The notes under the pieces were generated by a model, which was given only the letters and a program-made list of their open reading frames with translations, ran no database searches and was not told the DNA's origin. A DNA stretch of 64,000 nucleotides from Sulfurimonas aquatica. GTDB taxonomy: Bacteria; Campylobacterota; Campylobacteria; Campylobacterales; Sulfurimonadaceae. Location: positions 2,170,001 through 2,234,000 of the forward strand of contig NZ_CP046072.1 in the NCBI RefSeq assembly GCF_017357825.1. Direction: 5' to 3'. Shown here one piece after another: positions 1 to 64,000 of the stretch. The position numbers and the translations under genes are program-made. Every line of letters starts with the position of its first letter. The stretch's first letter is position 1.

Positions 1-234
1 ATGAGCGTACTTACAAAAAACGAAAGAGATGGACTAGAAGAAGTATTTTTATCTATAAATTCACATAGAAGCAGATACCAAAAACTCAAAGAAATATCAT
101 CTTTAATAATGAAGCAACAGAGTAGCATTGACTTCAATAAACTCTTAAAACAGGCTAAGCATGGGATAAAAGAGGCCAAAAAGTCTAATTTCATCCTTAA
201 TATCACTAAAAAGAAGAAAAATTTAAGCAAATAA
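1..234 (+). CDS. Small Lys-rich hypothetical protein
   Basis: A 77-residue protein of unknown function. It is very rich in Lys and Ser with a basic tail, has no signal peptide or membrane segment and no motif that I recognise. The ATG is the first base of the window, so the true start could lie upstream and this may be only the C-terminal part. It is followed by a 72-base gap and then the HU gene on the same strand. Codon use resembles the neighbours, so it is probably real. Confidence 0.5.
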   Translation: MSVLTKNERDGLEEVFLSINSHRSRYQKLKEISSLIMKQQSSIDFNKLLKQAKHGIKEAKKSNFILNITKKKKNLSK

Positions 235-264
235 ACTATAAAGTACTTATAGCTGAATTATTTC

Positions 265-278
265 ATTTTCATGAAAAT
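265..278. promoter_or_regulatory. Perfect 14-base palindrome upstream of the HU gene
   Basis: ATTTTCATGAAAAT reads the same on both strands and lies 28 bases before the HU start codon. It could be an operator or a small hairpin in the leader. Chance palindromes are common in AT-rich DNA, so the regulatory reading is inference. Confidence 0.25.
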
Positions 279-306
279 TCGGAAATATTAAATCCAAGGG
301 TAATTT

Positions 307-591
307 ATGAACAAAGCTCAATTCGTTGAATTAGTACAAGCAAGTGGCGACTACAAAACTAAAGTAGAAGCAGAAGCTGCAATTAAAGCATTTACAGAAG
401 CTGTAACTACTGCATTAGTTAAAAAAGAGGAAGTTTCTTTAGTAGGCTTCGGAAGTTTTGCTGCTGCTCTTCAAAAAGGTAAAAGTGGAAAAGTACCTGG
501 TACTGATAAAACTTATACAACTCAAGATAAAATGGTTCCTAAATTTAAAGCTGGTAAAGGTCTTAAAGACCGTGTTGCAGCTGGTAAATAA
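307..591 (+). CDS. hup: HU-family DNA-binding protein
   Basis: A 94-residue nucleoid protein of the HU/IHF family, which bends and compacts DNA as a dimer. The N-terminal helices, the central GFGSF turn (about residues 47-51) and the basic C-terminal helix are all present at the usual family length. The beta-arm lacks the strict RxGxNPxT motif and instead has a Lys/Gly-rich stretch around residues 57-66, a divergence also known from other campylobacterial HU proteins. It stands alone, with a hairpin terminator directly after the stop codon. Confidence 0.88.
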   Translation: MNKAQFVELVQASGDYKTKVEAEAAIKAFTEAVTTALVKKEEVSLVGFGSFAAALQKGKSGKVPGTDKTYTTQDKMVPKFKAGKGLKDRVAAGK

Positions 592-597
592 AAATTA

Positions 598-628
598 AAT
601 TACTGTCAGGTTTTTGGCAGTAATTTTT
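598..628 (+). terminator. Rho-independent terminator after hup
   Basis: AATTACTG (598-605) pairs with CAGTAATT (618-625), extended inward by weaker pairs, and is followed by a T run. It starts seven bases after the HU stop. The next gene's ATG lies only a few bases beyond it, so that gene needs read-through or a promoter inside this region. Confidence 0.75.
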
Positions 629-634
629 CTTATA

Positions 635-2161
635 ATGAAAATACCTTTCATAGACTCACTTTTTAAAAAAGAAATAAAACCTCTCAGTGTTCCTGATTCC
701 ATACTTGTAAAAAAGTTAAAAGAACTCTCTTCGCAAACAGACATATCATTATACAAAGACATGGAAATTTATCACCATACTAAAAGTTTTCATATACCGC
801 TTATGATGTTAGATGCTTCTCGTGGTCTTTATATTTTTGAAGCAAAAGATTGGACATTCGATGAATTAAAAAATGCAAATATTCAAAAAGCAGAGAATCA
901 AACCTCTTCTCATGACACTTTAGCATTTCAAAATAGACAAGATATAATAAGAAAAAAATTCAATGAACTCACACACAGTGATGGAATACCTATTTTTAAC
1001 TACCTTTTGATGGAAAATTTAAATGCTGATGAATATGAGCATTTAAATGATTCATTTAAAGAGTTACTCCCTCGTGAAAAGATTATTTTTAGCGACTCAT
1101 CTCAAGGTGATATACTTAAAAAACTCCATGATGCATCAGCACCTCATAAAAATCTTTGTAATGTAAATGACACAATGGGAACACTGTTAACGCAGTATGC
1201 AATTTTAGATGATAGACTAAATCTTTATCTCTGTAGTGATGAACAGATCTCACTTATAGATCAAGAGATAGGTAAAGAAACAATTATAAAAGGTAGCTAC
1301 GGAAGTGGTAAAAGTAGTGTTTTACTTTTAAAAACAGTTGTTGAACTTTTTAACAATCCTCATAAAAAAATTCTAATTATAAAACCTACAGTACTTGCAT
1401 GTGATATCTTAAAGAAAAAACTCTTAGATATTATAGAACATGGGATTATTGAAGTTGACTTAACATCTGTAGAAATTTTAACTCCATTAGAGCTTCTAAA
1501 TAAGCATCAAGCTAAACTTGGAAGAGAGACACTTGATAATCTAGATATTGATAACAAACTCATGAGTAAATCATTTAATGTAGCTGATATTATCATGTGT
1601 GATGATGCAGATCATTTTTCTACAGATTTTATTGAATACTTAAAACATCTACAAAAGAAATCTCAACTTCTACTCATATATACTGATACTCAAGAGAGTG
1701 ACTTAAATAAAGAGTATAGAGTAGCAAGGGAGACTATCTCTTTTCATCAAACAAACCCTCATGCCAAGGCACTCCATATCATATCTACACTATTAGCAAA
1801 AGGTGAAGAAAATATAGTACTAGTTAGTAATAGTCTAAGTGCTCAAAAACTAAAAGATGATTTGGAAGACTTTATTGAGTATGAGCCAAAAATAGTAGAT
1901 AGTTCTCAACATATCATTAACCAAAGTAATATTAACTTCATATTTTGTACATATGCTGACCTCAATGAGCTCTCTGCAAAACATATTATTTTAATGGATT
2001 TATGTTTTACAAGTGAAAATGAGATAAAATATGCCTTTAATTTATCCACAAAAAGTGTACATGTTCTTTATGAAGAAGATTGCCAAGAGATAAACATTTT
2101 AAAGGAATATTATGAAAGTTCTAAAGAGCCAAGAAGAGTGGGAAAAACAACTAAGTCCTGA
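635..2161 (+). CDS. NERD-like nuclease/P-loop ATPase fusion, degenerate helicase
   Basis: About 508 residues from the ATG at 635; an upstream in-frame TTG at 614 would start inside the hup terminator and is less likely. The N-terminal third contains an IFEAKDW strand (about residues 71-77) resembling the E-x-K core of NERD/PD-(D/E)xK nucleases. The second half is a superfamily-1-like P-loop domain with Walker [10 protein letters not shown] (about 220-228) and an acidic Walker B-like CDDAD. I cannot see the later helicase motifs (for example QxxGRxxR), so it may be an ATPase without unwinding activity. Its last 50 bases overlap msrB in another frame. Function unknown; a nucleic-acid processing or defence role is inference. 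Confidence 0.55.
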
Positions 2162-2501
2162 AGCTTTTTATGTATGTAGACAACATGGTACCGAAGCACC
2201 TTTTTCGGGAAAATATAATGATAATAAAGCTGATGGCCTGTACAAATGTATATGCTGTGGAGCTCCTCTTTTTGAATCAAGTACAAAATTTGATTCAGGT
2301 TCTGGATGGCCAAGTTACTATGAAAGTATCGAAGATGCTATTACAGAGATAAAAGATGTAACTCATGGTATGGTCAGAGTAGAAGTAACATGTTCTAATT
2401 GTGATGCTCACCTTGGCCACGTTTTCCCTGATGGACCTGAGCCTACTGGACTTAGATACTGTATAAACTCCGTTTGCTTAGACTTTAAAGAAGAGGAGTA
2501 A
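2112..2501 (+). CDS. msrB: Peptide-methionine (R)-S-oxide reductase MsrB
   Basis: A 129-residue enzyme that reduces the R-sulfoxide of methionine in oxidised proteins. The zinc-site pairs C46/C49 and C94/C97 are visible, as are SGSGWPS (62-68) and the catalytic RYCINS with Cys117. The fold is full length and stand-alone, with no MsrA fusion and no obvious signal peptide. It starts 50 bases inside the preceding gene and ends three bases before the cyclophilin gene, so translation is probably coupled through the group. Confidence 0.93.
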
Positions 2502-2504
2502 ATC

Positions 2505-3044
2505 ATGCATAAAATATTAATCTCACTTCTATTTTTACTAAATTTAAATTTATCTGCGCAAAATACACATGTTGTACTTGAGACTACTCAAGGGAATATA
2601 GAGATAGAACTTTATAATGACATCGCACCTTTAGCTGTAGAAAACTTTACTACACACATCAAAAATGGTTATTACAATGGTATTGCCTTTCATAGAATTA
2701 TTCGTAACTTTATGATTCAAGGTGGTGACCCCACTGAGAGTGGTAGAGGTGGAGAGAGTATTTGGAAGAAAGACTTTAAAGATGAGTTCAAAAATAAGGT
2801 CTTTGATAAACCTGGAATATTAGCTATGGCCAACCGTGGTCCAGCGACTAATGGTAGCCAATTTTTTATAACTACCGCACCAACGCCATGGCTTAATGGC
2901 AACCATACTATATTTGGACATATTACAGAAGCTTCCATGGTGCCTTTATTCAAATTAAATAATGTTGCAACCGATCGTAGAGATAGACCACAAGAGCGTC
3001 AAGAGATTATAAAAGCATATATAAAAGAGAGTAAGGGCAAATAA
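2505..3044 (+). CDS. ppiA: Periplasmic cyclophilin-type peptidyl-prolyl isomerase
   Basis: A 179-residue cyclophilin that isomerises X-Pro bonds. A hydrophobic signal peptide ending near LSAQ (residues 1-19) predicts export. The core has FHRIIRNFMIQGGDP (62-76), with Arg64 matching the catalytic Arg of cyclophilins, then NGSQFFIT and the Trp-containing WLNGNHTIFG segment. It is the middle gene of msrB-ppiA-pit, and its stop overlaps the next ATG by one base, which implies one transcript. Confidence 0.9.
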   Translation: MHKILISLLFLLNLNLSAQNTHVVLETTQGNIEIELYNDIAPLAVENFTTHIKNGYYNGIAFHRIIRNFMIQGGDPTESGRGGESIWKKDFKDEFKNKVFDKPGILAMANRGPATNGSQFFITTAPTPWLNGNHTIFGHITEASMVPLFKLNNVATDRRDRPQERQEIIKAYIKESKGK

Positions 3045-4690
3045 TGGAAATACAAACTATTAAAAAACTAGAAAAAGAAGCACTAAAAAAAAGTGGAACG
3101 GATTTCACACGATTAGGATTTGCTCTATTTTTTATGATTGGTGTACTGACTTTTAGTTTTTTAAATAACGGTGGTATTTCAAACAATATGTTTTTAGCAG
3201 TAGCCGCATTAATTGGTGCATATATGGCTATGAATATTGGAGCTAACGATGTAGCAAACAATGTAGGTCCCGCTGTTGGCTCTAAAGCGATGACCATGAC
3301 TATGGCTATTGTTATTGCCGCTGTGTTTGAAGCAGCAGGAGCTATCATTGCTGGTGGTGAAGTTGTTAAAACCATCAAAAAAGGCATCATAGACATCTCT
3401 GCGTTTGGGGGTAATAGCGATCCTTTTATATGGGCGATGATGGCGGCTCTTTTAGCTGCTGCGCTTTGGCTTAACTTTGCAACAATGATGAGAGCTCCTG
3501 TATCTACGACACACTCCATAGTGGGTGGCGTAATGGGTGCAGGTATTGCTGCGGCTGGCTTTAGTATTGTATCATGGTCAACAATGGCAAAAATTGCTGC
3601 ATCTTGGGTTATATCTCCCATTCTTGGAGGTCTTATAGCGGCTGTTTTTCTTTTTTCTATCAAAAAATCTATAATTTTTAAAGAGGATAAAGTAGAAGCG
3701 GCTAAAAAGTACGTGCCTCTATTTGTTGCTATGATGTCTTGGGCTTTTGTTACATACCTTACACTTAAAGGACTAAAAAAAATATGGCCGCAGGTCGTTG
3801 ATATTTTAAACTTTATTCCTTTTGTTTCAATAGAAATGAGTAAAAAGCCGTCTCTACTTACTGCACTACTTATGGGACTCACTGTTGCTTTAATTGTTTA
3901 TTTTTATATGGTTAAAAGATTAACTTCAAACAAAAGTAAACTTGAAAATACAAGAGATTCCGTAAACACTCTCTTTACTATACCTTTAATTTTTTCAGCG
4001 GCTCTTCTTAGTTTTGCTCACGGTGCAAATGATGTAGCCAATGCTATAGGCCCATTAGCCGCGATTAATGATGCTGTACTTCATGGTGGAATTTCAAGTA
4101 AAGCGAGTATCCCACTATGGGTAATGGGTGTTGGTGCACTTGGAATAGCATTAGGCCTTGCGTTATATGGACCAAAACTTATAAAAACAGTAGGTTCAGA
4201 GATAACTGATTTAGATCAAGTCAGAGCTTTCTCAATCGCTATGGCAGCTTCCATCACTGTAATTATTGCTTCACAACTAGGACTTCCAGTAAGTTCTACT
4301 CATATCGCCATTGGTGGAGTGTTTGGTGTTGGATTTTTAAGAGAGTATCTGCATCTCAACGAAACGGTAAATACTATTGAAGAAGATCAGTTAATTATTG
4401 CAGATGAAAAAAATAATCTTCAAGCATATAAAGCTGAGCTTAAAACGCTAGAAGCAAAAGAAGAAAAATCTTCACTAGAATATGAAAGAGTAGTTGAACT
4501 ATATAAGCTAATATCTGAAGAAGAGAAGTTGATAAAATCAACAAAAAAACATATCAAAAGAGTTCAAAAAGTTGAGTTTGTTAAACGCGATGCAGTTAAA
4601 AAAATAATTGCTGCATGGTTAATAACGGTTCCAGCCGCTGCAACACTCTCTGCTATACTCTTTTTTATGATTCGTGGGATTATGCTTTAA
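3044..4690 (+). CDS. pit: PiT-family inorganic phosphate transporter
   Basis: A 548-residue inner-membrane phosphate permease that moves metal-phosphate with protons or sodium. The two inverted-repeat PiT signatures are clear: GANDVAN at 66-72 and again at 327-333, each in a hydrophobic segment, with TTHSIVGG and STHIAIGG farther on. Before the last membrane helix is a charged, coiled-coil-like insert of about 75 residues (about 440-515), which makes the protein longer than E. coli PitA (499). It overlaps the end of the convergent folP gene by 11 bases. Confidence 0.9.
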   Translation: MEIQTIKKLEKEALKKSGTDFTRLGFALFFMIGVLTFSFLNNGGISNNMFLAVAALIGAYMAMNIGANDVANNVGPAVGSKAMTMTMAIVIAAVFEAAGAIIAGGEVVKTIKKGIIDISAFGGNSDPFIWAMMAALLAAALWLNFATMMRAPVSTTHSIVGGVMGAGIAAAGFSIVSWSTMAKIAASWVISPILGGLIAAVFLFSIKKSIIFKEDKVEAAKKYVPLFVAMMSWAFVTYLTLKGLKKIWPQVVDILNFIPFVSIEMSKKPSLLTALLMGLTVALIVYFYMVKRLTSNKSKLENTRDSVNTLFTIPLIFSAALLSFAHGANDVANAIGPLAAINDAVLHGGISSKASIPLWVMGVGALGIALGLALYGPKLIKTVGSEITDLDQVRAFSIAMAASITVIIASQLGLPVSSTHIAIGGVFGVGFLREYLHLNETVNTIEEDQLIIADEKNNLQAYKAELKTLEAKEEKSSLEYERVVELYKLISEEEKLIKSTKKHIKRVQKVEFVKRDAVKKIIAAWLITVPAAATLSAILFFMIRGIML

Positions 4691-5834
4691 GAGTTATCTC
4701 ATCAAGAGCACTCTGCAGACGGAGTGCTTGTATATGTTCCGCAACATCATGTACTCTAAGTATAGATGCTCCATTTCTTACAGATTCTAGATGAATTGCT
4801 AAAGTTCCAGGTAGTCTATCTTTTATCAGTGAAGAAGAGATAGCGTCTATCATAGATTTTCTAGACGCTCCCACTAAAAGTTTTTTACCAAGTAATGAAA
4901 AGTTTTCTAAATGTTTAATCAGAAGTAAGTTGTCTTCTAAAGACTTGCCAAAACCTATCCCAACATCTAAAATAATATTTTTAATTCCAAATGAGTCTGC
5001 TTTTTCAATTCTATCTTCAAAAAATGAGTAAATATCTGTTAGGATATTATCATATTGTGGATTATCTTGCATGGTTTGTGGGTTTCCTTGCATGTGCATA
5101 ATAACAACTGTCGCATTATACTTAGCGCAGACTTTACAGACCTCATCGTCAATAAGCCCCGTAATATCATTCACAATGCTAAAACCTGACTTTAAAGCGT
5201 ACTCTATCACGCTAGGTTCATAACTATCTATACTAAACTTCACCTGTTGATGGAGCTCTTTTTCATTAATGACATCGATAATTGGTTTGACTCGAGAGAG
5301 CTCTTCATCTGCGCTTACAGGAGTTGAATTGGGACGAGAGGATACTCCACCTATATCTATTATAGTTGCTCCATCTTCCATCATCTTCTGGATTTGAATA
5401 ATGGCTTCATCTTTTTCAAATCTACTCTCACTAAAAAAACTGTCGTCATTAGCGTTAATAACGCCCATAACCTCTACTTCACTAGGCTTTTTTATCTTTG
5501 AGTACTCTTTTAATATAGCGGCTAAGCCTTTAAGCCCAAATGGCTGAGAGAGCTCTTTTTTTGCAAGAGTTTTTAACTGCGCCGTTGTAGCGATTAAGAT
5601 GGCGTTGACTTTTGGAGTGGTTGCTAAAACAGTCCCACGAGGAACGGCTAAGTCTGCTCCAATGGAGAGTGCGTCTTGTTTGAGAATATTTGCAGCCCCA
5701 ACGTTTAAATCTTCTATATATATAATGTGCGTCTTTGCCTTATCGGTCAAAATCTGCACGCCTCCACCATCTACGCCTAACTCTTGTAAATGTTTTTTTA
5801 CATCTATGGCGTTAGATAACTTTTTAACTATCAC
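4680..5834 (-). CDS. folP: Dihydropteroate synthase with N-terminal extension
   Basis: A 384-residue folate enzyme joining p-aminobenzoate to the pterin pyrophosphate. The catalytic barrel occupies about residues 120-384: MGVINANDDSFF (123-134), IDIGGVSSRP, FSIDSY, NDITGL, GFGKSLEDN and VGASRKS. The usual NVTPDSF loop reads NANDDSF, so the Thr-Pro pair is replaced. About 119 residues of unknown role precede the domain; typical FolP is about 280 residues. The ATG overlaps the holB stop (ATGA), indicating coupling. It is last in rppH-lysC-hobA-holB-folP, the same order as in Helicobacter pylori. Confidence 0.9.
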   Translation of the reverse strand: MIVKKLSNAIDVKKHLQELGVDGGGVQILTDKAKTHIIYIEDLNVGAANILKQDALSIGADLAVPRGTVLATTPKVNAILIATTAQLKTLAKKELSQPFGLKGLAAILKEYSKIKKPSEVEVMGVINANDDSFFSESRFEKDEAIIQIQKMMEDGATIIDIGGVSSRPNSTPVSADEELSRVKPIIDVINEKELHQQVKFSIDSYEPSVIEYALKSGFSIVNDITGLIDDEVCKVCAKYNATVVIMHMQGNPQTMQDNPQYDNILTDIYSFFEDRIEKADSFGIKNIILDVGIGFGKSLEDNLLLIKHLENFSLLGKKLLVGASRKSMIDAISSSLIKDRLPGTLAIHLESVRNGASILRVHDVAEHIQALRLQSALDEITLKA

Positions 5835-6451
5835 TGCTTTTCCTGAGCAAAACTCATTAGTAGCATAGCAAGTACGCTTTGTGGTCTTGAGTTTAGGTCG
5901 AGTAGTCTATATGCTTTGTCAAAGTTATCTAACTGCGATGGAGAGAGGATAAGCATATCTGTCACGCTAGCGCGATAAAATAGCGCTTCTACAAGTTCTT
6001 TAGCTTCTTGTTTTTTTATCCGTGAGTGTTCTTTTAAAAACTCAAATACCTCTTTATAATCTAGTCTTGCCAAATTTAACTCTAACTGGTTTAGTTTATG
6101 GGAGTTTTGAACTTTTAAGATTGGTAAACGTGAACGCACCGTTGGAAGTAAGTTTGATTTTGTTGCAGAGATGATTATAAACTCTATGTTTCTTGGTGGC
6201 TCTTCGAGTAGCTTCAAAAGGGAGTTTTGCGCTACAGACGTAAAGTCTGATGAAGCGATTAAAATATATTTTGTTTGGGATTCACTTATGTAAGACTCTG
6301 ATAGTACGGCTTTTGCATGTTCTATTTTAAAAACGTCTTCTATAAAGCTAACAACTCTAAAAGGCTCTAACTCAGTTTTTAATCTCTCAAGTTCACTCTC
6401 ATAACTTGAAGAGATGATAATATGACCCTTAACTTGGTTATGAGCTTGCAT
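5831..6451 (-). CDS. holB: DNA polymerase III delta-prime subunit, short form
   Basis: A 206-residue clamp-loader subunit. It has the AAA+ core with the sensor-region motif SLLKLLEEPP and a following PTVRSRLPIL segment, but no Walker A loop at the N-terminus and a C-terminal domain much shorter than the 334-residue E. coli protein. Short delta-prime proteins like this are normal in Campylobacterota, where the subunit is structural rather than ATP-hydrolysing. It overlaps hobA by 14 bases upstream and folP by four bases downstream. Confidence 0.85.
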   Translation of the reverse strand: MQAHNQVKGHIIISSSYESELERLKTELEPFRVVSFIEDVFKIEHAKAVLSESYISESQTKYILIASSDFTSVAQNSLLKLLEEPPRNIEFIIISATKSNLLPTVRSRLPILKVQNSHKLNQLELNLARLDYKEVFEFLKEHSRIKKQEAKELVEALFYRASVTDMLILSPSQLDNFDKAYRLLDLNSRPQSVLAMLLMSFAQEKQ

Positions 6452-7001
6452 CTACCTCTCCAAACATTGTAGCGTTTAATGAGGAGTTAAAAAGGCGGTA
6501 GAGTTGAAGTAACTTTATATCCAAGTGAGTGTCATATGATTTTAGAGTAAATGAGTTATTAAAATCTTCATCAAAAATCCAAAAATAGCTATCGTCTCTT
6601 CTTTTAGCAATATCTGCGCGCTTATCATCGCCACTTCCTATATACCAAAAGAAATAGTCATTTTTATATGACAATGAAAGCATGTCGTCAACAACCGCTA
6701 TCATCTCTCCACCACTAACACTATCATAGTGTCTGCATATGCTATCTATGCTCACAATAGGAATAAGAGGTCTCTCTTGGGTACTACCATTAATAGATGA
6801 AAGTATATAGTTTTCAACCCATTTTCTTTTCTCATCCGTCACTAAAATAATTGTTTTAGCTTGGAGTACTTTCTCTAAAGCAAACGCAGTAGTCTTTGAC
6901 CACTCAAAACGCTGCTCTTCCAACCATGAGAGACTACCGCCCTCTTCACGAATAGCATCTAAGCTCCATTGTGCGAATTCAGGTGCGTGCGAGTCTGTCA
7001 T
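6438..7001 (-). CDS. hobA: HobA, DnaA-binding replication initiation factor
   Basis: A 187-residue homologue of H. pylori HobA, which tetramerises and binds DnaA domain I to organise the oriC complex. It functions like DiaA but is specific to Campylobacterota. Recognition rests on the N-terminal FAQWSLDAIREEGGSLSWLE, the central VENYILSSIN, the DDSYFWIFDE segment, the KLLQLYRLFNSSLN helix, matching length, and its location between lysC and holB exactly as in H. pylori. Its 3' end overlaps holB, linking an initiation factor with a clamp-loader subunit in one operon. Confidence 0.85.
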   Translation of the reverse strand: MTDSHAPEFAQWSLDAIREEGGSLSWLEEQRFEWSKTTAFALEKVLQAKTIILVTDEKRKWVENYILSSINGSTQERPLIPIVSIDSICRHYDSVSGGEMIAVVDDMLSLSYKNDYFFWYIGSGDDKRADIAKRRDDSYFWIFDEDFNNSFTLKSYDTHLDIKLLQLYRLFNSSLNATMFGEVDASS

Positions 7002-7008
7002 ATTAAAG

Positions 7009-8220
7009 TTACTGATCTAATTTATAAGTATTGTGAAGAGAACGAACAGCAAGTTCTGCATACTTCTCATCTATAACCATAGAGACTTTAATCTCCGATG
7101 TTGAAATCATATTTATGTTTATATTTTCAGCTGCCATTGTTGAGAAAGCTTTTGCCGCAACTCCAGCGTGACTTCTCATTCCAACGCCAACAACAGATAC
7201 CTTACAGATATCTTCGTTATAAGAGTCATCTTTAATCTCACCACTTTGAATAAAAGTATCTACGATTCTTTTAGCGTCGTGAAGATCGCCTACGGGAACC
7301 GTAAAGTCAATATTTGTAGCGCCATCGTGAGCTACGTTTTGAATAATCATATCTACGTTTACTTCCGCTTCTGCAAGACGGTTAAATATGTCAGACGCTA
7401 TCCCTGGTCTATCTACTACTCCCATAAGAGAGATACGTGCTTGATTTCTATCTAACGCAATTCCACTTACTAATGGTGCTTCCATAATATTTTCTTCCTT
7501 CGTTATTAATGTTCCCTCTTCATCTGAAAAGCTTGTTCTTGTTACTAAATTTACATTTAATTTTTTTGCCATCTCAACTGAGCGATTTTGCAATACTTTC
7601 GCGCCAAGTGACGCTAGTTCTAACATCTCATCATAAGATATCTTATCCAGTTTTTTTGCTTTTGGCTCTATTCTAGGGTCTGTAGTAAATATACCACTTA
7701 CGTCTGTGTATATCTCACATAAGTCAGCTTTTAAGGCGCCTGCAATTGCTACGGCTGAGAGGTCGCTTCCTCCACGTCCAAGCGTAGTTACGTCACCATG
7801 CTCATTTACGCCTTGAAAGCCAGCTACAACTACTATTTTTCCCTCTTTAATTGCGTCTTGCATCTTTTGAGGATTGATCTCTTCTATACGAGCTTTTGTA
7901 TGATGAAGGTCAGTGATTATTCCTGCCTTTCTCCCTGTCATGGCTATTGCGTCATGACCCATCTCTTGTAGAGCTATAGAAAGAAGCGATGCCGTAACTC
8001 TCTCTCCCGCGCTTAAAAGCATATCCATCTCAGCGCGCGCTGGATTTTTTGAAAAATGTTCAGCATATCCAACAAGCTTGTTTGTCTCTCCACTCATAGC
8101 TGAAACAACGACAACGACGTCGTTGCCTTTTTTGACTGTTTCACTTACTCTATTAGCAACGTTTTGTATACGGTCTAAATCCCCTACGCTCGTTCCACCA
8201 AATTTTTGAACTATTAACAT
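7009..8220 (-). CDS. lysC: Aspartate kinase
   Basis: A 403-residue enzyme that phosphorylates aspartate, the first step to lysine, threonine, methionine and diaminopimelate. The kinase domain opens with KFGGTSVG (residues 6-13) and contains TLGRGGSD. Two ACT domains follow from about residue 260 (SLMGVVDRPGIA; VSVVGVGMRSH) and probably give allosteric feedback control. Length and layout match the monofunctional class. It begins directly after the rppH stop and is separated from hobA by seven bases. Confidence 0.95.
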   Translation of the reverse strand: MLIVQKFGGTSVGDLDRIQNVANRVSETVKKGNDVVVVVSAMSGETNKLVGYAEHFSKNPARAEMDMLLSAGERVTASLLSIALQEMGHDAIAMTGRKAGIITDLHHTKARIEEINPQKMQDAIKEGKIVVVAGFQGVNEHGDVTTLGRGGSDLSAVAIAGALKADLCEIYTDVSGIFTTDPRIEPKAKKLDKISYDEMLELASLGAKVLQNRSVEMAKKLNVNLVTRTSFSDEEGTLITKEENIMEAPLVSGIALDRNQARISLMGVVDRPGIASDIFNRLAEAEVNVDMIIQNVAHDGATNIDFTVPVGDLHDAKRIVDTFIQSGEIKDDSYNEDICKVSVVGVGMRSHAGVAAKAFSTMAAENININMISTSEIKVSMVIDEKYAELAVRSLHNTYKLDQ

Positions 8221-8691
8221 CTATAGTAGTCCTTCTTTTTTAAAATAATTTATAACCGTTTCATAAACGGGTTTTTTAAAGTGTGCCGTGTGATTTAAGA
8301 CATCATCGATATCTACAAACTTATGGTTTACAAACTCTGGATGCTTTGTATCAAGATTTATTTGAGCGTCTTTTTTTAATTTTATTAAAAAATATCTCTG
8401 AGTTTGCCCTTTATATGGCTTCATTTTTTTAGCAATCTTTTCTGGAAAGTCATATGATATCCATTTAGGATACTCTCCAACTATTTTAGCTCTATCAGTT
8501 CCGATCTCTTCTTCCATCTCTCTAAAAAGCGCGTCTATAACCTCTTCACCCTTATCAACCCCACCTTGTGGGAACTGCCAAATGTCAAGTAGGTCGTTTC
8601 TTTGTGCGATAAAAATCTCTTTTTTTTCTGGATAGTTGTTTGAAACAATTATCATCGCCACATTTGGACGATAGTCTGGTTTTTTACTCAT
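8221..8691 (-). CDS. rppH: RNA pyrophosphohydrolase (Nudix)
   Basis: A 156-residue Nudix hydrolase that removes pyrophosphate from mRNA 5' ends and so triggers decay; homologues also cleave diadenosine polyphosphates. The Nudix box runs from GGVDKGEEV to REMEEEIG (about residues 44-65), preceded by the RppH-typical QFPQGG. It is the first gene of the five-gene minus-strand operon and faces the divergent hemW-like gene across a 94-base intergenic region. Confidence 0.92.
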   Translation of the reverse strand: MSKKPDYRPNVAMIIVSNNYPEKKEIFIAQRNDLLDIWQFPQGGVDKGEEVIDALFREMEEEIGTDRAKIVGEYPKWISYDFPEKIAKKMKPYKGQTQRYFLIKLKKDAQINLDTKHPEFVNHKFVDIDDVLNHTAHFKKPVYETVINYFKKEGLL

Positions 8692-8785
8692 TTAAACACC
8701 TATATTATAGTTATCGCGATTATACAAAAATAGTAATTAAAATAAGATAATTTACTCTTAATGACTATGTGGATATACTTCGGAC

Positions 8786-9841
8786 ATGTTACTTTACATT
8801 CATATTCCCTTTTGCGATTCAAAATGCTCCTACTGCGCTTTTAACTCTTACGTTGATAAATTTCACTTAAAAGAACAATACATGCTCTCTTTAGAGAAGC
8901 AACTTATCTTCGAATTAGATAGGTTTAAAGCTCAAAAAAACTTTATTGAAACTATTTTCATAGGAGGGGGAACGCCCTCTACCGTTTCACCTGAGCTTTA
9001 TAAACCCATTTTTAAGCTGTTACAACCTTACCTTAAAGATGAGATAGAGATTACAAGCGAAGCCAATCCCAATAGCGCAACGATAGAGTGGCTAAAAGGA
9101 ATGAAAGAACTTGGAGTAAATCGCATAAGTTTTGGCGTTCAAAGTTTTGATGAGAAAAAACTTAAACTTCTAAATCGCGCTCATAATCCAGCTCAAGCAA
9201 AAGAGGCTATATTAAATGCCCAGAGCGTTGGTTTTAAAAACCTTTCTCTTGACCTCATCTATGCAACTCTTGGCGATACAAAAGAATTACTTCAAAATGA
9301 CATTGACATAGCGTTTTCACTTCCAATAAATCATATAAGCGCTTATGCTTTAACTATAGAAGAGGGAACGGCGTTTGAGAATAAACCTCAGATGAGTAGT
9401 GAACAACTCTCTTTAACGTCATGGATATTTGAGACTATAGCCTCTCATGGATTTACTCAGTATGAGATAAGTAATTTTGGAACGTACCGATCATCTCATA
9501 ATCTCGGCTATTGGCTCTATAAAGACTATATGGGAGTTGGCGCGGGAGCTGTTGGTAAACTTGATCTGCAAAGATTTTATCCAAATCCCGATATAGAAGA
9601 GTATATTCAAAACCCCTTAGATATAAAAATTGAAACGCTTGAACTTGAAGATAAAAAGATTGAGCAGTACTTTTTAGGTCTGCGTTCATGCATTGGCATA
9701 GATAAAAAACTTTTTACGTCAGAGGAGCTTAAACGTGCCGAGATGCTTCATGAAGAAAAAAAGCTAACGCTCAAAGATGGAGTTTACTATAACCCCGATT
9801 ACCTTTTAGCCGATGAGATAGCTCTTTTTTTAACATCTTAA
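8786..9841 (+). CDS. hemW: HemW-like radical SAM protein (HemN family)
   Basis: A 351-residue radical SAM protein of the coproporphyrinogen oxidase-like family. The cluster motif is CDSKCSYC (C10, C14, C17), followed by the IFIGGGTPS glycine motif, RISFGVQSFD and the NLSLDLIYATLGD segment. Its length matches HemW, the heme chaperone class, rather than true HemN (about 450 residues with an extra N-terminal segment). The role in heme handling is therefore family knowledge, not shown here. Monocistronic; tatB follows after 66 bases. Confidence 0.85.
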   Translation: MLLYIHIPFCDSKCSYCAFNSYVDKFHLKEQYMLSLEKQLIFELDRFKAQKNFIETIFIGGGTPSTVSPELYKPIFKLLQPYLKDEIEITSEANPNSATIEWLKGMKELGVNRISFGVQSFDEKKLKLLNRAHNPAQAKEAILNAQSVGFKNLSLDLIYATLGDTKELLQNDIDIAFSLPINHISAYALTIEEGTAFENKPQMSSEQLSLTSWIFETIASHGFTQYEISNFGTYRSSHNLGYWLYKDYMGVGAGAVGKLDLQRFYPNPDIEEYIQNPLDIKIETLELEDKKIEQYFLGLRSCIGIDKKLFTSEELKRAEMLHEEKKLTLKDGVYYNPDYLLADEIALFLTS

Positions 9842-9907
9842 TATTACATAATTAGCTTTTAATCATTCTTTTGATAAAATCCTAAAAATTAATTATGAGG
9901 GTATTAT

Positions 9908-10309
9908 ATGTTTGGTATGGGTTTTACTGAAATACTTATTATAGCCGTTATCGCCATTCTCTTCTTAGGCCCCGATAAACTTCCTAGCGCAATGATAGAC
10001 ATTGCTAAATTTTTCAAAAACGCGAAAAACACTCTAGGAAGCGTAAAGAGTACGCTTGAAGAAGAGATGCATGTAAGTGACATAAAAAAAGAGGCTCTAG
10101 CGTATAAAGCGCAACTTGAAAAAGCCACTTCGGCGTTAGATGACGTTAAAAACATTCCAAATAACCTTGGACTAGATACAAACTCATTTGAGGATACGTC
10201 TGCAGACGCAAAGCCTGAAGTAGTTGTCAACAAGTCTGCCACTAAAGCGGAAGAAGTAACGTTTGCAAAAAAATCAAAAAAAATAGAAGAAGATAATACT
10301 GATGTTTGA
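9908..10309 (+). CDS. tatB: Twin-arginine translocase subunit TatB
   Basis: A 133-residue membrane-anchored component that, with TatC, recognises twin-arginine signal peptides. It has one N-terminal membrane helix (about residues 5-22), the GPDKLPSA hinge, then an amphipathic helix and a charged C-terminal tail. A GAGGG ribosome site lies at a good distance before the ATG. The stop lies eight bases inside tatC. tatA is not in the window. Confidence 0.9.
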   Translation: MFGMGFTEILIIAVIAILFLGPDKLPSAMIDIAKFFKNAKNTLGSVKSTLEEEMHVSDIKKEALAYKAQLEKATSALDDVKNIPNNLGLDTNSFEDTSADAKPEVVVNKSATKAEEVTFAKKSKKIEEDNTDV

Positions 10310-11096
10310 TGAACTAAAACCGCACCTAGCAGAGCTTCGAAAAAGACTTGGGATTTCTGTTGGAAGTCTCATTGTGATGTTCTTTGTAATGTTTTACTTT
10401 CATGAGCCAATCCTTAACTGGATGGTTGAACCTCTAAATACGGCCCTTATAGAAGTCGGGAAAAAATCTCTTCACGCAGCGGATGGAATGATTACGACTT
10501 CCCAAGTTGGAGGAGCGTTTTTTGTAGCGCTTAAAGTCTCTTTTTTTGCAGCCATAGTTGCTTCACTACCTATCATCCTCTCTCAAATCTGGCTATTTAT
10601 CGCTCCTGGACTCTACTCTAGTGAAAAGAAAATGATAATTCCATTTATAATTGGTGGAACGTTGATGTTTCTCATAGGCGTTTTATTTGCATACTACGTT
10701 GTTACCCCATTTGGTTTTGACTTTCTTATCACCTTTGGTAGTTTTAAGTTTACCCCACTTATCAACATCGAAGATTACGTAGGTTTTTTTACAAAGATAA
10801 TGTTTGGTTTTGGACTTGCGTTTGAACTTCCGGTCTTTGCTTACTTCTTAGCGCTTTTAGGCCTTGTAAATGACAAACAGATGACGGCGTTTTTTAAATA
10901 CGCTATCGTTATTATTTTCATCGTTGCGGCGCTTCTAACGCCACCGGACGTTCTAACGCAGCTACTAATGGCTGGTCCGCTTATCATCCTTTATGGTTTT
11001 TCTATCTTGATAGTAAAACTGGTAAATCCAGCTCCAGATGATGATGACGAGGATGAAGAAGAAGATGAGTCAGCAGATGAAACTAACTCTAAATAA
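10302..11096 (+). CDS. tatC: Twin-arginine translocase subunit TatC
   Basis: A 264-residue integral membrane receptor of the Tat pathway with about six helices. The N-terminal cytoplasmic ELRKRL segment and the conserved FE in the fourth helix region (GFGLAFELPV) fit the family. The last 15-20 residues are an almost continuous Asp/Glu tail, probably cytoplasmic. It overlaps tatB and is followed by queA after 23 bases, the same order as in H. pylori. Confidence 0.95.
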   Translation: MFDELKPHLAELRKRLGISVGSLIVMFFVMFYFHEPILNWMVEPLNTALIEVGKKSLHAADGMITTSQVGGAFFVALKVSFFAAIVASLPIILSQIWLFIAPGLYSSEKKMIIPFIIGGTLMFLIGVLFAYYVVTPFGFDFLITFGSFKFTPLINIEDYVGFFTKIMFGFGLAFELPVFAYFLALLGLVNDKQMTAFFKYAIVIIFIVAALLTPPDVLTQLLMAGPLIILYGFSILIVKLVNPAPDDDDEDEEEDESADETNSK

Positions 11097-11119
11097 AACT
11101 GAGTGTTTAGCAGCCTAGC

Positions 11120-12148
11120 ATGCAAGACATTGAACTACTGACTGCTAGCTATGACTTTGTCCTTCCGGATGAACTCATTGCCACCCATCCAGCACACCCA
11201 CGAGACCATGCAAAACTTTTAATATATAACAGAGAGACAGACACTATAACTCATGCTCACTTTTATGATTTTGAAAAATACATACCAAAAGATTGCGCTC
11301 TTATTTTTAACAACACTAAAGTCATAAAAGCAAGACTGCATGGAAAAAAAACAAGTGGTGGAAAGATAGAACTTCTTATAAATAGACCATTAAACGCCAT
11401 AGATATAAACGTATACCTAAGAGGTAAAGTAAAAGTTGGCACAGAAGTCCTCTTTAAAAATAACTTAATAGCCGTCGTTAAAGAGCTTAACGAAGATGGA
11501 AGTCGCATTGTTAACTTTATGCAAGATGGTATACTCCTGCGTTTTGAAGAGATTTTGCCTATCATAGATAAGATAGGCCATATTCCACTTCCTCCATACA
11601 TACAACGCGAGGACAACGAAGAGGATGCCGACGAGTACCAGAGTGTTTTTGCCAAAGAAGAAGGAGCGGTAGCCGCTCCTACGGCTTCACTTCATTTCAC
11701 GCAAGAGCAACACCATAGAGTATGTCAAAACCATGCCCATGCCTATGTAACGCTACATGTTGGAAGCGGTACTTTTAAACCAGTAGACGCAGAAGTTATA
11801 ACAGAACATCCTATGCACTCAGAGTATTATGACATCTCAGATAAAGCAAAAGATATACTTGACTCAGATATTCCCGTACTTAGTATAGGAACGACTTCAA
11901 CGCGAACTATTGAGTATTACGACAAGCACGGCAAGATTCAAAAAGGCGAGGCAAATCTCTTTTTACATCCAAACAACAAGCCTAGTAGAGTCAACCACCT
12001 ACTTACAAACTTTCACCTACCAAAGTCTACGCTTTTGATGTTGGTCGCGTCGTTTGTTGGACTTGAAAAAACACAAAAATTGTATGCGGAAGCCATAAAA
12101 GAAAATTATCGTTTTTACTCTTATGGCGACGCGATGCTGATTATCTAA
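11120..12148 (+). CDS. queA: tRNA preQ1(34) ribosyltransferase-isomerase QueA
   Basis: A 342-residue enzyme that transfers and rearranges the ribosyl group of SAM onto preQ1 in the tRNA wobble position, giving epoxyqueuosine. Visible family segments are DFVLPDELIA near the N-terminus, FNNTKVIKARL, GHIPLPPYI (about 154-162), the APTASLHFT motif, HVGSGTFKPV, and the C-terminal TNFHLPKSTL. Full length. It converges on dprA with a four-base overlap of the 3' ends. Confidence 0.95.
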   Translation: MQDIELLTASYDFVLPDELIATHPAHPRDHAKLLIYNRETDTITHAHFYDFEKYIPKDCALIFNNTKVIKARLHGKKTSGGKIELLINRPLNAIDINVYLRGKVKVGTEVLFKNNLIAVVKELNEDGSRIVNFMQDGILLRFEEILPIIDKIGHIPLPPYIQREDNEEDADEYQSVFAKEEGAVAAPTASLHFTQEQHHRVCQNHAHAYVTLHVGSGTFKPVDAEVITEHPMHSEYYDISDKAKDILDSDIPVLSIGTTSTRTIEYYDKHGKIQKGEANLFLHPNNKPSRVNHLLTNFHLPKSTLLMLVASFVGLEKTQKLYAEAIKENYRFYSYGDAMLII

Positions 12149-12921
12149 AGCAGATAGAGTCTTGAATTTTTTATCTCTATCTCACCACTAAGTTCCGCTT
12201 CAAAAACTCGAGAGGGAAACTTTTTTAAAGCCTCTTCATAAGTTGGGTTAGATTTACAATACTCTAAAAAATCATCAACGCGCTTTACTTCACTCGATTC
12301 AGTGGCAAATAAGGCAACAAACGAGTCTATGTCATATATAGCCTTTGCCTTGCCCTCTTGCAGGAGTCTATTCGTTGCTTGGCTCTCGCCTATTCTGTGA
12401 GAAAGAACATATATCTCTTTTCCCATCTTTAAAGCATACTCTATGCTTCTCATAGTTCCAGAGTTTAAATCTGCATAGGAAACTATGAGGATGTCTCCTA
12501 ACGCGACTACCAACTCATTTCTCAGTACAAAGTTATACTTAGTAGAGGGCGAACCTTTTTCAAACTGAGACATAACCAAACCAGACTCTTCTACGCTTTT
12601 TATTATGGATGCGTTAATAGCTGGATAGCGTTTATTAAGACCCGTTGCTGCGATAAGTATAGTATTTGAAGGCCCTGCACCTTTATGAGCGATTGCGTCA
12701 ACGCCAATAGCCCCGCCACTCACTATGCAAACTCCTGCGTTTGAGAGTTTTGTTGCAAGCTCATGTGTTTTATCTCTAGCATATTGGTTGGGAGAACGGC
12801 TTCCAACTATGGAAATCTTTTTTCTATGTAAAAGTGAAGTATTACCAATGTAAGAGAGTTTTAAAGGATAGCGCTTCATGCTCTCTAACTCTTTTATATG
12901 AAAATCTACCTCTCTAATCAT
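12145..12921 (-). CDS. dprA: DNA processing protein DprA
   Basis: A 258-residue Rossmann-fold protein that binds incoming single-stranded DNA during transformation and loads RecA. Recognisable segments are YIGNTSLL, the nucleotide-binding-like VGSRSPNQYA, SGGAIGVDAIAHKGA and YADLNSGTM. The N-terminal SAM domain and the C-terminal winged helix of long DprA proteins appear reduced, giving a compact version similar to the Helicobacter one. It lies three bases after the deacetylase-like gene. It implies possible natural competence. Confidence 0.88.
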   Translation of the reverse strand: MIREVDFHIKELESMKRYPLKLSYIGNTSLLHRKKISIVGSRSPNQYARDKTHELATKLSNAGVCIVSGGAIGVDAIAHKGAGPSNTILIAATGLNKRYPAINASIIKSVEESGLVMSQFEKGSPSTKYNFVLRNELVVALGDILIVSYADLNSGTMRSIEYALKMGKEIYVLSHRIGESQATNRLLQEGKAKAIYDIDSFVALFATESSEVKRVDDFLEYCKSNPTYEEALKKFPSRVFEAELSGEIEIKNSRLYLL

Positions 12922-12924
12922 ATT

Positions 12925-13980
12925 TTAAAGCCTATGTATATAGACCAACTCCACTTCTTTAAGTAGTTTTTTTGACTCATAAAGCGCTTGGAGAGTATTT
13001 TTATGTGGATGTCCTATTGCAATGGCGCTTCCATTATCTTTTGCTGTTTTTATCGCTTTTTTAATCTGCTCTAGTATATATGGCTTATCCATATGATGGT
13101 CTAAAAAAACATCACGCGCGACATACTTCATTCCTAAGTTTTCTAATACTTTTGGAGCCATTGTCTGTGCCGTAGTTCTACTATCTACAAAATATATACT
13201 GCTTTTAGTGAGTGCGTATATAAGTCTATTCATAGCGACTTCGTCTGCCGTAAATTTACTTCCTGTGTGATTATTTATATACTTTACTCTAGGAAAGAGT
13301 TTTTTAATACTTTTTACACGTGAAGAAATAGTCGCTTGAGAATCTGTAATGCGCAGAGTGTCTGGTTCTTCCGCGCTAAAACTTTGTGCTTCCATAGGTA
13401 AGTGAACCATATAGTTATCTTCATGCGATGCTAGTTCGGACGTATGTGGTCGTGCCTTGCTTGGTGGCAAAAAAGACATAGTAAGGGGTAGTCTCAAACT
13501 CTTTATCGCCTCGACTTGAGACTTTGTTCCTACGTCATCGATGATAATGGATAAACGCGGCTTGCTAGAACTCACGTTTGCCTTGCGTTTAACAATATTT
13601 GGTGCATTGACAAGTGATACGTCTTCAAGTTCATGAGAGGCTGAAACATAATGTTTCTCTGCGTTTTTTAAGACCTCTTGCTTAGAGCTCTTCTCTTTTA
13701 AAACTTCTTTTTTTAGAACCTCTTTGAGTCTCTTGTTTACACTTGCTTGTTTTTTATCGACCGTAACTGTCTTTTCAAGTTCTTTGAGTAGCCCTAAGCG
13801 CTTCTCTTTTTCCTTTTTTTCTAACTGTGCTACCTCTTTTTTAGCAGCTTCATAACCAAAATAATAGCCCGTGACTACAGAGCTCAATATAAGGGCTACG
13901 ATTGCCAATGTCCATGCTATATAAGAGAGGATTTTTGAAGTAGATTTTTTTTTAGTAGTTATCTTTTTTCTTTTAGCCAT
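12925..13980 (-). CDS. Divergent polysaccharide deacetylase (YibQ family)
   Basis: 351 residues. An N-terminal Lys-rich cytoplasmic tip is followed by one membrane helix (about residues 18-45), a charged coiled region, and a periplasmic divergent polysaccharide deacetylase domain from about residue 140. That domain shows LSIIIDDVG, LPLTMSFLPP, HLPMEA, INNHTGSKFT, YFVDSRTT and IAIGHPHKNT. Family members are suspected to act on envelope polysaccharide, but the substrate is not known. The overlap-free three-base spacing to dprA suggests cotranscription. Confidence 0.8.
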   Translation of the reverse strand: MAKRKKITTKKKSTSKILSYIAWTLAIVALILSSVVTGYYFGYEAAKKEVAQLEKKEKEKRLGLLKELEKTVTVDKKQASVNKRLKEVLKKEVLKEKSSKQEVLKNAEKHYVSASHELEDVSLVNAPNIVKRKANVSSSKPRLSIIIDDVGTKSQVEAIKSLRLPLTMSFLPPSKARPHTSELASHEDNYMVHLPMEAQSFSAEEPDTLRITDSQATISSRVKSIKKLFPRVKYINNHTGSKFTADEVAMNRLIYALTKSSIYFVDSRTTAQTMAPKVLENLGMKYVARDVFLDHHMDKPYILEQIKKAIKTAKDNGSAIAIGHPHKNTLQALYESKKLLKEVELVYIHRL

Positions 13981-14153
13981 TTTAAATAAAACTTTCTTTG
14001 AGTAAATTTATGAAACTATACCCTCTTAAATATTAATATACTATTTCATTTCATTTTGACATACATTCTCTCTATATATACTTTAGATTCTCAAATTTAT
14101 AAATAAAACTAATATAAAACATTTTTGTATGCTTTTCTTAAGTAAGATTTCTA

Positions 14154-14159
14154 TATAAT
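14154..14159 (+). promoter_or_regulatory. Likely -10 element of the rpsF operon
   Basis: TATAAT lies about 100 bases upstream of rpsF after a long AT-rich stretch. A start near 14166 would give a leader of about 95 bases, which contains a TGTCAA/TTGACA inverted repeat (14183-14196), a CCGAAAGG segment (14210-14217) and a short ATG-initiated reading frame from 14225 that overlaps the rpsF start. The -10 is recognised by sequence only. Confidence 0.5.
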
Positions 14160-14261
14160 TCCGAGTTCCTTTCTCTTTGTAATGTCAATTTTGACACTAT
14201 ATTTTAGATCCGAAAGGGAAACAAATGCCTATGTGCAGATACCAAAGGGAGATTATACTCT

Positions 14262-14705
14262 ATGAGAAATTACGAAAACCTAGTAATCGTAAAACCAACA
14301 TTAACAGCAGAAGAAATTCAAGCTAGCATTCAAGCGGTTGAGGAAGTTATCACTTCTAACGGCGGCGAAATAGCGGCTACAAGTCCAATGGGAATGAGAA
14401 AATTAGCATACCCTATTGATAAAAACGAACGTGGTTATTACCATGTAGTATACTATTCAATTGCTCCAGCAGCTATTGCAGAGATCGAAAGACGTTTCCG
14501 TATCAACGAAGAGCTTTTACGTTTTGTAACGATTAAATATGATTCAAACCGTGAAGTTAAAGCGTTTAACACTCTTGTTGAAAACGCTAAAAAAGCGGCA
14601 GCGGCTCCAAAAGTTGAAGCAACTCCAGCAGTTGAAGCGACTCCAGAAGCAGAAGCTCCAGTTGAAGCAGCAGTAGAAACAGAAGCTCCAGTAGCAGCTG
14701 AGTAA
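14262..14705 (+). CDS. rpsF: 30S ribosomal protein S6
   Basis: A 147-residue small-subunit protein that pairs with S18 on the central domain of 16S rRNA. The S6 fold covers about residues 1-100 (NYENLVIVKPTL; PMGMRKLAYPI; YYHVVYYSI; RRFRINEELLRF). A low-complexity tail of alternating Ala, Glu, Val and Pro follows from about residue 108, where E. coli S6 has a short Glu tail. First gene of rpsF-ssb-rpsR. Confidence 0.96.
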   Translation: MRNYENLVIVKPTLTAEEIQASIQAVEEVITSNGGEIAATSPMGMRKLAYPIDKNERGYYHVVYYSIAPAAIAEIERRFRINEELLRFVTIKYDSNREVKAFNTLVENAKKAAAAPKVEATPAVEATPEAEAPVEAAVETEAPVAAE

Positions 14706-14733
14706 TAAGTAAAAGCCAAAAGAAGGAAACCTT

Positions 14734-15324
14734 ATGTTCAATAAAGTAATTTTAGTTGGAAACCTAACGCGTGACATCGAACTCAGATACTCTCAAGCGG
14801 GTATGGGCATTGCAAAAACAGCAATCGCTACTAGCCGTAAATTCACTACAAATGGTGAAAAAAAAGAGGAAGTATGTTTTGTAGATATTACATTTTTCGG
14901 AAGAAGTGCTGAAGTTGCCAACCAATATCTTCGTAAAGGGAGTAAAATCCTAGTCGAAGGTAGATTAAACTTTGAACAGTGGGTAGATCAAAATGGTCAG
15001 AAACGTTCTAAACACTCGGTTACTGCTGAAACTATGCAGATGCTAGATTCTAAAGGAGACAACCAAGGTGCATACGCTGCTCCAACTGGTGCTCCTATGG
15101 ATAATAACTATGATGGTGGATACAATGAGCCTTCTCAAGGGCAGCCTCAAGGGTACCAACAGCCTAAGCAACAGAGCTACCAAGCTCCAAGGCCAGAGCA
15201 ACAACCTCAGAGTTATCAAAAGCCTAGCTATAACAATAACCAAGCAGCGGCGCAAAGTCGTCAGATGCCTAGTAGTGAATCAATCCCAACGATTGATATA
15301 GATGAAGATGAAATTCCATTTTAG
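14734..15324 (+). CDS. ssb: Single-stranded DNA-binding protein
   Basis: A 196-residue protein with an N-terminal OB fold (FNKVILVGNLTRDIELRY; VDITFFGRSAEVANQYL; KILVEGRLNFEQW) covering about residues 1-110. A disordered Gln/Pro/Tyr-rich linker follows, then the acidic DEDEIPF tip that recruits replication and repair partners. The position between rpsF and rpsR is the classic arrangement. A good AGGAAA ribosome site precedes the ATG. Confidence 0.96.
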   Translation: MFNKVILVGNLTRDIELRYSQAGMGIAKTAIATSRKFTTNGEKKEEVCFVDITFFGRSAEVANQYLRKGSKILVEGRLNFEQWVDQNGQKRSKHSVTAETMQMLDSKGDNQGAYAAPTGAPMDNNYDGGYNEPSQGQPQGYQQPKQQSYQAPRPEQQPQSYQKPSYNNNQAAAQSRQMPSSESIPTIDIDEDEIPF

Positions 15325-15356
15325 ACTTAATAAAATAGATACAAAAAGGTAATAAC

Positions 15357-15620
15357 ATGTCAGAAAAAAGAAAATACAAAAAAAGATTTTGTAAGTACTG
15401 TGAAGCAAAAGTAGACTTCATGGATTATAAAGATGCGGGAGCTTTACGTTTCTCACTATCTGAAAGATATAAAATTATGCCAAGACGTTTAACAGGTAAC
15501 TGTAAACGTCACCAAGACATGATTTCAGTAGTTATCAAGCGTGCTCGTGCGGCTGCTCTAGTTCCATATACTGTAACTCGTAAGCAAGTTGTAACTGCAC
15601 CATTCGAAAACCTTAGATAG
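15357..15620 (+). CDS. rpsR: 30S ribosomal protein S18
   Basis: An 87-residue ribosomal protein that binds with S6. It keeps the core [12 protein letters not shown] and [13 protein letters not shown] segments. An N-terminal FCKYCEAK Cys pair together with the Cys in the NCKRHQ segment suggests a zinc-type S18. Last gene of the operon, followed at once by a terminator hairpin. Confidence 0.96.
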
Positions 15621-15626
15621 GTCTTC

Positions 15627-15657
15627 TTAAGTCCCTTTCTGGGACTTAATCTTCTTT
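15627..15657 (+). terminator. Terminator of the rpsF-ssb-rpsR operon
   Basis: TTAAGTCCC (15627-15635) and GGGACTTAA (15641-15649) form a nine-base-pair perfect stem with a five-base loop, followed by TCTTCTTT. It lies seven bases after the rpsR stop. Confidence 0.88.
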
Positions 15658-15766
15658 ACCGCCCTCTTTTTACATACAAATTCTCTAAATATATCCAATG
15701 CACTTTTGTAATATAAACCTAAGAATTGAATGCTATACTAAACAAAATATAAACTAGGAATATAGA

Positions 15767-15967
15767 ATGACTATAGAAGAAATCGAGTTTGAGTTAGAGT
15801 TAACGGGAATGGCTAGAGATCAGCAACTCAAGTTACTATCAGCTGTTAAAAGAGATGGCTATGATGCAAAACTACTTGATAAGAAACTTAGGACTATGGG
15901 GTTTGAGCCTGTCTTTAGTATTTACGATGAAGAAGAAGATACTCATCAAGATAAGAGTAAAGCCTAG
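15767..15967 (+). CDS. Small hypothetical protein
   Basis: 66 residues, acidic, mostly predicted helical, with a Glu/Asp-rich tail. No signal peptide, no Cys and no motif I recognise. A start-proximal TAGGAATAT ribosome site is present. It stands alone between the rpsR terminator and a small exported protein gene. Function unknown. Confidence 0.6.
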   Translation: MTIEEIEFELELTGMARDQQLKLLSAVKRDGYDAKLLDKKLRTMGFEPVFSIYDEEEDTHQDKSKA

Positions 15968-16047
15968 GCTTATTGCAAAATTACTATTAGTAATACTATA
16001 ATAATTCCATTTTTGTATAATTAATATAATACGCTATAATTCCAATT

Positions 16048-16311
16048 ATGAAACTTAGACTATTATTATCTATCTTCTTTGTAATTGTCACAACGCTTTC
16101 AGCACTGCATGAAACGGAGCATACACTCCAAGGTGAAGAAACCTGTTTAGTTTGTCATGTAAACGACAACCTTACATCAGCAGATATACTTTCAATACCT
16201 ACTGAGGCTCTCAACTTTCACTACGAATCTATTTTAGATAATGGCCAAGTAGCAAACCTACACCTTCAAGACAGATCAAACCAAAACCGCGCCCCACCAA
16301 AACAATCCTAA
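16048..16311 (+). CDS. Small exported His/Cys-rich protein, possibly metal-binding
   Basis: 87 residues with a clear N-terminal signal sequence (about residues 1-19). The mature part starts with an HETEH-type cluster, then CLVCH, so two Cys and several His lie within about 20 residues. CxxCH could hold a heme, but the protein is short and the nearby His residues fit a metal site equally well. It lies 56 bases before a gene for an outer-membrane channel-like protein on the same strand, a context seen with metal-responsive envelope genes. Function is inference. Confidence 0.55.
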   Translation: MKLRLLLSIFFVIVTTLSALHETEHTLQGEETCLVCHVNDNLTSADILSIPTEALNFHYESILDNGQVANLHLQDRSNQNRAPPKQS

Positions 16312-16367
16312 CTACCCAATAATAAAACAAAAAACTTTACAAAATATAATAATAAATAGGAATAACT

Positions 16368-17366
16368 ATGCAAAAAAAAATACTAATAGCTACATCTTTG
16401 TGGGCGATAGGAACGGCGACTTCAACTTGGGCTTGTAATGGCTCTCATGTCTTAGGCGGGGCAACTACGGGGGCAGTTTATACTATCTCTGCAGATACTA
16501 TGAAAAAAGGTGATTTTTACTTAGGCGTAAATGTGGAAACACTGCAAAACAAAAGTCTCTCAGATTCAAAAATCATAAACGCTATACAAAATGGTGCAAC
16601 TCATTTACATAGTATAGACGCCGTAAACTCTTACTCTATAGCATTCTCTTATGGTATTACAGACAATCTTACGTTAAACACACAACTACCGTATGCTTCT
16701 CGCAAAAATATACGCGCAGGTGAAACCCCTCCACCTGACGTTCACACCCATGGTAACGTTGAAGGTATGGGTGATATTTCAGCAATTCTCCAATATAAAG
16801 TATATGACGATGTGGTAAAAATCGCTCTTTTGGCAGGGCTTAAAGCACCAACTGGAAAAGATAATTTAGAAGATGAGGGTGAAGTGCTAGAGGCTGACTT
16901 ACAACCCGGAAGTGGTTCGTGGGATATTTTCACCGGCGCCGCTATAACTAAAAACTTTGAGAACTTCTCACTTCACTCAGATATACTCTACAAGTATAAT
17001 AATACAGGAGTAGATAAAAGTCAATTAGGAGATGTGTTTACGTATAACACGGCAGTCTCTTATAAATTATTTGAGAATAATCATGACCATACGCTTCATA
17101 AGTTAGAAGAAGAAAAAGAGCTTGGATACTCCCTCAGTACTTTCTTAGAGCTAAATGGTGAGCATGCGCAAAAAGATCGTTTTCATGGTGATAATGCAGA
17201 GAATACTGGACATAATATACTTTTTGCCACTACTGGACTCCAGCTTGTTAGCGATGCCGGTTACTCACTCTTTTTTAGTATTTCAAAACCTATATACCAA
17301 GACTTTAACGGTCTGCAAAATGATATAAACTACAAATCAAGTTTTGGGATTGGAAAGAGCTTTTAA
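16368..17366 (+). CDS. Outer-membrane beta-barrel, Phenol_MetA_deg-like transporter
   Basis: 332 residues with a signal peptide (about 1-22), then alternating amphipathic strands and a C-terminal Phe, as expected for an outer-membrane beta-barrel. The segments GITDNLTLNTQLPY, LLAGLKAPTGKDN and LQPGSGSWDIFTGAA resemble the family annotated as MetA-pathway/transporter. Several His-rich stretches (DVHTHGN; ENNHDHTLHK) are notable beside the small His/Cys protein upstream and could suggest metal or metallophore traffic. Substrate unknown. Confidence 0.65.
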   Translation: MQKKILIATSLWAIGTATSTWACNGSHVLGGATTGAVYTISADTMKKGDFYLGVNVETLQNKSLSDSKIINAIQNGATHLHSIDAVNSYSIAFSYGITDNLTLNTQLPYASRKNIRAGETPPPDVHTHGNVEGMGDISAILQYKVYDDVVKIALLAGLKAPTGKDNLEDEGEVLEADLQPGSGSWDIFTGAAITKNFENFSLHSDILYKYNNTGVDKSQLGDVFTYNTAVSYKLFENNHDHTLHKLEEEKELGYSLSTFLELNGEHAQKDRFHGDNAENTGHNILFATTGLQLVSDAGYSLFFSISKPIYQDFNGLQNDINYKSSFGIGKSF

Positions 17367-17454
17367 AAGAAGTATCTCCCTTCTTTAGGGGAGAATCTTT
17401 CAAAGTTATTGATAAGGGAATGTTTATTGCTATAATTTATAAAAAAGTTTTTCA

Positions 17455-19182
17455 ATGAAATATACACTCCTTATACTAACGCTAATTACTCATATGCTCT
17501 ATGCCAATGAAACGGACGACTCTCTCATCATTAAAGAGCCGTTTAACGCAGAACTTTTTGACATAACGCAAGATTACGACAGGTCCATCTCTACTGTAGG
17601 TTTCTCAACAAAACATAAAAAACAGTACTCATCAAGTGAACCATATAGTGATGCTTTTGATTATTTACAGAGTGTTTCATCTTCACATGGCGTTCAAATG
17701 CATTTGGTTAAAGTTGACGACTCCACAAATATCTCTCTTTCAAAAAATGTAAATCTACCAAAATTCTCTAAAGCTGTATCCGTACTAAAGACCCCTTCTA
17801 ACGGTTACTTTATAGGCGGATATACGCTTGATGGCTCTTTGCTGTTTTTAAAACTAGACGCAAACGCCAACATAATGTTTTCAAAGAGTTATGGCACAAA
17901 AAATCAAAATAAACTCACATCTCTAACACTACTTAACGATGGAGGAGTTCTAGCGGTTGGCTATTCTACGACATCAAGATTTAAACACGACAATATTTTT
18001 GAAATGGGCTTAGGTAAGAATGATATTTACCTCACTAGGTTTTCTAAAAATGGAAATAAAATCTGGAGTAAAAAATATGGTACGCAAGAAGATGACAAAG
18101 GCGTAGATGCAATCCAAGCCGAAGATGGCTCTATCATTGCAGTGAGTACTACCACTAAAGGAAATAGGACACTCATAGATTTAATGCGACTCAGTGAAAA
18201 TGGCGATAAAATCTGGATGAAAAACTATAATGCCATTGCCCAAACTGATAACAAAATCATTCCGCATCGCCTCATTAAGCTAAAAGATAACAACTTTCTC
18301 CTTTTGCTTTCTCAATTTAACGAGATGAATCAAGAGCATATACGCTTAGTAAAGTTTGATATAAATCAAAATATACTTATAGATAAAGAGATATTTACCA
18401 CTTATCCTAGCGCGTTAAATGATATAAAGCAGTTCTCTGATGGCACCTTTATAGCTGTAGGGTATGTTAGAGACGCATATAATACAGATGGTTTGGCAAT
18501 GTCGCTTGACTCTAATCTAGTGCAACTAAACCAAGAGCATTATGGTGGAGAAAACTATGACGCTTTTTCATCACTCGCCATACTTCACAACTCTCAAGTC
18601 GCTGTAGCGGGTAGTCATACAGATGAGAATTCTCAAGAATCAAATATGTGGATAGTAAAGCTAAATAAAGACGCTTCTAGTGCTAAAAAAGCTTCATCTA
18701 CTAGCTCACTATATCAAAAGCTAGTTTCAATCTTTAAAGAAGAGATAATCACTTCAAAACTAATTATAAATGAAGATTTATCCATTGAGCTGATAGATAA
18801 GTCTTTATATTTTTCAGTTGCAAAGCATAAGCTCAGTGAACAACAGAAGCTATTTTTAGACACCTTTACCAAAAAACTCATTCCTCTTCTCTATAAGTAC
18901 AAAGAAACGATAGTGGCGTTGGAGATAAACGGACACACCTCGAGTGAATGGAAAGATAGTGACTTCTCATCAACTTACCTTAAGAACTCTAAACTCTCTC
19001 TAAATAGAGCATATGCCACGCTAAGCTATATCTTTAATTCTCAATCTTCACCAACTCAAGAATGGCTGACTAAAATGCTAAAAGGTAGTGCTCTGAGTTA
19101 CTCAAAAAAAGTACTTTACAATGATGTTGAAAACAGAGAAAAATCAAGAAGAGTCTCATTTAAAATATACACTAAAGAGTAG
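17455..19182 (+). CDS. Exported beta-propeller-like protein with OmpA C-terminal domain
   Basis: 575 residues with a signal peptide (about 1-17). Residues about 40-400 contain repeats of 50-60 residues of the type GGYTLDG...LLFLKLD...SKSYG, consistent with a propeller. Residues about 430-575 resemble an OmpA-like peptidoglycan-binding domain (LEINGHTSSEW; ENREKSRRVSFKI). The protein probably sits at the cell envelope, anchored to murein and displaying a propeller for protein or ligand binding. No specific function can be assigned. It is monocistronic and ends just before the Arg tRNA. Confidence 0.65.
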   Translation: MKYTLLILTLITHMLYANETDDSLIIKEPFNAELFDITQDYDRSISTVGFSTKHKKQYSSSEPYSDAFDYLQSVSSSHGVQMHLVKVDDSTNISLSKNVNLPKFSKAVSVLKTPSNGYFIGGYTLDGSLLFLKLDANANIMFSKSYGTKNQNKLTSLTLLNDGGVLAVGYSTTSRFKHDNIFEMGLGKNDIYLTRFSKNGNKIWSKKYGTQEDDKGVDAIQAEDGSIIAVSTTTKGNRTLIDLMRLSENGDKIWMKNYNAIAQTDNKIIPHRLIKLKDNNFLLLLSQFNEMNQEHIRLVKFDINQNILIDKEIFTTYPSALNDIKQFSDGTFIAVGYVRDAYNTDGLAMSLDSNLVQLNQEHYGGENYDAFSSLAILHNSQVAVAGSHTDENSQESNMWIVKLNKDASSAKKASSTSSLYQKLVSIFKEEIITSKLIINEDLSIELIDKSLYFSVAKHKLSEQQKLFLDTFTKKLIPLLYKYKETIVALEINGHTSSEWKDSDFSSTYLKNSKLSLNRAYATLSYIFNSQSSPTQEWLTKMLKGSALSYSKKVLYNDVENREKSRRVSFKIYTKE

Positions 19183-19189
19183 GTATACC

Positions 19190-19265
19190 TGGTCTCCCCA
19201 CGAGGACTCGAACCTCGAGCTATCCCTTAGGAGGGGACTGCTTTATCCAGTTAAGCGATAAGGAG
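19190..19265 (-). tRNA. tRNA-Arg(CCU)
   Basis: A complete cloverleaf on the minus strand: acceptor CTCCTTA/TGGGGAG, D arm GCTT/AAGC, anticodon stem GTCCC/GGGAT around loop CTCCTAA, T arm CGAGG/CCTCG with TTCGAGT, and encoded CCA. The anticodon CCU reads AGG. It lies downstream of a second Arg tRNA on the same strand. Confidence 0.95.
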
Positions 19266-19291
19266 TTTCTGTAAAATTTTAGCTTAAAATA

Positions 19292-19324
19292 ATAAATAGC
19301 ACCGCGATCGCAGGTGCTATTTAT
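19292..19324. terminator. 12-bp hairpin between two Arg tRNAs
   Basis: ATAAATAGCACC (19292-19303) and GGTGCTATTTAT (19313-19324) are perfect complements, with a loop containing the palindrome GCGATCGC. On the minus strand it lies between tRNA-Arg(GCG) and tRNA-Arg(CCU) and is followed by TATTTTAAG, so it probably terminates the upstream tRNA. It could equally be a stable structural element. Confidence 0.6.
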
Positions 19325-19457
19325 GAAATATTCTCTTTAACTTTATGAAGTAAATTACTTTAGATAAATCAAAATGGGTATGACAAATTACATATTTGTT
19401 GAATACAAGAAAAAAAGTTAAGAATTAAGTGTGTGGGAAATAATTTTTAAGTTAGTA

Positions 19458-19534
19458 TGGTGCGCCCGACACGATTCGAACGTGTGACCGCTGGTACCGC
19501 AAACCAGTGCTCTATCCAGCTGAGCTACGAGCGC
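19458..19534 (-). tRNA. tRNA-Arg(GCG)
   Basis: A complete cloverleaf: acceptor GCGCTCG/CGGGCGC, anticodon stem CTGGT/ACCAG around loop TTGCGGT, T arm ACACG/CGTGT with TTCGAAT, and encoded CCA. The anticodon reads GCG on the gene strand, so it decodes CGC and CGU without inosine. Most bacteria use ACG (inosine) for this box. Confidence 0.93.
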
Positions 19535-19600
19535 ACACCATCTCTTATTAGAGGATGAAATTATACCACTTTAAACTTATGTTATTCTAAAATCAAGTTC

Positions 19601-19819
19601 TTAGTTATCTAAAGTGTTTAAAATGTTTGCTATCTTTTGCTCCTGAGTATATAGCTCATGAGCTTTTCTCACATAGGATTGGAGTACAATTTTAATATCG
19701 TTATTTCCTTCAAAATTAAAATCTTTGGTCATCTCTTTTTCTAGAAATTTTGCAAAGTCATCCGCCACGTCAACGTCAAACCTTCTTCCTCCAATATGTA
19801 ATCCTATTTTTCTACTCAT
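19601..19819 (-). CDS. ZapA-like small protein
   Basis: 72 residues. The N-terminal IGLHIGGRRFDVDV strand pair followed by a long helix resembles the ZapA family of FtsZ-bundling proteins in a shortened form. The next gene upstream encodes an almost pure coiled coil of ZapB size, and the spacing is only seven bases, which strengthens a divisome-accessory reading. Similarity is weak; it could be an unrelated small protein. Confidence 0.5.
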   Translation of the reverse strand: MSRKIGLHIGGRRFDVDVADDFAKFLEKEMTKDFNFEGNNDIKIVLQSYVRKAHELYTQEQKIANILNTLDN

Positions 19820-19826
19820 AATTTTA

Positions 19827-20054
19827 CTAGCCTAAAATACTTTCTATTTTATTCACGATTTCTTCTATTTCAAGGTCTTTCATTGCATTTTGATCTGCCA
19901 GTTTATTAATCTCTTGATCTTTGATTTCTCTTTCAGCTTTTAGTGTGACCAACTCATTTCTCATCATATCATTCTCTTCTTTTAGAGTGTTCAGCTTCTG
20001 TAAAATACCTGATACTTTTTCACTTAATGTATCTATTATTCTTTGTTCTTGCAT
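19827..20054 (-). CDS. Short coiled-coil protein, ZapB-like
   Basis: 75 residues from the ATG at 20054, chosen because AGGAAG lies just upstream and because longer in-frame starts (20093, or 20219, which would overlap the divergent gene) lack a ribosome site. The whole protein is a heptad-rich helix with Leu, Ile and charged residues, similar in size and character to ZapB or other division-ring coiled coils. It probably forms an operon with the ZapA-like gene. Confidence 0.5.
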   Translation of the reverse strand: MQEQRIIDTLSEKVSGILQKLNTLKEENDMMRNELVTLKAEREIKDQEINKLADQNAMKDLEIEEIVNKIESILG

Positions 20055-20166
20055 AAAACTTCCTGCTATGTATTTATTTTCTAATTCTATCATAATTAAG
20101 TAGATAGGATTTATATTATCTCTATTTTGGTATAATTTATTAACAACTATAAAGGTATAAATACAA

Positions 20167-21402
20167 ATGAATAAGTTTGAAGAGTATGCGACAAAATTTG
20201 TACAATCTGTAGGTAGCAAAGAAGGAGCTGTATCTCCTGTTCTTACTACGTCTGCATCATTTGGCTATGGGTCAGCAGAAAATGCTGAGGGAATATTTGA
20301 CGGAAGTATAAAAAAGCCACTTTATTCTAGAATGGGTAATCCTACTACATCAAAACTAGAGTCTATAATGGCTGAAATGGATGCTGGAATAGGAGCGGTA
20401 GCCACAAGTTCAGGCATGGGTGCTACGACATTAGCTACTATCTCCCTTTTAAGTAGTGGAGATGAAATTATCAGTATTGGTGGTCTTTTCGGTGGGACAT
20501 ATGCCCTCTTTTCAGAAACTTATAGTAGATTTGGCATAAAGACACATTTTTTTGATGTAGATGAATTGCAAGAGATTAAAAACAGAATAAACGATGATAC
20601 AAAGGTTATCTTTTTAGAGAGTGTTGGTAACCCAAATATGCGATTGCCTGATATTAAAGCAATAGCGAATATTGCAAATAGTGCTGGAGTAGCACTGATT
20701 GTCGATAACACAATAACTCCATTGAGCATCTCTCCACTTAAGCTTGGTGCAGATATTGTAGTTTACTCAACAACAAAAATCATATCTGGAAATGCATCCG
20801 CACTGGGTGGTTGTGCAGTTTTTAGAGCTATTAATGATGGCGATGACAAGTTTAAATCAACTAGATATAAATTTTTAGATAAATTTATTAATAAGATGGG
20901 TAAAATGGCATTAATTCCTAATGCCAAGAAGCGTGCACTTAGGGATTTTGGGATGAGTGCAAATGCTCAAGCAAGTTATCAAACGCTACTTGGTTTAGAA
21001 ACTTTACCACTTAGGATGCAAAGAATTAACAGCAGTATTGAACTGATTGCTAAAGAGCTTGATAAAAATGGATTAAACATTAACCATCCATCTCTAAGTA
21101 AACATCCACACAACGAAAGGTATAAACAAGACTTTTCAGATGGTTGCGGTACGCTCCTTACTATAGACATGGGTTCTAAAGAAGCAGCATATAAATTTAT
21201 AAACAATAGTAAATTAGCTACGATAACGGCGAATATAGGTGATAGCAGAACACTGGTTTTACATATGGCATCGACTATATACAGTGATTTCGACAAAGGT
21301 ACAAGAGAATTTCTTGGAATTACAGATGGTCTTATAAGAGTATCTATTGGGCTTGAAAATCCTTTAGATATAATTCAAGACTTTTTAAATGCAGCAAAGT
21401 AA
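20167..21402 (+). CDS. Cys/Met-metabolism PLP enzyme (O-acetylhomoserine sulfhydrylase type)
   Basis: 411 residues of the cystathionine gamma-synthase/MetY superfamily. The PLP lysine lies in STTKIISG (about residues 203-210). SGMGATT binds the cofactor phosphate, YSRMGNPTT is the family substrate/PLP loop, and SIGLENP is near the C-terminus. Members make homocysteine from O-acetylhomoserine and sulfide, or cleave methionine; sequence alone does not decide. Direct sulfhydrylation suits a sulfide-exposed sulfur oxidiser. It precedes clpS by five bases and may share a transcript. Confidence 0.82.
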   Translation: MNKFEEYATKFVQSVGSKEGAVSPVLTTSASFGYGSAENAEGIFDGSIKKPLYSRMGNPTTSKLESIMAEMDAGIGAVATSSGMGATTLATISLLSSGDEIISIGGLFGGTYALFSETYSRFGIKTHFFDVDELQEIKNRINDDTKVIFLESVGNPNMRLPDIKAIANIANSAGVALIVDNTITPLSISPLKLGADIVVYSTTKIISGNASALGGCAVFRAINDGDDKFKSTRYKFLDKFINKMGKMALIPNAKKRALRDFGMSANAQASYQTLLGLETLPLRMQRINSSIELIAKELDKNGLNINHPSLSKHPHNERYKQDFSDGCGTLLTIDMGSKEAAYKFINNSKLATITANIGDSRTLVLHMASTIYSDFDKGTREFLGITDGLIRVSIGLENPLDIIQDFLNAAK

Positions 21403-21407
21403 AAATT

Positions 21408-21707
21408 ATGTCAACAAGTATAGAGTTTCAATTAAAAGACAAAACAAAAGTAGGTTATCCAAAAAAATATAAAGTATATTTACTCAATGATGATTATACA
21501 TCGATGGATTTCGTTGTTAGCATACTTACAACAATATTTCATAAGTCTTATGAGGATGCAGAGAAAGTTATGCTCGAAATCCATAAACAAGACAAAGGTT
21601 TATGTGGTGTATATGTACATGAAATAGCAGAAACTAAAGTTATGCAAGTATTAAAAAGAGCTAAAGAAGATGGTTTTCCATTAAGAGCAATTATGGAGGA
21701 AGAGTAA
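21408..21707 (+). CDS. clpS: ATP-dependent Clp protease adaptor ClpS
   Basis: A 99-residue adaptor that delivers N-degron substrates to ClpAP. The conserved KVYLLNDDYTSMDFVV and the later HKQDKGLCGVYVHEIAETK are present; the DD pair and the Met after it form the pocket that holds a destabilising N-terminal residue. Only one base separates it from clpA. Confidence 0.95.
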   Translation: MSTSIEFQLKDKTKVGYPKKYKVYLLNDDYTSMDFVVSILTTIFHKSYEDAEKVMLEIHKQDKGLCGVYVHEIAETKVMQVLKRAKEDGFPLRAIMEEE

Positions 21708-21708
21708 A

Positions 21709-23889
21709 ATGATCAGTCCATCATTAAATGATATTTTTCAAAAGTCCATATCTTTTGCTAAAGAGATGAGACATGAGTACCTCACAATAGAGCATGTATT
21801 CTTTTTATTGTTGAGCTCACCAAAAGGTTCAAGAATTATTCTAGCTTGTGGTGGAAATGTAGAAAAAATGCAAAAAGAACTTGCTGAATACATTAAAACT
21901 AACATGGATACGTTACCTGCAGATATAGAAAGTAATCCTTATGAGAGTGTTGCTTTATCGCGTTTAGTTGACAATATGATAAGACATATTAAATCTGCTC
22001 AGCAGATAATAGCAGACGTAGGTGATTTAATAGCAGCGCTTTACGAGGAAGAAGAACATACTTTTTCACATATGCTTTTAAATCAGTATCAAATTTCAAG
22101 ACTTGATATATTGGAAGTTATAGCTCATGAAGATGAAGAGGAGAGTGAAGATGAGAATTCAAAATCATATTTACAAAAGTACTCTATTGATTTATTAGAA
22201 AAAGTTAAAGAAGGAAAGATTGACCCAGTTATAGGTCGAGATAATGAAATAAGACGAGTCACACAAATTTTATGTAGACGAAAAAAGAACAACCCGATAT
22301 TAGTAGGTGAGCCTGGAGTTGGTAAAACAGCCATAGCTGAAGGTTTAGCTTTAAATATCTACAATAAAAACGTACCTCCAATAATTCAAGACTCTAAACT
22401 TTATGCATTAGATCTTAGTGCTTTATTAGCAGGTACAAAATATAGAGGTGATTTTGAAAAACGACTTAAGGGTGTCATGGATGAAATTAAAAAAGAGCCA
22501 AACGCCATTCTTTTTATAGATGAAATTCACACTTTGATAGGTGCTGGAAGTACAAGCGGCACAATGGATGCAGCTAACCAACTAAAACCTGCTCTTGCAT
22601 CAGGTGAAATAAAATGTATGGGTGCTACCACTTTTGCTGAGTATAGAAATGGATTTGAAAAAGATAAAGCTCTTAGTAGAAGATTTTCAAAAATCGATAT
22701 TAATGAACCATCAAAAAAAGATAGCTATTTGATACTCAAAGGTTTACAGAAAAAGTATGAAAAGCACCATAGCGTAACATACACAAATAAAGCGCTAAAA
22801 AGTGCTGTAGATTTATCAAGTAGATATATCACTGATAGATTTTTACCTGACAAAGCCATAGATTTAATTGATGAGACAGCAGCATCATTCCATCTATTAA
22901 AAAACCCTAAATCAAAAGTTACAAGTAGTGATATTTCAAAAACCATATCATCTATAGTAGGTGTGTCTAATTCAAATATTAAACAAAATGAAATAAAACT
23001 ATTAATAAATTTAAAAGAGAAGTTAGAACAAAGAGTAATAGGTCAAGATCATGCAATAGAAACTGTTACACATGCCATTAAAATATCTAAAGCTGGTTTA
23101 ACGCCACATAATAAGCCTATCGCATCCTTTTTATTCTCTGGACCAACTGGTGTGGGTAAAACAGAACTTGCAATAGCTCTTAGTGAAACAATGGGCATAC
23201 ATTTCGAAAGATTTGATATGAGTGAGTATATGGAGAAACATACACTAAGTAGACTTGTAGGAGCTCCTCCTGGCTATGTAGGTTATGAGCAAGGTGGATT
23301 ACTCACTGAAGCAATTAAAAAGCATCCTTATACAGTTTTATTACTTGATGAAATAGAAAAAGCACATCCAGATTTAATTAATATTTTACTTCAAATAATG
23401 GATAGTGCAACTTTGACTGACAATAATGGTTATAAAGCAAATTTTCAAAATGTCGTACTAATTATGACTTCTAATATCGGTGCTTCAGCTCGAAATGTGA
23501 TGGGCTTTAATAAAGATGAGTCACTATCAAAAAATGAAGAACTTAAATCATTTTTTACACCAGAATTTAGAAATAGACTTGATTCTATAGTGGAGTTTGA
23601 ACAACTAAGTACAAAAACAGTAGAAGGAATAGTTGCTAAGTTTATAAAAGAATTAAATAAAGAATTAAAAGGTAAAAAAATAACTATAACTCTTTCTTCT
23701 TCTGCTATTGAGTATATTGTTCAAGAAGCTTACTCAGCTGAGATGGGTGCTAGACCTCTAAAGCGTTATATACAAGATAATATAACAAACAAGTTAAGTG
23801 ATGAAATCCTCTTTGGAAAACTCCAAAAAGGTGGAATTGTTGAAGTTGATGCAAAAAATGGATTAGAGCTATCATATAAAGAGCTTTAG
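21709..23889 (+). CDS. clpA: ATP-dependent Clp protease ATPase subunit ClpA
   Basis: A 726-residue AAA+ unfoldase. It has a Clp N-domain (about 1-145), a first ATPase module with Walker A GEPGVGKT (about 201-208) and LFIDEIHTL, and a second module with GPTGVGKT (about 478-485) and LLLDEIEKAHP, ending with a D2-small domain. No ClpB-type middle domain is present, which separates it from ClpB. It works with ClpP (not in the window). Its stop overlaps the next gene's GTG. Confidence 0.95.
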   Translation: MISPSLNDIFQKSISFAKEMRHEYLTIEHVFFLLLSSPKGSRIILACGGNVEKMQKELAEYIKTNMDTLPADIESNPYESVALSRLVDNMIRHIKSAQQIIADVGDLIAALYEEEEHTFSHMLLNQYQISRLDILEVIAHEDEEESEDENSKSYLQKYSIDLLEKVKEGKIDPVIGRDNEIRRVTQILCRRKKNNPILVGEPGVGKTAIAEGLALNIYNKNVPPIIQDSKLYALDLSALLAGTKYRGDFEKRLKGVMDEIKKEPNAILFIDEIHTLIGAGSTSGTMDAANQLKPALASGEIKCMGATTFAEYRNGFEKDKALSRRFSKIDINEPSKKDSYLILKGLQKKYEKHHSVTYTNKALKSAVDLSSRYITDRFLPDKAIDLIDETAASFHLLKNPKSKVTSSDISKTISSIVGVSNSNIKQNEIKLLINLKEKLEQRVIGQDHAIETVTHAIKISKAGLTPHNKPIASFLFSGPTGVGKTELAIALSETMGIHFERFDMSEYMEKHTLSRLVGAPPGYVGYEQGGLLTEAIKKHPYTVLLLDEIEKAHPDLINILLQIMDSATLTDNNGYKANFQNVVLIMTSNIGASARNVMGFNKDESLSKNEELKSFFTPEFRNRLDSIVEFEQLSTKTVEGIVAKFIKELNKELKGKKITITLSSSAIEYIVQEAYSAEMGARPLKRYIQDNITNKLSDEILFGKLQKGGIVEVDAKNGLELSYKEL

Positions 23890-24575
23890 TGTCCATTCCA
23901 GAACTAAACCCTTACTCCTTAGAATTCCCTCATCCATGTGAAGCTAATCAAGATGGAATAGTTGCATGGGGAGGAGACTTAACTCCCCAACGACTAATTC
24001 ACGCATATCAGAGTGGAATCTTTCCGTGGTATTCAAAAAATGATCCCATTATTTGGTGGTCCCCTTCTCCTCGACTTATCATGGAACTCAATGATTTTAA
24101 ATTAAAAAAATCCTTAAAAAAAAGTCTTAAAAAATTTGAATACAAATTTGATACAAATTTTTCTGCTGTAATTAAAAAATGTGGTTCTGCACGAAGAAAT
24201 AACCAAAATGGTACTTGGATACAACCCGATATTATAAGAGCATATGAAGAGCTCCATAAAATGGGTATAGCACACTCAATAGAAAGCTATCAGGAAGGTG
24301 AACTTGTTGGTGGACTATATGGCTTGGCAGTAGGAAAAGTATTTTGTGGTGAATCAATGTTTGCAGATGTAAATGATGCATCAAAATCTGCCTATGCAAC
24401 TCTAGTTAAGCATTTGAAAGTTTGGGGTTATGACTTTATTGATTGTCAAGTTCCAACAGATCACTTAAAAAGTCTAGGTGCAAAAGAAGTAACAAGAGAA
24501 TATTTTTTAGATAGGCTGTATAAAGTGAATGAAGATAATATTAATCACAAATGGAAAGTAATAAAAGAGATATAA
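23889..24575 (+). CDS. aat: Leucyl/phenylalanyl-tRNA--protein transferase
   Basis: A 228-residue enzyme that adds Leu or Phe to the N-terminus of proteins starting with Lys or Arg, creating N-degrons read by ClpS. Key segments are FPWYS and WWSPSPR near the N-terminus, GTWI, VGGLYG and FCGESMFA. It uses GTG as start, overlapping the clpA stop by one base. Together clpS-clpA-aat encode the tagging, recognition and unfolding steps of one pathway. Confidence 0.95.
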   Translation: MSIPELNPYSLEFPHPCEANQDGIVAWGGDLTPQRLIHAYQSGIFPWYSKNDPIIWWSPSPRLIMELNDFKLKKSLKKSLKKFEYKFDTNFSAVIKKCGSARRNNQNGTWIQPDIIRAYEELHKMGIAHSIESYQEGELVGGLYGLAVGKVFCGESMFADVNDASKSAYATLVKHLKVWGYDFIDCQVPTDHLKSLGAKEVTREYFLDRLYKVNEDNINHKWKVIKEI

Positions 24576-24672
24576 AAAATAAGTGGAATGACAATCATAA
24601 AAAGTCAACAATAATAAGAAATAAATTAGTAATAAAATAAAAGTGATTGATAAAAAAGAAGAAATAACGATT

Positions 24673-24790
24673 AACTAGGCAGCGACCTACGTTTCCAATC
24701 CTGAAAGGATAAGTATTATCAGCGATGAGGGGCTTAGCTTCTGGGTTCGGAATGGAGCCAGGCGTTTCCCCCTCTCTATAGCCACCTAGA
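24673..24790 (-). rRNA. rrf: 5S ribosomal RNA
   Basis: The minus-strand sequence has the closing helix CTAGGTGGC/GCTGCCTAG and the conserved CCATTCCGAACCC and GAAGCTAAGCCC segments. About 118 bases; the ends are approximate to within a few bases. It is the last gene of the rRNA operon. Confidence 0.93.
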
Positions 24791-24914
24791 CAATCAAAGC
24801 TAAAGACATCATCTGCACTCCACTTACGCTTTAGCGACGGGAGTATCGGCATTTAGTGCCAGATGTTCTTAACTTTGACTGTAAAAGTCAGTTAAAAGGG
24901 TTAATGAGTTGTAC

Positions 24915-24942
24915 TCATTAAAGTATAATTGTTAAAGTCAAC
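24915..24942 (-). repeat. 3' arm of the 23S rRNA processing stem
   Basis: This 28-base stretch is complementary to 28073-28100 at 26 of 28 positions, including a perfect 16-base core (24927-24942 with 28073-28088). The arms flank the 23S gene and would form the long precursor helix cut by RNase III. Confidence 0.8.
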
Positions 24943-25084
24943 ATAACTAAATAACTTGTTTTAAACATTTCTGCTTATTAATGTAATTGTTTACACTAAA
25001 TAAGGTAGTGAACGAATTGTGTTCATTTAAGAACTTAATTGCATGTAAAATATCATAATGACATTCTAAATGTATTTTTAAAAA

Positions 25085-27972
<2,888 letters not shown>

Positions 27973-28072
27973 TTGCGTTCACTACCTTATTTAATGTATC
28001 TCTACACTTCAATAAGATGAATGATCTGTTTATTGTAGTTATTTAGTTTAATTATATTTCTATAATTAAGTT

Positions 28073-28100
28073 GTTGACTTTAACAATTGTAATTTAATGA
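28073..28100 (-). repeat. 5' arm of the 23S rRNA processing stem
   Basis: Partner of 24915-24942. It lies between tRNA-Ala and the 23S 5' end, as expected for the leader strand of the RNase III precursor helix. Confidence 0.8.
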
Positions 28101-28187
28101 ACAAGACGATTATAAATAAAAGTCTAATTTAAATTCTTTAAAATTAAGAACTTAAATTAGATTTTTAAAAATTGATTTAAAGATTAA

Positions 28188-28263
28188 TGGTGGAGAGTAG
28201 CGGGATCGAACCGCTGACCTTCTACGTGCAAGGCAGACGCTCTCCCAGCTGAGCTAACCCCCC
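28188..28263 (-). tRNA. tRNA-Ala(UGC)
   Basis: Cloverleaf in the 16S-23S spacer: acceptor GGGGGGT/ACTCTCC (with G-T pairs), D arm GCTC/GAGC, anticodon stem TCTGC/GTAGA with loop CTTGCAC, T arm AGCGG/CCGCT with TTCGATC, encoded CCA. The usual companion tRNA-Ile(GAU) is absent from this spacer. Confidence 0.95.
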
Positions 28264-28307
28264 ATTTATACACTTTAAATCTATTGTGATTTATAAAAAT
28301 AGATCAC

Positions 28308-28323
28308 TGAAAACTAAGCAAGT
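28308..28323 (-). repeat. 3' arm of the 16S rRNA processing stem
   Basis: TGAAAACTAAGCAAGT is a perfect complement of 30207-30222, and flanking bases extend the pairing to about 30 with few mismatches (28302-28331 with 30199-30228). The arms enclose the 16S gene and form its RNase III precursor helix. Confidence 0.8.
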
Positions 28324-28405
28324 AGAAGAACTAAATAATAACAAACTTATCTCTTGTGAGATTTTCTTTGTAAGATAAACAATCGAATGTTTACTCTTTA
28401 CTCTA

Positions 28406-29920
<1,515 letters not shown>

Positions 29921-30657
29921 TGTTGTCCGAAGACTTGATTATGTAAAGATCACATTGCTGTGATTATTTACTGATCTTTTGCCCAAGAATTAAATTCATT
30001 GGCTTTGTTTTTACTCGTACTAATCTGCTTAAAGAATTAGTCAGAGCTTCTAATACTAGTTAAAGTATTAAAGTATAGTTATCTACACTATTGGGAAACC
30101 ATAAAAGCTATAAAACTAATGTGGATTTCAAAATAGAATAGACGGTTGTTGTTATATTAGTTATTTCTAAGTAATACCAACTGATTCGTTAAAATCTAGT
30201 CTTCTTACTTGCTTAGTTTTCAATGATCTTCAAACAATCTCTTAACTCTTCAACATGAAGTGTTCGTATCCTCGTTTTAAACAAGGTGTCTCTGTTTGTG
30301 GATGGGAATTATAGGAGGATGTTGCTTAGAGATTGCTTAATATGAATGGGTTGAGAAAAAGAATTATAAGATTGTTTTTTGTGGGGATTTGTTTGTCTAA
30401 TTTAGTTCTTTTTCTCTTATTATTATATCTTATAGTCTGGTATGGCTTTAGGGCTTTAGATAGCAGTTAAAAGTTACTTATACTTTTGTGATCCATCCCC
30501 CGCCTATTAGTTTGTCTTGGCTGTAGAAGACTGCTGTTTCATATCAAATGATAAATTCTATGATAAAAGTATACTACTTAAAAAGTTTTAAATGGTTAAG
30601 GTAAATGAAATTAATTTTTTTGTGAGTTTTGGAAATAGGATGGGTGGACTTAGAAGA
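29921..30657 (-). other. rRNA operon leader and promoter region, no gene
   Basis: This 737-base stretch between 16S and rplS holds no convincing coding sequence. On the minus strand it contains the 5' arm of the 16S processing stem (30199-30228) and three TATAAT hexamers at 30308-30313, 30363-30368 and 30422-30427, spaced 55 and 59 bases. The one at 30308 (CCTCCTATAATTCCC) is followed by a leader of about 380 bases to mature 16S. I cannot identify convincing -35 boxes. The portion 30430-30647 shows nothing further that I recognise. Confidence 0.6.
30308..30313 (-). promoter_or_regulatory. Likely -10 of the rRNA operon promoter
   Basis: A perfect TATAAT on the minus strand in the context CCTCCTATAATTCCC, upstream of the 16S processing stem. 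It is the closest of three TATAAT hexamers to the 16S gene. Recognised by sequence only. Confidence 0.5.
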
Positions 30658-30673
30658 TTATTTTCTTCTAAGT
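30648..30673. terminator. 10-bp hairpin spanning the rplS stop codon
   Basis: ACTTAGAAGA (30648-30657) and TCTTCTAAGT (30664-30673) are perfect complements with a six-base loop. On the minus strand the stem covers the last codons and stop of rplS. There is no T run directly after it, so it may act as a mRNA 3'-end stabiliser or weak terminator of the rpsP operon. Confidence 0.45.
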
Positions 30674-31017
30674 TCTTTAATACGAGCTTTTTTACCTGCA
30701 AGATCACGAAGATAAAATAGTTTAGCGCGACGAACACGACCACGACGTATAACTTTAATCTCTTCAATTGAATCAGAAAATAGAGGGAATATTCTTTCAA
30801 TACCAACACCATTTGCCCCAATTTTACGTACAGTAATAGTTGCACCAGTACCTTGACCACGTTTTGCAATACATACACCTTCGTATGCTTGTATACGAGA
30901 TTTCTCGCCCTCTTTAATTGTTACTGCTAAACGTACAGTATCACCAGCACGAAAATCTGGAATGTTTTTCTCAGAAGTTTGTGCTTTTTCAAAGTTTTCT
31001 ATGTACTTATTTCTCAT
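30658..31017 (-). CDS. rplS: 50S ribosomal protein L19
   Basis: A 119-residue large-subunit protein at the interface with 30S. It has the SH3-like core [27 protein letters not shown], the conserved [12 protein letters not shown] and [14 protein letters not shown]. Usual length. Last gene of rpsP-khpA-rimM-trmD-rplS; its start overlaps the trmD end by 11 bases. Confidence 0.97.
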
Positions 31018-31711
31018 AAGATTTCCTTGTTCTATGCTTTAATAGCTGCTCTGGTCTGAAAAAACGAGTTTTACATTCAGACAAAGCTAATTTTAATGAG
31101 CGAATTTTACTATGATTTCCCTTTAAGTATTCTGATGGAACACTTAAACCTTCATAATCTTTTGGTTTTGAAAATGATGGTGCTTCAAGAAGTGGCGTTT
31201 CAAAACTTTCTACAGTTAATGAATCACTATTTCCTAAAACTCCATCTATGTTTCTACTAACGGCGTCACAAATAACTAAGGAAGCTAACTCACCGCCTGT
31301 TAATATATAATCACCTATAGAGAAAACTTCGTCTGCATACTTTTCAATAACTCTCTCATCAATTCCCTCATATCTTCCACTCACAAAAGCTATATGGGAC
31401 TTAGTTGCTAAACGCTTCGCATCATTTTGTACAAAGGGTTTTGCAACTGGAGTTACAAAAATTATATGGACATTTTCATCTTTTTTTTTCAAACTCTCTA
31501 ATGCGTCATACAGAGGCTGTGGATTCATAACCATACCGGCTCCACCACCAACAGCTGTGTCATCTACTTTAGAATGCTTGTTCTTAGAGTATTCTCTAGG
31601 ATCTAGATAATTAATATCTAGTAAATCCTTATCGATTGCTCGCTTTAAAATCGAGTCTTTAAAATACCCATCTATCAAGTTTGAAAAAAGTGTAACGAAA
31701 GTATATTTCAT
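31007..31711 (-). CDS. trmD: tRNA (guanine-N1)-methyltransferase TrmD
   Basis: A 234-residue SPOUT methyltransferase that makes m1G37 and so prevents frameshifts. The trefoil-knot segments are [26 protein letters not shown] and the [13 protein letters not shown] loop. I start it at the ATG (31711) next to the rimM stop rather than at the TTG one codon earlier; the stop and ATG overlap as TGATG. Confidence 0.96.
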
Positions 31712-32271
31712 CAAGAAGCTTCTAAGATATCCAATGCACCACTTAAAGTGATGATTTTTTTATCTATATCTACGCTTTGCTTAAATGGTTCACTAAAAGG
31801 AACTAAAAAACTTTTTGCAGAACCACTCTCAACTAAACTTTCATCTGTAACAATACTTAAATAGTTACTTATCGCTATTCTCTCGACTTCTTTTACTACA
31901 CCAAGAAGTTTTCCATCTTCATAAACTTGACAATCTTCCAAGTCAAACCAAAAATATTCACCCTCTTCAAGGTGACAATTTTTTCTTGTCTCTTCATAAG
32001 TTGTAAAGAGCTTAGCATTTGTAAACTTCTTACAATCCTGCGGATTGCTCAAGCCGTTTACTTTTACAAGCAAGCGATCATGATCTACTTCAGTTAAAGT
32101 AATGGTATCTTTTTTATTAATTAAAAAAGTACTTCCAGCTTTAAACTGTTCTGGAAAATCACACTTAATGTGAAACTTCATATCACCTTTTATACCGACA
32201 GTTTTGCCGATAGTTGCTATATGCAAAAGTTGAGTTTGTACCTTAGGGGCACTTGTTCGCTTATTGCTCAC
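31711..32271 (-). CDS. rimM: 16S rRNA processing protein RimM
   Basis: A 186-residue assembly factor that binds S19 and helps 30S head maturation. The N-terminal RimM barrel (IATIGKTVGIKGDMKFHI) and the C-terminal PRC-barrel (EEGEYFWFDLEDCQVY; LLGVVKEV) are present. The start is GTG at 32271, overlapping the khpA stop as GTGA. Confidence 0.94.
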   Translation of the reverse strand: MSNKRTSAPKVQTQLLHIATIGKTVGIKGDMKFHIKCDFPEQFKAGSTFLINKKDTITLTEVDHDRLLVKVNGLSNPQDCKKFTNAKLFTTYEETRKNCHLEEGEYFWFDLEDCQVYEDGKLLGVVKEVERIAISNYLSIVTDESLVESGSAKSFLVPFSEPFKQSVDIDKKIITLSGALDILEAS

Positions 32272-32507
32272 AGTAGTGGTTCGACATTTATTCTATAACT
32301 CAACCCATCTTTGGCTTTACAACCAGAGATAACTGTTTTAATAGCACCAATCATCTTTCCACTCTTACCAATCAACTTACCAATATCGGCTTGATTAGCA
32401 TAGAGAACGATTTCTGTAACTTCATCACCCTCTTTCACTTCAACTCTTATATCGTCTGGATTAGACGCTATTAGTTTTGCAAATTGTGCGACAAAATCAG
32501 CAATCAT
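32268..32507 (-). CDS. khpA: KH-domain RNA-binding protein KhpA
   Basis: A 79-residue single KH domain with the GKLIGKSGKMIGAIKT signature (about residues 39-54). KhpA proteins bind many small RNAs and mRNAs and in some bacteria work with KhpB/Jag. Its location between rpsP and rimM is typical. The gap to rpsP is two bases. Confidence 0.92.
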   Translation of the reverse strand: MIADFVAQFAKLIASNPDDIRVEVKEGDEVTEIVLYANQADIGKLIGKSGKMIGAIKTVISGCKAKDGLSYRINVEPLL

Positions 32508-32509
32508 AA

Positions 32510-32737
32510 TTAACGGCCAGTAATCTTTTTAACGCGATCACTCATTTGAGCACCAGTACTTAACCAGTAGTCTAGTCTTTCATTATCAACCACTAAAGTT
32601 TTTTCTTCATTCATTGGATTATAGTGACCAATAAGTTCAATCCAACCACCATCTCTACGCTTACGGCTATCTGTTACCGCTAAACGATAAAATGGTCTCT
32701 TTTTTCTTCCCATACGAGTAAGTCTAATTACTGTCAT
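32510..32737 (-). CDS. rpsP: 30S ribosomal protein S16
   Basis: A 75-residue small-subunit protein. [20 protein letters not shown] at the N-terminus and the GHYNPM segment are diagnostic. First gene of the operon, preceded by a leader of about 160 bases with several hairpins. Confidence 0.97.
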
Positions 32738-32912
32738 TTGTATTCCTAATATTAATTTGTTTGGAGGTTATTTTGCAGAATAAATATATACTAAAGTAGT
32801 ATATGTAGTTTATTGTGCCTCTTACCGCCTTTTGGCGTTTTATATCTTTATAAAAAGATACCTTCTAATCACAGAGGGATTATTTCAGAAGTTAAACGAT
32901 AGTGGAATTATA
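32738..32912 (-). promoter_or_regulatory. rpsP operon promoter and structured leader
   Basis: On the minus strand a TATAAT (32907-32912, context CGCTATAATTCC) gives a predicted start near 32900. The leader then holds three inverted repeats: a 7-bp stem (32843-32849 with 32854-32860), a CGCC/GGCG stem-loop (32826-32829 with 32834-32837) and an 8-bp stem (32786-32793 with 32797-32804) ahead of the ribosome site. Such structure in front of a ribosomal-protein operon suggests attenuation or autoregulation, which is inference. Confidence 0.5.
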
Positions 32913-32946
32913 GCGAAACTTTTCTTAAAAAGAAAGACAAAGTATT

Positions 32947-34302
32947 TTATCGCGGTATTCCACCCATGCCACCAGCTCCACCCATCTGTCCCATCATAGA
33001 CTGCAATTGCTTCATTCCATTTTTTCCAGAGAATTTTTTTGCCATTTTACCTGCATTTTTAAACTGTTTTATCATTCGATTTATCTCAACGTCACTAAGA
33101 CCACAACCTGCAGCAATCCTTTTTTTTCTAGAATTATTCAGTAGGTCTGGGTCTTCTCTCTCTTTTGGCGTCATTGACGAGACCATAGCTTTGATACCTT
33201 TTAGCTCACCTGAGTTTTCAAAGTCAAAGTCTTTAATAGCTTTACTCATATTTCCCATACCTGGGATCATACTCATCATTGAGCTCATTGAACCCATCTT
33301 TTTCATAGACTCCATCTGCTCTAAAAAGTCATTAAAGTTAAATTTACCTTTTTGAATCTTCTTGGTGAGAAGTTTTGCTTTTTTCTCATCTATTACATTC
33401 GCTGTTTTTTCAGCAAGTCCTTCAATATCTCCAAAACCCATAAGACGATTTACTATTCGCTCCGGTAAAAAAACTTCCAGGTCTTCCATTTTTTCACCAC
33501 TACCGATAAAACGAAGTGGTACTTGTACTTGTGATGAAAGACCAAGCGCTACACCACCCTTTGAGTCACCATCATATTTTGAAAGGATAACGCCATCAAT
33601 GCCTATCTTCTCTTTAAAGCTAGTTGCGGTTCTTATTGCATCTTGACCAGTAAGTGAATCCGCTACATAAAAGATTTCATCAGGAGAAGCTGCTTTTTTC
33701 ACATTCTCGAGTTCATCCATCAACTCATCATCTATAGCTAAACGACCAGCTGTATCTATTAGAACAACGTCAAATATTTTAGAGTTTGCATATTCCATTG
33801 CTGCTTTTACAACCTCTACTGGATTCTTAGTTGCTTCATCTTCATAAAGTTCTACTTCTATCTGAGTTGTAATTTGACGAAGTTGTTCAACCGCAGCCAA
33901 ACGCTGTAAATCGGCAGCAACTATTAAAACTTTCTTTTGCTTATTTTTAAGATATGTAGCCAGCTTACCAGTTGTAGTCGTTTTACCAGACCCTTGAAGA
34001 CCTGTCATTAGAATAGTCGTAGGAGGATTTGGAGCAAAAGTGAAACCTTTGTTTCCACCCACTTCAAGTAGTTTATATAGAGTCTCTCGCAGAGCTTCTA
34101 AAAACTGATCTTTACCTATTCCTTTTTCTTTAGTGAGAACTTGAACGTCAGCTATAAGCTCTTTTACAACTTTATGATTTACATCTGCTTTTAAAAGGTT
34201 TTTCTTTAACTCACCAAGTGCTTTAGTTAGGGCTTTGTCATCATCATGAAAACGAATCTTTTTTATTGCACTAGTAAACGAATCTGTTAAAGTATCAAAC
34301 AT
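32947..34302 (-). CDS. ffh: Signal recognition particle protein Ffh
   Basis: A 451-residue SRP GTPase that binds signal sequences and 4.5S RNA. The N domain leads into the G domain with GLQGSGKTTTTGKLA (about 106-120), DTAGRLAID and SKYDGDSKGG. The Met-rich M domain ends in a Gly/Met tail (MGQMGGAGGMGGIPR). Full length. It lies upstream of the rpsP operon on the same strand, separated by the rpsP leader. Confidence 0.97.
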   Translation of the reverse strand: MFDTLTDSFTSAIKKIRFHDDDKALTKALGELKKNLLKADVNHKVVKELIADVQVLTKEKGIGKDQFLEALRETLYKLLEVGGNKGFTFAPNPPTTILMTGLQGSGKTTTTGKLATYLKNKQKKVLIVAADLQRLAAVEQLRQITTQIEVELYEDEATKNPVEVVKAAMEYANSKIFDVVLIDTAGRLAIDDELMDELENVKKAASPDEIFYVADSLTGQDAIRTATSFKEKIGIDGVILSKYDGDSKGGVALGLSSQVQVPLRFIGSGEKMEDLEVFLPERIVNRLMGFGDIEGLAEKTANVIDEKKAKLLTKKIQKGKFNFNDFLEQMESMKKMGSMSSMMSMIPGMGNMSKAIKDFDFENSGELKGIKAMVSSMTPKEREDPDLLNNSRKKRIAAGCGLSDVEINRMIKQFKNAGKMAKKFSGKNGMKQLQSMMGQMGGAGGMGGIPR

Positions 34303-34356
34303 TAAATTACCTTTTTATTTTATATATTTTTCGAATTGTAACTAAGTTTTTCTTAA

Positions 34357-35091
34357 TTATTCAAAATTGATAAATGCTTTTGGTTCTGGCGCTGTAAACT
34401 CCATTCCGAGCAGTCTAACTTTATAAGCATGAAGCATAACACGTTTTGCACGACGCCCACCATACTGCTCGTCACCTACTATAGAGTGATCGATATAACG
34501 CAAGTGAACACGAATCTGATGAGTACGGCCATGATGGATAATACATTTGATTTTTGTCTTATTTGCACTTACTATGTCTGGAAAAAACTCACTTCTTGCT
34601 GGTTTACCTTTTGGAGAGACGTTAGAGAATGCTTTATTATTTTTTTTCTGTGTTGTTATCGGCTTATCAACTTCCATTGGCTCACTCATGATTCCTTCAA
34701 CCCAAGCAATATACTCTTTATACACATTATCTTGTTTGAACTCTTTAATCGCACGTTGGCGAAACTCTTCATTTTTCACCAGCATTAAAACGCCACTAGT
34801 TTCACGGTCAAGCCTATGAAGAAGAACCGCAGGTTTGAACTGTCTCTCTATCTCATCTGAGTTAATATATGCTGGTTTATCAACTACAACTATGTCATCA
34901 TTCTCAAAAATTGGTTTTGCTTTTTCGACTTTGATAACTCTGAAGTTAGTATTTACATCTATCTCTCCACGGGCTATCATTACTTTTTTATTTCCAACAT
35001 ATACAAGCCCACGATCTATCATCGACTTTGCTTCACCGTTTGAAATATTCTCTTGTAGTGCTAATATCTTATATGCTTTTTCTAATGCCAT
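34357..35091 (-). CDS. RluA-family pseudouridine synthase
   Basis: A 244-residue RNA pseudouridine synthase with an N-terminal S4-like RNA-binding segment (about residues 1-50) and the catalytic LLHRLDRETSGVLML motif, whose Asp (in RLD) is the nucleophile. GRTHQIRVHLRYIDH follows. Which uridine it modifies cannot be told from sequence. It sits directly after kdtA, with one base between stop and start, in the order known from H. pylori. Confidence 0.9.
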   Translation of the reverse strand: MALEKAYKILALQENISNGEAKSMIDRGLVYVGNKKVMIARGEIDVNTNFRVIKVEKAKPIFENDDIVVVDKPAYINSDEIERQFKPAVLLHRLDRETSGVLMLVKNEEFRQRAIKEFKQDNVYKEYIAWVEGIMSEPMEVDKPITTQKKNNKAFSNVSPKGKPARSEFFPDIVSANKTKIKCIIHHGRTHQIRVHLRYIDHSIVGDEQYGGRRAKRVMLHAYKVRLLGMEFTAPEPKAFINFE

Positions 35092-35092
35092 T

Positions 35093-36274
35093 TTATGCCA
35101 CCTTATTTTTAATTTCTTCTATTTTTTCAATAATAGGTTTTAAATCTATCTTTTGCTCAACTAAAGAGACAGGAAGTTCTTTAGTCTTTAAGAGAGCCTT
35201 GTGAATATAATCACTTTTTACATACTGGACATGGTGCACGTACTTAAAAAGCTCTTTTTGGTGAAAAAAGTGCTCTCCCGTAATAATTTTACAGCCAAAA
35301 TATGCAGGTTCTAGGGGATTATGTCCACCAACATCATCTCTAAATGCTCCACCAAGTATCGCTATATCGCCAATAGCGTAGAGGTTGTTTAGTTCTCCCA
35401 TCATATCACATAAAATTAAGTCTGTAGATAGCTTTTTATCTTGTGAAAAACGAGAAAGTGTTAAAGAGCTCCCTTTTGAGTACTTTTGCATTAGCGTATA
35501 AACTATCTCAAATCTTTCAGGATGACGAGGAACTATTACAATCTTAGCATTTGAGCTTTTTTTGTACTCGATAAAAGCTTTTATGATAGACTCTTCTTCA
35601 CTTTCATGTGTACTTCCAGCTATTATTAACTCTTCATCAGGCTTGAGATACTCTTTTGATTTAGTAATCTCACCAGCTAATTTGATATTACCAACAACTT
35701 CTATGTTTCTTGCGCCAAGTGCTAAAAACCTATTTTTATCTACTTCACTTTGCGCATAAACAATCTCAACACAATTTAAAAGTTTTTTATAAAACCATGC
35801 AAATTGCAAATACTTATCTACGCTTTTGTCAGATATTCTTGCGTTTAATAAAATCACTTTAGCACCTCTAGCTTTTGCTAAAGTGAAAAGTATATACCAG
35901 AATTCAGCTTCCAGAACAACAAGAACTTTTTGTTTCGTAATCCAAAATGGTAAAAACATTTCATAAGGTAAGAATCTTAACTCTTTATCATACTTCTTTG
36001 CTTCATCAAACCCAGTCTGAGTTATAGTAGTTATTACTATATCTTCACTTTTTAAAAGCTCGATTATTGGTTTTAATGCTCTTGCTTCACCAAGTGAACA
36101 TACATGAAACCATATATTTTCTTTTGATATGAAACGAGAGTTGTTAAAAAGAAAGAAACGTGAGGGAATTGACTTTTTGTATTTCGATTTAAACGATAAG
36201 TAGATGATAAGTGGTAGTGCTACTAAAAAAAGCACTACACTCAAAATGTAGTAAAGTAAAAAAAATGGCTTCAA
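35093..36274 (-). CDS. kdtA: 3-deoxy-D-manno-octulosonic acid transferase
   Basis: A GT-B glycosyltransferase that adds Kdo to lipid A precursor at the inner membrane. I prefer the TTG at 36274, giving 393 residues starting KPFFLLYYILS, two bases after the upstream stop. The longer frame from 36325 would overlap flgZ by 49 bases and adds an untypical N-terminus. An N-terminal membrane anchor, the WFHVCSLGEARA motif, AGSTHESEE, and GGAFRDDVGGHNPLEPA are conserved. Confidence 0.9.
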   Translation of the reverse strand: MKPFFLLYYILSVVLFLVALPLIIYLSFKSKYKKSIPSRFFLFNNSRFISKENIWFHVCSLGEARALKPIIELLKSEDIVITTITQTGFDEAKKYDKELRFLPYEMFLPFWITKQKVLVVLEAEFWYILFTLAKARGAKVILLNARISDKSVDKYLQFAWFYKKLLNCVEIVYAQSEVDKNRFLALGARNIEVVGNIKLAGEITKSKEYLKPDEELIIAGSTHESEEESIIKAFIEYKKSSNAKIVIVPRHPERFEIVYTLMQKYSKGSSLTLSRFSQDKKLSTDLILCDMMGELNNLYAIGDIAILGGAFRDDVGGHNPLEPAYFGCKIITGEHFFHQKELFKYVHHVQYVKSDYIHKALLKTKELPVSLVEQKIDLKPIIEKIEEIKNKVA

Positions 36275-36276
36275 GC

Positions 36277-36990
36277 CTACTCTTCGTGAGCTTTCATATA
36301 TAGTATACGACCGCAGTGAGGACATGTTGTAATATCTTCGCCTTTTATAACATCTGCATAAACTTTATCACCTATAACCATGTGACAACCCATACATGCT
36401 TGATCTTCAACAACTACAACGGTAGTGTTTTTAGCCCAACGACGAATCTTTTGATAAAAAGCAAGTCCCTTTTGATTCATAGTTCCAAGAAGCTTCTCTT
36501 TAGCTACAAATACTTCTTGTCTGGCTTTATTAATATTTTCAAGTTTTGCATCAACATCAGCTTTGACACTCTCAAGTTTTGCAGTAAGTTCTTTAAGAGA
36601 AGATTCTGCTACTTCAATTTGCTCTTTTTTAGCTTCTATTATTTTCTCAAGTCTTGCAATTTCTTCATTCGCAAATGTTACTTGTTCTTTTGCTATCTCT
36701 TCTTCAAGTTGAAGTGATTTCATCTCACGTTCAGTTTTGATTTCACCGCTCTTTTTAGAGTTTTCTTCAAGTTTTTGTGAAAGTTCAGCAAGGTGAAGTT
36801 CATTTTTTGATTTTTTTAACTCTTCATCTTTAATTTCAGTAGTTAAATTCTCAATATCTGATTCAATACTTTGAGTTTTTGCAAGTGCTGCTTCATAATT
36901 ATAGTTTGCTTCTTCAATTTGAGGTTCAAAAGCATCGATATCTTTATCCACTATTGATAGGTCGATGAGTTGCTGAAGGTGATTGTTCAT
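36277..36990 (-). CDS. flgZ: Coiled-coil zinc-ribbon protein, FlgZ (HP0958)-like
   Basis: 237 residues. About 170 residues of heptad-rich coiled coil are followed by a C4 zinc ribbon with CMGCHMVI and CPHCGRIL. H. pylori HP0958 has the same architecture and lies between kdtA and a nif3-like gene, exactly as here. It stabilises the flagellar sigma factor RpoN and affects flagellin mRNA. The same role here is inference from synteny. Confidence 0.82.
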   Translation of the reverse strand: MNNHLQQLIDLSIVDKDIDAFEPQIEEANYNYEAALAKTQSIESDIENLTTEIKDEELKKSKNELHLAELSQKLEENSKKSGEIKTEREMKSLQLEEEIAKEQVTFANEEIARLEKIIEAKKEQIEVAESSLKELTAKLESVKADVDAKLENINKARQEVFVAKEKLLGTMNQKGLAFYQKIRRWAKNTTVVVVEDQACMGCHMVIGDKVYADVIKGEDITTCPHCGRILYMKAHEE

Positions 36991-37038
36991 TGGTGTCCTT
37001 TAGGGGTGTTTACTTTTTCCATTAGTACAAAAAAATAC

Positions 37039-37761
37039 TTAAATATATGTAAATGGATTTTCTGATGACGCAATTATAACTTCTAAACCTAAATTTTTCA
37101 AATGCTTTTGCATAATTTGTGCAAAAAAGTGCTCACTTTCATAATGACCAATGTCAATTAATGATAAATTTATACTTTTTGCTTCCATAGCATCATGATA
37201 TTTTACATCTCCAGTCAAAAAACAATCTGCATCTAAACTTTTCATTAATGAGCATCCCGAACCAGTTGTCAGTGCGACTTTTCTAACTCTATTGGAGGTT
37301 TTAACGCATCTAGCATGTGAGAGCCCAAATGCCTTAGATACCTTAGATGCAAAAACATCAAAATCCTCATCAATCTCCAAGTACGCGACAAACCCATCTT
37401 TTTTTGCAATTTTATAACCTAGTATCTCTGTTGCTACATACTCATTTAGATGTGTTTGATCAAAATTTGTATGCATCGCTATATTAGAAATATTTTTTTT
37501 AACCATTTTCTGAATAAGATTTGCTGGATATTTACTAAATTGTAACTGCTTTAGGCCACCAAAAATAATAGGATGATGAGTTATTAATAGTGTATTTTCT
37601 GACAAAGAGTCTATAAGTGCTTCGTCTACATCAATGCTCAAGGCAATTGTAGAAATTTCTTCTTTAAAGTCCCCAATTAATAAGCCTGAGTTATCCCAAG
37701 ACTCTTGTAGTTCAAATGGAGAAAGTTCATTTAAAAACTTATAAATTTCTAAAATTTTCAT
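37039..37761 (-). CDS. Nif3-like dinuclear metal center protein
   Basis: 240 residues from the ATG at 37761, chosen because GAGGAAAAT precedes it; a longer frame from 37818 would run into the TPR gene. Metal ligands of the family are visible: LLITHHPIIF, AMHTNFDQ, and GHYESEHF at the C-terminus. Nif3/YbgI proteins form toroidal hexamers with two metals per subunit; some act as GTP cyclohydrolase-like enzymes, but function is generally unsettled. Upstream of flgZ, as in H. pylori. Confidence 0.88.
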   Translation of the reverse strand: MKILEIYKFLNELSPFELQESWDNSGLLIGDFKEEISTIALSIDVDEALIDSLSENTLLITHHPIIFGGLKQLQFSKYPANLIQKMVKKNISNIAMHTNFDQTHLNEYVATEILGYKIAKKDGFVAYLEIDEDFDVFASKVSKAFGLSHARCVKTSNRVRKVALTTGSGCSLMKSLDADCFLTGDVKYHDAMEAKSINLSLIDIGHYESEHFFAQIMQKHLKNLGLEVIIASSENPFTYI

Positions 37762-37771
37762 ATTTTCCTCA

Positions 37772-38368
37772 CTATTGTAGTTTCGCCAACTCTTCTTTTG
37801 CCTCAGTAAAGCCTGCATCGATCTCTATTGCTTTCATATACATGCTTTTAGCCTCATCAAAGCTTTTCATATCTACAAGAAGATTGCCATAATTATAATA
37901 AGTGATTTTATCATTTTCATCAAGTGCTATAGATGCGTTTAGATGCATTCTCGCTGATGCATACTCTTTATCTTTTCTATAAAGTGAAGCAAGAGCTTGA
38001 TGAATATATGGATTTTCCTTATCAAGGGCTAATGCCTCTTTATAATAATCTAATGCTTCGTCATTTCTCTCTTGAAGCGCTAGATTATAACCCATTTTAA
38101 AAATTGTATCAGCATTATTGGGTGCTTTAATATTTGCTTCACTGTAGATAGCCAGTGCTTTTTGTAAATCACCTTCACTCATCGCCTCATCAGCCTTATC
38201 AATAAGTGAACTAGAGTCAAAGGTAGAAAACGCTTCTGCCGTTCTTTGAGGCTCACCTGAAGCACTCTCATCTAGCTCTTGTGGATCTTTAAGTGTCTGT
38301 ACATGTTCGTATATTTTATATGCAAAAAATGCTGAGGCTCCAAGCATAAGTAGTTGAAAAAATGTCAT
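37772..38368 (-). CDS. Membrane-anchored TPR protein
   Basis: 198 residues. A short N-terminal hydrophobic segment (about 1-19) is followed by a linker and at least three tetratricopeptide repeats (about 65-195), with typical AxxxYxxAL and YYNYGNLL patterns. TPR arrays bind other proteins. It lies just downstream of an M23 peptidase gene (20 bases), so a role in envelope assembly is possible but not shown. Confidence 0.75.
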   Translation of the reverse strand: MTFFQLLMLGASAFFAYKIYEHVQTLKDPQELDESASGEPQRTAEAFSTFDSSSLIDKADEAMSEGDLQKALAIYSEANIKAPNNADTIFKMGYNLALQERNDEALDYYKEALALDKENPYIHQALASLYRKDKEYASARMHLNASIALDENDKITYYNYGNLLVDMKSFDEAKSMYMKAIEIDAGFTEAKEELAKLQ

Positions 38369-38387
38369 TTATATTCCTTGAGATTTA

Positions 38388-39245
38388 TTATAGCAAGTTG
38401 TTGTTAAACAGTGAGATAAGTTGAAGTGGGTCAACTTGAATGCCATTTATTCTTGCAGAGAAGTGTAAATGAGGACCAGTAACTCTTCCAGTGCTTCCAG
38501 AGAGTCCTAAGACATCTCCTTTTTTTACTACTTGAGCCACTTTTACATTAAAAGCGCTCATATGGAAATAGCATGTATATATTCCCTGTCCATGATCAAG
38601 TAAAACTGTTCCTCCGGAGTAAAACCTTTTCTTTACAAGTACAACTTTACCATCGTTTGCAGCTAAAATAGGAGTAGGTGTTTTAGCCCTGAAGTCTGTC
38701 CCACTATGATAGCCTTTAAGTGATCCATTATAGACCCTAGCCTTACCGAAGTCACTAGTGATATTACTATCAATAGGAAGAATAAATTTTGATTCTAAAT
38801 AATTATATGAAGATATCGTATTGTAGATTTTCATTGCTTCATGATACTCTTTAGAAATTCTTTTCTTTACTTCTTTATCTTGTGGATTAACCTTTGAGCT
38901 TTGTACATGAATCTCTTCTTTTTCATACTTGGCGTCTTTTACTTTGATGGATGTAGACAAAGACTCTTTTTTGCCATCTTTTATATATGAAATAATCAAC
39001 TTTTTATCTGATGGCTTTTCATAATAACTTATTGGAATCAGAGCATAATATTTTGATTTATCTTTTGCTAACTTAGATATTTTAAATCTTTTTTTACCAA
39101 GCTGAACATTTTTATACTCTATCGTTTTATCTTGTTCAAATGTTAAGAGTGCTGTTCTTCCATTTTCAACATTAGAATCTAGTATCTTAAAATCGAGAGC
39201 TACAAGTGATGAAAAAATAGTTAATATAACGAGTAAACACCTCAT
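38388..39245 (-). CDS. M23-family peptidoglycan endopeptidase
   Basis: 285 residues from the ATG at 39245; a TTG one codon earlier is less likely. A signal peptide (about 1-18) leads to an N-terminal beta domain and a LytM catalytic domain (about 165-275). The zinc-site motif HSGTD and the later PHLHFS are both intact, so it should be an active DD- or DL-endopeptidase. Related campylobacterial enzymes trim crosslinks to shape the helical cell; specific equivalence is uncertain. Its start overlaps the smpB stop. Confidence 0.88.
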   Translation of the reverse strand: MRCLLVILTIFSSLVALDFKILDSNVENGRTALLTFEQDKTIEYKNVQLGKKRFKISKLAKDKSKYYALIPISYYEKPSDKKLIISYIKDGKKESLSTSIKVKDAKYEKEEIHVQSSKVNPQDKEVKKRISKEYHEAMKIYNTISSYNYLESKFILPIDSNITSDFGKARVYNGSLKGYHSGTDFRAKTPTPILAANDGKVVLVKKRFYSGGTVLLDHGQGIYTCYFHMSAFNVKVAQVVKKGDVLGLSGSTGRVTGPHLHFSARINGIQVDPLQLISLFNNNLL

Positions 39246-39697
39246 CAATATTCCTTCATTGACCTTGCAATATCTCTTTTTTGATCTTTCTCTTTTAAAT
39301 CATTGCGTTTGTCATGGAGTTGCTTTCCCTTTGCAATTGCAATTTGTAGTTTTGCAATGTTTCTATCGTTAAAGTAAAGTTGCAGAGGTACTATTGTATA
39401 TCCGTCACGATTAACAGCTTTGAGCATCTTTTGTATCTGTTTTTTGTGAAGTAATAACTTTCTGCTCCCTCTCTCTTCATGTCCATAAAAGTGATGTGTA
39501 GTTTCTAGTCTTCCTATATGAGCGTTAAAAAGAATTGGCTCATCTTTTACAAACTTTATAAAACTATCTTTTAGGTTCACACGCTTAGCTCGCAGACCCT
39601 TAACCTCACTTCCTAAAAGAACAAGCCCTGCTTCAAACTTCTCTTCTACAAAAAAATCATGATAAGCTTTTTTATTTTTTGCTATCGTTTCACCCAT
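39245..39697 (-). CDS. smpB: SsrA-binding protein SmpB
   Basis: A 150-residue partner of tmRNA in rescuing stalled ribosomes. The OB-like core [35 protein letters not shown]-type region ([10 protein letters not shown]) and the basic C-terminal [11 protein letters not shown] tail are clear. The tmRNA gene is not in this window. It lies three bases after ispE. Confidence 0.95.
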
Positions 39698-39700
39698 TTT

Positions 39701-40495
39701 CTATACACTGTCCTCTAATATTTTAAAAAAACTACTGCCACTACCACTAAAGTAATAGCCACTTTTATAATAATCTTTTAGCCCTGGATACTCTTGGAGT
39801 GCAGGTTTAAAGAGATCATTTGCCTCATCTGCACTCATACTTTTTAGAGCTTCAATAGAGCTCGTATGTTTAAGTTCATCTGTTTTAAATCCATCTATAG
39901 GATTATAAAAATCCTCTCTATACACAGTGTATACACGGGGAGTACTTATCTCTACCTGTGGTGTATAAGTTTCTATGTTTAAAAGCTCTTCATTAAACTC
40001 TTCTACTACTTCACCTATTCCACTTACATTTGCACTATCATACCCATAAATAAAAAATGGAACGTCCGCACCCACTTTTAAGCCAATAGCTGCAAGCTCA
40101 TTCAAACTAAGACCTAAGTCTAAAACACTATTGCACATTTTTAAAAAAGTTGCTGCATCACTACTCCCACCACCAAGACCTGCAAATGCTGGAATATTTT
40201 TACTCACCTTAATGGCATATTTTTTCATTAGATTTTCAAGTGATTGAGAGTTTGTAGCCTCTTTTAAAGCAAAATAAGCTTTATAAATTGTATTTTGCTC
40301 AGTTGCACAAGCAAAAGAGCCCACTATTTTAAACTCGCCCTCTTTCGCATCAGTCTCTTCTTTTAAAATAAATTCTAATTCATCATATAGATTTTTTACC
40401 TTCATAAAACGCGAAATAATTTCATGATAATTGTCTCTAGAACCAGTAATTTTTAGGAAAATATTTACCTTGGCATAGGCTCTATATTTTTTCAT
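39701..40495 (-). CDS. ispE: 4-diphosphocytidyl-2-C-methylerythritol kinase
   Basis: A 264-residue GHMP kinase that phosphorylates CDP-methylerythritol in the MEP isoprenoid pathway. The ATP-binding signature AFAGLGGGSSDAATFL (about residues 100-115) and GADVPFF are present. A YRAYAKVNIFLKI N-terminus is typical. Usual length for the family. Confidence 0.94.
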   Translation of the reverse strand: MKKYRAYAKVNIFLKITGSRDNYHEIISRFMKVKNLYDELEFILKEETDAKEGEFKIVGSFACATEQNTIYKAYFALKEATNSQSLENLMKKYAIKVSKNIPAFAGLGGGSSDAATFLKMCNSVLDLGLSLNELAAIGLKVGADVPFFIYGYDSANVSGIGEVVEEFNEELLNIETYTPQVEISTPRVYTVYREDFYNPIDGFKTDELKHTSSIEALKSMSADEANDLFKPALQEYPGLKDYYKSGYYFSGSGSSFFKILEDSV

Positions 40496-40503
40496 AAATT
40501 TAT

Positions 40504-40740
40504 CTACTTGCCACTTAACAGCTTACTTAAAGTACCCAGAACTGAGCTATCAACATCTTTACTTGATGCAGCAATATTACCCTCTTTAATCTCTTGAAGT
40601 AATTCATCACGTATAATAGAAATATTTTTTGGAGCGTCAATTCCAAGTTTTACCACACCATTTTCCAATGATACGACTTTGACTATTATATTATCCCCAA
40701 TAACAATTGACTCATCTTGTTTTCTTGCCAATACTAACAT
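40504..40740 (-). CDS. csrA: Translational regulator CsrA
   Basis: A 78-residue dimeric RNA-binding protein that blocks ribosome sites containing GGA hairpins. It starts with LVLARKQDESIVIGD and has the GIDAPKNISIIRDEL segment; the last part is somewhat longer than in E. coli CsrA. In Campylobacterota it controls flagellin mRNA, and FliW, its antagonist, is not in the window. It overlaps the truB end by seven bases. Confidence 0.95.
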   Translation of the reverse strand: MLVLARKQDESIVIGDNIIVKVVSLENGVVKLGIDAPKNISIIRDELLQEIKEGNIAASSKDVDSSVLGTLSKLLSGK

Positions 40741-41555
40741 TCTATCCTACCTAATTCATATTTTACTTTATCTTCAACAATCGTAATAATAGAAATATAA
40801 TCGCCATTATCCAACCAATACGTTCCTAATTCTTGAACTTCTAAATCTTCTAAAGCAAGAACTCTTCCATATCTGATATTTTCATAATCGCCTAGATAAA
40901 AATTCTGTTTTATATTAAGCGATTTTTTAATATCTAAAGCTTTTTCATCATCATATATAAACTGACCCTCGTTGAGTCTTTCTAACGCGCTAAGACTGGC
41001 CTCTTGCACCCCTAAACGCTGAGCAATGATTCTTCCTAATGAACGAATGTATGTGCCTTCACTAACAGTGGCCTCAAATGTCACAAAGGGGTGAGAGTAA
41101 TTTACTAACTTAGTCTCGTGTATTGTTGAGTTAATTTTATTTAAAATTACTTCTTTACCTGCACGAGCTAAATCATAAGCACGTTGTCCATTTATGCGTT
41201 TAGCACTAAAAATAGGTGGTTCATACTCTAATTCACCCTCTAAGGATTTAATAGTTTCCACAACCAATGACATAGGAAGTTCATTTAAAATATCAACATT
41301 TTCAATCATCTCTGTATCTAGCGAATCACTCTTTGCGCCAAGCCAAAGGGTAGCACGATAAGACTTTGGCGTTTTATTTAAAAATCTAAAGAGTTTTGTA
41401 TGAGACCCAAAACCTATTAGCAAAACACCCTTTGCAAATGGATCTAGCGTTCCCGAAAAGCCCGCTTTTTTAGTATTATACTTACGTTTTAATTTTGAAA
41501 GAAAAAAATTAGAGCCGATCCCCGATGGCTTATAGGCAACAAAAAGACGATTCAT
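40734..41555 (-). CDS. truB: tRNA pseudouridine(55) synthase TruB
   Basis: A 273-residue enzyme that makes the T-loop pseudouridine 55. The active-site region GFSGTLDPFAKGVLLIGFG contains the catalytic Asp. YEPPIFSAKRINGQRAYDLA and GTYIRSLGRIIA are conserved. The C-terminal PUA domain of longer versions is reduced. It overlaps uvrD by four bases. Confidence 0.95.
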   Translation of the reverse strand: MNRLFVAYKPSGIGSNFFLSKLKRKYNTKKAGFSGTLDPFAKGVLLIGFGSHTKLFRFLNKTPKSYRATLWLGAKSDSLDTEMIENVDILNELPMSLVVETIKSLEGELEYEPPIFSAKRINGQRAYDLARAGKEVILNKINSTIHETKLVNYSHPFVTFEATVSEGTYIRSLGRIIAQRLGVQEASLSALERLNEGQFIYDDEKALDIKKSLNIKQNFYLGDYENIRYGRVLALEDLEVQELGTYWLDNGDYISIITIVEDKVKYELGRIEC

Positions 41556-43600
41556 AATCTTTCTACAAATGATGCGAGGATATCGCGTTTAGTCCCCGCA
41601 AAATTTATGTTGAGTTTAAACTCACGTCCAGCTCTACTTACGCCAGCGACTCGACCAGTTCCAAAGACTTTATGTCTTACTAAATCACCTTTTTTAAATG
41701 CTGTGTTTTTTTCTACAATTAAAGAGCCATCACAAAGTCCCGCTTCATTGAAAAACCTACTTTTTTGTAGATCACTTCTTCTACCCTTATAAAATCTACT
41801 TGCGGCATGTGAAAGCGTAAGCGTCTCTTTCGCACGAGTCATCGAAACGTATCCTAAACGTCTCTCCTCTTCTAAATCACTCCCATCGCCGATAAGAGGT
41901 AAAAAGCCTTCTTCTAATCCTATAATAAACACATGTTCAAACTCAAGCCCTTTTGATGCATGTATGCTCATCATATAAATACTTTCACCTTCAACTTGGT
42001 CCTGCTCACTCTGAAGTGTCAACTCATTTAAAAACTCATCTAAAGAGCTATCTGGCGATTTTTTAATGAAGTCTCTGAATAGACCGTAAAACTCATCCAT
42101 ATTTAAAATTCTATCGGACTCGTCTTGTGTCCCTTTATATATATCTTTTAAATGAAATGTATCTTCAAGTAGATCAATAAACTCATAAGTCGACTCAAGT
42201 GCAGCTTTAGCAACCATGTCAATATTTTTCACAAACTCTTTAAGTGTCAGAGAGTTTTTCTTTTTAACAAGTCCCTCTAGAGTACTTATATCAGAGTTTT
42301 TTATATACTCATAAATAGATGTTTCATTTGCATGAGCTGCTAGTTCTATTTTATCAACACTTGCTTTTCCAAGTCCGCGTTTAGGCTTGTTTACTATGCG
42401 TTTCAAAGAGAAGTCATCATGGTTATTAGTAATAACCCTTATATAAGAGATAAGATCTTTAATCTCTGCACGATCGTAAAAACGCAGACCTCCTACAAGT
42501 TTATAAGCTATTCCTGCACGGTTTAAGCCCTCTTCAATAGAACGACTTAAAACATTAACGCGATAAAGCACTGCTATCTCTTTTGCTCTTACGCCTGACT
42601 CTAAAAGTTTTCCAATTTTTGTCGCGATCTTACGTGCTTCTTCATTTTCATCATTTGAGTTTAGAGTAGTTACGTCATCACCGCCTCCACGAGTTGAAAG
42701 AAGTTTTTTACCTAAACGCGAGCGGTTATGTTCTATTAACGCATTTGCAACTTTTAGTATTGGACTACGTGAACGATAGTTCTCTTCAAGTTTGTAAACA
42801 TTTGCACCTAAAAAATCTTGGTCAAACTCCATAATATTTCTTATGTGTGCGCCACGCCAACCGTATATACTTTGATCATCATCGCCAACAACACAGATAT
42901 TATTGTGTGATGTACATAATTTTTGAATTAGTTTGAGTTGCAATTCATTTGTATCTTGGTACTCGTCTATCATAATGTACTGATACTTTTGTGACGTAGT
43001 TTTCGCTAATTCTGGATTATCATTCAATAATTTGTAAGTTAAAGCGATAAGATCGTCAAAATCAACAAGGTTGTTTTCATTTAAGTAATTTTCATACTCT
43101 CTATAAACTTCCGCTATCTGCTTGTAATTAAAAAGTTCTGCTTGCTTGTACGCATCATCTGGCGTTAGAAGTGAATTTTTATAACGCGAGATTTCACTTG
43201 CTATTAGAGGTGTTGGAAGCTCAGAATTTATCTTTTTTATAATTCGTTTTTTATCATCTGTGTCTATTACTACAAAGTTATTTTTTCTATTAAGAAGATG
43301 TATATTGAATTTTAAAAAAAGTAATCCAAACTTATGAAAAGTACAAAGTAGTGGAGGATATGCAACATTTTCTATCATAGCTAAAGAGCGTTCTTTCATC
43401 TCTTTTGCTGCCTTATTTGTAAATGTCAAAGTAAGCGTGTTTGAAGCGGGAATACCAATAACCTCAATGAGATATGCCAAACGCGAGATTATCGTTGTAG
43501 TTTTTCCACTCCCAGCACCAGCAAGTATTAGAACTGGACCCTCTGTTTGTTTTACTGCATTTGTTTGAGACTCATTTAATCTATTAAATATTTTTTCCAT
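41552..43600 (-). CDS. uvrD: UvrD/PcrA/Rep-type DNA helicase
   Basis: A 682-residue superfamily-1 3'-5' helicase for repair and replication-fork maintenance. All motifs are visible: LAGAGSGKTTT (about 26-36), TFTNKAAKEM, DEYQDTN, VGDDDQSIYGWRGA, LEENYRS, MSIHASKGLEF and VSMTRAKETL. First gene of the group uvrD-truB-csrA-ispE-smpB-M23, an order shared with Campylobacter jejuni for the central part. Confidence 0.93.
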   Translation of the reverse strand: MEKIFNRLNESQTNAVKQTEGPVLILAGAGSGKTTTIISRLAYLIEVIGIPASNTLTLTFTNKAAKEMKERSLAMIENVAYPPLLCTFHKFGLLFLKFNIHLLNRKNNFVVIDTDDKKRIIKKINSELPTPLIASEISRYKNSLLTPDDAYKQAELFNYKQIAEVYREYENYLNENNLVDFDDLIALTYKLLNDNPELAKTTSQKYQYIMIDEYQDTNELQLKLIQKLCTSHNNICVVGDDDQSIYGWRGAHIRNIMEFDQDFLGANVYKLEENYRSRSPILKVANALIEHNRSRLGKKLLSTRGGGDDVTTLNSNDENEEARKIATKIGKLLESGVRAKEIAVLYRVNVLSRSIEEGLNRAGIAYKLVGGLRFYDRAEIKDLISYIRVITNNHDDFSLKRIVNKPKRGLGKASVDKIELAAHANETSIYEYIKNSDISTLEGLVKKKNSLTLKEFVKNIDMVAKAALESTYEFIDLLEDTFHLKDIYKGTQDESDRILNMDEFYGLFRDFIKKSPDSSLDEFLNELTLQSEQDQVEGESIYMMSIHASKGLEFEHVFIIGLEEGFLPLIGDGSDLEEERRLGYVSMTRAKETLTLSHAASRFYKGRRSDLQKSRFFNEAGLCDGSLIVEKNTAFKKGDLVRHKVFGTGRVAGVSRAGREFKLNINFAGTKRDILASFVERL

Positions 43601-43690
43601 TTATAACCACTATTTTGTTGAAGTTATTAATATTATAACTAAAAAAGCTAAAATTATTACAAAACTATTGTAATAAATATAATTATGAGT

Positions 43691-43696
43691 TATAAT
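43691..43696 (+). promoter_or_regulatory. Likely -10 of the LysR-type gene
   Basis: TATAAT 31 bases before the ATG of the regulator, predicting a leader of about 25 bases. Recognised by sequence only. The intergenic region is shared with the divergent uvrD gene, so the regulator could also influence that promoter. Confidence 0.45.
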
Positions 43697-43727
43697 TTCA
43701 TTATCAATATTACTTATAGGAATTATT

Positions 43728-44630
43728 ATGTTAAAAGATTTTGCAAAATTACAAACATTTTTAATGGTCATAAAAGAGAAAAGTTTTTCGAAAGCTTCTG
43801 CAAAGTTAGGCATATCTCAACCAGCTGTTACACAACAGATAAAATTTATCGAAGACTATTTAGACACTAAAATTGTAGATAGAAAAAAGAATGGAATTAT
43901 CCTTACAAAAGAGGGTGAAGATCTTTTTAGAATCGCATTAAAACTTGAAAAAGCGATACAAAGCAGTGAGAAAGAGCTTCTAAAAATCATAAATAAAGAG
44001 TTTACGTTTGTTATGGGTTCATCATTTTCAATAGGTAACTATATCCTTCCTAATTATCTAGGAGAGATTAAAAAACGTATCGATAATGAAGTATTTATGA
44101 ATGTAGATCTATCGTGCAATATTATTGATCAACTAGAAGATAAGAAGATAGACGTGGCGCTAATTGAATCACCTGTATTTAAAGATGGCATAGTTTATAG
44201 AGAATGGGTTGAGGACGAACTTGTAGTTTTTTCAAATAAACCGCTTAAAAAACAGCTTAACGCTGATGATTTAATGGAATTTGACTGGATATGTAGAAAT
44301 GAAGATTCACATACTCGAAAACTTACTTCTGAAGTATTTGAAGAGATGGGCGTACAGTGTAACAACTTTAACGTACTTGGAGTTCTAGCGAGTCAAACTG
44401 CTATAAAAGAGTCAATCTTACATGCAGATAAAAGTTCAGAGAGACCAGTTGTTTCCATAATGTCACGTCACGTACTTAAAACAGAGTTAGAAAATGGCAC
44501 TCTTTTTGAGGCAAAACTAAAAAATCACAAGATTAATAGACACCTTTACATAGCGTATATGAAAGAAAGAAAGCATGACGCTTTTGTAGATAACGTAGTT
44601 AACTTTTTGTTATCTTTAAATAAAGTCTAA
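43728..44630 (+). CDS. LysR-family transcriptional regulator
   Basis: 300 residues. The N-terminal winged HTH reads FSKASAKLGISQPAVTQQIK (about 21-40), followed by a linker helix and a type-2 periplasmic-binding-like effector domain (about 90-295). It lies between uvrD (divergent) and the SspB-like gene (convergent), with no obvious metabolic partner apart from nearby cysK. Its ligand and targets cannot be told from sequence. Confidence 0.9.
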   Translation: MLKDFAKLQTFLMVIKEKSFSKASAKLGISQPAVTQQIKFIEDYLDTKIVDRKKNGIILTKEGEDLFRIALKLEKAIQSSEKELLKIINKEFTFVMGSSFSIGNYILPNYLGEIKKRIDNEVFMNVDLSCNIIDQLEDKKIDVALIESPVFKDGIVYREWVEDELVVFSNKPLKKQLNADDLMEFDWICRNEDSHTRKLTSEVFEEMGVQCNNFNVLGVLASQTAIKESILHADKSSERPVVSIMSRHVLKTELENGTLFEAKLKNHKINRHLYIAYMKERKHDAFVDNVVNFLLSLNKV

Positions 44631-44632
44631 AT

Positions 44633-45094
44633 TTACTTTTTAATAAACTTAGAATTTTCTGGGTTATTTAAAAATGACTCCATGGAGTTTTTTACTCCTG
44701 GTTCATCCCCTTCAACGACCTCTTTTTGAACTTCTTCCTTGTACACAGATAGGTTAATTAGGACTGGCGTCTCATCAATTATTATCTGCATAATACTTAT
44801 AAGCGGTACAGTTACTATACTTCCATAGTTGTCTGCTCCAAATCCTGCTTCAAAAATCAGTAAGCCATCTTCAATTCGTGCGGTTTCAAATGTGTACCCA
44901 GCTAAGAAAAAAAGTGTCAAAGGGCGAAAATCACTATTTATATCCTCTGGGAGTTCTGGAGTGAAGTCTACCTCTTCAATTTTACAAAGAATACCAAAGT
45001 TTTGTTCTATTGAAAAGAAATGAATAATCACATCCTGTATGCTTTTTTTCATTATTTCTGCGAAATCTTTTTCGTATATTACATTTTCTAACAA
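44633..45094 (-). CDS. Hypothetical protein, possibly SspB-like adaptor
   Basis: 153 residues using a TTG start at 45094 that overlaps the upstream gene by seven bases and has a GAGGAAA site at proper distance. The central part, LIFEAGFGADNYGSIVTVPL (about residues 78-97) then ISIMQIII, resembles the SspB pattern FNARFGG...VSVPLAAVLAI, and like SspB the protein ends in a flexible charged tail. SspB hands ssrA-tagged proteins to ClpXP. The similarity is from memory and weak, so function is unproven. Confidence 0.45.
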   Translation of the reverse strand: MLENVIYEKDFAEIMKKSIQDVIIHFFSIEQNFGILCKIEEVDFTPELPEDINSDFRPLTLFFLAGYTFETARIEDGLLIFEAGFGADNYGSIVTVPLISIMQIIIDETPVLINLSVYKEEVQKEVVEGDEPGVKNSMESFLNNPENSKFIKK

Positions 45095-45678
45095 ATTATT
45101 TCCTCAATATTATCTTTTGCAATTATATCAAAATCTATCATGGCATTCATTAGCGCCACTTTAGAAAATGTTTTTAAATCTTGAACTTTTATATCTTTTT
45201 CAATGATTTTAGACTCTTCAAGTAATCTCTGCCTTACTGTCCCCTGAAGTAGTGGGCTCTTTGGCGTTAGCCATTTACTTCCATCGTAGAATGCGATATT
45301 TGCTATCGTAGTGTCTGTAATCAGAGCATTTTTAACTATTAAGATGTCATCACACTCTTCGCGTTTTTTAAAAAGCTCGTTAAGGCACTTCCTGTCCTCA
45401 TATTTTATAGAATATTCTATGGTATTGTCATATACAAGTTTTAATCTCTTTATAGATCTTTTTTCATACTTTATATACTCAATATTTATTGTTTTTTCAT
45501 TATAGAGGAGTCTACATTTATATACTCCACTAGAGGGAGGTTTTATGAGATCTTGAAGATTCCATATAGTAGTTGTGTTAAGTAAGTTTAAAACAGTATC
45601 TAAACGCCGTTGATGATAGAGTAGGTTCATAACCACTCCATCAACAATCTTTATTGTTTCAAGATAGTTTCTACTCAC
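45088..45678 (-). CDS. Class IV aminotransferase, PabC-like
   Basis: 196 residues with a GTG start inside the end of cysK. The fold-type IV pattern is visible: a Lys in the KYEDRK segment as PLP-binding candidate, TDTTIANIAFYDG, and a SPLLQGTVRQRLLEE segment. Short campylobacterial members serve as 4-amino-4-deoxychorismate lyase, which makes p-aminobenzoate for the FolP reaction. The usual Glu of the ESS/ETS motif is Asp-Thr here. Lyase function is likely but not certain. Confidence 0.72.
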   Translation of the reverse strand: MSRNYLETIKIVDGVVMNLLYHQRRLDTVLNLLNTTTIWNLQDLIKPPSSGVYKCRLLYNEKTINIEYIKYEKRSIKRLKLVYDNTIEYSIKYEDRKCLNELFKKREECDDILIVKNALITDTTIANIAFYDGSKWLTPKSPLLQGTVRQRLLEESKIIEKDIKVQDLKTFSKVALMNAMIDFDIIAKDNIEEIIC

Positions 45679-46594
45679 TAAATAGTTCTGTGCTTAGGTA
45701 TCTCTCACCTGTATCACATAAAATAGTTACTAATGTTTTACCCTTAAATTCTGGACGCGATGCTACTTGCATAGTAGCCCAAACATTAGCACCAGCAGAT
45801 ATTCCAACTAATAGACCCTCTTTCTTAGCTAACATTCTTGCAGTTGCTATTGCATCTTCATTGCTCACCTTAATAACTTCGCTATATACAGAGGTATCTA
45901 AATTCTCAGGGATAAATCCAGCACCTATACCCTGTATTTTATGTGGGCCGGCTGCTTCACCAGATAAAACTGCAGATACTGATGGCTCAACTGCTATAAT
46001 AGTAATATCAGCAATCTCTTCTTTTAAAACTTTTGACGTTCCAGTAAGAGTTCCTCCAGTTCCAACAGCTGCAACAAATGCATCAATTACTTTATCAGTA
46101 TCACGAAGAATCTCTTTTGCTGTAGTTAGCATATGTATTTCAGGATTTGACTTATTATTAAACTGCTGTAAAACGATAGAATTATCAATTGTAGAGTTTA
46201 ACTCATTTGCCTTTTCAATGGCACCTGTCATTCCTTTTGCAGCAGGAGTAAGTATAAGTTCTGCACCTAAAGCTTTTAGAAGATTACGTCTCTCAATACT
46301 CATAGACTCTGGCATAGTTAAAATTAACTTCAAGTTTTGAGCTGCACAGTTTGCAGCAAGAGCTATACCTGTATTTCCACTTGTCGGCTCTATTATTGTA
46401 GTGCCTTCTTTTATATCTCCAGATTCAATTGCTCTTCGAATCATGTTTAACCCAATTCTATCTTTTACTGAACTCGTTGGGTTCATAAATTCACATTTAC
46501 CGATGATCGTAGCTCCAGTTAACTCAGATGCTGTGTTCAATCTAACTAATGGTGTGTTTCCTACTAAATCTGTTATATTATTTGCTATATTCAT
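45671..46594 (-). CDS. cysK: Cysteine synthase (O-acetylserine sulfhydrylase)
   Basis: A 307-residue PLP enzyme that makes cysteine from O-acetylserine and sulfide. NPTSSVKDRIG (about 36-46) carries the PLP lysine, PTSGNTGIALA is the substrate loop, GTGGTLTG binds the phosphate, and ILCDTGERYLS is near the C-terminus. Normal length. First gene of cysK-pabC-like-SspB-like, with overlaps between successive genes. Confidence 0.95.
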   Translation of the reverse strand: MNIANNITDLVGNTPLVRLNTASELTGATIIGKCEFMNPTSSVKDRIGLNMIRRAIESGDIKEGTTIIEPTSGNTGIALAANCAAQNLKLILTMPESMSIERRNLLKALGAELILTPAAKGMTGAIEKANELNSTIDNSIVLQQFNNKSNPEIHMLTTAKEILRDTDKVIDAFVAAVGTGGTLTGTSKVLKEEIADITIIAVEPSVSAVLSGEAAGPHKIQGIGAGFIPENLDTSVYSEVIKVSNEDAIATARMLAKKEGLLVGISAGANVWATMQVASRPEFKGKTLVTILCDTGERYLSTELFSE

Positions 46595-46692
46595 GATGAT
46601 ATTTCCTTAGTGGGCTATTCTACACTAAAATAGTTATATAGTAAATATTATTAGCCTAATTTTAGTACAATATTATCCTAAAAGAGGTAAAT

Positions 46693-46950
46693 ATGGCTAT
46701 ATATAACAGTGATGGAAAGAAATTAATTAATGTAGAATATGATGTTGTCCCTAAGGTAAATGACACTATAGATGGGATGAGAGTAATCTCAATTAACTCA
46801 AAAAATAATGATGAATATGTAGTTTTTTTACTCGAAAGTAATACTCGAGTGACTTGTTATATTTTTGATGAAATATTTATAATTGGGAAGTCTAGTAGTT
46901 TTGATAGTTTAAACGAAGCCGTAGAAGCATGGAATAACGACGAAATATAG
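46693..46950 (+). CDS. Small hypothetical protein
   Basis: 85 residues, acidic, predicted mainly beta with a short C-terminal helix. No signal peptide and no motif I recognise. An AAGAGG ribosome site precedes the ATG at proper spacing. It is divergent from cysK across 98 bases and convergent with the oxidoreductase operon. Function unknown. Confidence 0.6.
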   Translation: MAIYNSDGKKLINVEYDVVPKVNDTIDGMRVISINSKNNDEYVVFLLESNTRVTCYIFDEIFIIGKSSSFDSLNEAVEAWNNDEI

Positions 46951-46973
46951 ATTGAGAAAGTTATAGAGAGTAA

Positions 46974-46994
46974 AACCGTGCCAAAGACACGGTT
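46974..46994. terminator. Bidirectional terminator between convergent genes
   Basis: AACCGTG and CACGGTT form a seven-base-pair stem with a seven-base loop. It is followed by TTTTA on the minus strand and by an A-rich run on the plus strand. It separates the 85-residue gene from the gamma-subunit gene. Confidence 0.72.
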
Positions 46995-47000
46995 AAAAGA

Positions 47001-47717
47001 TTACTTGTTACCGTTGTTATTTTTAGAAGGTTCAAGAATTGGCTCAAGTCCAACTTCTTTAGCCCATGCAGCTGTTAAATCATAAGCAGCTGATGCAGTA
47101 TCAAGATTCTTTTGAATTAGTTCTTGTTTCTTCTTAAACTTTTTCTCAATAACTGAGTCAAGTGTAGCAGTACCACCAGATGCAGTATATTTCTTAAGGA
47201 ATCTATCTTTAATTCCCTCTTCAATTGCAGCTTTAGAAACTGTACCAAGAGCACCAAACAGTGCACCTAACATAGCCATGTTAGTTGCAAGTTCAGTACC
47301 AGCTTGATCGATAGCAAACTGAGTAAAGTCTTTAGTAAGAACCTTAACATTTAAGTCAGATAAAACTTTCTTATCGTGTTCAGTTAAAAGCTCTACTTCA
47401 GAGTTAATGATAACTAAACCATTCTCTTTAATACCAGCGTAAAAAGGCATAGTGTATGATTTACCCATAGTAATAACTTGTGGGTGGAAAATCATAACAA
47501 TATCAGGATAAATTACTTCCCCTCTATCGTAAATAGGCACTGTACCTATTCTTGCATAAGACTCTGATGGAGCCATACGTTTTTCAGCACCAAAGAATGG
47601 ATTTGAAACAGCATAGTAACCATCAGTATCAGCAGCAGTTGCAGCAATGTGAGCTGCAGTAACTGCACCTTGACCACCAAGACCCGGAAGTCTTACTTTA
47701 ATTGAATCTTTTGCCAT
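47001..47717 (-). CDS. 2-oxoacid:ferredoxin oxidoreductase, gamma subunit
   Basis: 238 residues of the POR/OGOR gamma family, marked by RLPGLGGQGAVTAAHIAA near the N-terminus. The complex links CO2, CoA thioester and reduced ferredoxin; in the reverse TCA cycle it carboxylates acetyl-CoA to pyruvate or succinyl-CoA to 2-oxoglutarate. Last gene of an operon D-E-A-B-G (minus strand), with its ATG overlapping the beta stop by one base. The substrate of this copy is not decidable by eye. Confidence 0.88.
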   Translation of the reverse strand: MAKDSIKVRLPGLGGQGAVTAAHIAATAADTDGYYAVSNPFFGAEKRMAPSESYARIGTVPIYDRGEVIYPDIVMIFHPQVITMGKSYTMPFYAGIKENGLVIINSEVELLTEHDKKVLSDLNVKVLTKDFTQFAIDQAGTELATNMAMLGALFGALGTVSKAAIEEGIKDRFLKKYTASGGTATLDSVIEKKFKKKQELIQKNLDTASAAYDLTAAWAKEVGLEPILEPSKNNNGNK

Positions 47718-48586
47718 TATAAACGTCCTTCTTCTTTACATTTTGCTAAAAACTCTTCAGCTTCTGGTGAAATATATTTGTAAGACTCAAATCTATCTTT
47801 GTCTTGCTCTTTCATTTCTCCAAGTCCTTCATTAGCACTTAGTCCAATTTCAAGAATACATGGTGTATAGATGTTAAGGAAAGTTGGTCCGATTTCTCTT
47901 GCAACTAATATCGCTTCTCTAACTGCTTTAGCAACTGCTTTAGGAGCAGAAGCTGTCATGTTTATAGAATAGTGACATCCTGATGTAGTAGCTAGCTTCC
48001 ACATTGGCACTTTATCGAACTTTTTACCAGTTGGAGCCATTTTAAATACTTGACCTTTTGGTGTAGCACCTGATTCTTGTCCACCAGTATTTGCGTAAAC
48101 TTCATTATCGAAACAGATTGTTGTAATGTTTTCTTGTCTAAAGAAAGATTGAAGTGTATAGTCAAGACCGATATCAACAGTAGCACCGTCTCCCGCTAAA
48201 ACAACAACATCTTTTTCAGTATCTGGAAATCTCCAGTCAAGAACTCTTTTGATACCAGTTGCAACAGCATTTTGGTTACCAAATAGTGAGTGCACAGTAT
48301 GTAGTGCAATATGTGGGAACATTAATGAAGTACAACCAGTTGAGTTAACAATGATAGTCTCTTCAGGTTTAGGAAGTGCAGAAAGTACATATCTCAATGC
48401 AGCAGCTTCTGGACAACCAGCACATAAAGAGTGCTCTTCTAATAACTCTTTTGATTGTGGAAGTTCTTTAATACCACGAGGCTTGTCTTGATTTTGAGCC
48501 CATGTAGCTTTTTCCTCAAGATCAATAATCTCTTGAGGCATAATGTCTCTAAATTCTGGATTGATTTTATAGATATCTATTGCCAT
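47717..48586 (-). CDS. 2-oxoacid:ferredoxin oxidoreductase, beta subunit (TPP-binding)
   Basis: 289 residues holding the thiamine diphosphate and a 4Fe-4S cluster. LCAGCPEAA and STGCTS supply Cys ligands near the N-terminus and YTPCILEIG a further one. GDGATVDIGLD with the later NEVYANTGGQ is the TPP/Mg motif. Length fits the small beta subunits of the multi-subunit class rather than fused enzymes. Confidence 0.9.
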   Translation of the reverse strand: MAIDIYKINPEFRDIMPQEIIDLEEKATWAQNQDKPRGIKELPQSKELLEEHSLCAGCPEAAALRYVLSALPKPEETIIVNSTGCTSLMFPHIALHTVHSLFGNQNAVATGIKRVLDWRFPDTEKDVVVLAGDGATVDIGLDYTLQSFFRQENITTICFDNEVYANTGGQESGATPKGQVFKMAPTGKKFDKVPMWKLATTSGCHYSINMTASAPKAVAKAVREAILVAREIGPTFLNIYTPCILEIGLSANEGLGEMKEQDKDRFESYKYISPEAEEFLAKCKEEGRL

Positions 48587-48587
48587 A

Positions 48588-49790
48588 CTATGCTCCTTTA
48601 CCTGGATTGATTTTTTCCATAACTTCTTTAATAATTGCTTCAGCAGGCATACTCATACCACCAGCAACTCTAGGTCCGCCAACGATGTCCGCTTCAGTTT
48701 TTTTGTAAAGTGCTTTTTTCACTTCTTTTTCTAACCAACCAACAACATTAAACTCAGGTACAAATATATGTTTTACACCTTCTAGTGCTGTAATAAGTTC
48801 TTCTTCTGGGAATGGTCTAATAGTTCTTAACTTAATAACTTTAGATTTGATTCCAAGTTTCATTAGTTCTCTTTCAGCCTCTTTAGCTTGATGAGAAGCA
48901 GTACCACAAGTAACAAATGCGATTTCAGCGTCTTCACTACCTGTTGTATGAACTAGACCATCTAGGAAGTGCTCAGCATATGGACGTGAACGTTCAACTG
49001 CAGATCTAATTTCAAACTGCCAAGAAGCATGTGTTGCATAAGAGATATAGTTAGACTTCATTACGAATGGATCTCTTAAGAAACGTCCCGGAGGTGTTTC
49101 TGAATCAATCGGAGGTAATGGAGACTTATATGGCTCATATGGGAAGAGTGCGATATCATCAGCAGGAAGCATTACTGCCTCTCTAGTGTGAGATACAAAG
49201 AATCCATCAACTACAGTAATAATAGGCACATGAACATCAGGCTTTTCAGCTACAACGAATGCTGCAATTGACATGTCAAAAAGTTCTTGAACATTTTCAG
49301 CATACCAAATCTGGCATCCAGTCTCTAGCATATAAGAAACTTCCAAGTTATCTGGTTGAATAGTAAGTGGTGAGTTAATACCACGAGCCATTAGAATCAG
49401 TTGACATGGAATTCTAGTTCCTGACCACTGAGCAAAGTTTTCCATTGCTCTTAGTGTACCTGGACCTGAAGTAGTTGTAATTGTTCTAGCACCTGCCATT
49501 GCACAACCTGCAACTTCAGACATAACACCAAACTCATTCTCTCCACGGAAGTATGTACCTACATAACCCTCTGCCCATAGTTCACCGATAAGGTGAGCTG
49601 CTTCAGATTGTGGTGTAATTGGGTACGATACTGATGCATCAACTGTACATCTTTTTACCGCTTCTTTTAAAACTTCAGAACCTGTCATGAAGTGTTTTTC
49701 TCTTGGTGCTTCAAATAATAATTCGTCCGCTGTAACTAGTCTTTGTCCAGACCAGTTATGCGTATCTGTCATATCAGTAATTTTACTCAT
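48588..49790 (-). CDS. 2-oxoacid:ferredoxin oxidoreductase, alpha subunit
   Basis: 400 residues. YPITPQSEAAHLIGELWAEG is the domain I signature; GENEFGVMSEVAGCAMAGAR and TTSGPGTLRAMEN follow, then VVDGFFVSHTRE, which is typical of pyruvate and five-subunit type alpha chains. A transketolase C-like part ends the protein. One base separates it from both neighbours. I cannot settle pyruvate against 2-oxoglutarate from sequence. Confidence 0.9.
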   Translation of the reverse strand: MSKITDMTDTHNWSGQRLVTADELLFEAPREKHFMTGSEVLKEAVKRCTVDASVSYPITPQSEAAHLIGELWAEGYVGTYFRGENEFGVMSEVAGCAMAGARTITTTSGPGTLRAMENFAQWSGTRIPCQLILMARGINSPLTIQPDNLEVSYMLETGCQIWYAENVQELFDMSIAAFVVAEKPDVHVPIITVVDGFFVSHTREAVMLPADDIALFPYEPYKSPLPPIDSETPPGRFLRDPFVMKSNYISYATHASWQFEIRSAVERSRPYAEHFLDGLVHTTGSEDAEIAFVTCGTASHQAKEAERELMKLGIKSKVIKLRTIRPFPEEELITALEGVKHIFVPEFNVVGWLEKEVKKALYKKTEADIVGGPRVAGGMSMPAEAIIKEVMEKINPGKGA

Positions 49791-49791
49791 A

Positions 49792-50361
49792 TTATAATCC
49801 TAGTTCTTTTTTTACTTCTCTAGCTATTTTATTGAATTTTTCAAGTTCTGATGAATGCTGGTCTCTTAATGTAGCCATAGCATCTTCGTGTCCTGATAAA
49901 CCACAAATAGCAACTGTATAACAATCTGTCTCTGATCTAACCATTTTTAATGCAACATTTGCATAGTGACAGTGAACACCGATAAATATCGCTGCTTTAA
50001 TATTGTTATGCCAAATTGTTAAGTTTGGGTGATTTGGATTGATCTCAACTTCTGCATCAATTTTTGGATACTTTGGTCTGTAATCATACATTGGAATCAT
50101 GTTAGCGTTAAGAATTTCTGACATCTCTTTTATAAGAGTAGCTTTCTTTTTAGCTTCTTCGTTAAATCCGTATAGTACTTGTGGACCAGGGAAAATTGTT
50201 GCATTCTCTTTAGTCAACATAACTTTTGCAATTTCTCTCATTGCAATTTCTTCATCTACTATCTCTTCTAGTAAAAGTGCTTTTCCTTCTGGTGGTGTAA
50301 TTACACCTTCATACGTAGCCGCAGGATACGGTGAATAATACGCGGGACCTTGGTTTGCCAT
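49792..50361 (-). CDS. Fifth (epsilon/PorE-type) subunit of the oxidoreductase
   Basis: 189 residues with no Cys cluster. An IFPGPQVLYGF segment, AAIFIGVHCHYANVALKMV and CGLSGHEDAMATLRD mark a Rossmann-like fold resembling the CO dehydrogenase-related extra subunit found in the five-subunit POR and For enzymes of Hydrogenobacter. Four-subunit campylobacterial POR and OorDABC lack it. It lies directly upstream of alpha and 115 bases downstream of the ferredoxin subunit. Its role is unclear, perhaps structural or in CO2 handling (inference). Confidence 0.7.
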   Translation of the reverse strand: MANQGPAYYSPYPAATYEGVITPPEGKALLLEEIVDEEIAMREIAKVMLTKENATIFPGPQVLYGFNEEAKKKATLIKEMSEILNANMIPMYDYRPKYPKIDAEVEINPNHPNLTIWHNNIKAAIFIGVHCHYANVALKMVRSETDCYTVAICGLSGHEDAMATLRDQHSSELEKFNKIAREVKKELGL

Positions 50362-50476
50362 AAGTTCTCCTATGATTTTTTTTAACTGTATTTTGAATTA
50401 AGTCTAAATTCTATACTTGTTTTTTTTAGTTTGAGCCATTTTTATCGAGATTTACTCTCGACAATAGAATGGGAGC

Positions 50477-50704
50477 TTAAACTTCTTTTGCTTCAGCCAT
50501 TTCCATCGAAATACAATCTCGATTAAGTAGGTCAGAACATACGTACACACACAGTGCACACCCTTTACATCTATCTTCATCGACCCAAGATGTATTTCCA
50601 ACTTTATCGAACATTAGCGTATTAGCTTCTGGACAATATAGTGTACACATATTACATTTATGCTCAGCACACTTGTCTGAATCAACTTTTGCTACATAAT
50701 ACAT
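50477..50704 (-). CDS. 2-oxoacid:ferredoxin oxidoreductase, delta (2[4Fe-4S]) subunit
   Basis: A 75-residue ferredoxin-like subunit with eight Cys: CAEHKCNMCTLYC (first cluster, unusual four-residue first gap) and CKGCALCVYVC (second). The position-56 Cys is followed by Ser instead of Pro. It passes electrons between ferredoxin and the beta-subunit cluster. First gene of the operon; the 115-base gap to the next gene has no clear hairpin terminator. Confidence 0.85.
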   Translation of the reverse strand: MYYVAKVDSDKCAEHKCNMCTLYCPEANTLMFDKVGNTSWVDEDRCKGCALCVYVCSDLLNRDCISMEMAEAKEV

Positions 50705-50920
50705 TTATTTACTCCTCATAATAACTTAAACATTGTTATTAAACCTGACAATAATATTTAACTGTCAAGTCCAATAATTCGCGATGTAGCCTCAAAAAAA
50801 CTATAAATAAATCTATTAGTCAGCTACATTTTATGTTTTATAAAAAGAATTCTACTCAAAAAACCTTTTAGTGTTCTTTAAATTTAAAAAAAGAGAGAGG
50901 GATTGGAAATTTGTGTGTAG

Positions 50921-51571
50921 TTATTTTTTCTTGCGCACTTTAGAAACTCTACTTTTATTTTCTTTATATTTATAACTTTTTAACTTTTCAATAATTTGAA
51001 AAGAGAGTTCATGTATTTCACTTATTTTACACTCTTCTTCTTTATAGAAGTGTTCTCTATTCTTTTCAAACTTTCCCATCAGCTCTAAAAAATCAATCTT
51101 ATCTAAAAAAGGGTATTTATGTGTTGATTTTTCCTCTCCAAGTACCCACTCGGATAATACACATACAACTAAAAACTCTGGCAGGTAAGCAGGTTTATTT
51201 TTATAGTGATTTCTTACTTTTTGAGCCATAATATCATAATAGGCAATTAAAGGTTCCTCTTTTTTAGTTAAGTGCTTAAGTTCTGGATATATTTTTGTTG
51301 CTTGTGATATATTAATTAAGTAATCTACATTCACAACACATTCTTGTAAATCTTCAAGTAGCTTTTGTAGTGTTTTGTAAACATATGCTATCTCTTCGTT
51401 TTCTTTAAATAGTGGCTCCATAGCCACTTCATCTACTTGTGCAAAATATCTTTCAAGAGCTGTTCTAGAAAAAACAAGTAGTGCTTCACTTTTTACATCA
51501 CGAAGGATAGAAGACTTGATTCTATTTTTACAATTTTCATTAATAAAGTTATGTGTTGGAATTACACTCAT
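50921..51571 (-). CDS. Hypothetical protein downstream of the biotin carboxylase
   Basis: 216 residues, mostly helical by composition, with a basic tail (KSRVSKVRKKK). There is no signal peptide or membrane helix, and I see no known motif. It starts one base after the biotin carboxylase stop, so the two are almost certainly cotranscribed. C. jejuni pycA is also followed by an uncharacterised gene, so it may be a dedicated partner, but that homology is from memory. Confidence 0.65.
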   Translation of the reverse strand: MSVIPTHNFINENCKNRIKSSILRDVKSEALLVFSRTALERYFAQVDEVAMEPLFKENEEIAYVYKTLQKLLEDLQECVVNVDYLINISQATKIYPELKHLTKKEEPLIAYYDIMAQKVRNHYKNKPAYLPEFLVVCVLSEWVLGEEKSTHKYPFLDKIDFLELMGKFEKNREHFYKEEECKISEIHELSFQIIEKLKSYKYKENKSRVSKVRKKK

Positions 51572-51572
51572 A

Positions 51573-53024
51573 TTAACTCCTAGTTGTGAGTTTATTCTCT
51601 TTTATCTTTTTAATCATACTTGATATGAATGAAATTTTTTCATTTTCTGCTTGTAAAGATGACTTTGCATTAAAATTAAAAGTATCCATTTTTTCACCTA
51701 AAAAGCCTGTATTAAACTTTCCAGCTTTAAAGTCGGCATCTCTTACTATCTCTCTATGCAGTGATATGTTTGTTTTAACTCCATCTATATTGTATTCATC
51801 AAGTGCACGCTTTGCTTTTTTCACCGCACCTTCCCAATCTAGTGCAGATACAATAAGTTTACCCATCATAGAATCATAATTTGTAGGTAGTTCATACCCT
51901 TCATATAAAGAAGAGTCTATTCTAACCCCTGGTCCACCTGGCGTTAGATAGTTAGTAATAGTTCCACCTGAAGGCATAAAGTTGTTTTGTGGGTCTTCAG
52001 AGTTTATTCTAAACTCTATTGCATAACCACGGAACTTTATCTCTTCTTGTAAAAAGTGTAGCTTATCTCCGCCAGCAATTTCTATCATTCTTTGAATTAA
52101 ATCAACCCCTGTAATAACTTCAGTGACAGGGTGCTCAACTTGAACTCTAGTATTCATCTCAATAAAGTATATATTGTCATCTTCATCCACTAAAAATTCA
52201 ACTGTTCCAACACTTTCATATCCTAATCTAAACATAGCCTTTGTTGAAACTCTGTATATCTCTTTTCGAACAGTGTCACTTAAGAGTGGTGATGGAGCAA
52301 TCTCTATTACCTTTTGATGACGTCTTTGAATCGAGCAATCTCTCTCACCTAGGTGAACTACATTACCATAGCTATCAGCAATAACTTGTACCTCTATATG
52401 TCTAGGGTTCTCAACATACTTCTCTATAAAAACTTCAGTTTTACCAAAATATTTTAGAGACTCGTTTGTTGCTTCATCAAACATTTTAGAGAATTCTTTT
52501 GCCTTTTTAACGATTCTCATTCCTCTACCACCACCACCAAACGCAGCTTTAATAATTACAGGAAAACCTATCTCGTTAGCGATTCCCTCACCCTCAGCTT
52601 TGTCAACAACCGGTGTATCCGTACCTTCTAGCACTGGAACACCAATTTTCTTCATAGCAACCTTTGATGCCATTTTGTCACCAAATAGTTCTATATGCTC
52701 AGCTTTTGGACCTATAAAAATAATGTCGTTTTCTAAACACGCAGTAGCAAACTCAGCACTCTCAGATAAAAAACCATAACCAGGGTGTATTGCATCACAA
52801 CCTGCTTTTTTTGCGATTGATAAAATTGGCTCAAAATCGAGATAAGCTTGAACTGGATTACCCATTATTGGATAGCACTCATCAGCTTTTCTTACCCAAA
52901 CACCATCTACATCAGCTTCTGAAAAGACAACTACACTTGTTATTTCAAGTTCTTTACAAGCTCTAATAATACGTAAAGCGATTTCACCTCTATTTGCGAT
53001 TAAGACTTTTGATATTTTCTTCAT
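51573..53024 (-). CDS. pycA: Biotin carboxylase (pyruvate carboxylase subunit A type)
   Basis: 483 residues of ATP-grasp biotin carboxylase. VLIANRGEIALRIIRACKEL opens the protein; GYGFLSE, AAFGGGGRGMR (ATP loop), ERDCSIQRRHQKVIE, FIEMNTRVQVEHPVTE and EFRINSEDP follow. The enzyme uses ATP and bicarbonate to carboxylate biotin. Its length is longer than fatty-acid AccC (about 445-455) and matches C. jejuni PycA (481), so it more likely serves pyruvate or 2-oxoglutarate carboxylation. No biotin carrier subunit is nearby. A 246-base gap separates it from purE. Confidence 0.85.
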   Translation of the reverse strand: MKKISKVLIANRGEIALRIIRACKELEITSVVVFSEADVDGVWVRKADECYPIMGNPVQAYLDFEPILSIAKKAGCDAIHPGYGFLSESAEFATACLENDIIFIGPKAEHIELFGDKMASKVAMKKIGVPVLEGTDTPVVDKAEGEGIANEIGFPVIIKAAFGGGGRGMRIVKKAKEFSKMFDEATNESLKYFGKTEVFIEKYVENPRHIEVQVIADSYGNVVHLGERDCSIQRRHQKVIEIAPSPLLSDTVRKEIYRVSTKAMFRLGYESVGTVEFLVDEDDNIYFIEMNTRVQVEHPVTEVITGVDLIQRMIEIAGGDKLHFLQEEIKFRGYAIEFRINSEDPQNNFMPSGGTITNYLTPGGPGVRIDSSLYEGYELPTNYDSMMGKLIVSALDWEGAVKKAKRALDEYNIDGVKTNISLHREIVRDADFKAGKFNTGFLGEKMDTFNFNAKSSLQAENEKISFISSMIKKIKENKLTTRS

Positions 53025-53239
53025 GACTAAGCTCCAAAAATTTAAGATAGTATAATTTTAGTATTATTTAAAAGTTTTATCTTCACTACTTTTGCTTTAT
53101 TAGTTATCTATTCTTGTTATATTTATCTTCTTATTATGCTATATTAATAGGCTATTGTTGATATTAGAATATTTATAAAAAAAGTACTTGCAAGTTAGAG
53201 CTGTATGTTTAGCATGATAGAAGTGTTTATATGTGAAGT

Positions 53240-53262
53240 ATAACACCATTAACAGGTGTTAT
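53240..53262 (-). terminator. Hairpin downstream of purE
   Basis: ATAACACC (53240-53247) pairs with GGTGTTAT (53255-53262). On the minus strand it lies nine bases after the purE stop, but the T run after it is weak. The rest of the purE-pycA gap (53025-53239) holds no gene that I can see. Confidence 0.55.
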
Positions 53263-53270
53263 CTAAGGGA

Positions 53271-53795
53271 CTAGTTTCCCATCTCTTTTAAATATCGTTT
53301 ATACTCAATATTTTTCAGTTTTTCTGATTTAGCATCGACTTGTGCTTTCATCTCTTGTTTATAGAGTGCTATTTTCTCTCTCAAAGTGCTATCTGAAGAG
53401 CCAATAATTTGTGCAGCTAAGATACCTGCATTTTTAGCACCATTTATCGCAACTGTTGCTACGGGAACACCACCTGGCATCTGTACTATTGAAAGAAGAG
53501 AATCCATTCCTTCCAATGAAGATCCTTTAACGGGTACGCCAATTACAGGTAAAACTGTCTCTGAAGCAACCATACCTGGTAAGTGAGCAGCTCCACCAGC
53601 ACCAGCGATGATTACTTTCAAACCCCTAGCCTCTGCACTTTTAGAATATTCAACTAGCTTTTCTGGTGTTCTGTGTGCAGATACAATATCTAATTCAAAT
53701 TCAATTTCAAACTCTTCACAGATTGCTGCTGCAGCACTCATAACTGGTAAATCAGAGTCACTTCCCATAATAATTCCAACTAATGGTTTACTCAT
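53271..53795 (-). CDS. purE: N5-carboxyaminoimidazole ribonucleotide mutase
   Basis: A 174-residue class I PurE that moves the carboxyl group of N5-CAIR to carbon in purine synthesis. MGSDSDLP and [12 protein letters not shown] are the substrate loops and [14 protein letters not shown] the core signature; [20 protein letters not shown] follows. Its start overlaps the purK stop as ATGA, so it is translated with purK. Confidence 0.96.
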
Positions 53796-54943
53796 ATTTT
53801 CTTGCTTCCTTTAATTTTTAAAATATCTTTTGCTCTCATCGCTTTTTCTAACGCCATATCTATATCATCATCAAGAATTGTTACATGACCCATTTTACGA
53901 TAAGGCTTTGTAAAAGTTTTTCCATAGAAGTGAAAAGACAACTCTGGGATCTCTAATGCATCATGAATACCCTCAATAAATGGCTCACCCTCATAGCCTT
54001 CTTCTCCAAGTAAGTTAATCATTACAGCCGGAGAGATTAGCTTCGTCGAACCCAATGGTAGATTTGTCACAGCTCTTATTATCTGCTCAAATTGTGAAGT
54101 TGCACATGCTTCAACTGTGTAGTGTCCTGAGTTGTGAGGTCTTGGAGCGATTTCATTCACTAAGATTTCTCCCTTTTTAGTTAAAAAAAGTTCAACAGCA
54201 AAAATTCCAACACCCTCTAAAGCTTCTATAGACTTAACGGAAATTTCAATGGATTTTTTTTCAACTTCTTTAGAAATCTTTGCAGGTGCCATAACGATAT
54301 CACAGATGTTAGTTCTATCGTCAAATAGCATCTCGACAACTGGATAACATTTAGTTTGTCCCTCTATATTTCTAGCGACAATAACAGCAAGTTCTTTGTC
54401 AATGTCAACAAGTTCTTCAATGAATGATTCTGTTGGCAAGCGATATGCAAGATCAGCTTTAGTTTTAATCATCTGGACACCCTTGCCATCATAGCCACCC
54501 ATTTTTGCTTTTTGTATAACAGGGAATCCAAATGCAGATAAATCTTCATCATTTTCTACATTTTTATATTTAGGTACGGGAATACCTTTCTCATCAAGTA
54601 GTTTCTTTTGCTCATACTTATTTTGGATTAACTCGATTATATAAGGAGATGGATGAATAATATGTCCATTGTCAAATAACTCTTTTAAAATAGAAGTATC
54701 TACATGCTCTAATTCGAAAGTCGTAACGTCTGTCTCTTGTACTAATTGCTCAAGTTTCTCTTTATCATGGAATCCTCCCATAATATGCTTGTCAGATACT
54801 TGAGCTGCGGGACAATTAAATGTTGGATCTAAAATAGTGACATGAAAGCCCATCTTTTTGGCTTTTTGAGACATTATTTTGCCCAATTGTCCTCCGCCAA
54901 TAATTCCTAGCTTTAGATTAGAATAGTTAAAATTTTTGTCCAT
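53792..54943 (-). CDS. purK: 5-(carboxyamino)imidazole ribonucleotide synthase
   Basis: A 383-residue ATP-grasp ligase that fixes bicarbonate onto aminoimidazole ribonucleotide. [13 protein letters not shown] marks the N-terminal fold; [13 protein letters not shown] is the ATP loop, and [17 protein letters not shown] is diagnostic. PurK reduces the need for high CO2 in purine synthesis, which suits a gene placed among carbon-uptake genes. First gene of purK-purE. Confidence 0.95.
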
Positions 54944-55035
54944 TTTTTCTCTTTATATAGTAAATGCGATATTTTAACCTAATTAATTTGTTAACTATAT
55001 AAATAGTTGCTGGTAAATAGAACTCTTGTAAATTT

Positions 55036-55380
55036 TTAGTTAACCTTTCCAGAGTACTGAAGGTTAATACTCTCTTGTCTTTGCTTCTCCCCTAGAAGTA
55101 ACATAACATCAATAAGCATACATTTACCACCATATTTTTCTAAAAATTTTCTAATATCTACTTCCATATCTTTAAACTGCTCTGCTTCACATACGGTAAA
55201 GACATAGTTATTACTAAAAGCATCACTAACATCATCAGCAGTTCTAACGCCATGGCCTCCAGCACCTTCAATATCTTTAATAATGGTATAACCATATATC
55301 TTATGTTTTTTAAAAAGTTTTATTAGCCTATTCACATAGACAGCTTCGATAACAAATTCGACTTTTTTCATGCTTTTCAT
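55036..55380 (-). CDS. sbtB: SbtB-like PII regulatory protein
   Basis: 114 residues with the PII ferredoxin-like fold: VEFVIEAVYVNRLIKLF strand-helix, a GYTIIKDIEGAGGHGVRTADD T-loop region (about 29-49) and FTVCEAEQF. It lacks the Tyr-containing RGAEY uridylylation site of GlnB and also lacks the C-terminal CGPEGC redox loop of cyanobacterial SbtB. It is four bases downstream of the SbtA gene, so it most likely binds adenyl nucleotides and gates that transporter (family knowledge). Confidence 0.8.
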   Translation of the reverse strand: MKSMKKVEFVIEAVYVNRLIKLFKKHKIYGYTIIKDIEGAGGHGVRTADDVSDAFSNNYVFTVCEAEQFKDMEVDIRKFLEKYGGKCMLIDVMLLLGEKQRQESINLQYSGKVN

Positions 55381-55384
55381 AATT

Positions 55385-56365
55385 CTATCCCCATAATGAA
55401 TTTATAATAAAATAATAGAGTGGAATCCCTAATGAAATATTAAAAGGGAATGTAACTGCTAGACTTAGTGGTAAATATAGACCTGGATTTGCCTCTGGTA
55501 CTGATAATCTCATAGCTGCAGGAACTGCAATGTAAGATGCACTAGCACTTAATAACGCAAGTAAAAAAGCATCACCTTTGTGTATTTCAAACATATATGC
55601 AAAACCTGTTGCAACAAGAGCATTGACTAGTGGCATGATAAGTGCAAATGCTATTAGAAAAAATCCAACTTTTTTAAGTTCATGAATCTTTCTAGCAGCC
55701 ACAAGTCCCATATCTAAAAGAAAGAATGCTAGCATACCCTTAAATAGTGTTCCAAAGAGTGGCTCCATTGAGTGCCAGCCTTTCTCACCTGTAAGTATTC
55801 CTATAAGAAGAGCACCTACAAGTAAAAATACTGAAGGGTTTAAAAATGCTTCTCTAAGAATTTCACCCCAATCAGTTTTCTCCTCTTCTTCACCATCCTT
55901 GGCTTTAACAAAGAGTGCTGCAAAAACTAAACCTATAACGATAGCTGGAGACTCCATAAGAGCCATAGAAGCCACCATAAAACCACCATACTCTACACCG
56001 ATAGTCCCGAGGTATGTTATACCTGTTATAAATGTAACGGCACTAATAGAACCATAAGTAGCAGCGATAGCAATAGAGTTATAAACATCCATCTTTGTTT
56101 TTAAGATAAAAAAACTATAAATAGGTACAAGCATAGACATTCCAACGGCAATCATCAGTGCTTCAAATATATAAAGGTTAAATCCACTCATAGAAAGTTC
56201 ATACCCACCATGTAAACCAATAGCTATAAGTAAGTAGAGAGAAAAGAGCTTAGGTAATGGTTGTGGAATTGTTAGTTCAGACTTTAGAAATACTGCAAGC
56301 ATTCCTAAGAAAAAAAACAGTACAGGGGGATTTAGCATATTCTGTAATATTAAATCGAAATTCAT
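55385..56365 (-). CDS. sbtA: Sodium-dependent bicarbonate transporter SbtA
   Basis: 326 residues from the ATG at 56365, which has GAGGAG seven bases before it; an in-frame TTG at 56380 lies within the ribosome site and is rejected. Two inverted repeats of about five helices each surround a charged cytoplasmic linker (KAKDGEEEEKTDWGE, about 170-184). FITGITYLG, SMALMESPAIVIG and SASASYIAVPAA match SbtA (DUF897). It imports bicarbonate with sodium. First gene of sbtA-sbtB and divergent from the AraC-type gene. Confidence 0.9.
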   Translation of the reverse strand: MNFDLILQNMLNPPVLFFFLGMLAVFLKSELTIPQPLPKLFSLYLLIAIGLHGGYELSMSGFNLYIFEALMIAVGMSMLVPIYSFFILKTKMDVYNSIAIAATYGSISAVTFITGITYLGTIGVEYGGFMVASMALMESPAIVIGLVFAALFVKAKDGEEEEKTDWGEILREAFLNPSVFLLVGALLIGILTGEKGWHSMEPLFGTLFKGMLAFFLLDMGLVAARKIHELKKVGFFLIAFALIMPLVNALVATGFAYMFEIHKGDAFLLALLSASASYIAVPAAMRLSVPEANPGLYLPLSLAVTFPFNISLGIPLYYFIINSLWG

Positions 56366-56469
56366 TTTACTACTCCTCAATATAAAATTGTATCGTATAT
56401 TAACTAAGAATTTTAAGATTATTCTTCACTAATTTTGACATATAAATTATCTATTATTGTGATTTTCAT

Positions 56470-56479
56470 TTACCTTTGA
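56470..56479 (-). promoter_or_regulatory. TCAAAGGTAA motif in the sbtA/araC intergenic region
   Basis: On the minus strand this reads TCAAAGGTAA, identical to 57542-57551 before dabB. It lies about 105 bases upstream of the sbtA start and just before the -35 zone of the AraC-type gene. The location suits a shared operator for both directions. The AraC-type protein as ligand is inference. Confidence 0.45.
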
Positions 56480-56503
56480 TGCTACAAATATTTATATTTT
56501 TGC

Positions 56504-56509
56504 TATAAT
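56504..56509 (+). promoter_or_regulatory. -10 element directly before the AraC-type gene
   Basis: TGCTATAAT is an extended -10. The ATG follows six bases after the TATAAT, so transcription would start at or next to the start codon, giving a leaderless or nearly leaderless mRNA. No ribosome site is visible in the six bases. Confidence 0.5.
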
Positions 56510-56515
56510 CTGAGC

Positions 56516-57391
56516 ATGAAAAGAGAAACGCTGAACAAGAAAACAAAAATATCAAACGATATACTATTCTATATATACACAAATATTGAGATAGATATAA
56601 ATATGGACGAACTTGCGCAGAGCTTTAATATTAGTAAGTTTTATATGCATAAAATATTCAAAGAAATTTTCGGTAGGAACATATATGAGAGCATTAAATC
56701 TATTAGATTACAAAAAGCTTCAACTTTATTACTTACAAATAAGTACTCTACCATTACTGAGATAGCCTCATCCTGCGGATACAGTTCACAAACCTCTTTT
56801 ATCCGAGTATTTAAAGATCGATTTTTGATGACACCAACAGCTTGGAGAAAAGGTGGCTATAAAAAGTACTCTAAAAACATAATCGAAGAATCTCCAAAAG
56901 CAAAGGCTTCCAATGCTAGTTTTGAGAATCTTGAACCTACTATTGTGAAGATGCCCGAAATAGAAGCATACTATCTTAGACATAGTGGATATAACGACCA
57001 AATTAAACAAACTTGGCAAAAGATTCAAACATGGTCATATGGCAACAATATTAAAAGCTATAAGCACATTGCACTATTCCATGATAATCCAACTGTAACA
57101 CATCTTGATGAGTGTCAATATGTTGCATGTATACAAGTCGACAAAGACAATATATCTGAGAATGAGCGCTTACCTAAATTTAAAATATCTAGTGGTATAT
57201 ATGCTAAATTTGATATACATGGAACGGATGGTGACTTCCTACGATTTATGCACTGGCTTTACAATGAATGGCTTCCCCATAGTGAGTATGAGACAACTAC
57301 AAAACCACCCTATGCTATTTATAAAAAAAATAAATACTTATCTGATGATAATAATTTTGACTTAAGTTTTTATTTATCTATTAAGTTTTAA
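56516..57391 (+). CDS. AraC-type regulator with C-terminal GyrI-like domain
   Basis: 291 residues. Two helix-turn-helix units occupy about residues 12-110 (ELAQSFNISKFYMHKIFKEI; ITEIASSCGYSSQTSFIRVF), followed by a GyrI-like small-molecule-binding domain (about 140-291) with YLRHSGYND, CQYVACIQV and SSGIYAKFDIHG. This order, DNA-binding first and ligand domain last, matches the Rob/SoxS-related GyrI class. It lies between sbtAB (divergent) and the DAB operon (same direction), so regulation of carbon uptake is a good guess. Confidence 0.85.
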   Translation: MKRETLNKKTKISNDILFYIYTNIEIDINMDELAQSFNISKFYMHKIFKEIFGRNIYESIKSIRLQKASTLLLTNKYSTITEIASSCGYSSQTSFIRVFKDRFLMTPTAWRKGGYKKYSKNIIEESPKAKASNASFENLEPTIVKMPEIEAYYLRHSGYNDQIKQTWQKIQTWSYGNNIKSYKHIALFHDNPTVTHLDECQYVACIQVDKDNISENERLPKFKISSGIYAKFDIHGTDGDFLRFMHWLYNEWLPHSEYETTTKPPYAIYKKNKYLSDDNNFDLSFYLSIKF

Positions 57392-57400
57392 GTAGCCCTA

Positions 57401-57450
57401 CAATACCTAGATGTGTTTGAACTATTTTATAGGTATTGTTGTAAAATAGT
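57401..57450 (+). promoter_or_regulatory. Interleaved inverted repeats (pseudoknot topology) before dabB
   Basis: CAATACCTA (57401-57409) is complementary to TAGGTATTG (57430-57438), and ACTATTTTA (57421-57429) to TAAAATAGT (57442-57450). All 9+9 pairs are perfect. The order A-B-A'-B' with no bases between B and A' forms either an H-type pseudoknot or two mutually exclusive hairpins. It starts nine bases after the AraC-type stop, so it may be a 3'-end structure, a switch, or two overlapping operators. Confidence 0.5.
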
Positions 57451-57524
57451 AGCACTACTAAGTGTTAAATTGAACTCTTAAGCATAACTTTGTTTTTAAC
57501 TAAACTATATTTAGAAAAATAACC

Positions 57525-57530
57525 TATAAT
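57525..57530 (+). promoter_or_regulatory. Likely -10 of the DAB operon
   Basis: TATAAT in the context AACCTATAATTAC, about 130 bases before the dabB GTG. A start near 57537 would place the repeats at 57532-57557 over the start site, a position suited to repression. No clear -35 box is visible, so activation by a regulator is also possible. Confidence 0.5.
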
Positions 57531-57531
57531 T

Positions 57532-57557
57532 ACAAAGGTTTTCAAAGGTAACTTTGA
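57532..57557 (+). promoter_or_regulatory. Tandem CAAAGGT repeats and dyad, putative operator
   Basis: CAAAGGT occurs at 57533-57539 and 57543-57549, exactly ten bases apart. The second copy is part of TCAAAG-GTAA-CTTTGA (57542-57557), a six-base dyad. TCAAAGGTAA is also present at 56470-56479 (minus strand). Direct repeats one helical turn apart are common for AraC-family proteins, though spacing varies. Confidence 0.45.
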
Positions 57558-57659
57558 TAATCTTCGTTGAGCAATTTATTTATGGTCAATATAATGAATA
57601 TCATTTATTCTTAATTCGATAACTTATAGATAAAAAATTAGTCAAACAGAGGAGCTTAA

Positions 57660-59261
57660 GTGGAAAAAATTATCTTATCCATTCCATTCATTCCAATAGT
57701 CATAGCATTTATTTTGATGTTTGTTAAACAAAAAGAGTCTATTCCAAGAGTGAGTATTTTTCTATCAAGTATGATTGCACTTCTTGCATTGTATGGAACA
57801 TATCATGTCATAAGTAATGACAAAGCGATTGTTGGATTTGATGGTTTACTTATTTATAATGAACTCTCAGCTATATTAGTTCCTTATGTTGCAATACTGG
57901 GCTTAGTTATCCGAAAATATGCAACTAAGTATATGTGGGATGAAGCGGGGTATAAAAGATTTTTTATTCTTCTAAACTTTATATTTGCATCTATCTACTT
58001 ACTTGTAATGAGCAATAACCTTATTGTACTTGCGTTAGCTTGGCAGCTCATGAGTGTTGGTTTATATCTTCTAGTTTCATTTAATGTAGGTTCTAAAACT
58101 GCTGTAAAAAATGCTAGATGGACGATGTATATCCATAAAAGTGCCGACTTTGTATTCTTACTCGCAGTTATTTTAACATACCAAACATTTGGAAGCTTTG
58201 ATTTACTCGTACTAAAAGAGCAGTGGCTTACAATGTCTGAAAATCCGATTGATGATCCCATGATATTTTCCGTTGGTATACTCTATTTACTTGCGGCAAT
58301 GATGAAATCTGCAATCGTTCCATTTCATATATGGCTACCTTACACATCTGAAGCACCTACTCCAGTATCAGGCTTAATGCATGCTGGCGTTGTAAATGTT
58401 GGGGGAATTTTACTTAATAAAATGGCATATTTACTGATTCTAACACCTGCTGTACTTAATATAGCATTTGTCATTGGTCTATTTACTGCTATTTTTGCAT
58501 CATTGCTTATGCTTGTTGTGTCAGATATCAAACGTTCACTTGGCTACTCAACAGTTGGTCAAATGGGCTACATGATAATGGAAGTAGGCTTAGGTGCATT
58601 TTCCCTTGCGATTTATCACCTTATAGTTCATGGAATTTTTAAGGCCTCACTCTTTTTAGAGTCTGGTAGCATCATAAAGTATGCAAGAAAAGATCCAAGT
58701 ATCCCTGAACGTCTTTCACAAAAAACATTTTCAAAAGATAAAGTGAAATACAAAAGTAGTAAAACATTCAAGTTTATTGCACTTTTTACTATTGTTCCTG
58801 TGGTTGCATTTCTTGGGATTAAAGCATTACTCGCTCCAGAGTTCTTCGAGTTCAATGCAGCTATAGTTATTTTAGCATTTGCATGGCTTACAGGAACACA
58901 GCTTTTATTATCATTTTTTAAAGTATCTAAATTTGATTCTATAAAAGCAATTTTAGGAATTGTAAGTTCTTTCATAGTTGTTTTATTTACATATGAATTT
59001 ATTGGCTTAAGTTTAGAGCACTTTCTTTACGGACATGATTCTTTACTCTTTTACGAAGCAGCAACACTTAATGTGAGTTTAGTCATGGCACTAGTTGTTG
59101 TGGCATTTATTATGTTAATTGGATGGCTATTTATATATAGAAAAGCTTCTATCCATTCTGAAGAAAAGCCAAATCAAACTAAATGGCACTATTATAGATT
59201 CCTAGCAAAAGAAGGTTACTATTTCGATATGTTTAAAAGTTCTAAAAAGGGTAAATTATGA
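57660..59261 (+). CDS. dabB: DabB, proton-channel-like subunit of the DAB carbon pump
   Basis: 533 residues, about 14 membrane helices, of the complex I NuoL/Mrp antiporter family. The family signature KSAIVPFHIWLPYTSEAPTP (about 220-239) and VSGLMHAGVVNVGGILLNK are clear, as are SDIKRSLGYSTVGQMGYM. In DAB systems it couples ion movement to CO2 hydration by DabA. The start is GTG at 57660, preceded by GAGGAG at six bases. Its stop overlaps the next ATG by four bases. Confidence 0.88.
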   Translation: MEKIILSIPFIPIVIAFILMFVKQKESIPRVSIFLSSMIALLALYGTYHVISNDKAIVGFDGLLIYNELSAILVPYVAILGLVIRKYATKYMWDEAGYKRFFILLNFIFASIYLLVMSNNLIVLALAWQLMSVGLYLLVSFNVGSKTAVKNARWTMYIHKSADFVFLLAVILTYQTFGSFDLLVLKEQWLTMSENPIDDPMIFSVGILYLLAAMMKSAIVPFHIWLPYTSEAPTPVSGLMHAGVVNVGGILLNKMAYLLILTPAVLNIAFVIGLFTAIFASLLMLVVSDIKRSLGYSTVGQMGYMIMEVGLGAFSLAIYHLIVHGIFKASLFLESGSIIKYARKDPSIPERLSQKTFSKDKVKYKSSKTFKFIALFTIVPVVAFLGIKALLAPEFFEFNAAIVILAFAWLTGTQLLLSFFKVSKFDSIKAILGIVSSFIVVLFTYEFIGLSLEHFLYGHDSLLFYEAATLNVSLVMALVVVAFIMLIGWLFIYRKASIHSEEKPNQTKWHYYRFLAKEGYYFDMFKSSKKGKL

Positions 59262-59998
59262 TTGCTAATATTATATTTCTTTTGTTAGTCTCTGGTTTGC
59301 CATACTATATTTTTTTAGAAAAGAGTGATAATTTCACAAGTAAATCCATATTTTTACTGAGTGCTTTTATGCTTTCTTGTGCAATTGTTTTGTCTTTTTT
59401 TATACATAATGCACACTCTGAGTCATTAGTTATTATCTCATTTATTAGTGCAATGTACTCTGTATATAGAGCAACAAAGACAACGAATTTTTACAAGTTG
59501 GCTTACTATTTTATATATATCAATGCACCATTTTTTCTTCTTTTTGAAGAGAATGGTGCATTTTACAGCTTATCACTTTTAGTATCAGTAGTAGGTCTTT
59601 ATGCAATTGCAAATTTTTATGAAAAACATTATGGAAGTGCAAACTACCTTTATGTTAGAGGTATAACACTTGCAACTCCATTAGTTGGAATTCATATTAC
59701 AGTGTATCTAATTAGTATAGGCCTTTATCCTCCACTACCAAACTCTCTATTCTTTTTAACTTATATTTTCAATACTCAAGCTGATCTATTATGGTACATC
59801 GTTGTGGTAAGCATATATCTTGGAAACTTTTTAGTTTCTATGAAGGTGTTAGAAAAATCAATTTTTGGAAAAACTAATCCAAATATACATTATGTTGATT
59901 TAAATTTTAAAGAAAAAATTGCTCATTTTATTATAATAGTATTACTCACACTATTAAGTATTTATGGAATTAAGGAGATACTAGTATGGGTATTATAG
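59258..59998 (+). CDS. Uncharacterised membrane protein between dabB and dabA
   Basis: 246 residues with about seven predicted membrane helices. One stretch, LVGIHITVYLISIGLYPPLP, faintly resembles the region around the conserved Pro-rich segment of NuoM/Mrp subunits, so it may be a shortened antiporter-like piece. It overlaps dabB by four bases and dabA by 13 bases, so it is translationally coupled to both. The well-studied two-gene DAB has only DabB and DabA. Role unknown. Confidence 0.75.
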   Translation: MIANIIFLLLVSGLPYYIFLEKSDNFTSKSIFLLSAFMLSCAIVLSFFIHNAHSESLVIISFISAMYSVYRATKTTNFYKLAYYFIYINAPFFLLFEENGAFYSLSLLVSVVGLYAIANFYEKHYGSANYLYVRGITLATPLVGIHITVYLISIGLYPPLPNSLFFLTYIFNTQADLLWYIVVVSIYLGNFLVSMKVLEKSIFGKTNPNIHYVDLNFKEKIAHFIIIVLLTLLSIYGIKEILVWVL

Positions 59999-62859
59999 AA
60001 AAGCTAGATGCCATTAAAGGTAATGTACCACACTATTGGCCAATTGGCTCATTTATTCACCATAATCCATTAAAAGGATTTGAGCATCTTGGCTTTAAAG
60101 ATGGGCTTAATAAAGCAAAGAAAATCTATGGTGGAAAAGTTTATATGGAGCCCTCATATTATTTAAAATTTTATAATGAGGGAAAAATTTCACACTCCAT
60201 TTTAGAAGAAAATCTAAAAGAAGTACTTAAAGTTGACGGGCTAGCAGAGTATTATGACTTAGCTATGAAATGTCTACTCGAAGTTAATCCTCAATGGAAT
60301 CATTTCAGAAAACAAGCGGATAATAAAGAGCATCCAATTGATGAAGAACTTCTTGCATACCTAGATGAGGAGTTCTCATATCATAATAAAGAGAGATGGC
60401 TAAAACAGATCACTAAACATATGACACTTTATGAGATAAATGATATCCTTTTTCATCGTGATGATAAAGAGGTCATAGAAAAAAGTGTTATAGAGTATAT
60501 TACTCGTTTTTTAGATGAAGATCAAACAACACTACCGATGGAAAATAGAGAACTTGGCATGTTTGAAACCTTTAAGCTTTATGAAGATTTTGACTATCCT
60601 CATAACTCTGAAGCCTTTGTAGAAGAAGCACTTGAAAAGCTAAAAGTCAAGAATAAAGAGAGATATCTTCTAACACATATTCTTAAACTACATGGCTGGG
60701 CTGGATTTATCAAATACCGCTCAGAGGACCCTGGCTATTTCCCACAGCAACAAAACCCATCATCTCTAATGGACTATATGGCAATCAGACTCTATTATGA
60801 ACTTGCCTATTTGCAACACAGAAAGATAAATAATTTTGACCTATTGCATGATTACTCTTTAGCAAATGCTTCATATGTAGTACTTAAAATGCTTAAGCAC
60901 AACTATAGTTTACCAGGGAAATATATAGATGCAATGGAGAAGTCTAGTAATTATGATGACATCTTAGAAAGATATGTACAAGAAGAACTTCAACTTGATG
61001 CAAAACAGGTTCACCTCTCAAACGATATACTTAAAAATACAAATATTCCTTTAGTAGAACTCGCTAAGATTATGGAAGTACTACGAGAAGAAGAGGGATA
61101 TATCTGGATGAAGTCTCTTGAAGACACTTATATTCATTCATTTATTGATGAAATGAAACTAACAGATGAACCTGAAATTGAGAGACCATTGGCTTCAGTG
61201 ACAATGTGTTTAGATGTTAGATCTGAGACTGCGAGAAGAGCCATTGAGAGTACTGGAAACTATACAACATATGGTGCTGGAGGATTCTTAGGTTTTCCTA
61301 TAGCTTTTGTTGAGTTTGACAAGACAAACGAACAACTTTTATGTCCAGCCGTTGTCAAACCTGCTAACATAGTGTTTGAGATAGCAAAAGAGACAGATAA
61401 TGAATATAAATCTAAAAAGACTATTAATAAAACTACTAAAAAAGTTATATCTGATCTGAAAAACAACCCATACACACCTTACATAATGGTCGAAGCTATT
61501 GGTTGGATATTTGGGATTAACCTTTTTGGTAAAACATTTGCACCACAAAAAACTGAAAAATTCTTTGCAAACTTTAAAGCTAAAAAACCAAAAACAACTT
61601 ATACATTAGATAAGTTATCAAACGAAGAGATAGAGCTCTATGTAAATAAACTTCATATACACCTTATTAATGAAGCATTAATTAATCACTCTTCATCTAA
61701 GTATACAGATGATGAAATTCAAGAGATAAGAGATCATCTTGTTATAGGAAATACTTTATCATTTGATGTTCCATTAGAATTTTTAAATATACTAAAAAAT
61801 AACTATAATGTTTCAGAAGATGATTATGAGTTACAAAAAATAAAACTTTCTAAAGTTGGATTTACACTTGAAGAGAAAGTTCAGTACTTATATAACTTCT
61901 TAATGATGATAGGACAAATTGATAATTTTGCTGAGTTTGTGATTCTTTCAGGGCATGTTAGTATGTCGGATAACAATCCATTTGAGTCTGCATTAGACTG
62001 TGGTGCTTGTGGTGGCAAGAGTAGTCTTCCAAATAATAGAGCACTCTGTATGATTGCAAACTCACAAGAAGTACGAGAGGCTATAGCAAAAAAAGGTATT
62101 ATAATCCCTGAAGATGTGAGGTTTATACCATCTCTACACATTACTACTACAGATCAAATAGAGTTTCACGATACAGATATTTTAACACAAGCAGAGATGA
62201 AAAGATTTTCTGTAGTTATGAAAGATTTTGAAAAAGCATCAGCTATTGCACGTTATGAAAGAGTGGCACAACTTCCATATACAAAAACTCAAAATGATAT
62301 TATGATCAAATCTATGGATTGGTCAGAAACTAGACCAGAATGGGGATTAGCAGGTGTTATGGGTGTTTTTGCAGGTCCTAGAAAGTCTATCAAGCATATG
62401 CCTTTTGGCAATAGACTTTTTATGCATTCGTATGATTCAAAACTAGATAATGAAGATGCTGACATACTTACACGTATTTTTGATGGTCCACTTGTAGTTG
62501 GAGAGTGGATTAACCTAGAACACTATTTTGCTACCGTAGACAATGCCATATATGGAGCTGGATCTAAGGTATATCATAATGTTGTTTCAAAAGTTGGTGT
62601 ATTTAATGGAAACTATAGTGATCTAAAAATTGGTTTGCCAACACAATCTGTACTTTTAGAAGGTCAAGCATACCATGAACCTGTAAGACTTCTTACTTAT
62701 ATGGAAGCACCTTTAGAACTAGTAGGAAAAGCAGTAGAAAAATCAGTAGCTAAAGAGTTCATTCTTAATGAATGGATACGACCTATCATTGTTGATAAAG
62801 CGGCTGGAAAAGTTTATTCATTTGAATCTGGTGACTTTAAGGTTATTAAAGAATTTTAA
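59986..62859 (+). CDS. dabA: DabA (DUF2309), carbonic-anhydrase-like subunit
   Basis: 957 residues. A beta-carbonic-anhydrase-like zinc site is complete: C408 and D410 in TMCLDVRSE, H657 in LSGHVSMSDNNPF and C672 in ALDCGACGG. The 15-residue distance from His to Cys equals that of Halothiobacillus DabA. AKKGI-to-LPSLHITTTD and GPLVVGEWINLEHYFATVDN are further DUF2309 segments. It hydrates CO2 to bicarbonate vectorially with DabB. A GGAG site lies within the preceding gene. Last gene of the operon. Confidence 0.93.
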   Translation: MGIIEKLDAIKGNVPHYWPIGSFIHHNPLKGFEHLGFKDGLNKAKKIYGGKVYMEPSYYLKFYNEGKISHSILEENLKEVLKVDGLAEYYDLAMKCLLEVNPQWNHFRKQADNKEHPIDEELLAYLDEEFSYHNKERWLKQITKHMTLYEINDILFHRDDKEVIEKSVIEYITRFLDEDQTTLPMENRELGMFETFKLYEDFDYPHNSEAFVEEALEKLKVKNKERYLLTHILKLHGWAGFIKYRSEDPGYFPQQQNPSSLMDYMAIRLYYELAYLQHRKINNFDLLHDYSLANASYVVLKMLKHNYSLPGKYIDAMEKSSNYDDILERYVQEELQLDAKQVHLSNDILKNTNIPLVELAKIMEVLREEEGYIWMKSLEDTYIHSFIDEMKLTDEPEIERPLASVTMCLDVRSETARRAIESTGNYTTYGAGGFLGFPIAFVEFDKTNEQLLCPAVVKPANIVFEIAKETDNEYKSKKTINKTTKKVISDLKNNPYTPYIMVEAIGWIFGINLFGKTFAPQKTEKFFANFKAKKPKTTYTLDKLSNEEIELYVNKLHIHLINEALINHSSSKYTDDEIQEIRDHLVIGNTLSFDVPLEFLNILKNNYNVSEDDYELQKIKLSKVGFTLEEKVQYLYNFLMMIGQIDNFAEFVILSGHVSMSDNNPFESALDCGACGGKSSLPNNRALCMIANSQEVREAIAKKGIIIPEDVRFIPSLHITTTDQIEFHDTDILTQAEMKRFSVVMKDFEKASAIARYERVAQLPYTKTQNDIMIKSMDWSETRPEWGLAGVMGVFAGPRKSIKHMPFGNRLFMHSYDSKLDNEDADILTRIFDGPLVVGEWINLEHYFATVDNAIYGAGSKVYHNVVSKVGVFNGNYSDLKIGLPTQSVLLEGQAYHEPVRLLTYMEAPLELVGKAVEKSVAKEFILNEWIRPIIVDKAAGKVYSFESGDFKVIKEF

Positions 62860-62923
62860 TAACCTTACCTTAAGACAAGAGATAAACAAAGAAAGCACTG
62901 AGTCAAACTAAAGTTCTGAGTGC

Positions 62924-62929
62924 TATAAT
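62924..62929 (+). promoter_or_regulatory. Possible -10 after dabA
   Basis: TGCTATAAT, the same extended -10 as before the AraC-type gene, 27 bases upstream of the next ATG. It overlaps the right arm of a small imperfect hairpin (AGCACT/AGTGCT, 62895-62923) that may end the DAB transcript. Confidence 0.45.
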
Positions 62930-62956
62930 TTCAAAATAATATTAAAAGGAAAGAAT

Positions 62957-63295
62957 ATGTATACAATTGAGATTGATGATCCTTGTAGTTGTTTTAAGAA
63001 AAGTGGTATGGATCAGACTATGACTTTTGAGAATAGAGAAGATGCACACATGAGAGCTAAAGTATTAGAGTGTCGCATGAATCAAGAGTTTTGTCTTACA
63101 CACTACTTTACTGCAGTAGATCTTGGTGAAAAAATTCTTATTACTAAAATAGTACGTCCAGTAGATGAAGATGAAGACTATGACTATGAAGATGTAAAAA
63201 AGCTTATAGCAAACAGTAATGTAAAAATAGGTTTTGATGATGCTGAAGAGACTCCAAATGGTGACAAACGCGGAAAAACTAGTACTCATAGTTAA
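62957..63295 (+). CDS. Hypothetical acidic protein
   Basis: 112 residues. The N-terminus has DPCSCF and further Cys at about residues 39 and 46 (LECRMNQEFCL), then an Asp/Glu-rich segment (DEDEDYDYED) and a hydrophilic tail. There is no signal peptide. A good AAAGGAAAG ribosome site is present. It follows dabA on the same strand but has its own likely promoter. Function unknown. Confidence 0.65.
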   Translation: MYTIEIDDPCSCFKKSGMDQTMTFENREDAHMRAKVLECRMNQEFCLTHYFTAVDLGEKILITKIVRPVDEDEDYDYEDVKKLIANSNVKIGFDDAEETPNGDKRGKTSTHS

Positions 63296-63318
63296 GCTAC
63301 TTCAATTAGAACAAAAAA

Positions 63319-63346
63319 ACTCTCTTTAACTTACTTTAAAGAGAGT
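63319..63346. terminator. 11-bp hairpin after the acidic protein gene
   Basis: ACTCTCTTTAA (63319-63329) and TTAAAGAGAGT (63336-63346) are perfect complements with a six-base loop. The plus-strand tail CTCCTCTTT is a modest T run, while seven A residues precede the stem, which would serve the minus strand. It probably ends transcription of the gene before it. Confidence 0.7.
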
Positions 63347-63497
63347 CTCCTCTTTAACAAAAACAACTCCCTTAAACTACTTAAAGTCTAAATAAACTTT
63401 TAAAACATTATTAATAGAATAGGTTAGCTTCTATTATTATTACAATTACGATAATTTAATGCTAAAATACGAAAAATTATTGTGGGGATATTATAAT

Positions 63498-64000
63498 ATG
63501 CAAGATGAGAATACTAAACGTTTACTAGAGTTACAAATGGAAGAACTAAAGGCCACTTATGCATTAGATACACAAGAAGCAGCTCCTGAAAAAACTATAG
63601 ATGATGAAAAAGCAGAACTAGCAAAAAAGAAAAAAAATGAAAAAGATGCAGCTCTGGCTAAATTATATGAAGATGCTGCAGAATATGAAGAAGAATTAGA
63701 ATCTTTTGAAAATGAGTTAGCAGTAGTTAAAGCTAATGAAATTAAGGATATCCCTGAAGCACTTAGTAAGGAGCTTCCGAATGAAGAACGAGACTATTCA
63801 ACTGAATTACAAGCAATTTTGATAGCACACTGGACACATTTAGTCGAAGTTCAAAAGACGAATGAATTAGGTGAATTAGAAATCATTAAAACATCAAACT
63901 TTTCTGATGTTGTTGAAAAGCTTACTAATTCATATCCAAACTATGAAGGTAACTTTGAAATAGATATTAAAAATATATTAATTAAAAGATTAGAAACTCT
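63498..64000 (+). CDS. Coiled-coil hypothetical protein, cut by the window end
   Basis: An open frame from ATG 63498 to the last base (at least 167 residues) with no stop. The first 90 residues are Glu/Lys/Ala-rich with heptads (LLELQMEELKA; AAEYEEELESFENEL), then a less charged part containing AHWTHLVEVQ. The ribosome site TGGGGA lies nine bases upstream; a TATAAT (63492-63497) directly abuts the ATG and a TAAAAT lies farther upstream. Codon use fits the neighbours, so it is probably real. Function unknown. Confidence 0.65.
   Translation, partial: MQDENTKRLLELQMEELKATYALDTQEAAPEKTIDDEKAELAKKKKNEKDAALAKLYEDAAEYEEELESFENELAVVKANEIKDIPEALSKELPNEERDYSTELQAILIAHWTHLVEVQKTNELGELEIIKTSNFSDVVEKLTNSYPNYEGNFEIDIKNILIKRLET

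Follow-up and report, generated by a model that had tools for sequence, protein, structure and literature searches.

The window, i.e., the whole stretch of 64,000 nucleotides from Sulfurimonas aquatica that was analysed, holds an araC-type regulator gene between sbtA, which is read on the minus strand, and a dab gene run, which is read on the plus strand (Table 1). The sbtA gene is followed by genes presumed to be sbtB, purK and purE, and farther along the minus strand by the genes for a biotin carboxylase subunit and a 216-aa protein, for which no family match was found in Pfam to E 0.1 or in NCBIfam to E 1e-10. As start of sbtA the ATG at 56365 after GAGGAG is probably used rather than the TTG at 56380. 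Beside the carboxylase genes, at window positions 47001-50704, there is a 2-oxoacid:ferredoxin oxidoreductase-like cluster of the CO2-fixing rTCA enzyme type, in which PorC_KorC exceeded its cut-off and PorB- and PorA-like matches remained under theirs. A 112-aa gene without Pfam match is located behind dabA (62957-63295).

Table 1. Genes, promoter elements and predicted regulatory sites at the locus (positions in the window).
Feature	Position	Strand	Basis
216-aa protein	50921..51571	-	gene order: behind biotin carboxylase in the window as in several relatives
Biotin carboxylase subunit, AccC/PycA/CfiB type	51573..53024	-	Biotin_carb_N, CPSase_L_D2, Biotin_carb_C; NCBIfam
Second putative tandem operator, upstream of biotin carboxylase gene	53079..53119	+	41.2 bits; E 2.5e-7
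Weaker in-phase repeats after carboxylase-side operator	53126-53141, 53148-53163		
purK 53792-54943, purE 53271-53795, downstream of sbtAB	53271..54943	-	ORFs; same neighbours in relatives
sbtB-like, P-II family protein	55036..55380	-	PF00543
sbtA, Na+-dependent bicarbonate transporter	55385..56365	-	PF05982, E 2e-118
Putative tandem operator sbtA/araC; half-sites 56425-56440 TTCACTAATTTTGACA, 56447-56462 TTATCTATTATTGTGA	56422..56462	+	38.5 bits; E 8.5e-8
Third half-site TTTACCTTTGATGCTA, weaker, in phase	56469..56484	+	9.5 bits; holds minus-strand TCAAAGGTAA
TCAAAGGTAA, sbtA side	56470..56479	-	sequence; not conserved as such
araC-type regulator, N-terminal AraC/HTH_18 and C-terminal GyrI-like domain (Rob/STM3175 layout)	56516..57391	+	Pfam, NCBIfam, model, Foldseek
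dabB -10 box TATAAT, probable	57525..57530	+	sequence; CTATAAT in L145, L152
TCAAAGGTAA, dab side; in dyad TCAAAG-GTAA-CTTTGA, likely dab leader	57542..57551	+	judged coincidence
dabB 57660-59261, unassigned protein 59258-59998, dabA 59986-62859	57660..62859	+	PF00361, PF10070

The biotin carboxylase exceeds the cut-off of a broad subfamily only (PRK08591, 630.7 vs. 597), and one PYC_OADA gene is found elsewhere in the genome. Since an excerpt of Braakman and Smith (PMC3917532) places Sulfurimonas with the organisms whose rTCA variant has a single isocitrate dehydrogenase and no 2-oxoglutarate biotin carboxylase, the enzyme could be pyruvate carboxylase subunit A, for which bicarbonate would be a substrate as well.

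The regulator possesses the double HTH of the AraC type, with PF12833 and PF00165 over their cut-offs and matches to SoxS, MarA and Rob, and a GyrI-like domain (PF06445, 86.5 bits, cut-off 26), for which structure comparison gave the SbmC fold (1jyh) with a TM-score of 0.80 by target. Its predicted structure is confident (pLDDT 90.8) and its best Foldseek matches are STM3175 (7r3w) and Rob (1d5y); the NCBIfam cut-off for the RobA equivalog was not reached (72.1 vs. 380 bits). Proteins of the Rob type work as monomers at asymmetric sites, so that tandem direct repeats would suit such a regulator better than dyads.

A sequence-only reading of this DNA had pointed to the 10-mer TCAAAGGTAA, which is present in the control regions of both sbtA and dabB, and had interpreted it as the possible trace of a regulator binding both promoters. 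The description itself is exact: both copies are at the positions claimed for them, the two CAAAGGT copies at dabB (57533-57539 and 57543-57549) are spaced by 10 bp, and the dyad TCAAAG-GTAA-CTTTGA (57542-57557) is perfect and lies 12 bp past the TATAAT box. The window holds only these two copies, where 0.21 are expected and at least two were obtained in 3 of 100 shuffles. When the two intergenic regions (135 bp for sbtA/araC, 268 bp upstream of dab) were compared, any common 10-mer on either strand was obtained in 36.8% of 2000 dinucleotide-preserving shuffles, and in the real DNA of the window, other non-coding stretches taken in pairs have one as well in 39 of 156 cases. A genome-wide motif scan and conservation in the intergenic DNA of relatives had been named as checks along with the claim, and both speak against it. 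In the 2.85 Mb of the genome (two contigs) TCAAAGGTAA is no commoner than the reversed control pattern, with 14 exact copies vs. 19. None of 102 deduplicated araC upstream regions from relatives (200 bp each) carries it, exactly or with one mismatch, and none of the 29 other dabB matches has an exact copy in the 300 bp upstream. The dabB sample comprises 30 matches from 28 genomes among the 228 of the family, and two of these matches are fragments of a single disrupted gene that share their upstream DNA; CAAAGG on either strand precedes dabB in three of the 30 upstream regions, including that of the window. As chance-level sharing, missing enrichment in the genome and absence in relatives coincide, TCAAAGGTAA was rejected as operator. 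It is highly improbable that it constitutes the AraC-type protein's operator common to the sbtA and dab promoters, even though an exact copy is found in both regions and the dab side offers a direct repeat and a dyad, all the more as the site on the sbtA side is better accounted for by a conserved element. The copy on the dab side is judged a coincidence.

This element was found by aligning the DNA before araC orthologues, which revealed a strongly conserved block. It consists of two direct repeats near TTATCTATTTTTGCTA that are 22 bp apart, and it lies 8 bp from the sbtA-side TCAAAGGTAA. A matrix derived from 89 non-redundant araC upstream regions, with the consensus TTCTTCACTnTTTTTGCTATnAAAATTATCTATTnTTGCTA, scored above 18 bits in 73 of these same regions, on which it was trained (72 without the window), at 14-18 bits in two and below 14 bits in 14; in a block-shuffled control of all loci (1.32 Mb) two hits above 14 were obtained. 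If the matrix is built without the window, two strong sites are found there, one before the biotin carboxylase gene and one between sbtA and araC, with the scores given in Table 1. Behind the carboxylase-side operator a second hit follows in phase (53123-53163, 18.2 bits), and the half-site G of this array recurs at 53094, 53116, 53138 and 53160. The next unrelated hit in the window reaches 11.4 bits and covers the purK start (54911-54951); being weak and not among the 48 genome hits, it was set aside as operator. The genome (2.85 Mb) was searched with a sequence model of 32 relatives' sites from which the window was left out, and 150 of 8713 first-look candidates were scored. The sbtA/araC site was the best hit and the carboxylase-side site the second, followed at a distance by a third-best hit with E 0.16, i.e., the genome has two strong copies.

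The repeats are strictly phased. Around the second repeat, half-site scores have maxima at 0, -22 and +22 and drop almost to background at +21 and +23; a half-site of at least 5 bits is found at +22 in 40% of 72 relatives, at +44 in 14% and at +21 or +23 in none, so direct-repeat half-sites recur at a fixed spacing of two turns. In the reading direction of the divergent gene, the proximal half-site directly adjoins the -35 position. The distance from there to the -10 box is constant, and in 53 rows columns 60-65 hold T 81%, A 85%, A 53%, A 94%, A 91%, T 79%. The carboxylase promoter of the window fits with TAAAAT. The -10 box of sbtA, TTAATA, is a poor match, which might fit an activator-dependent promoter.

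The score of the third half-site on the sbtA/araC side is reached by 0.02% of window positions and by about 0.1% of AT-rich ones. This half-site overlaps the presumed araC -35, and the araC TATAAT is located at 56504-56509. The minus-strand 10-mer lies within this third, weaker half-site, and one part of the sequence-only reading survives: the AraC-type protein appears to have a site between sbtA and araC. The part which made TCAAAGGTAA the common operator of sbtA and dab does not, for its sharing is at chance level, it is not conserved, and a half-site is lacking at dab. As separate observations, a lone minus-strand half-site (13.5 bits) extends across the araC start codon (56512-56527), and the araC -10 box ends 6 bases before the ATG (56504-56516), similarly close in many relatives; because of this proximity the araC transcript may be leaderless.

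The distribution of the element was compared with that of the regulator gene. Among 135 genomes of the genus, strong sites (E at most 1e-4) were found in 35 of the 52 whose araC match has E < 1e-100 and in none of the 83 others, to which G155 (35% identity) and G215 (an araC fragment) belong and in which the best hit had 6.2e-4 (G085). The remaining 17 araC genomes have no strong site; as 48 candidates per genome were scored under strict filters, weak sites were possibly missed. Many of the 35 genomes also trained the model, and therefore more weight is given to carboxylase orthologues and to other families. In genomes without a close araC, the element was found before none of 16 biotin carboxylase orthologues (400 bp upstream; best 3.4 bits, either strand), these being 16 of 19 such genomes (G165 and G166 lack the gene start, and the contig of G210 begins 27 bases before it). 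It precedes six of six hand-picked araC-adjacent biotin carboxylase genes and three of seven scorable ones away from araC (18.7, 24.5 and 14.4 bits; one further locus was too short). In a sample of 199 genomes from the order, all nine strong sites outside the family are directly upstream of an araC orthologue that is 51-62% identical. These nine were outside the training set, with 30-38 of 41 bases alike at best, and two of them, L285 and L286, are identical. Three genomes (G013, G020, G224) have an araC match, yet no strong site in the order-wide search. The divergent gene at the nine sites encodes a biotin carboxylase in two cases, a PLP aminotransferase in three and an EamA-type exporter in four, the latter two names being read from the sequences and not from a family search. 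Taken across genomes, the element goes with the araC-type regulator gene.

T-rich phased promoters and extended -10 boxes occur in this phylum, and the repeats could instead be bound by another regulator or reflect promoter architecture; their core TTTTTGCTA looks like araC's own extended -10, and in several relatives the array extends into the araC promoter. This is unlikely, since the sites track the presence of araC and not the target gene, stay beside araC when the divergent gene changes and occur in two strong copies in this genome, which is not the behaviour of a general promoter feature. Binding by the AraC-type protein is therefore the preferred reading of the repeats.

As main target of the regulator the biotin carboxylase gene is probable. 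In two relatives' loci (L212, L214) one operator is followed by the biotin carboxylase, the 216-aa protein, sbtA, sbtB, purK and purE; in the window, the run sbtA-sbtB-purK-purE stands in front, with the carboxylase and 216-aa genes placed behind the second operator. The operator is also found before isocitrate dehydrogenase (L205, L216 = L024, L048; weaker, at 18-19 bits, in L020 and L021) and before a pyridine nucleotide-disulphide oxidoreductase (L208, L210), and a strong one precedes the gene of a small beta-barrel outer membrane protein away from araC at three loci (L204, L206, L207). In a tree of 88 araC proteins, the label for a biotin carboxylase neighbour changes 14 times vs. 28.8 in shuffles and that for an isocitrate dehydrogenase neighbour four times vs. 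9.7, and the tree shows these neighbours of araC to have been swapped repeatedly.

A close sbtA (79% or more) is rare and was found in 12 of 228 family genomes. In ten of the 12, sbtA and araC are on one contig within about 7 kb, and araC is also present in the two remaining genomes. In 11 relatives sbtA is located behind the carboxylase run (four) or behind isocitrate dehydrogenase (three; G102 and G094 with a site before it, G221 ending at the contig edge), is the first gene of a separate run with purK-purE that has no site immediately before it (G131, G059, G076) or is convergent, beside araC (G048). No site above 10 bits was found in the 2.2-2.9 kb upstream of sbtA in G131 and G059, and the only site in G076 precedes isocitrate dehydrogenase, 6.4 kb from sbtA. 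Only in the window does sbtA have its own operator.

For the dab genes a different picture emerged. On neither strand of their upstream region in the window does a half-site of the conserved element exceed 4.5 bits, and the best 41-mer there scores -3.4. The best score before any dabB, 14.8 (L145, genome G129), is taken as chance because G129 has no araC match. With no operator upstream, dab was rejected as a target of the AraC-type regulator, and there is no evidence that this regulator controls the dab genes. The dab promoters that by eye are most like that of the window, L145 and L152 (G201), both come from genomes in which no araC match was found. The core TTTTAACTAAA.TATATTTA ... CTATAATTACA is common to the window and L145, where the 10-mer is altered, and CTATAAT with similar flanks is present in both L145 and L152. 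For these comparisons L145 was aligned with the window, and L152 was read directly in its upstream sequence. The missing half-site and the similar core in L145, where araC is lacking, make it most likely that dab is under its own separate control. A generic promoter scan gave 6 promoter-like sites, fewer than the 9.9 in shuffles.

It was also considered whether the dyad and direct repeat at dab are a real site of another regulator, or a short 5' hairpin of the dab transcript. The perfect 6-bp dyad with its GTAA loop right after the -10 box would suit this, as would the partial likeness in L145, but the dyad and the second CAAAGGT are absent in L145 and L152 and the folding of the dab leader is ordinary (z -0.95; 39 of 200 shuffles were equally or more stable), and the idea is regarded as quite improbable. 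Upstream of the dab -10 box, TTTTAACTAAACTATATTTA (57494-57513) is retained in L145 as TTTTAACTAAAGTATATTTA. In other relatives, CACTAAATTTTAGCTTTA or GCTAAATTTTAGCTTTA is located about 100 bp before dabB (L133, L136 and L151, and with 1-2 changes L134, L146 and L149), and a stretch like AAATGCTAAAAGTCT follows further down in the same upstream regions. These stretches may be the site of the actual dab regulator in those relatives.

The best overall explanation, to which a probability of about 0.78 is assigned, is that a Rob-like AraC/GyrI regulator acts on two tandem operators, with a third half-site at araC, and that the twin 10-mer at dab is coincidental. The regulator would bind as tandem monomers to the direct repeats near TTATCTATTTTTGCTA, with 22 bp corresponding to two helical turns. 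Since the half-site nearest the target gene abuts the -35 region, the protein bound there could recruit RNA polymerase, as AraC does at araI1-I2. The operator before the carboxylase would drive the biotin carboxylase gene, and that between sbtA and araC would drive sbtA-sbtB, perhaps together with purK-purE. Via the third half-site over the araC -35 the regulator may adjust its own expression, the extra repeats reaching towards araC, and the sbtA-side TCAAAGGTAA would be nothing but a part of this half-site. The putative targets are united by HCO3-/CO2: HCO3- is taken up by SbtA and used by the biotin carboxylase and PurK, and isocitrate dehydrogenase carries out CO2 fixation in the reverse TCA cycle. 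By analogy with araI1-I2, activation of HCO3-/CO2-handling genes is likely. As signal, inorganic carbon or 2-oxoglutarate/oxaloacetate can be envisaged; it need not be inorganic carbon, because the divergent gene in other families mostly encodes a PLP aminotransferase or an EamA-type exporter.

CbbR and CcmR are LysR-type regulators of Calvin-cycle autotrophs. A counterpart to them in reverse-TCA Campylobacterota can be imagined as a low-CO2 programme, in which the regulator would respond to inorganic carbon or to a product of carboxylation and jointly induce SbtA, biotin carboxylase, PurK and isocitrate dehydrogenase; this wider proposal is tentative and at present rather doubtful. Independently of it, a chance motif gives way to a specific, testable prediction that names the regulator, its two exact operators and a few genes of this genome. 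If true, this would give a handle on the control of bicarbonate uptake and carboxylation in Sulfurimonas-type rTCA autotrophs.

In the open-access literature searched, no description of such a Sulfurimonas regulator-operator circuit was found, which does not prove its absence elsewhere. The inorganic carbon toolkit of autotrophs, with SbtA, DAB/DAC and carbonic anhydrases, as set out in an excerpt of PMC10880623, is reflected here by SbtA, DabA, PurK-PurE and biotin carboxylase. The same excerpt argues that HCO3--using PurK and biotin carboxylase, the latter aiding isocitrate dehydrogenase, suit low CO2 and lower the CO2 demand. Unlike the present proposal, the portion of that source considered does not mention any regulator or operator in rTCA users; in its main text 'LysR' is absent and 'regulat' occurs four times.

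The predicted arrangement resembles that of AraC at araI1-I2 of araBAD in its direct-repeat half-sites about two turns apart, of which the proximal one is located next to the -35, and in the regulator gene, which is divergent and whose control region overlaps. It differs in the spacing (22 bp here, 21 bp at araI1-I2), in the number of half-sites (up to four), in their sequence and in the protein, which has a C-terminal GyrI-like domain and no N-terminal arabinose-binding domain. With Rob, SoxS, MarA and STM3175 (7r3w), which are among the nearest solved structures, the regulator shares the N-terminal AraC-type double HTH, and a GyrI-like domain at the C-terminus is present in Rob and STM3175 too. 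In contrast to this group, the sites predicted here are tandem 22-bp repeats and the predicted targets are metabolic.
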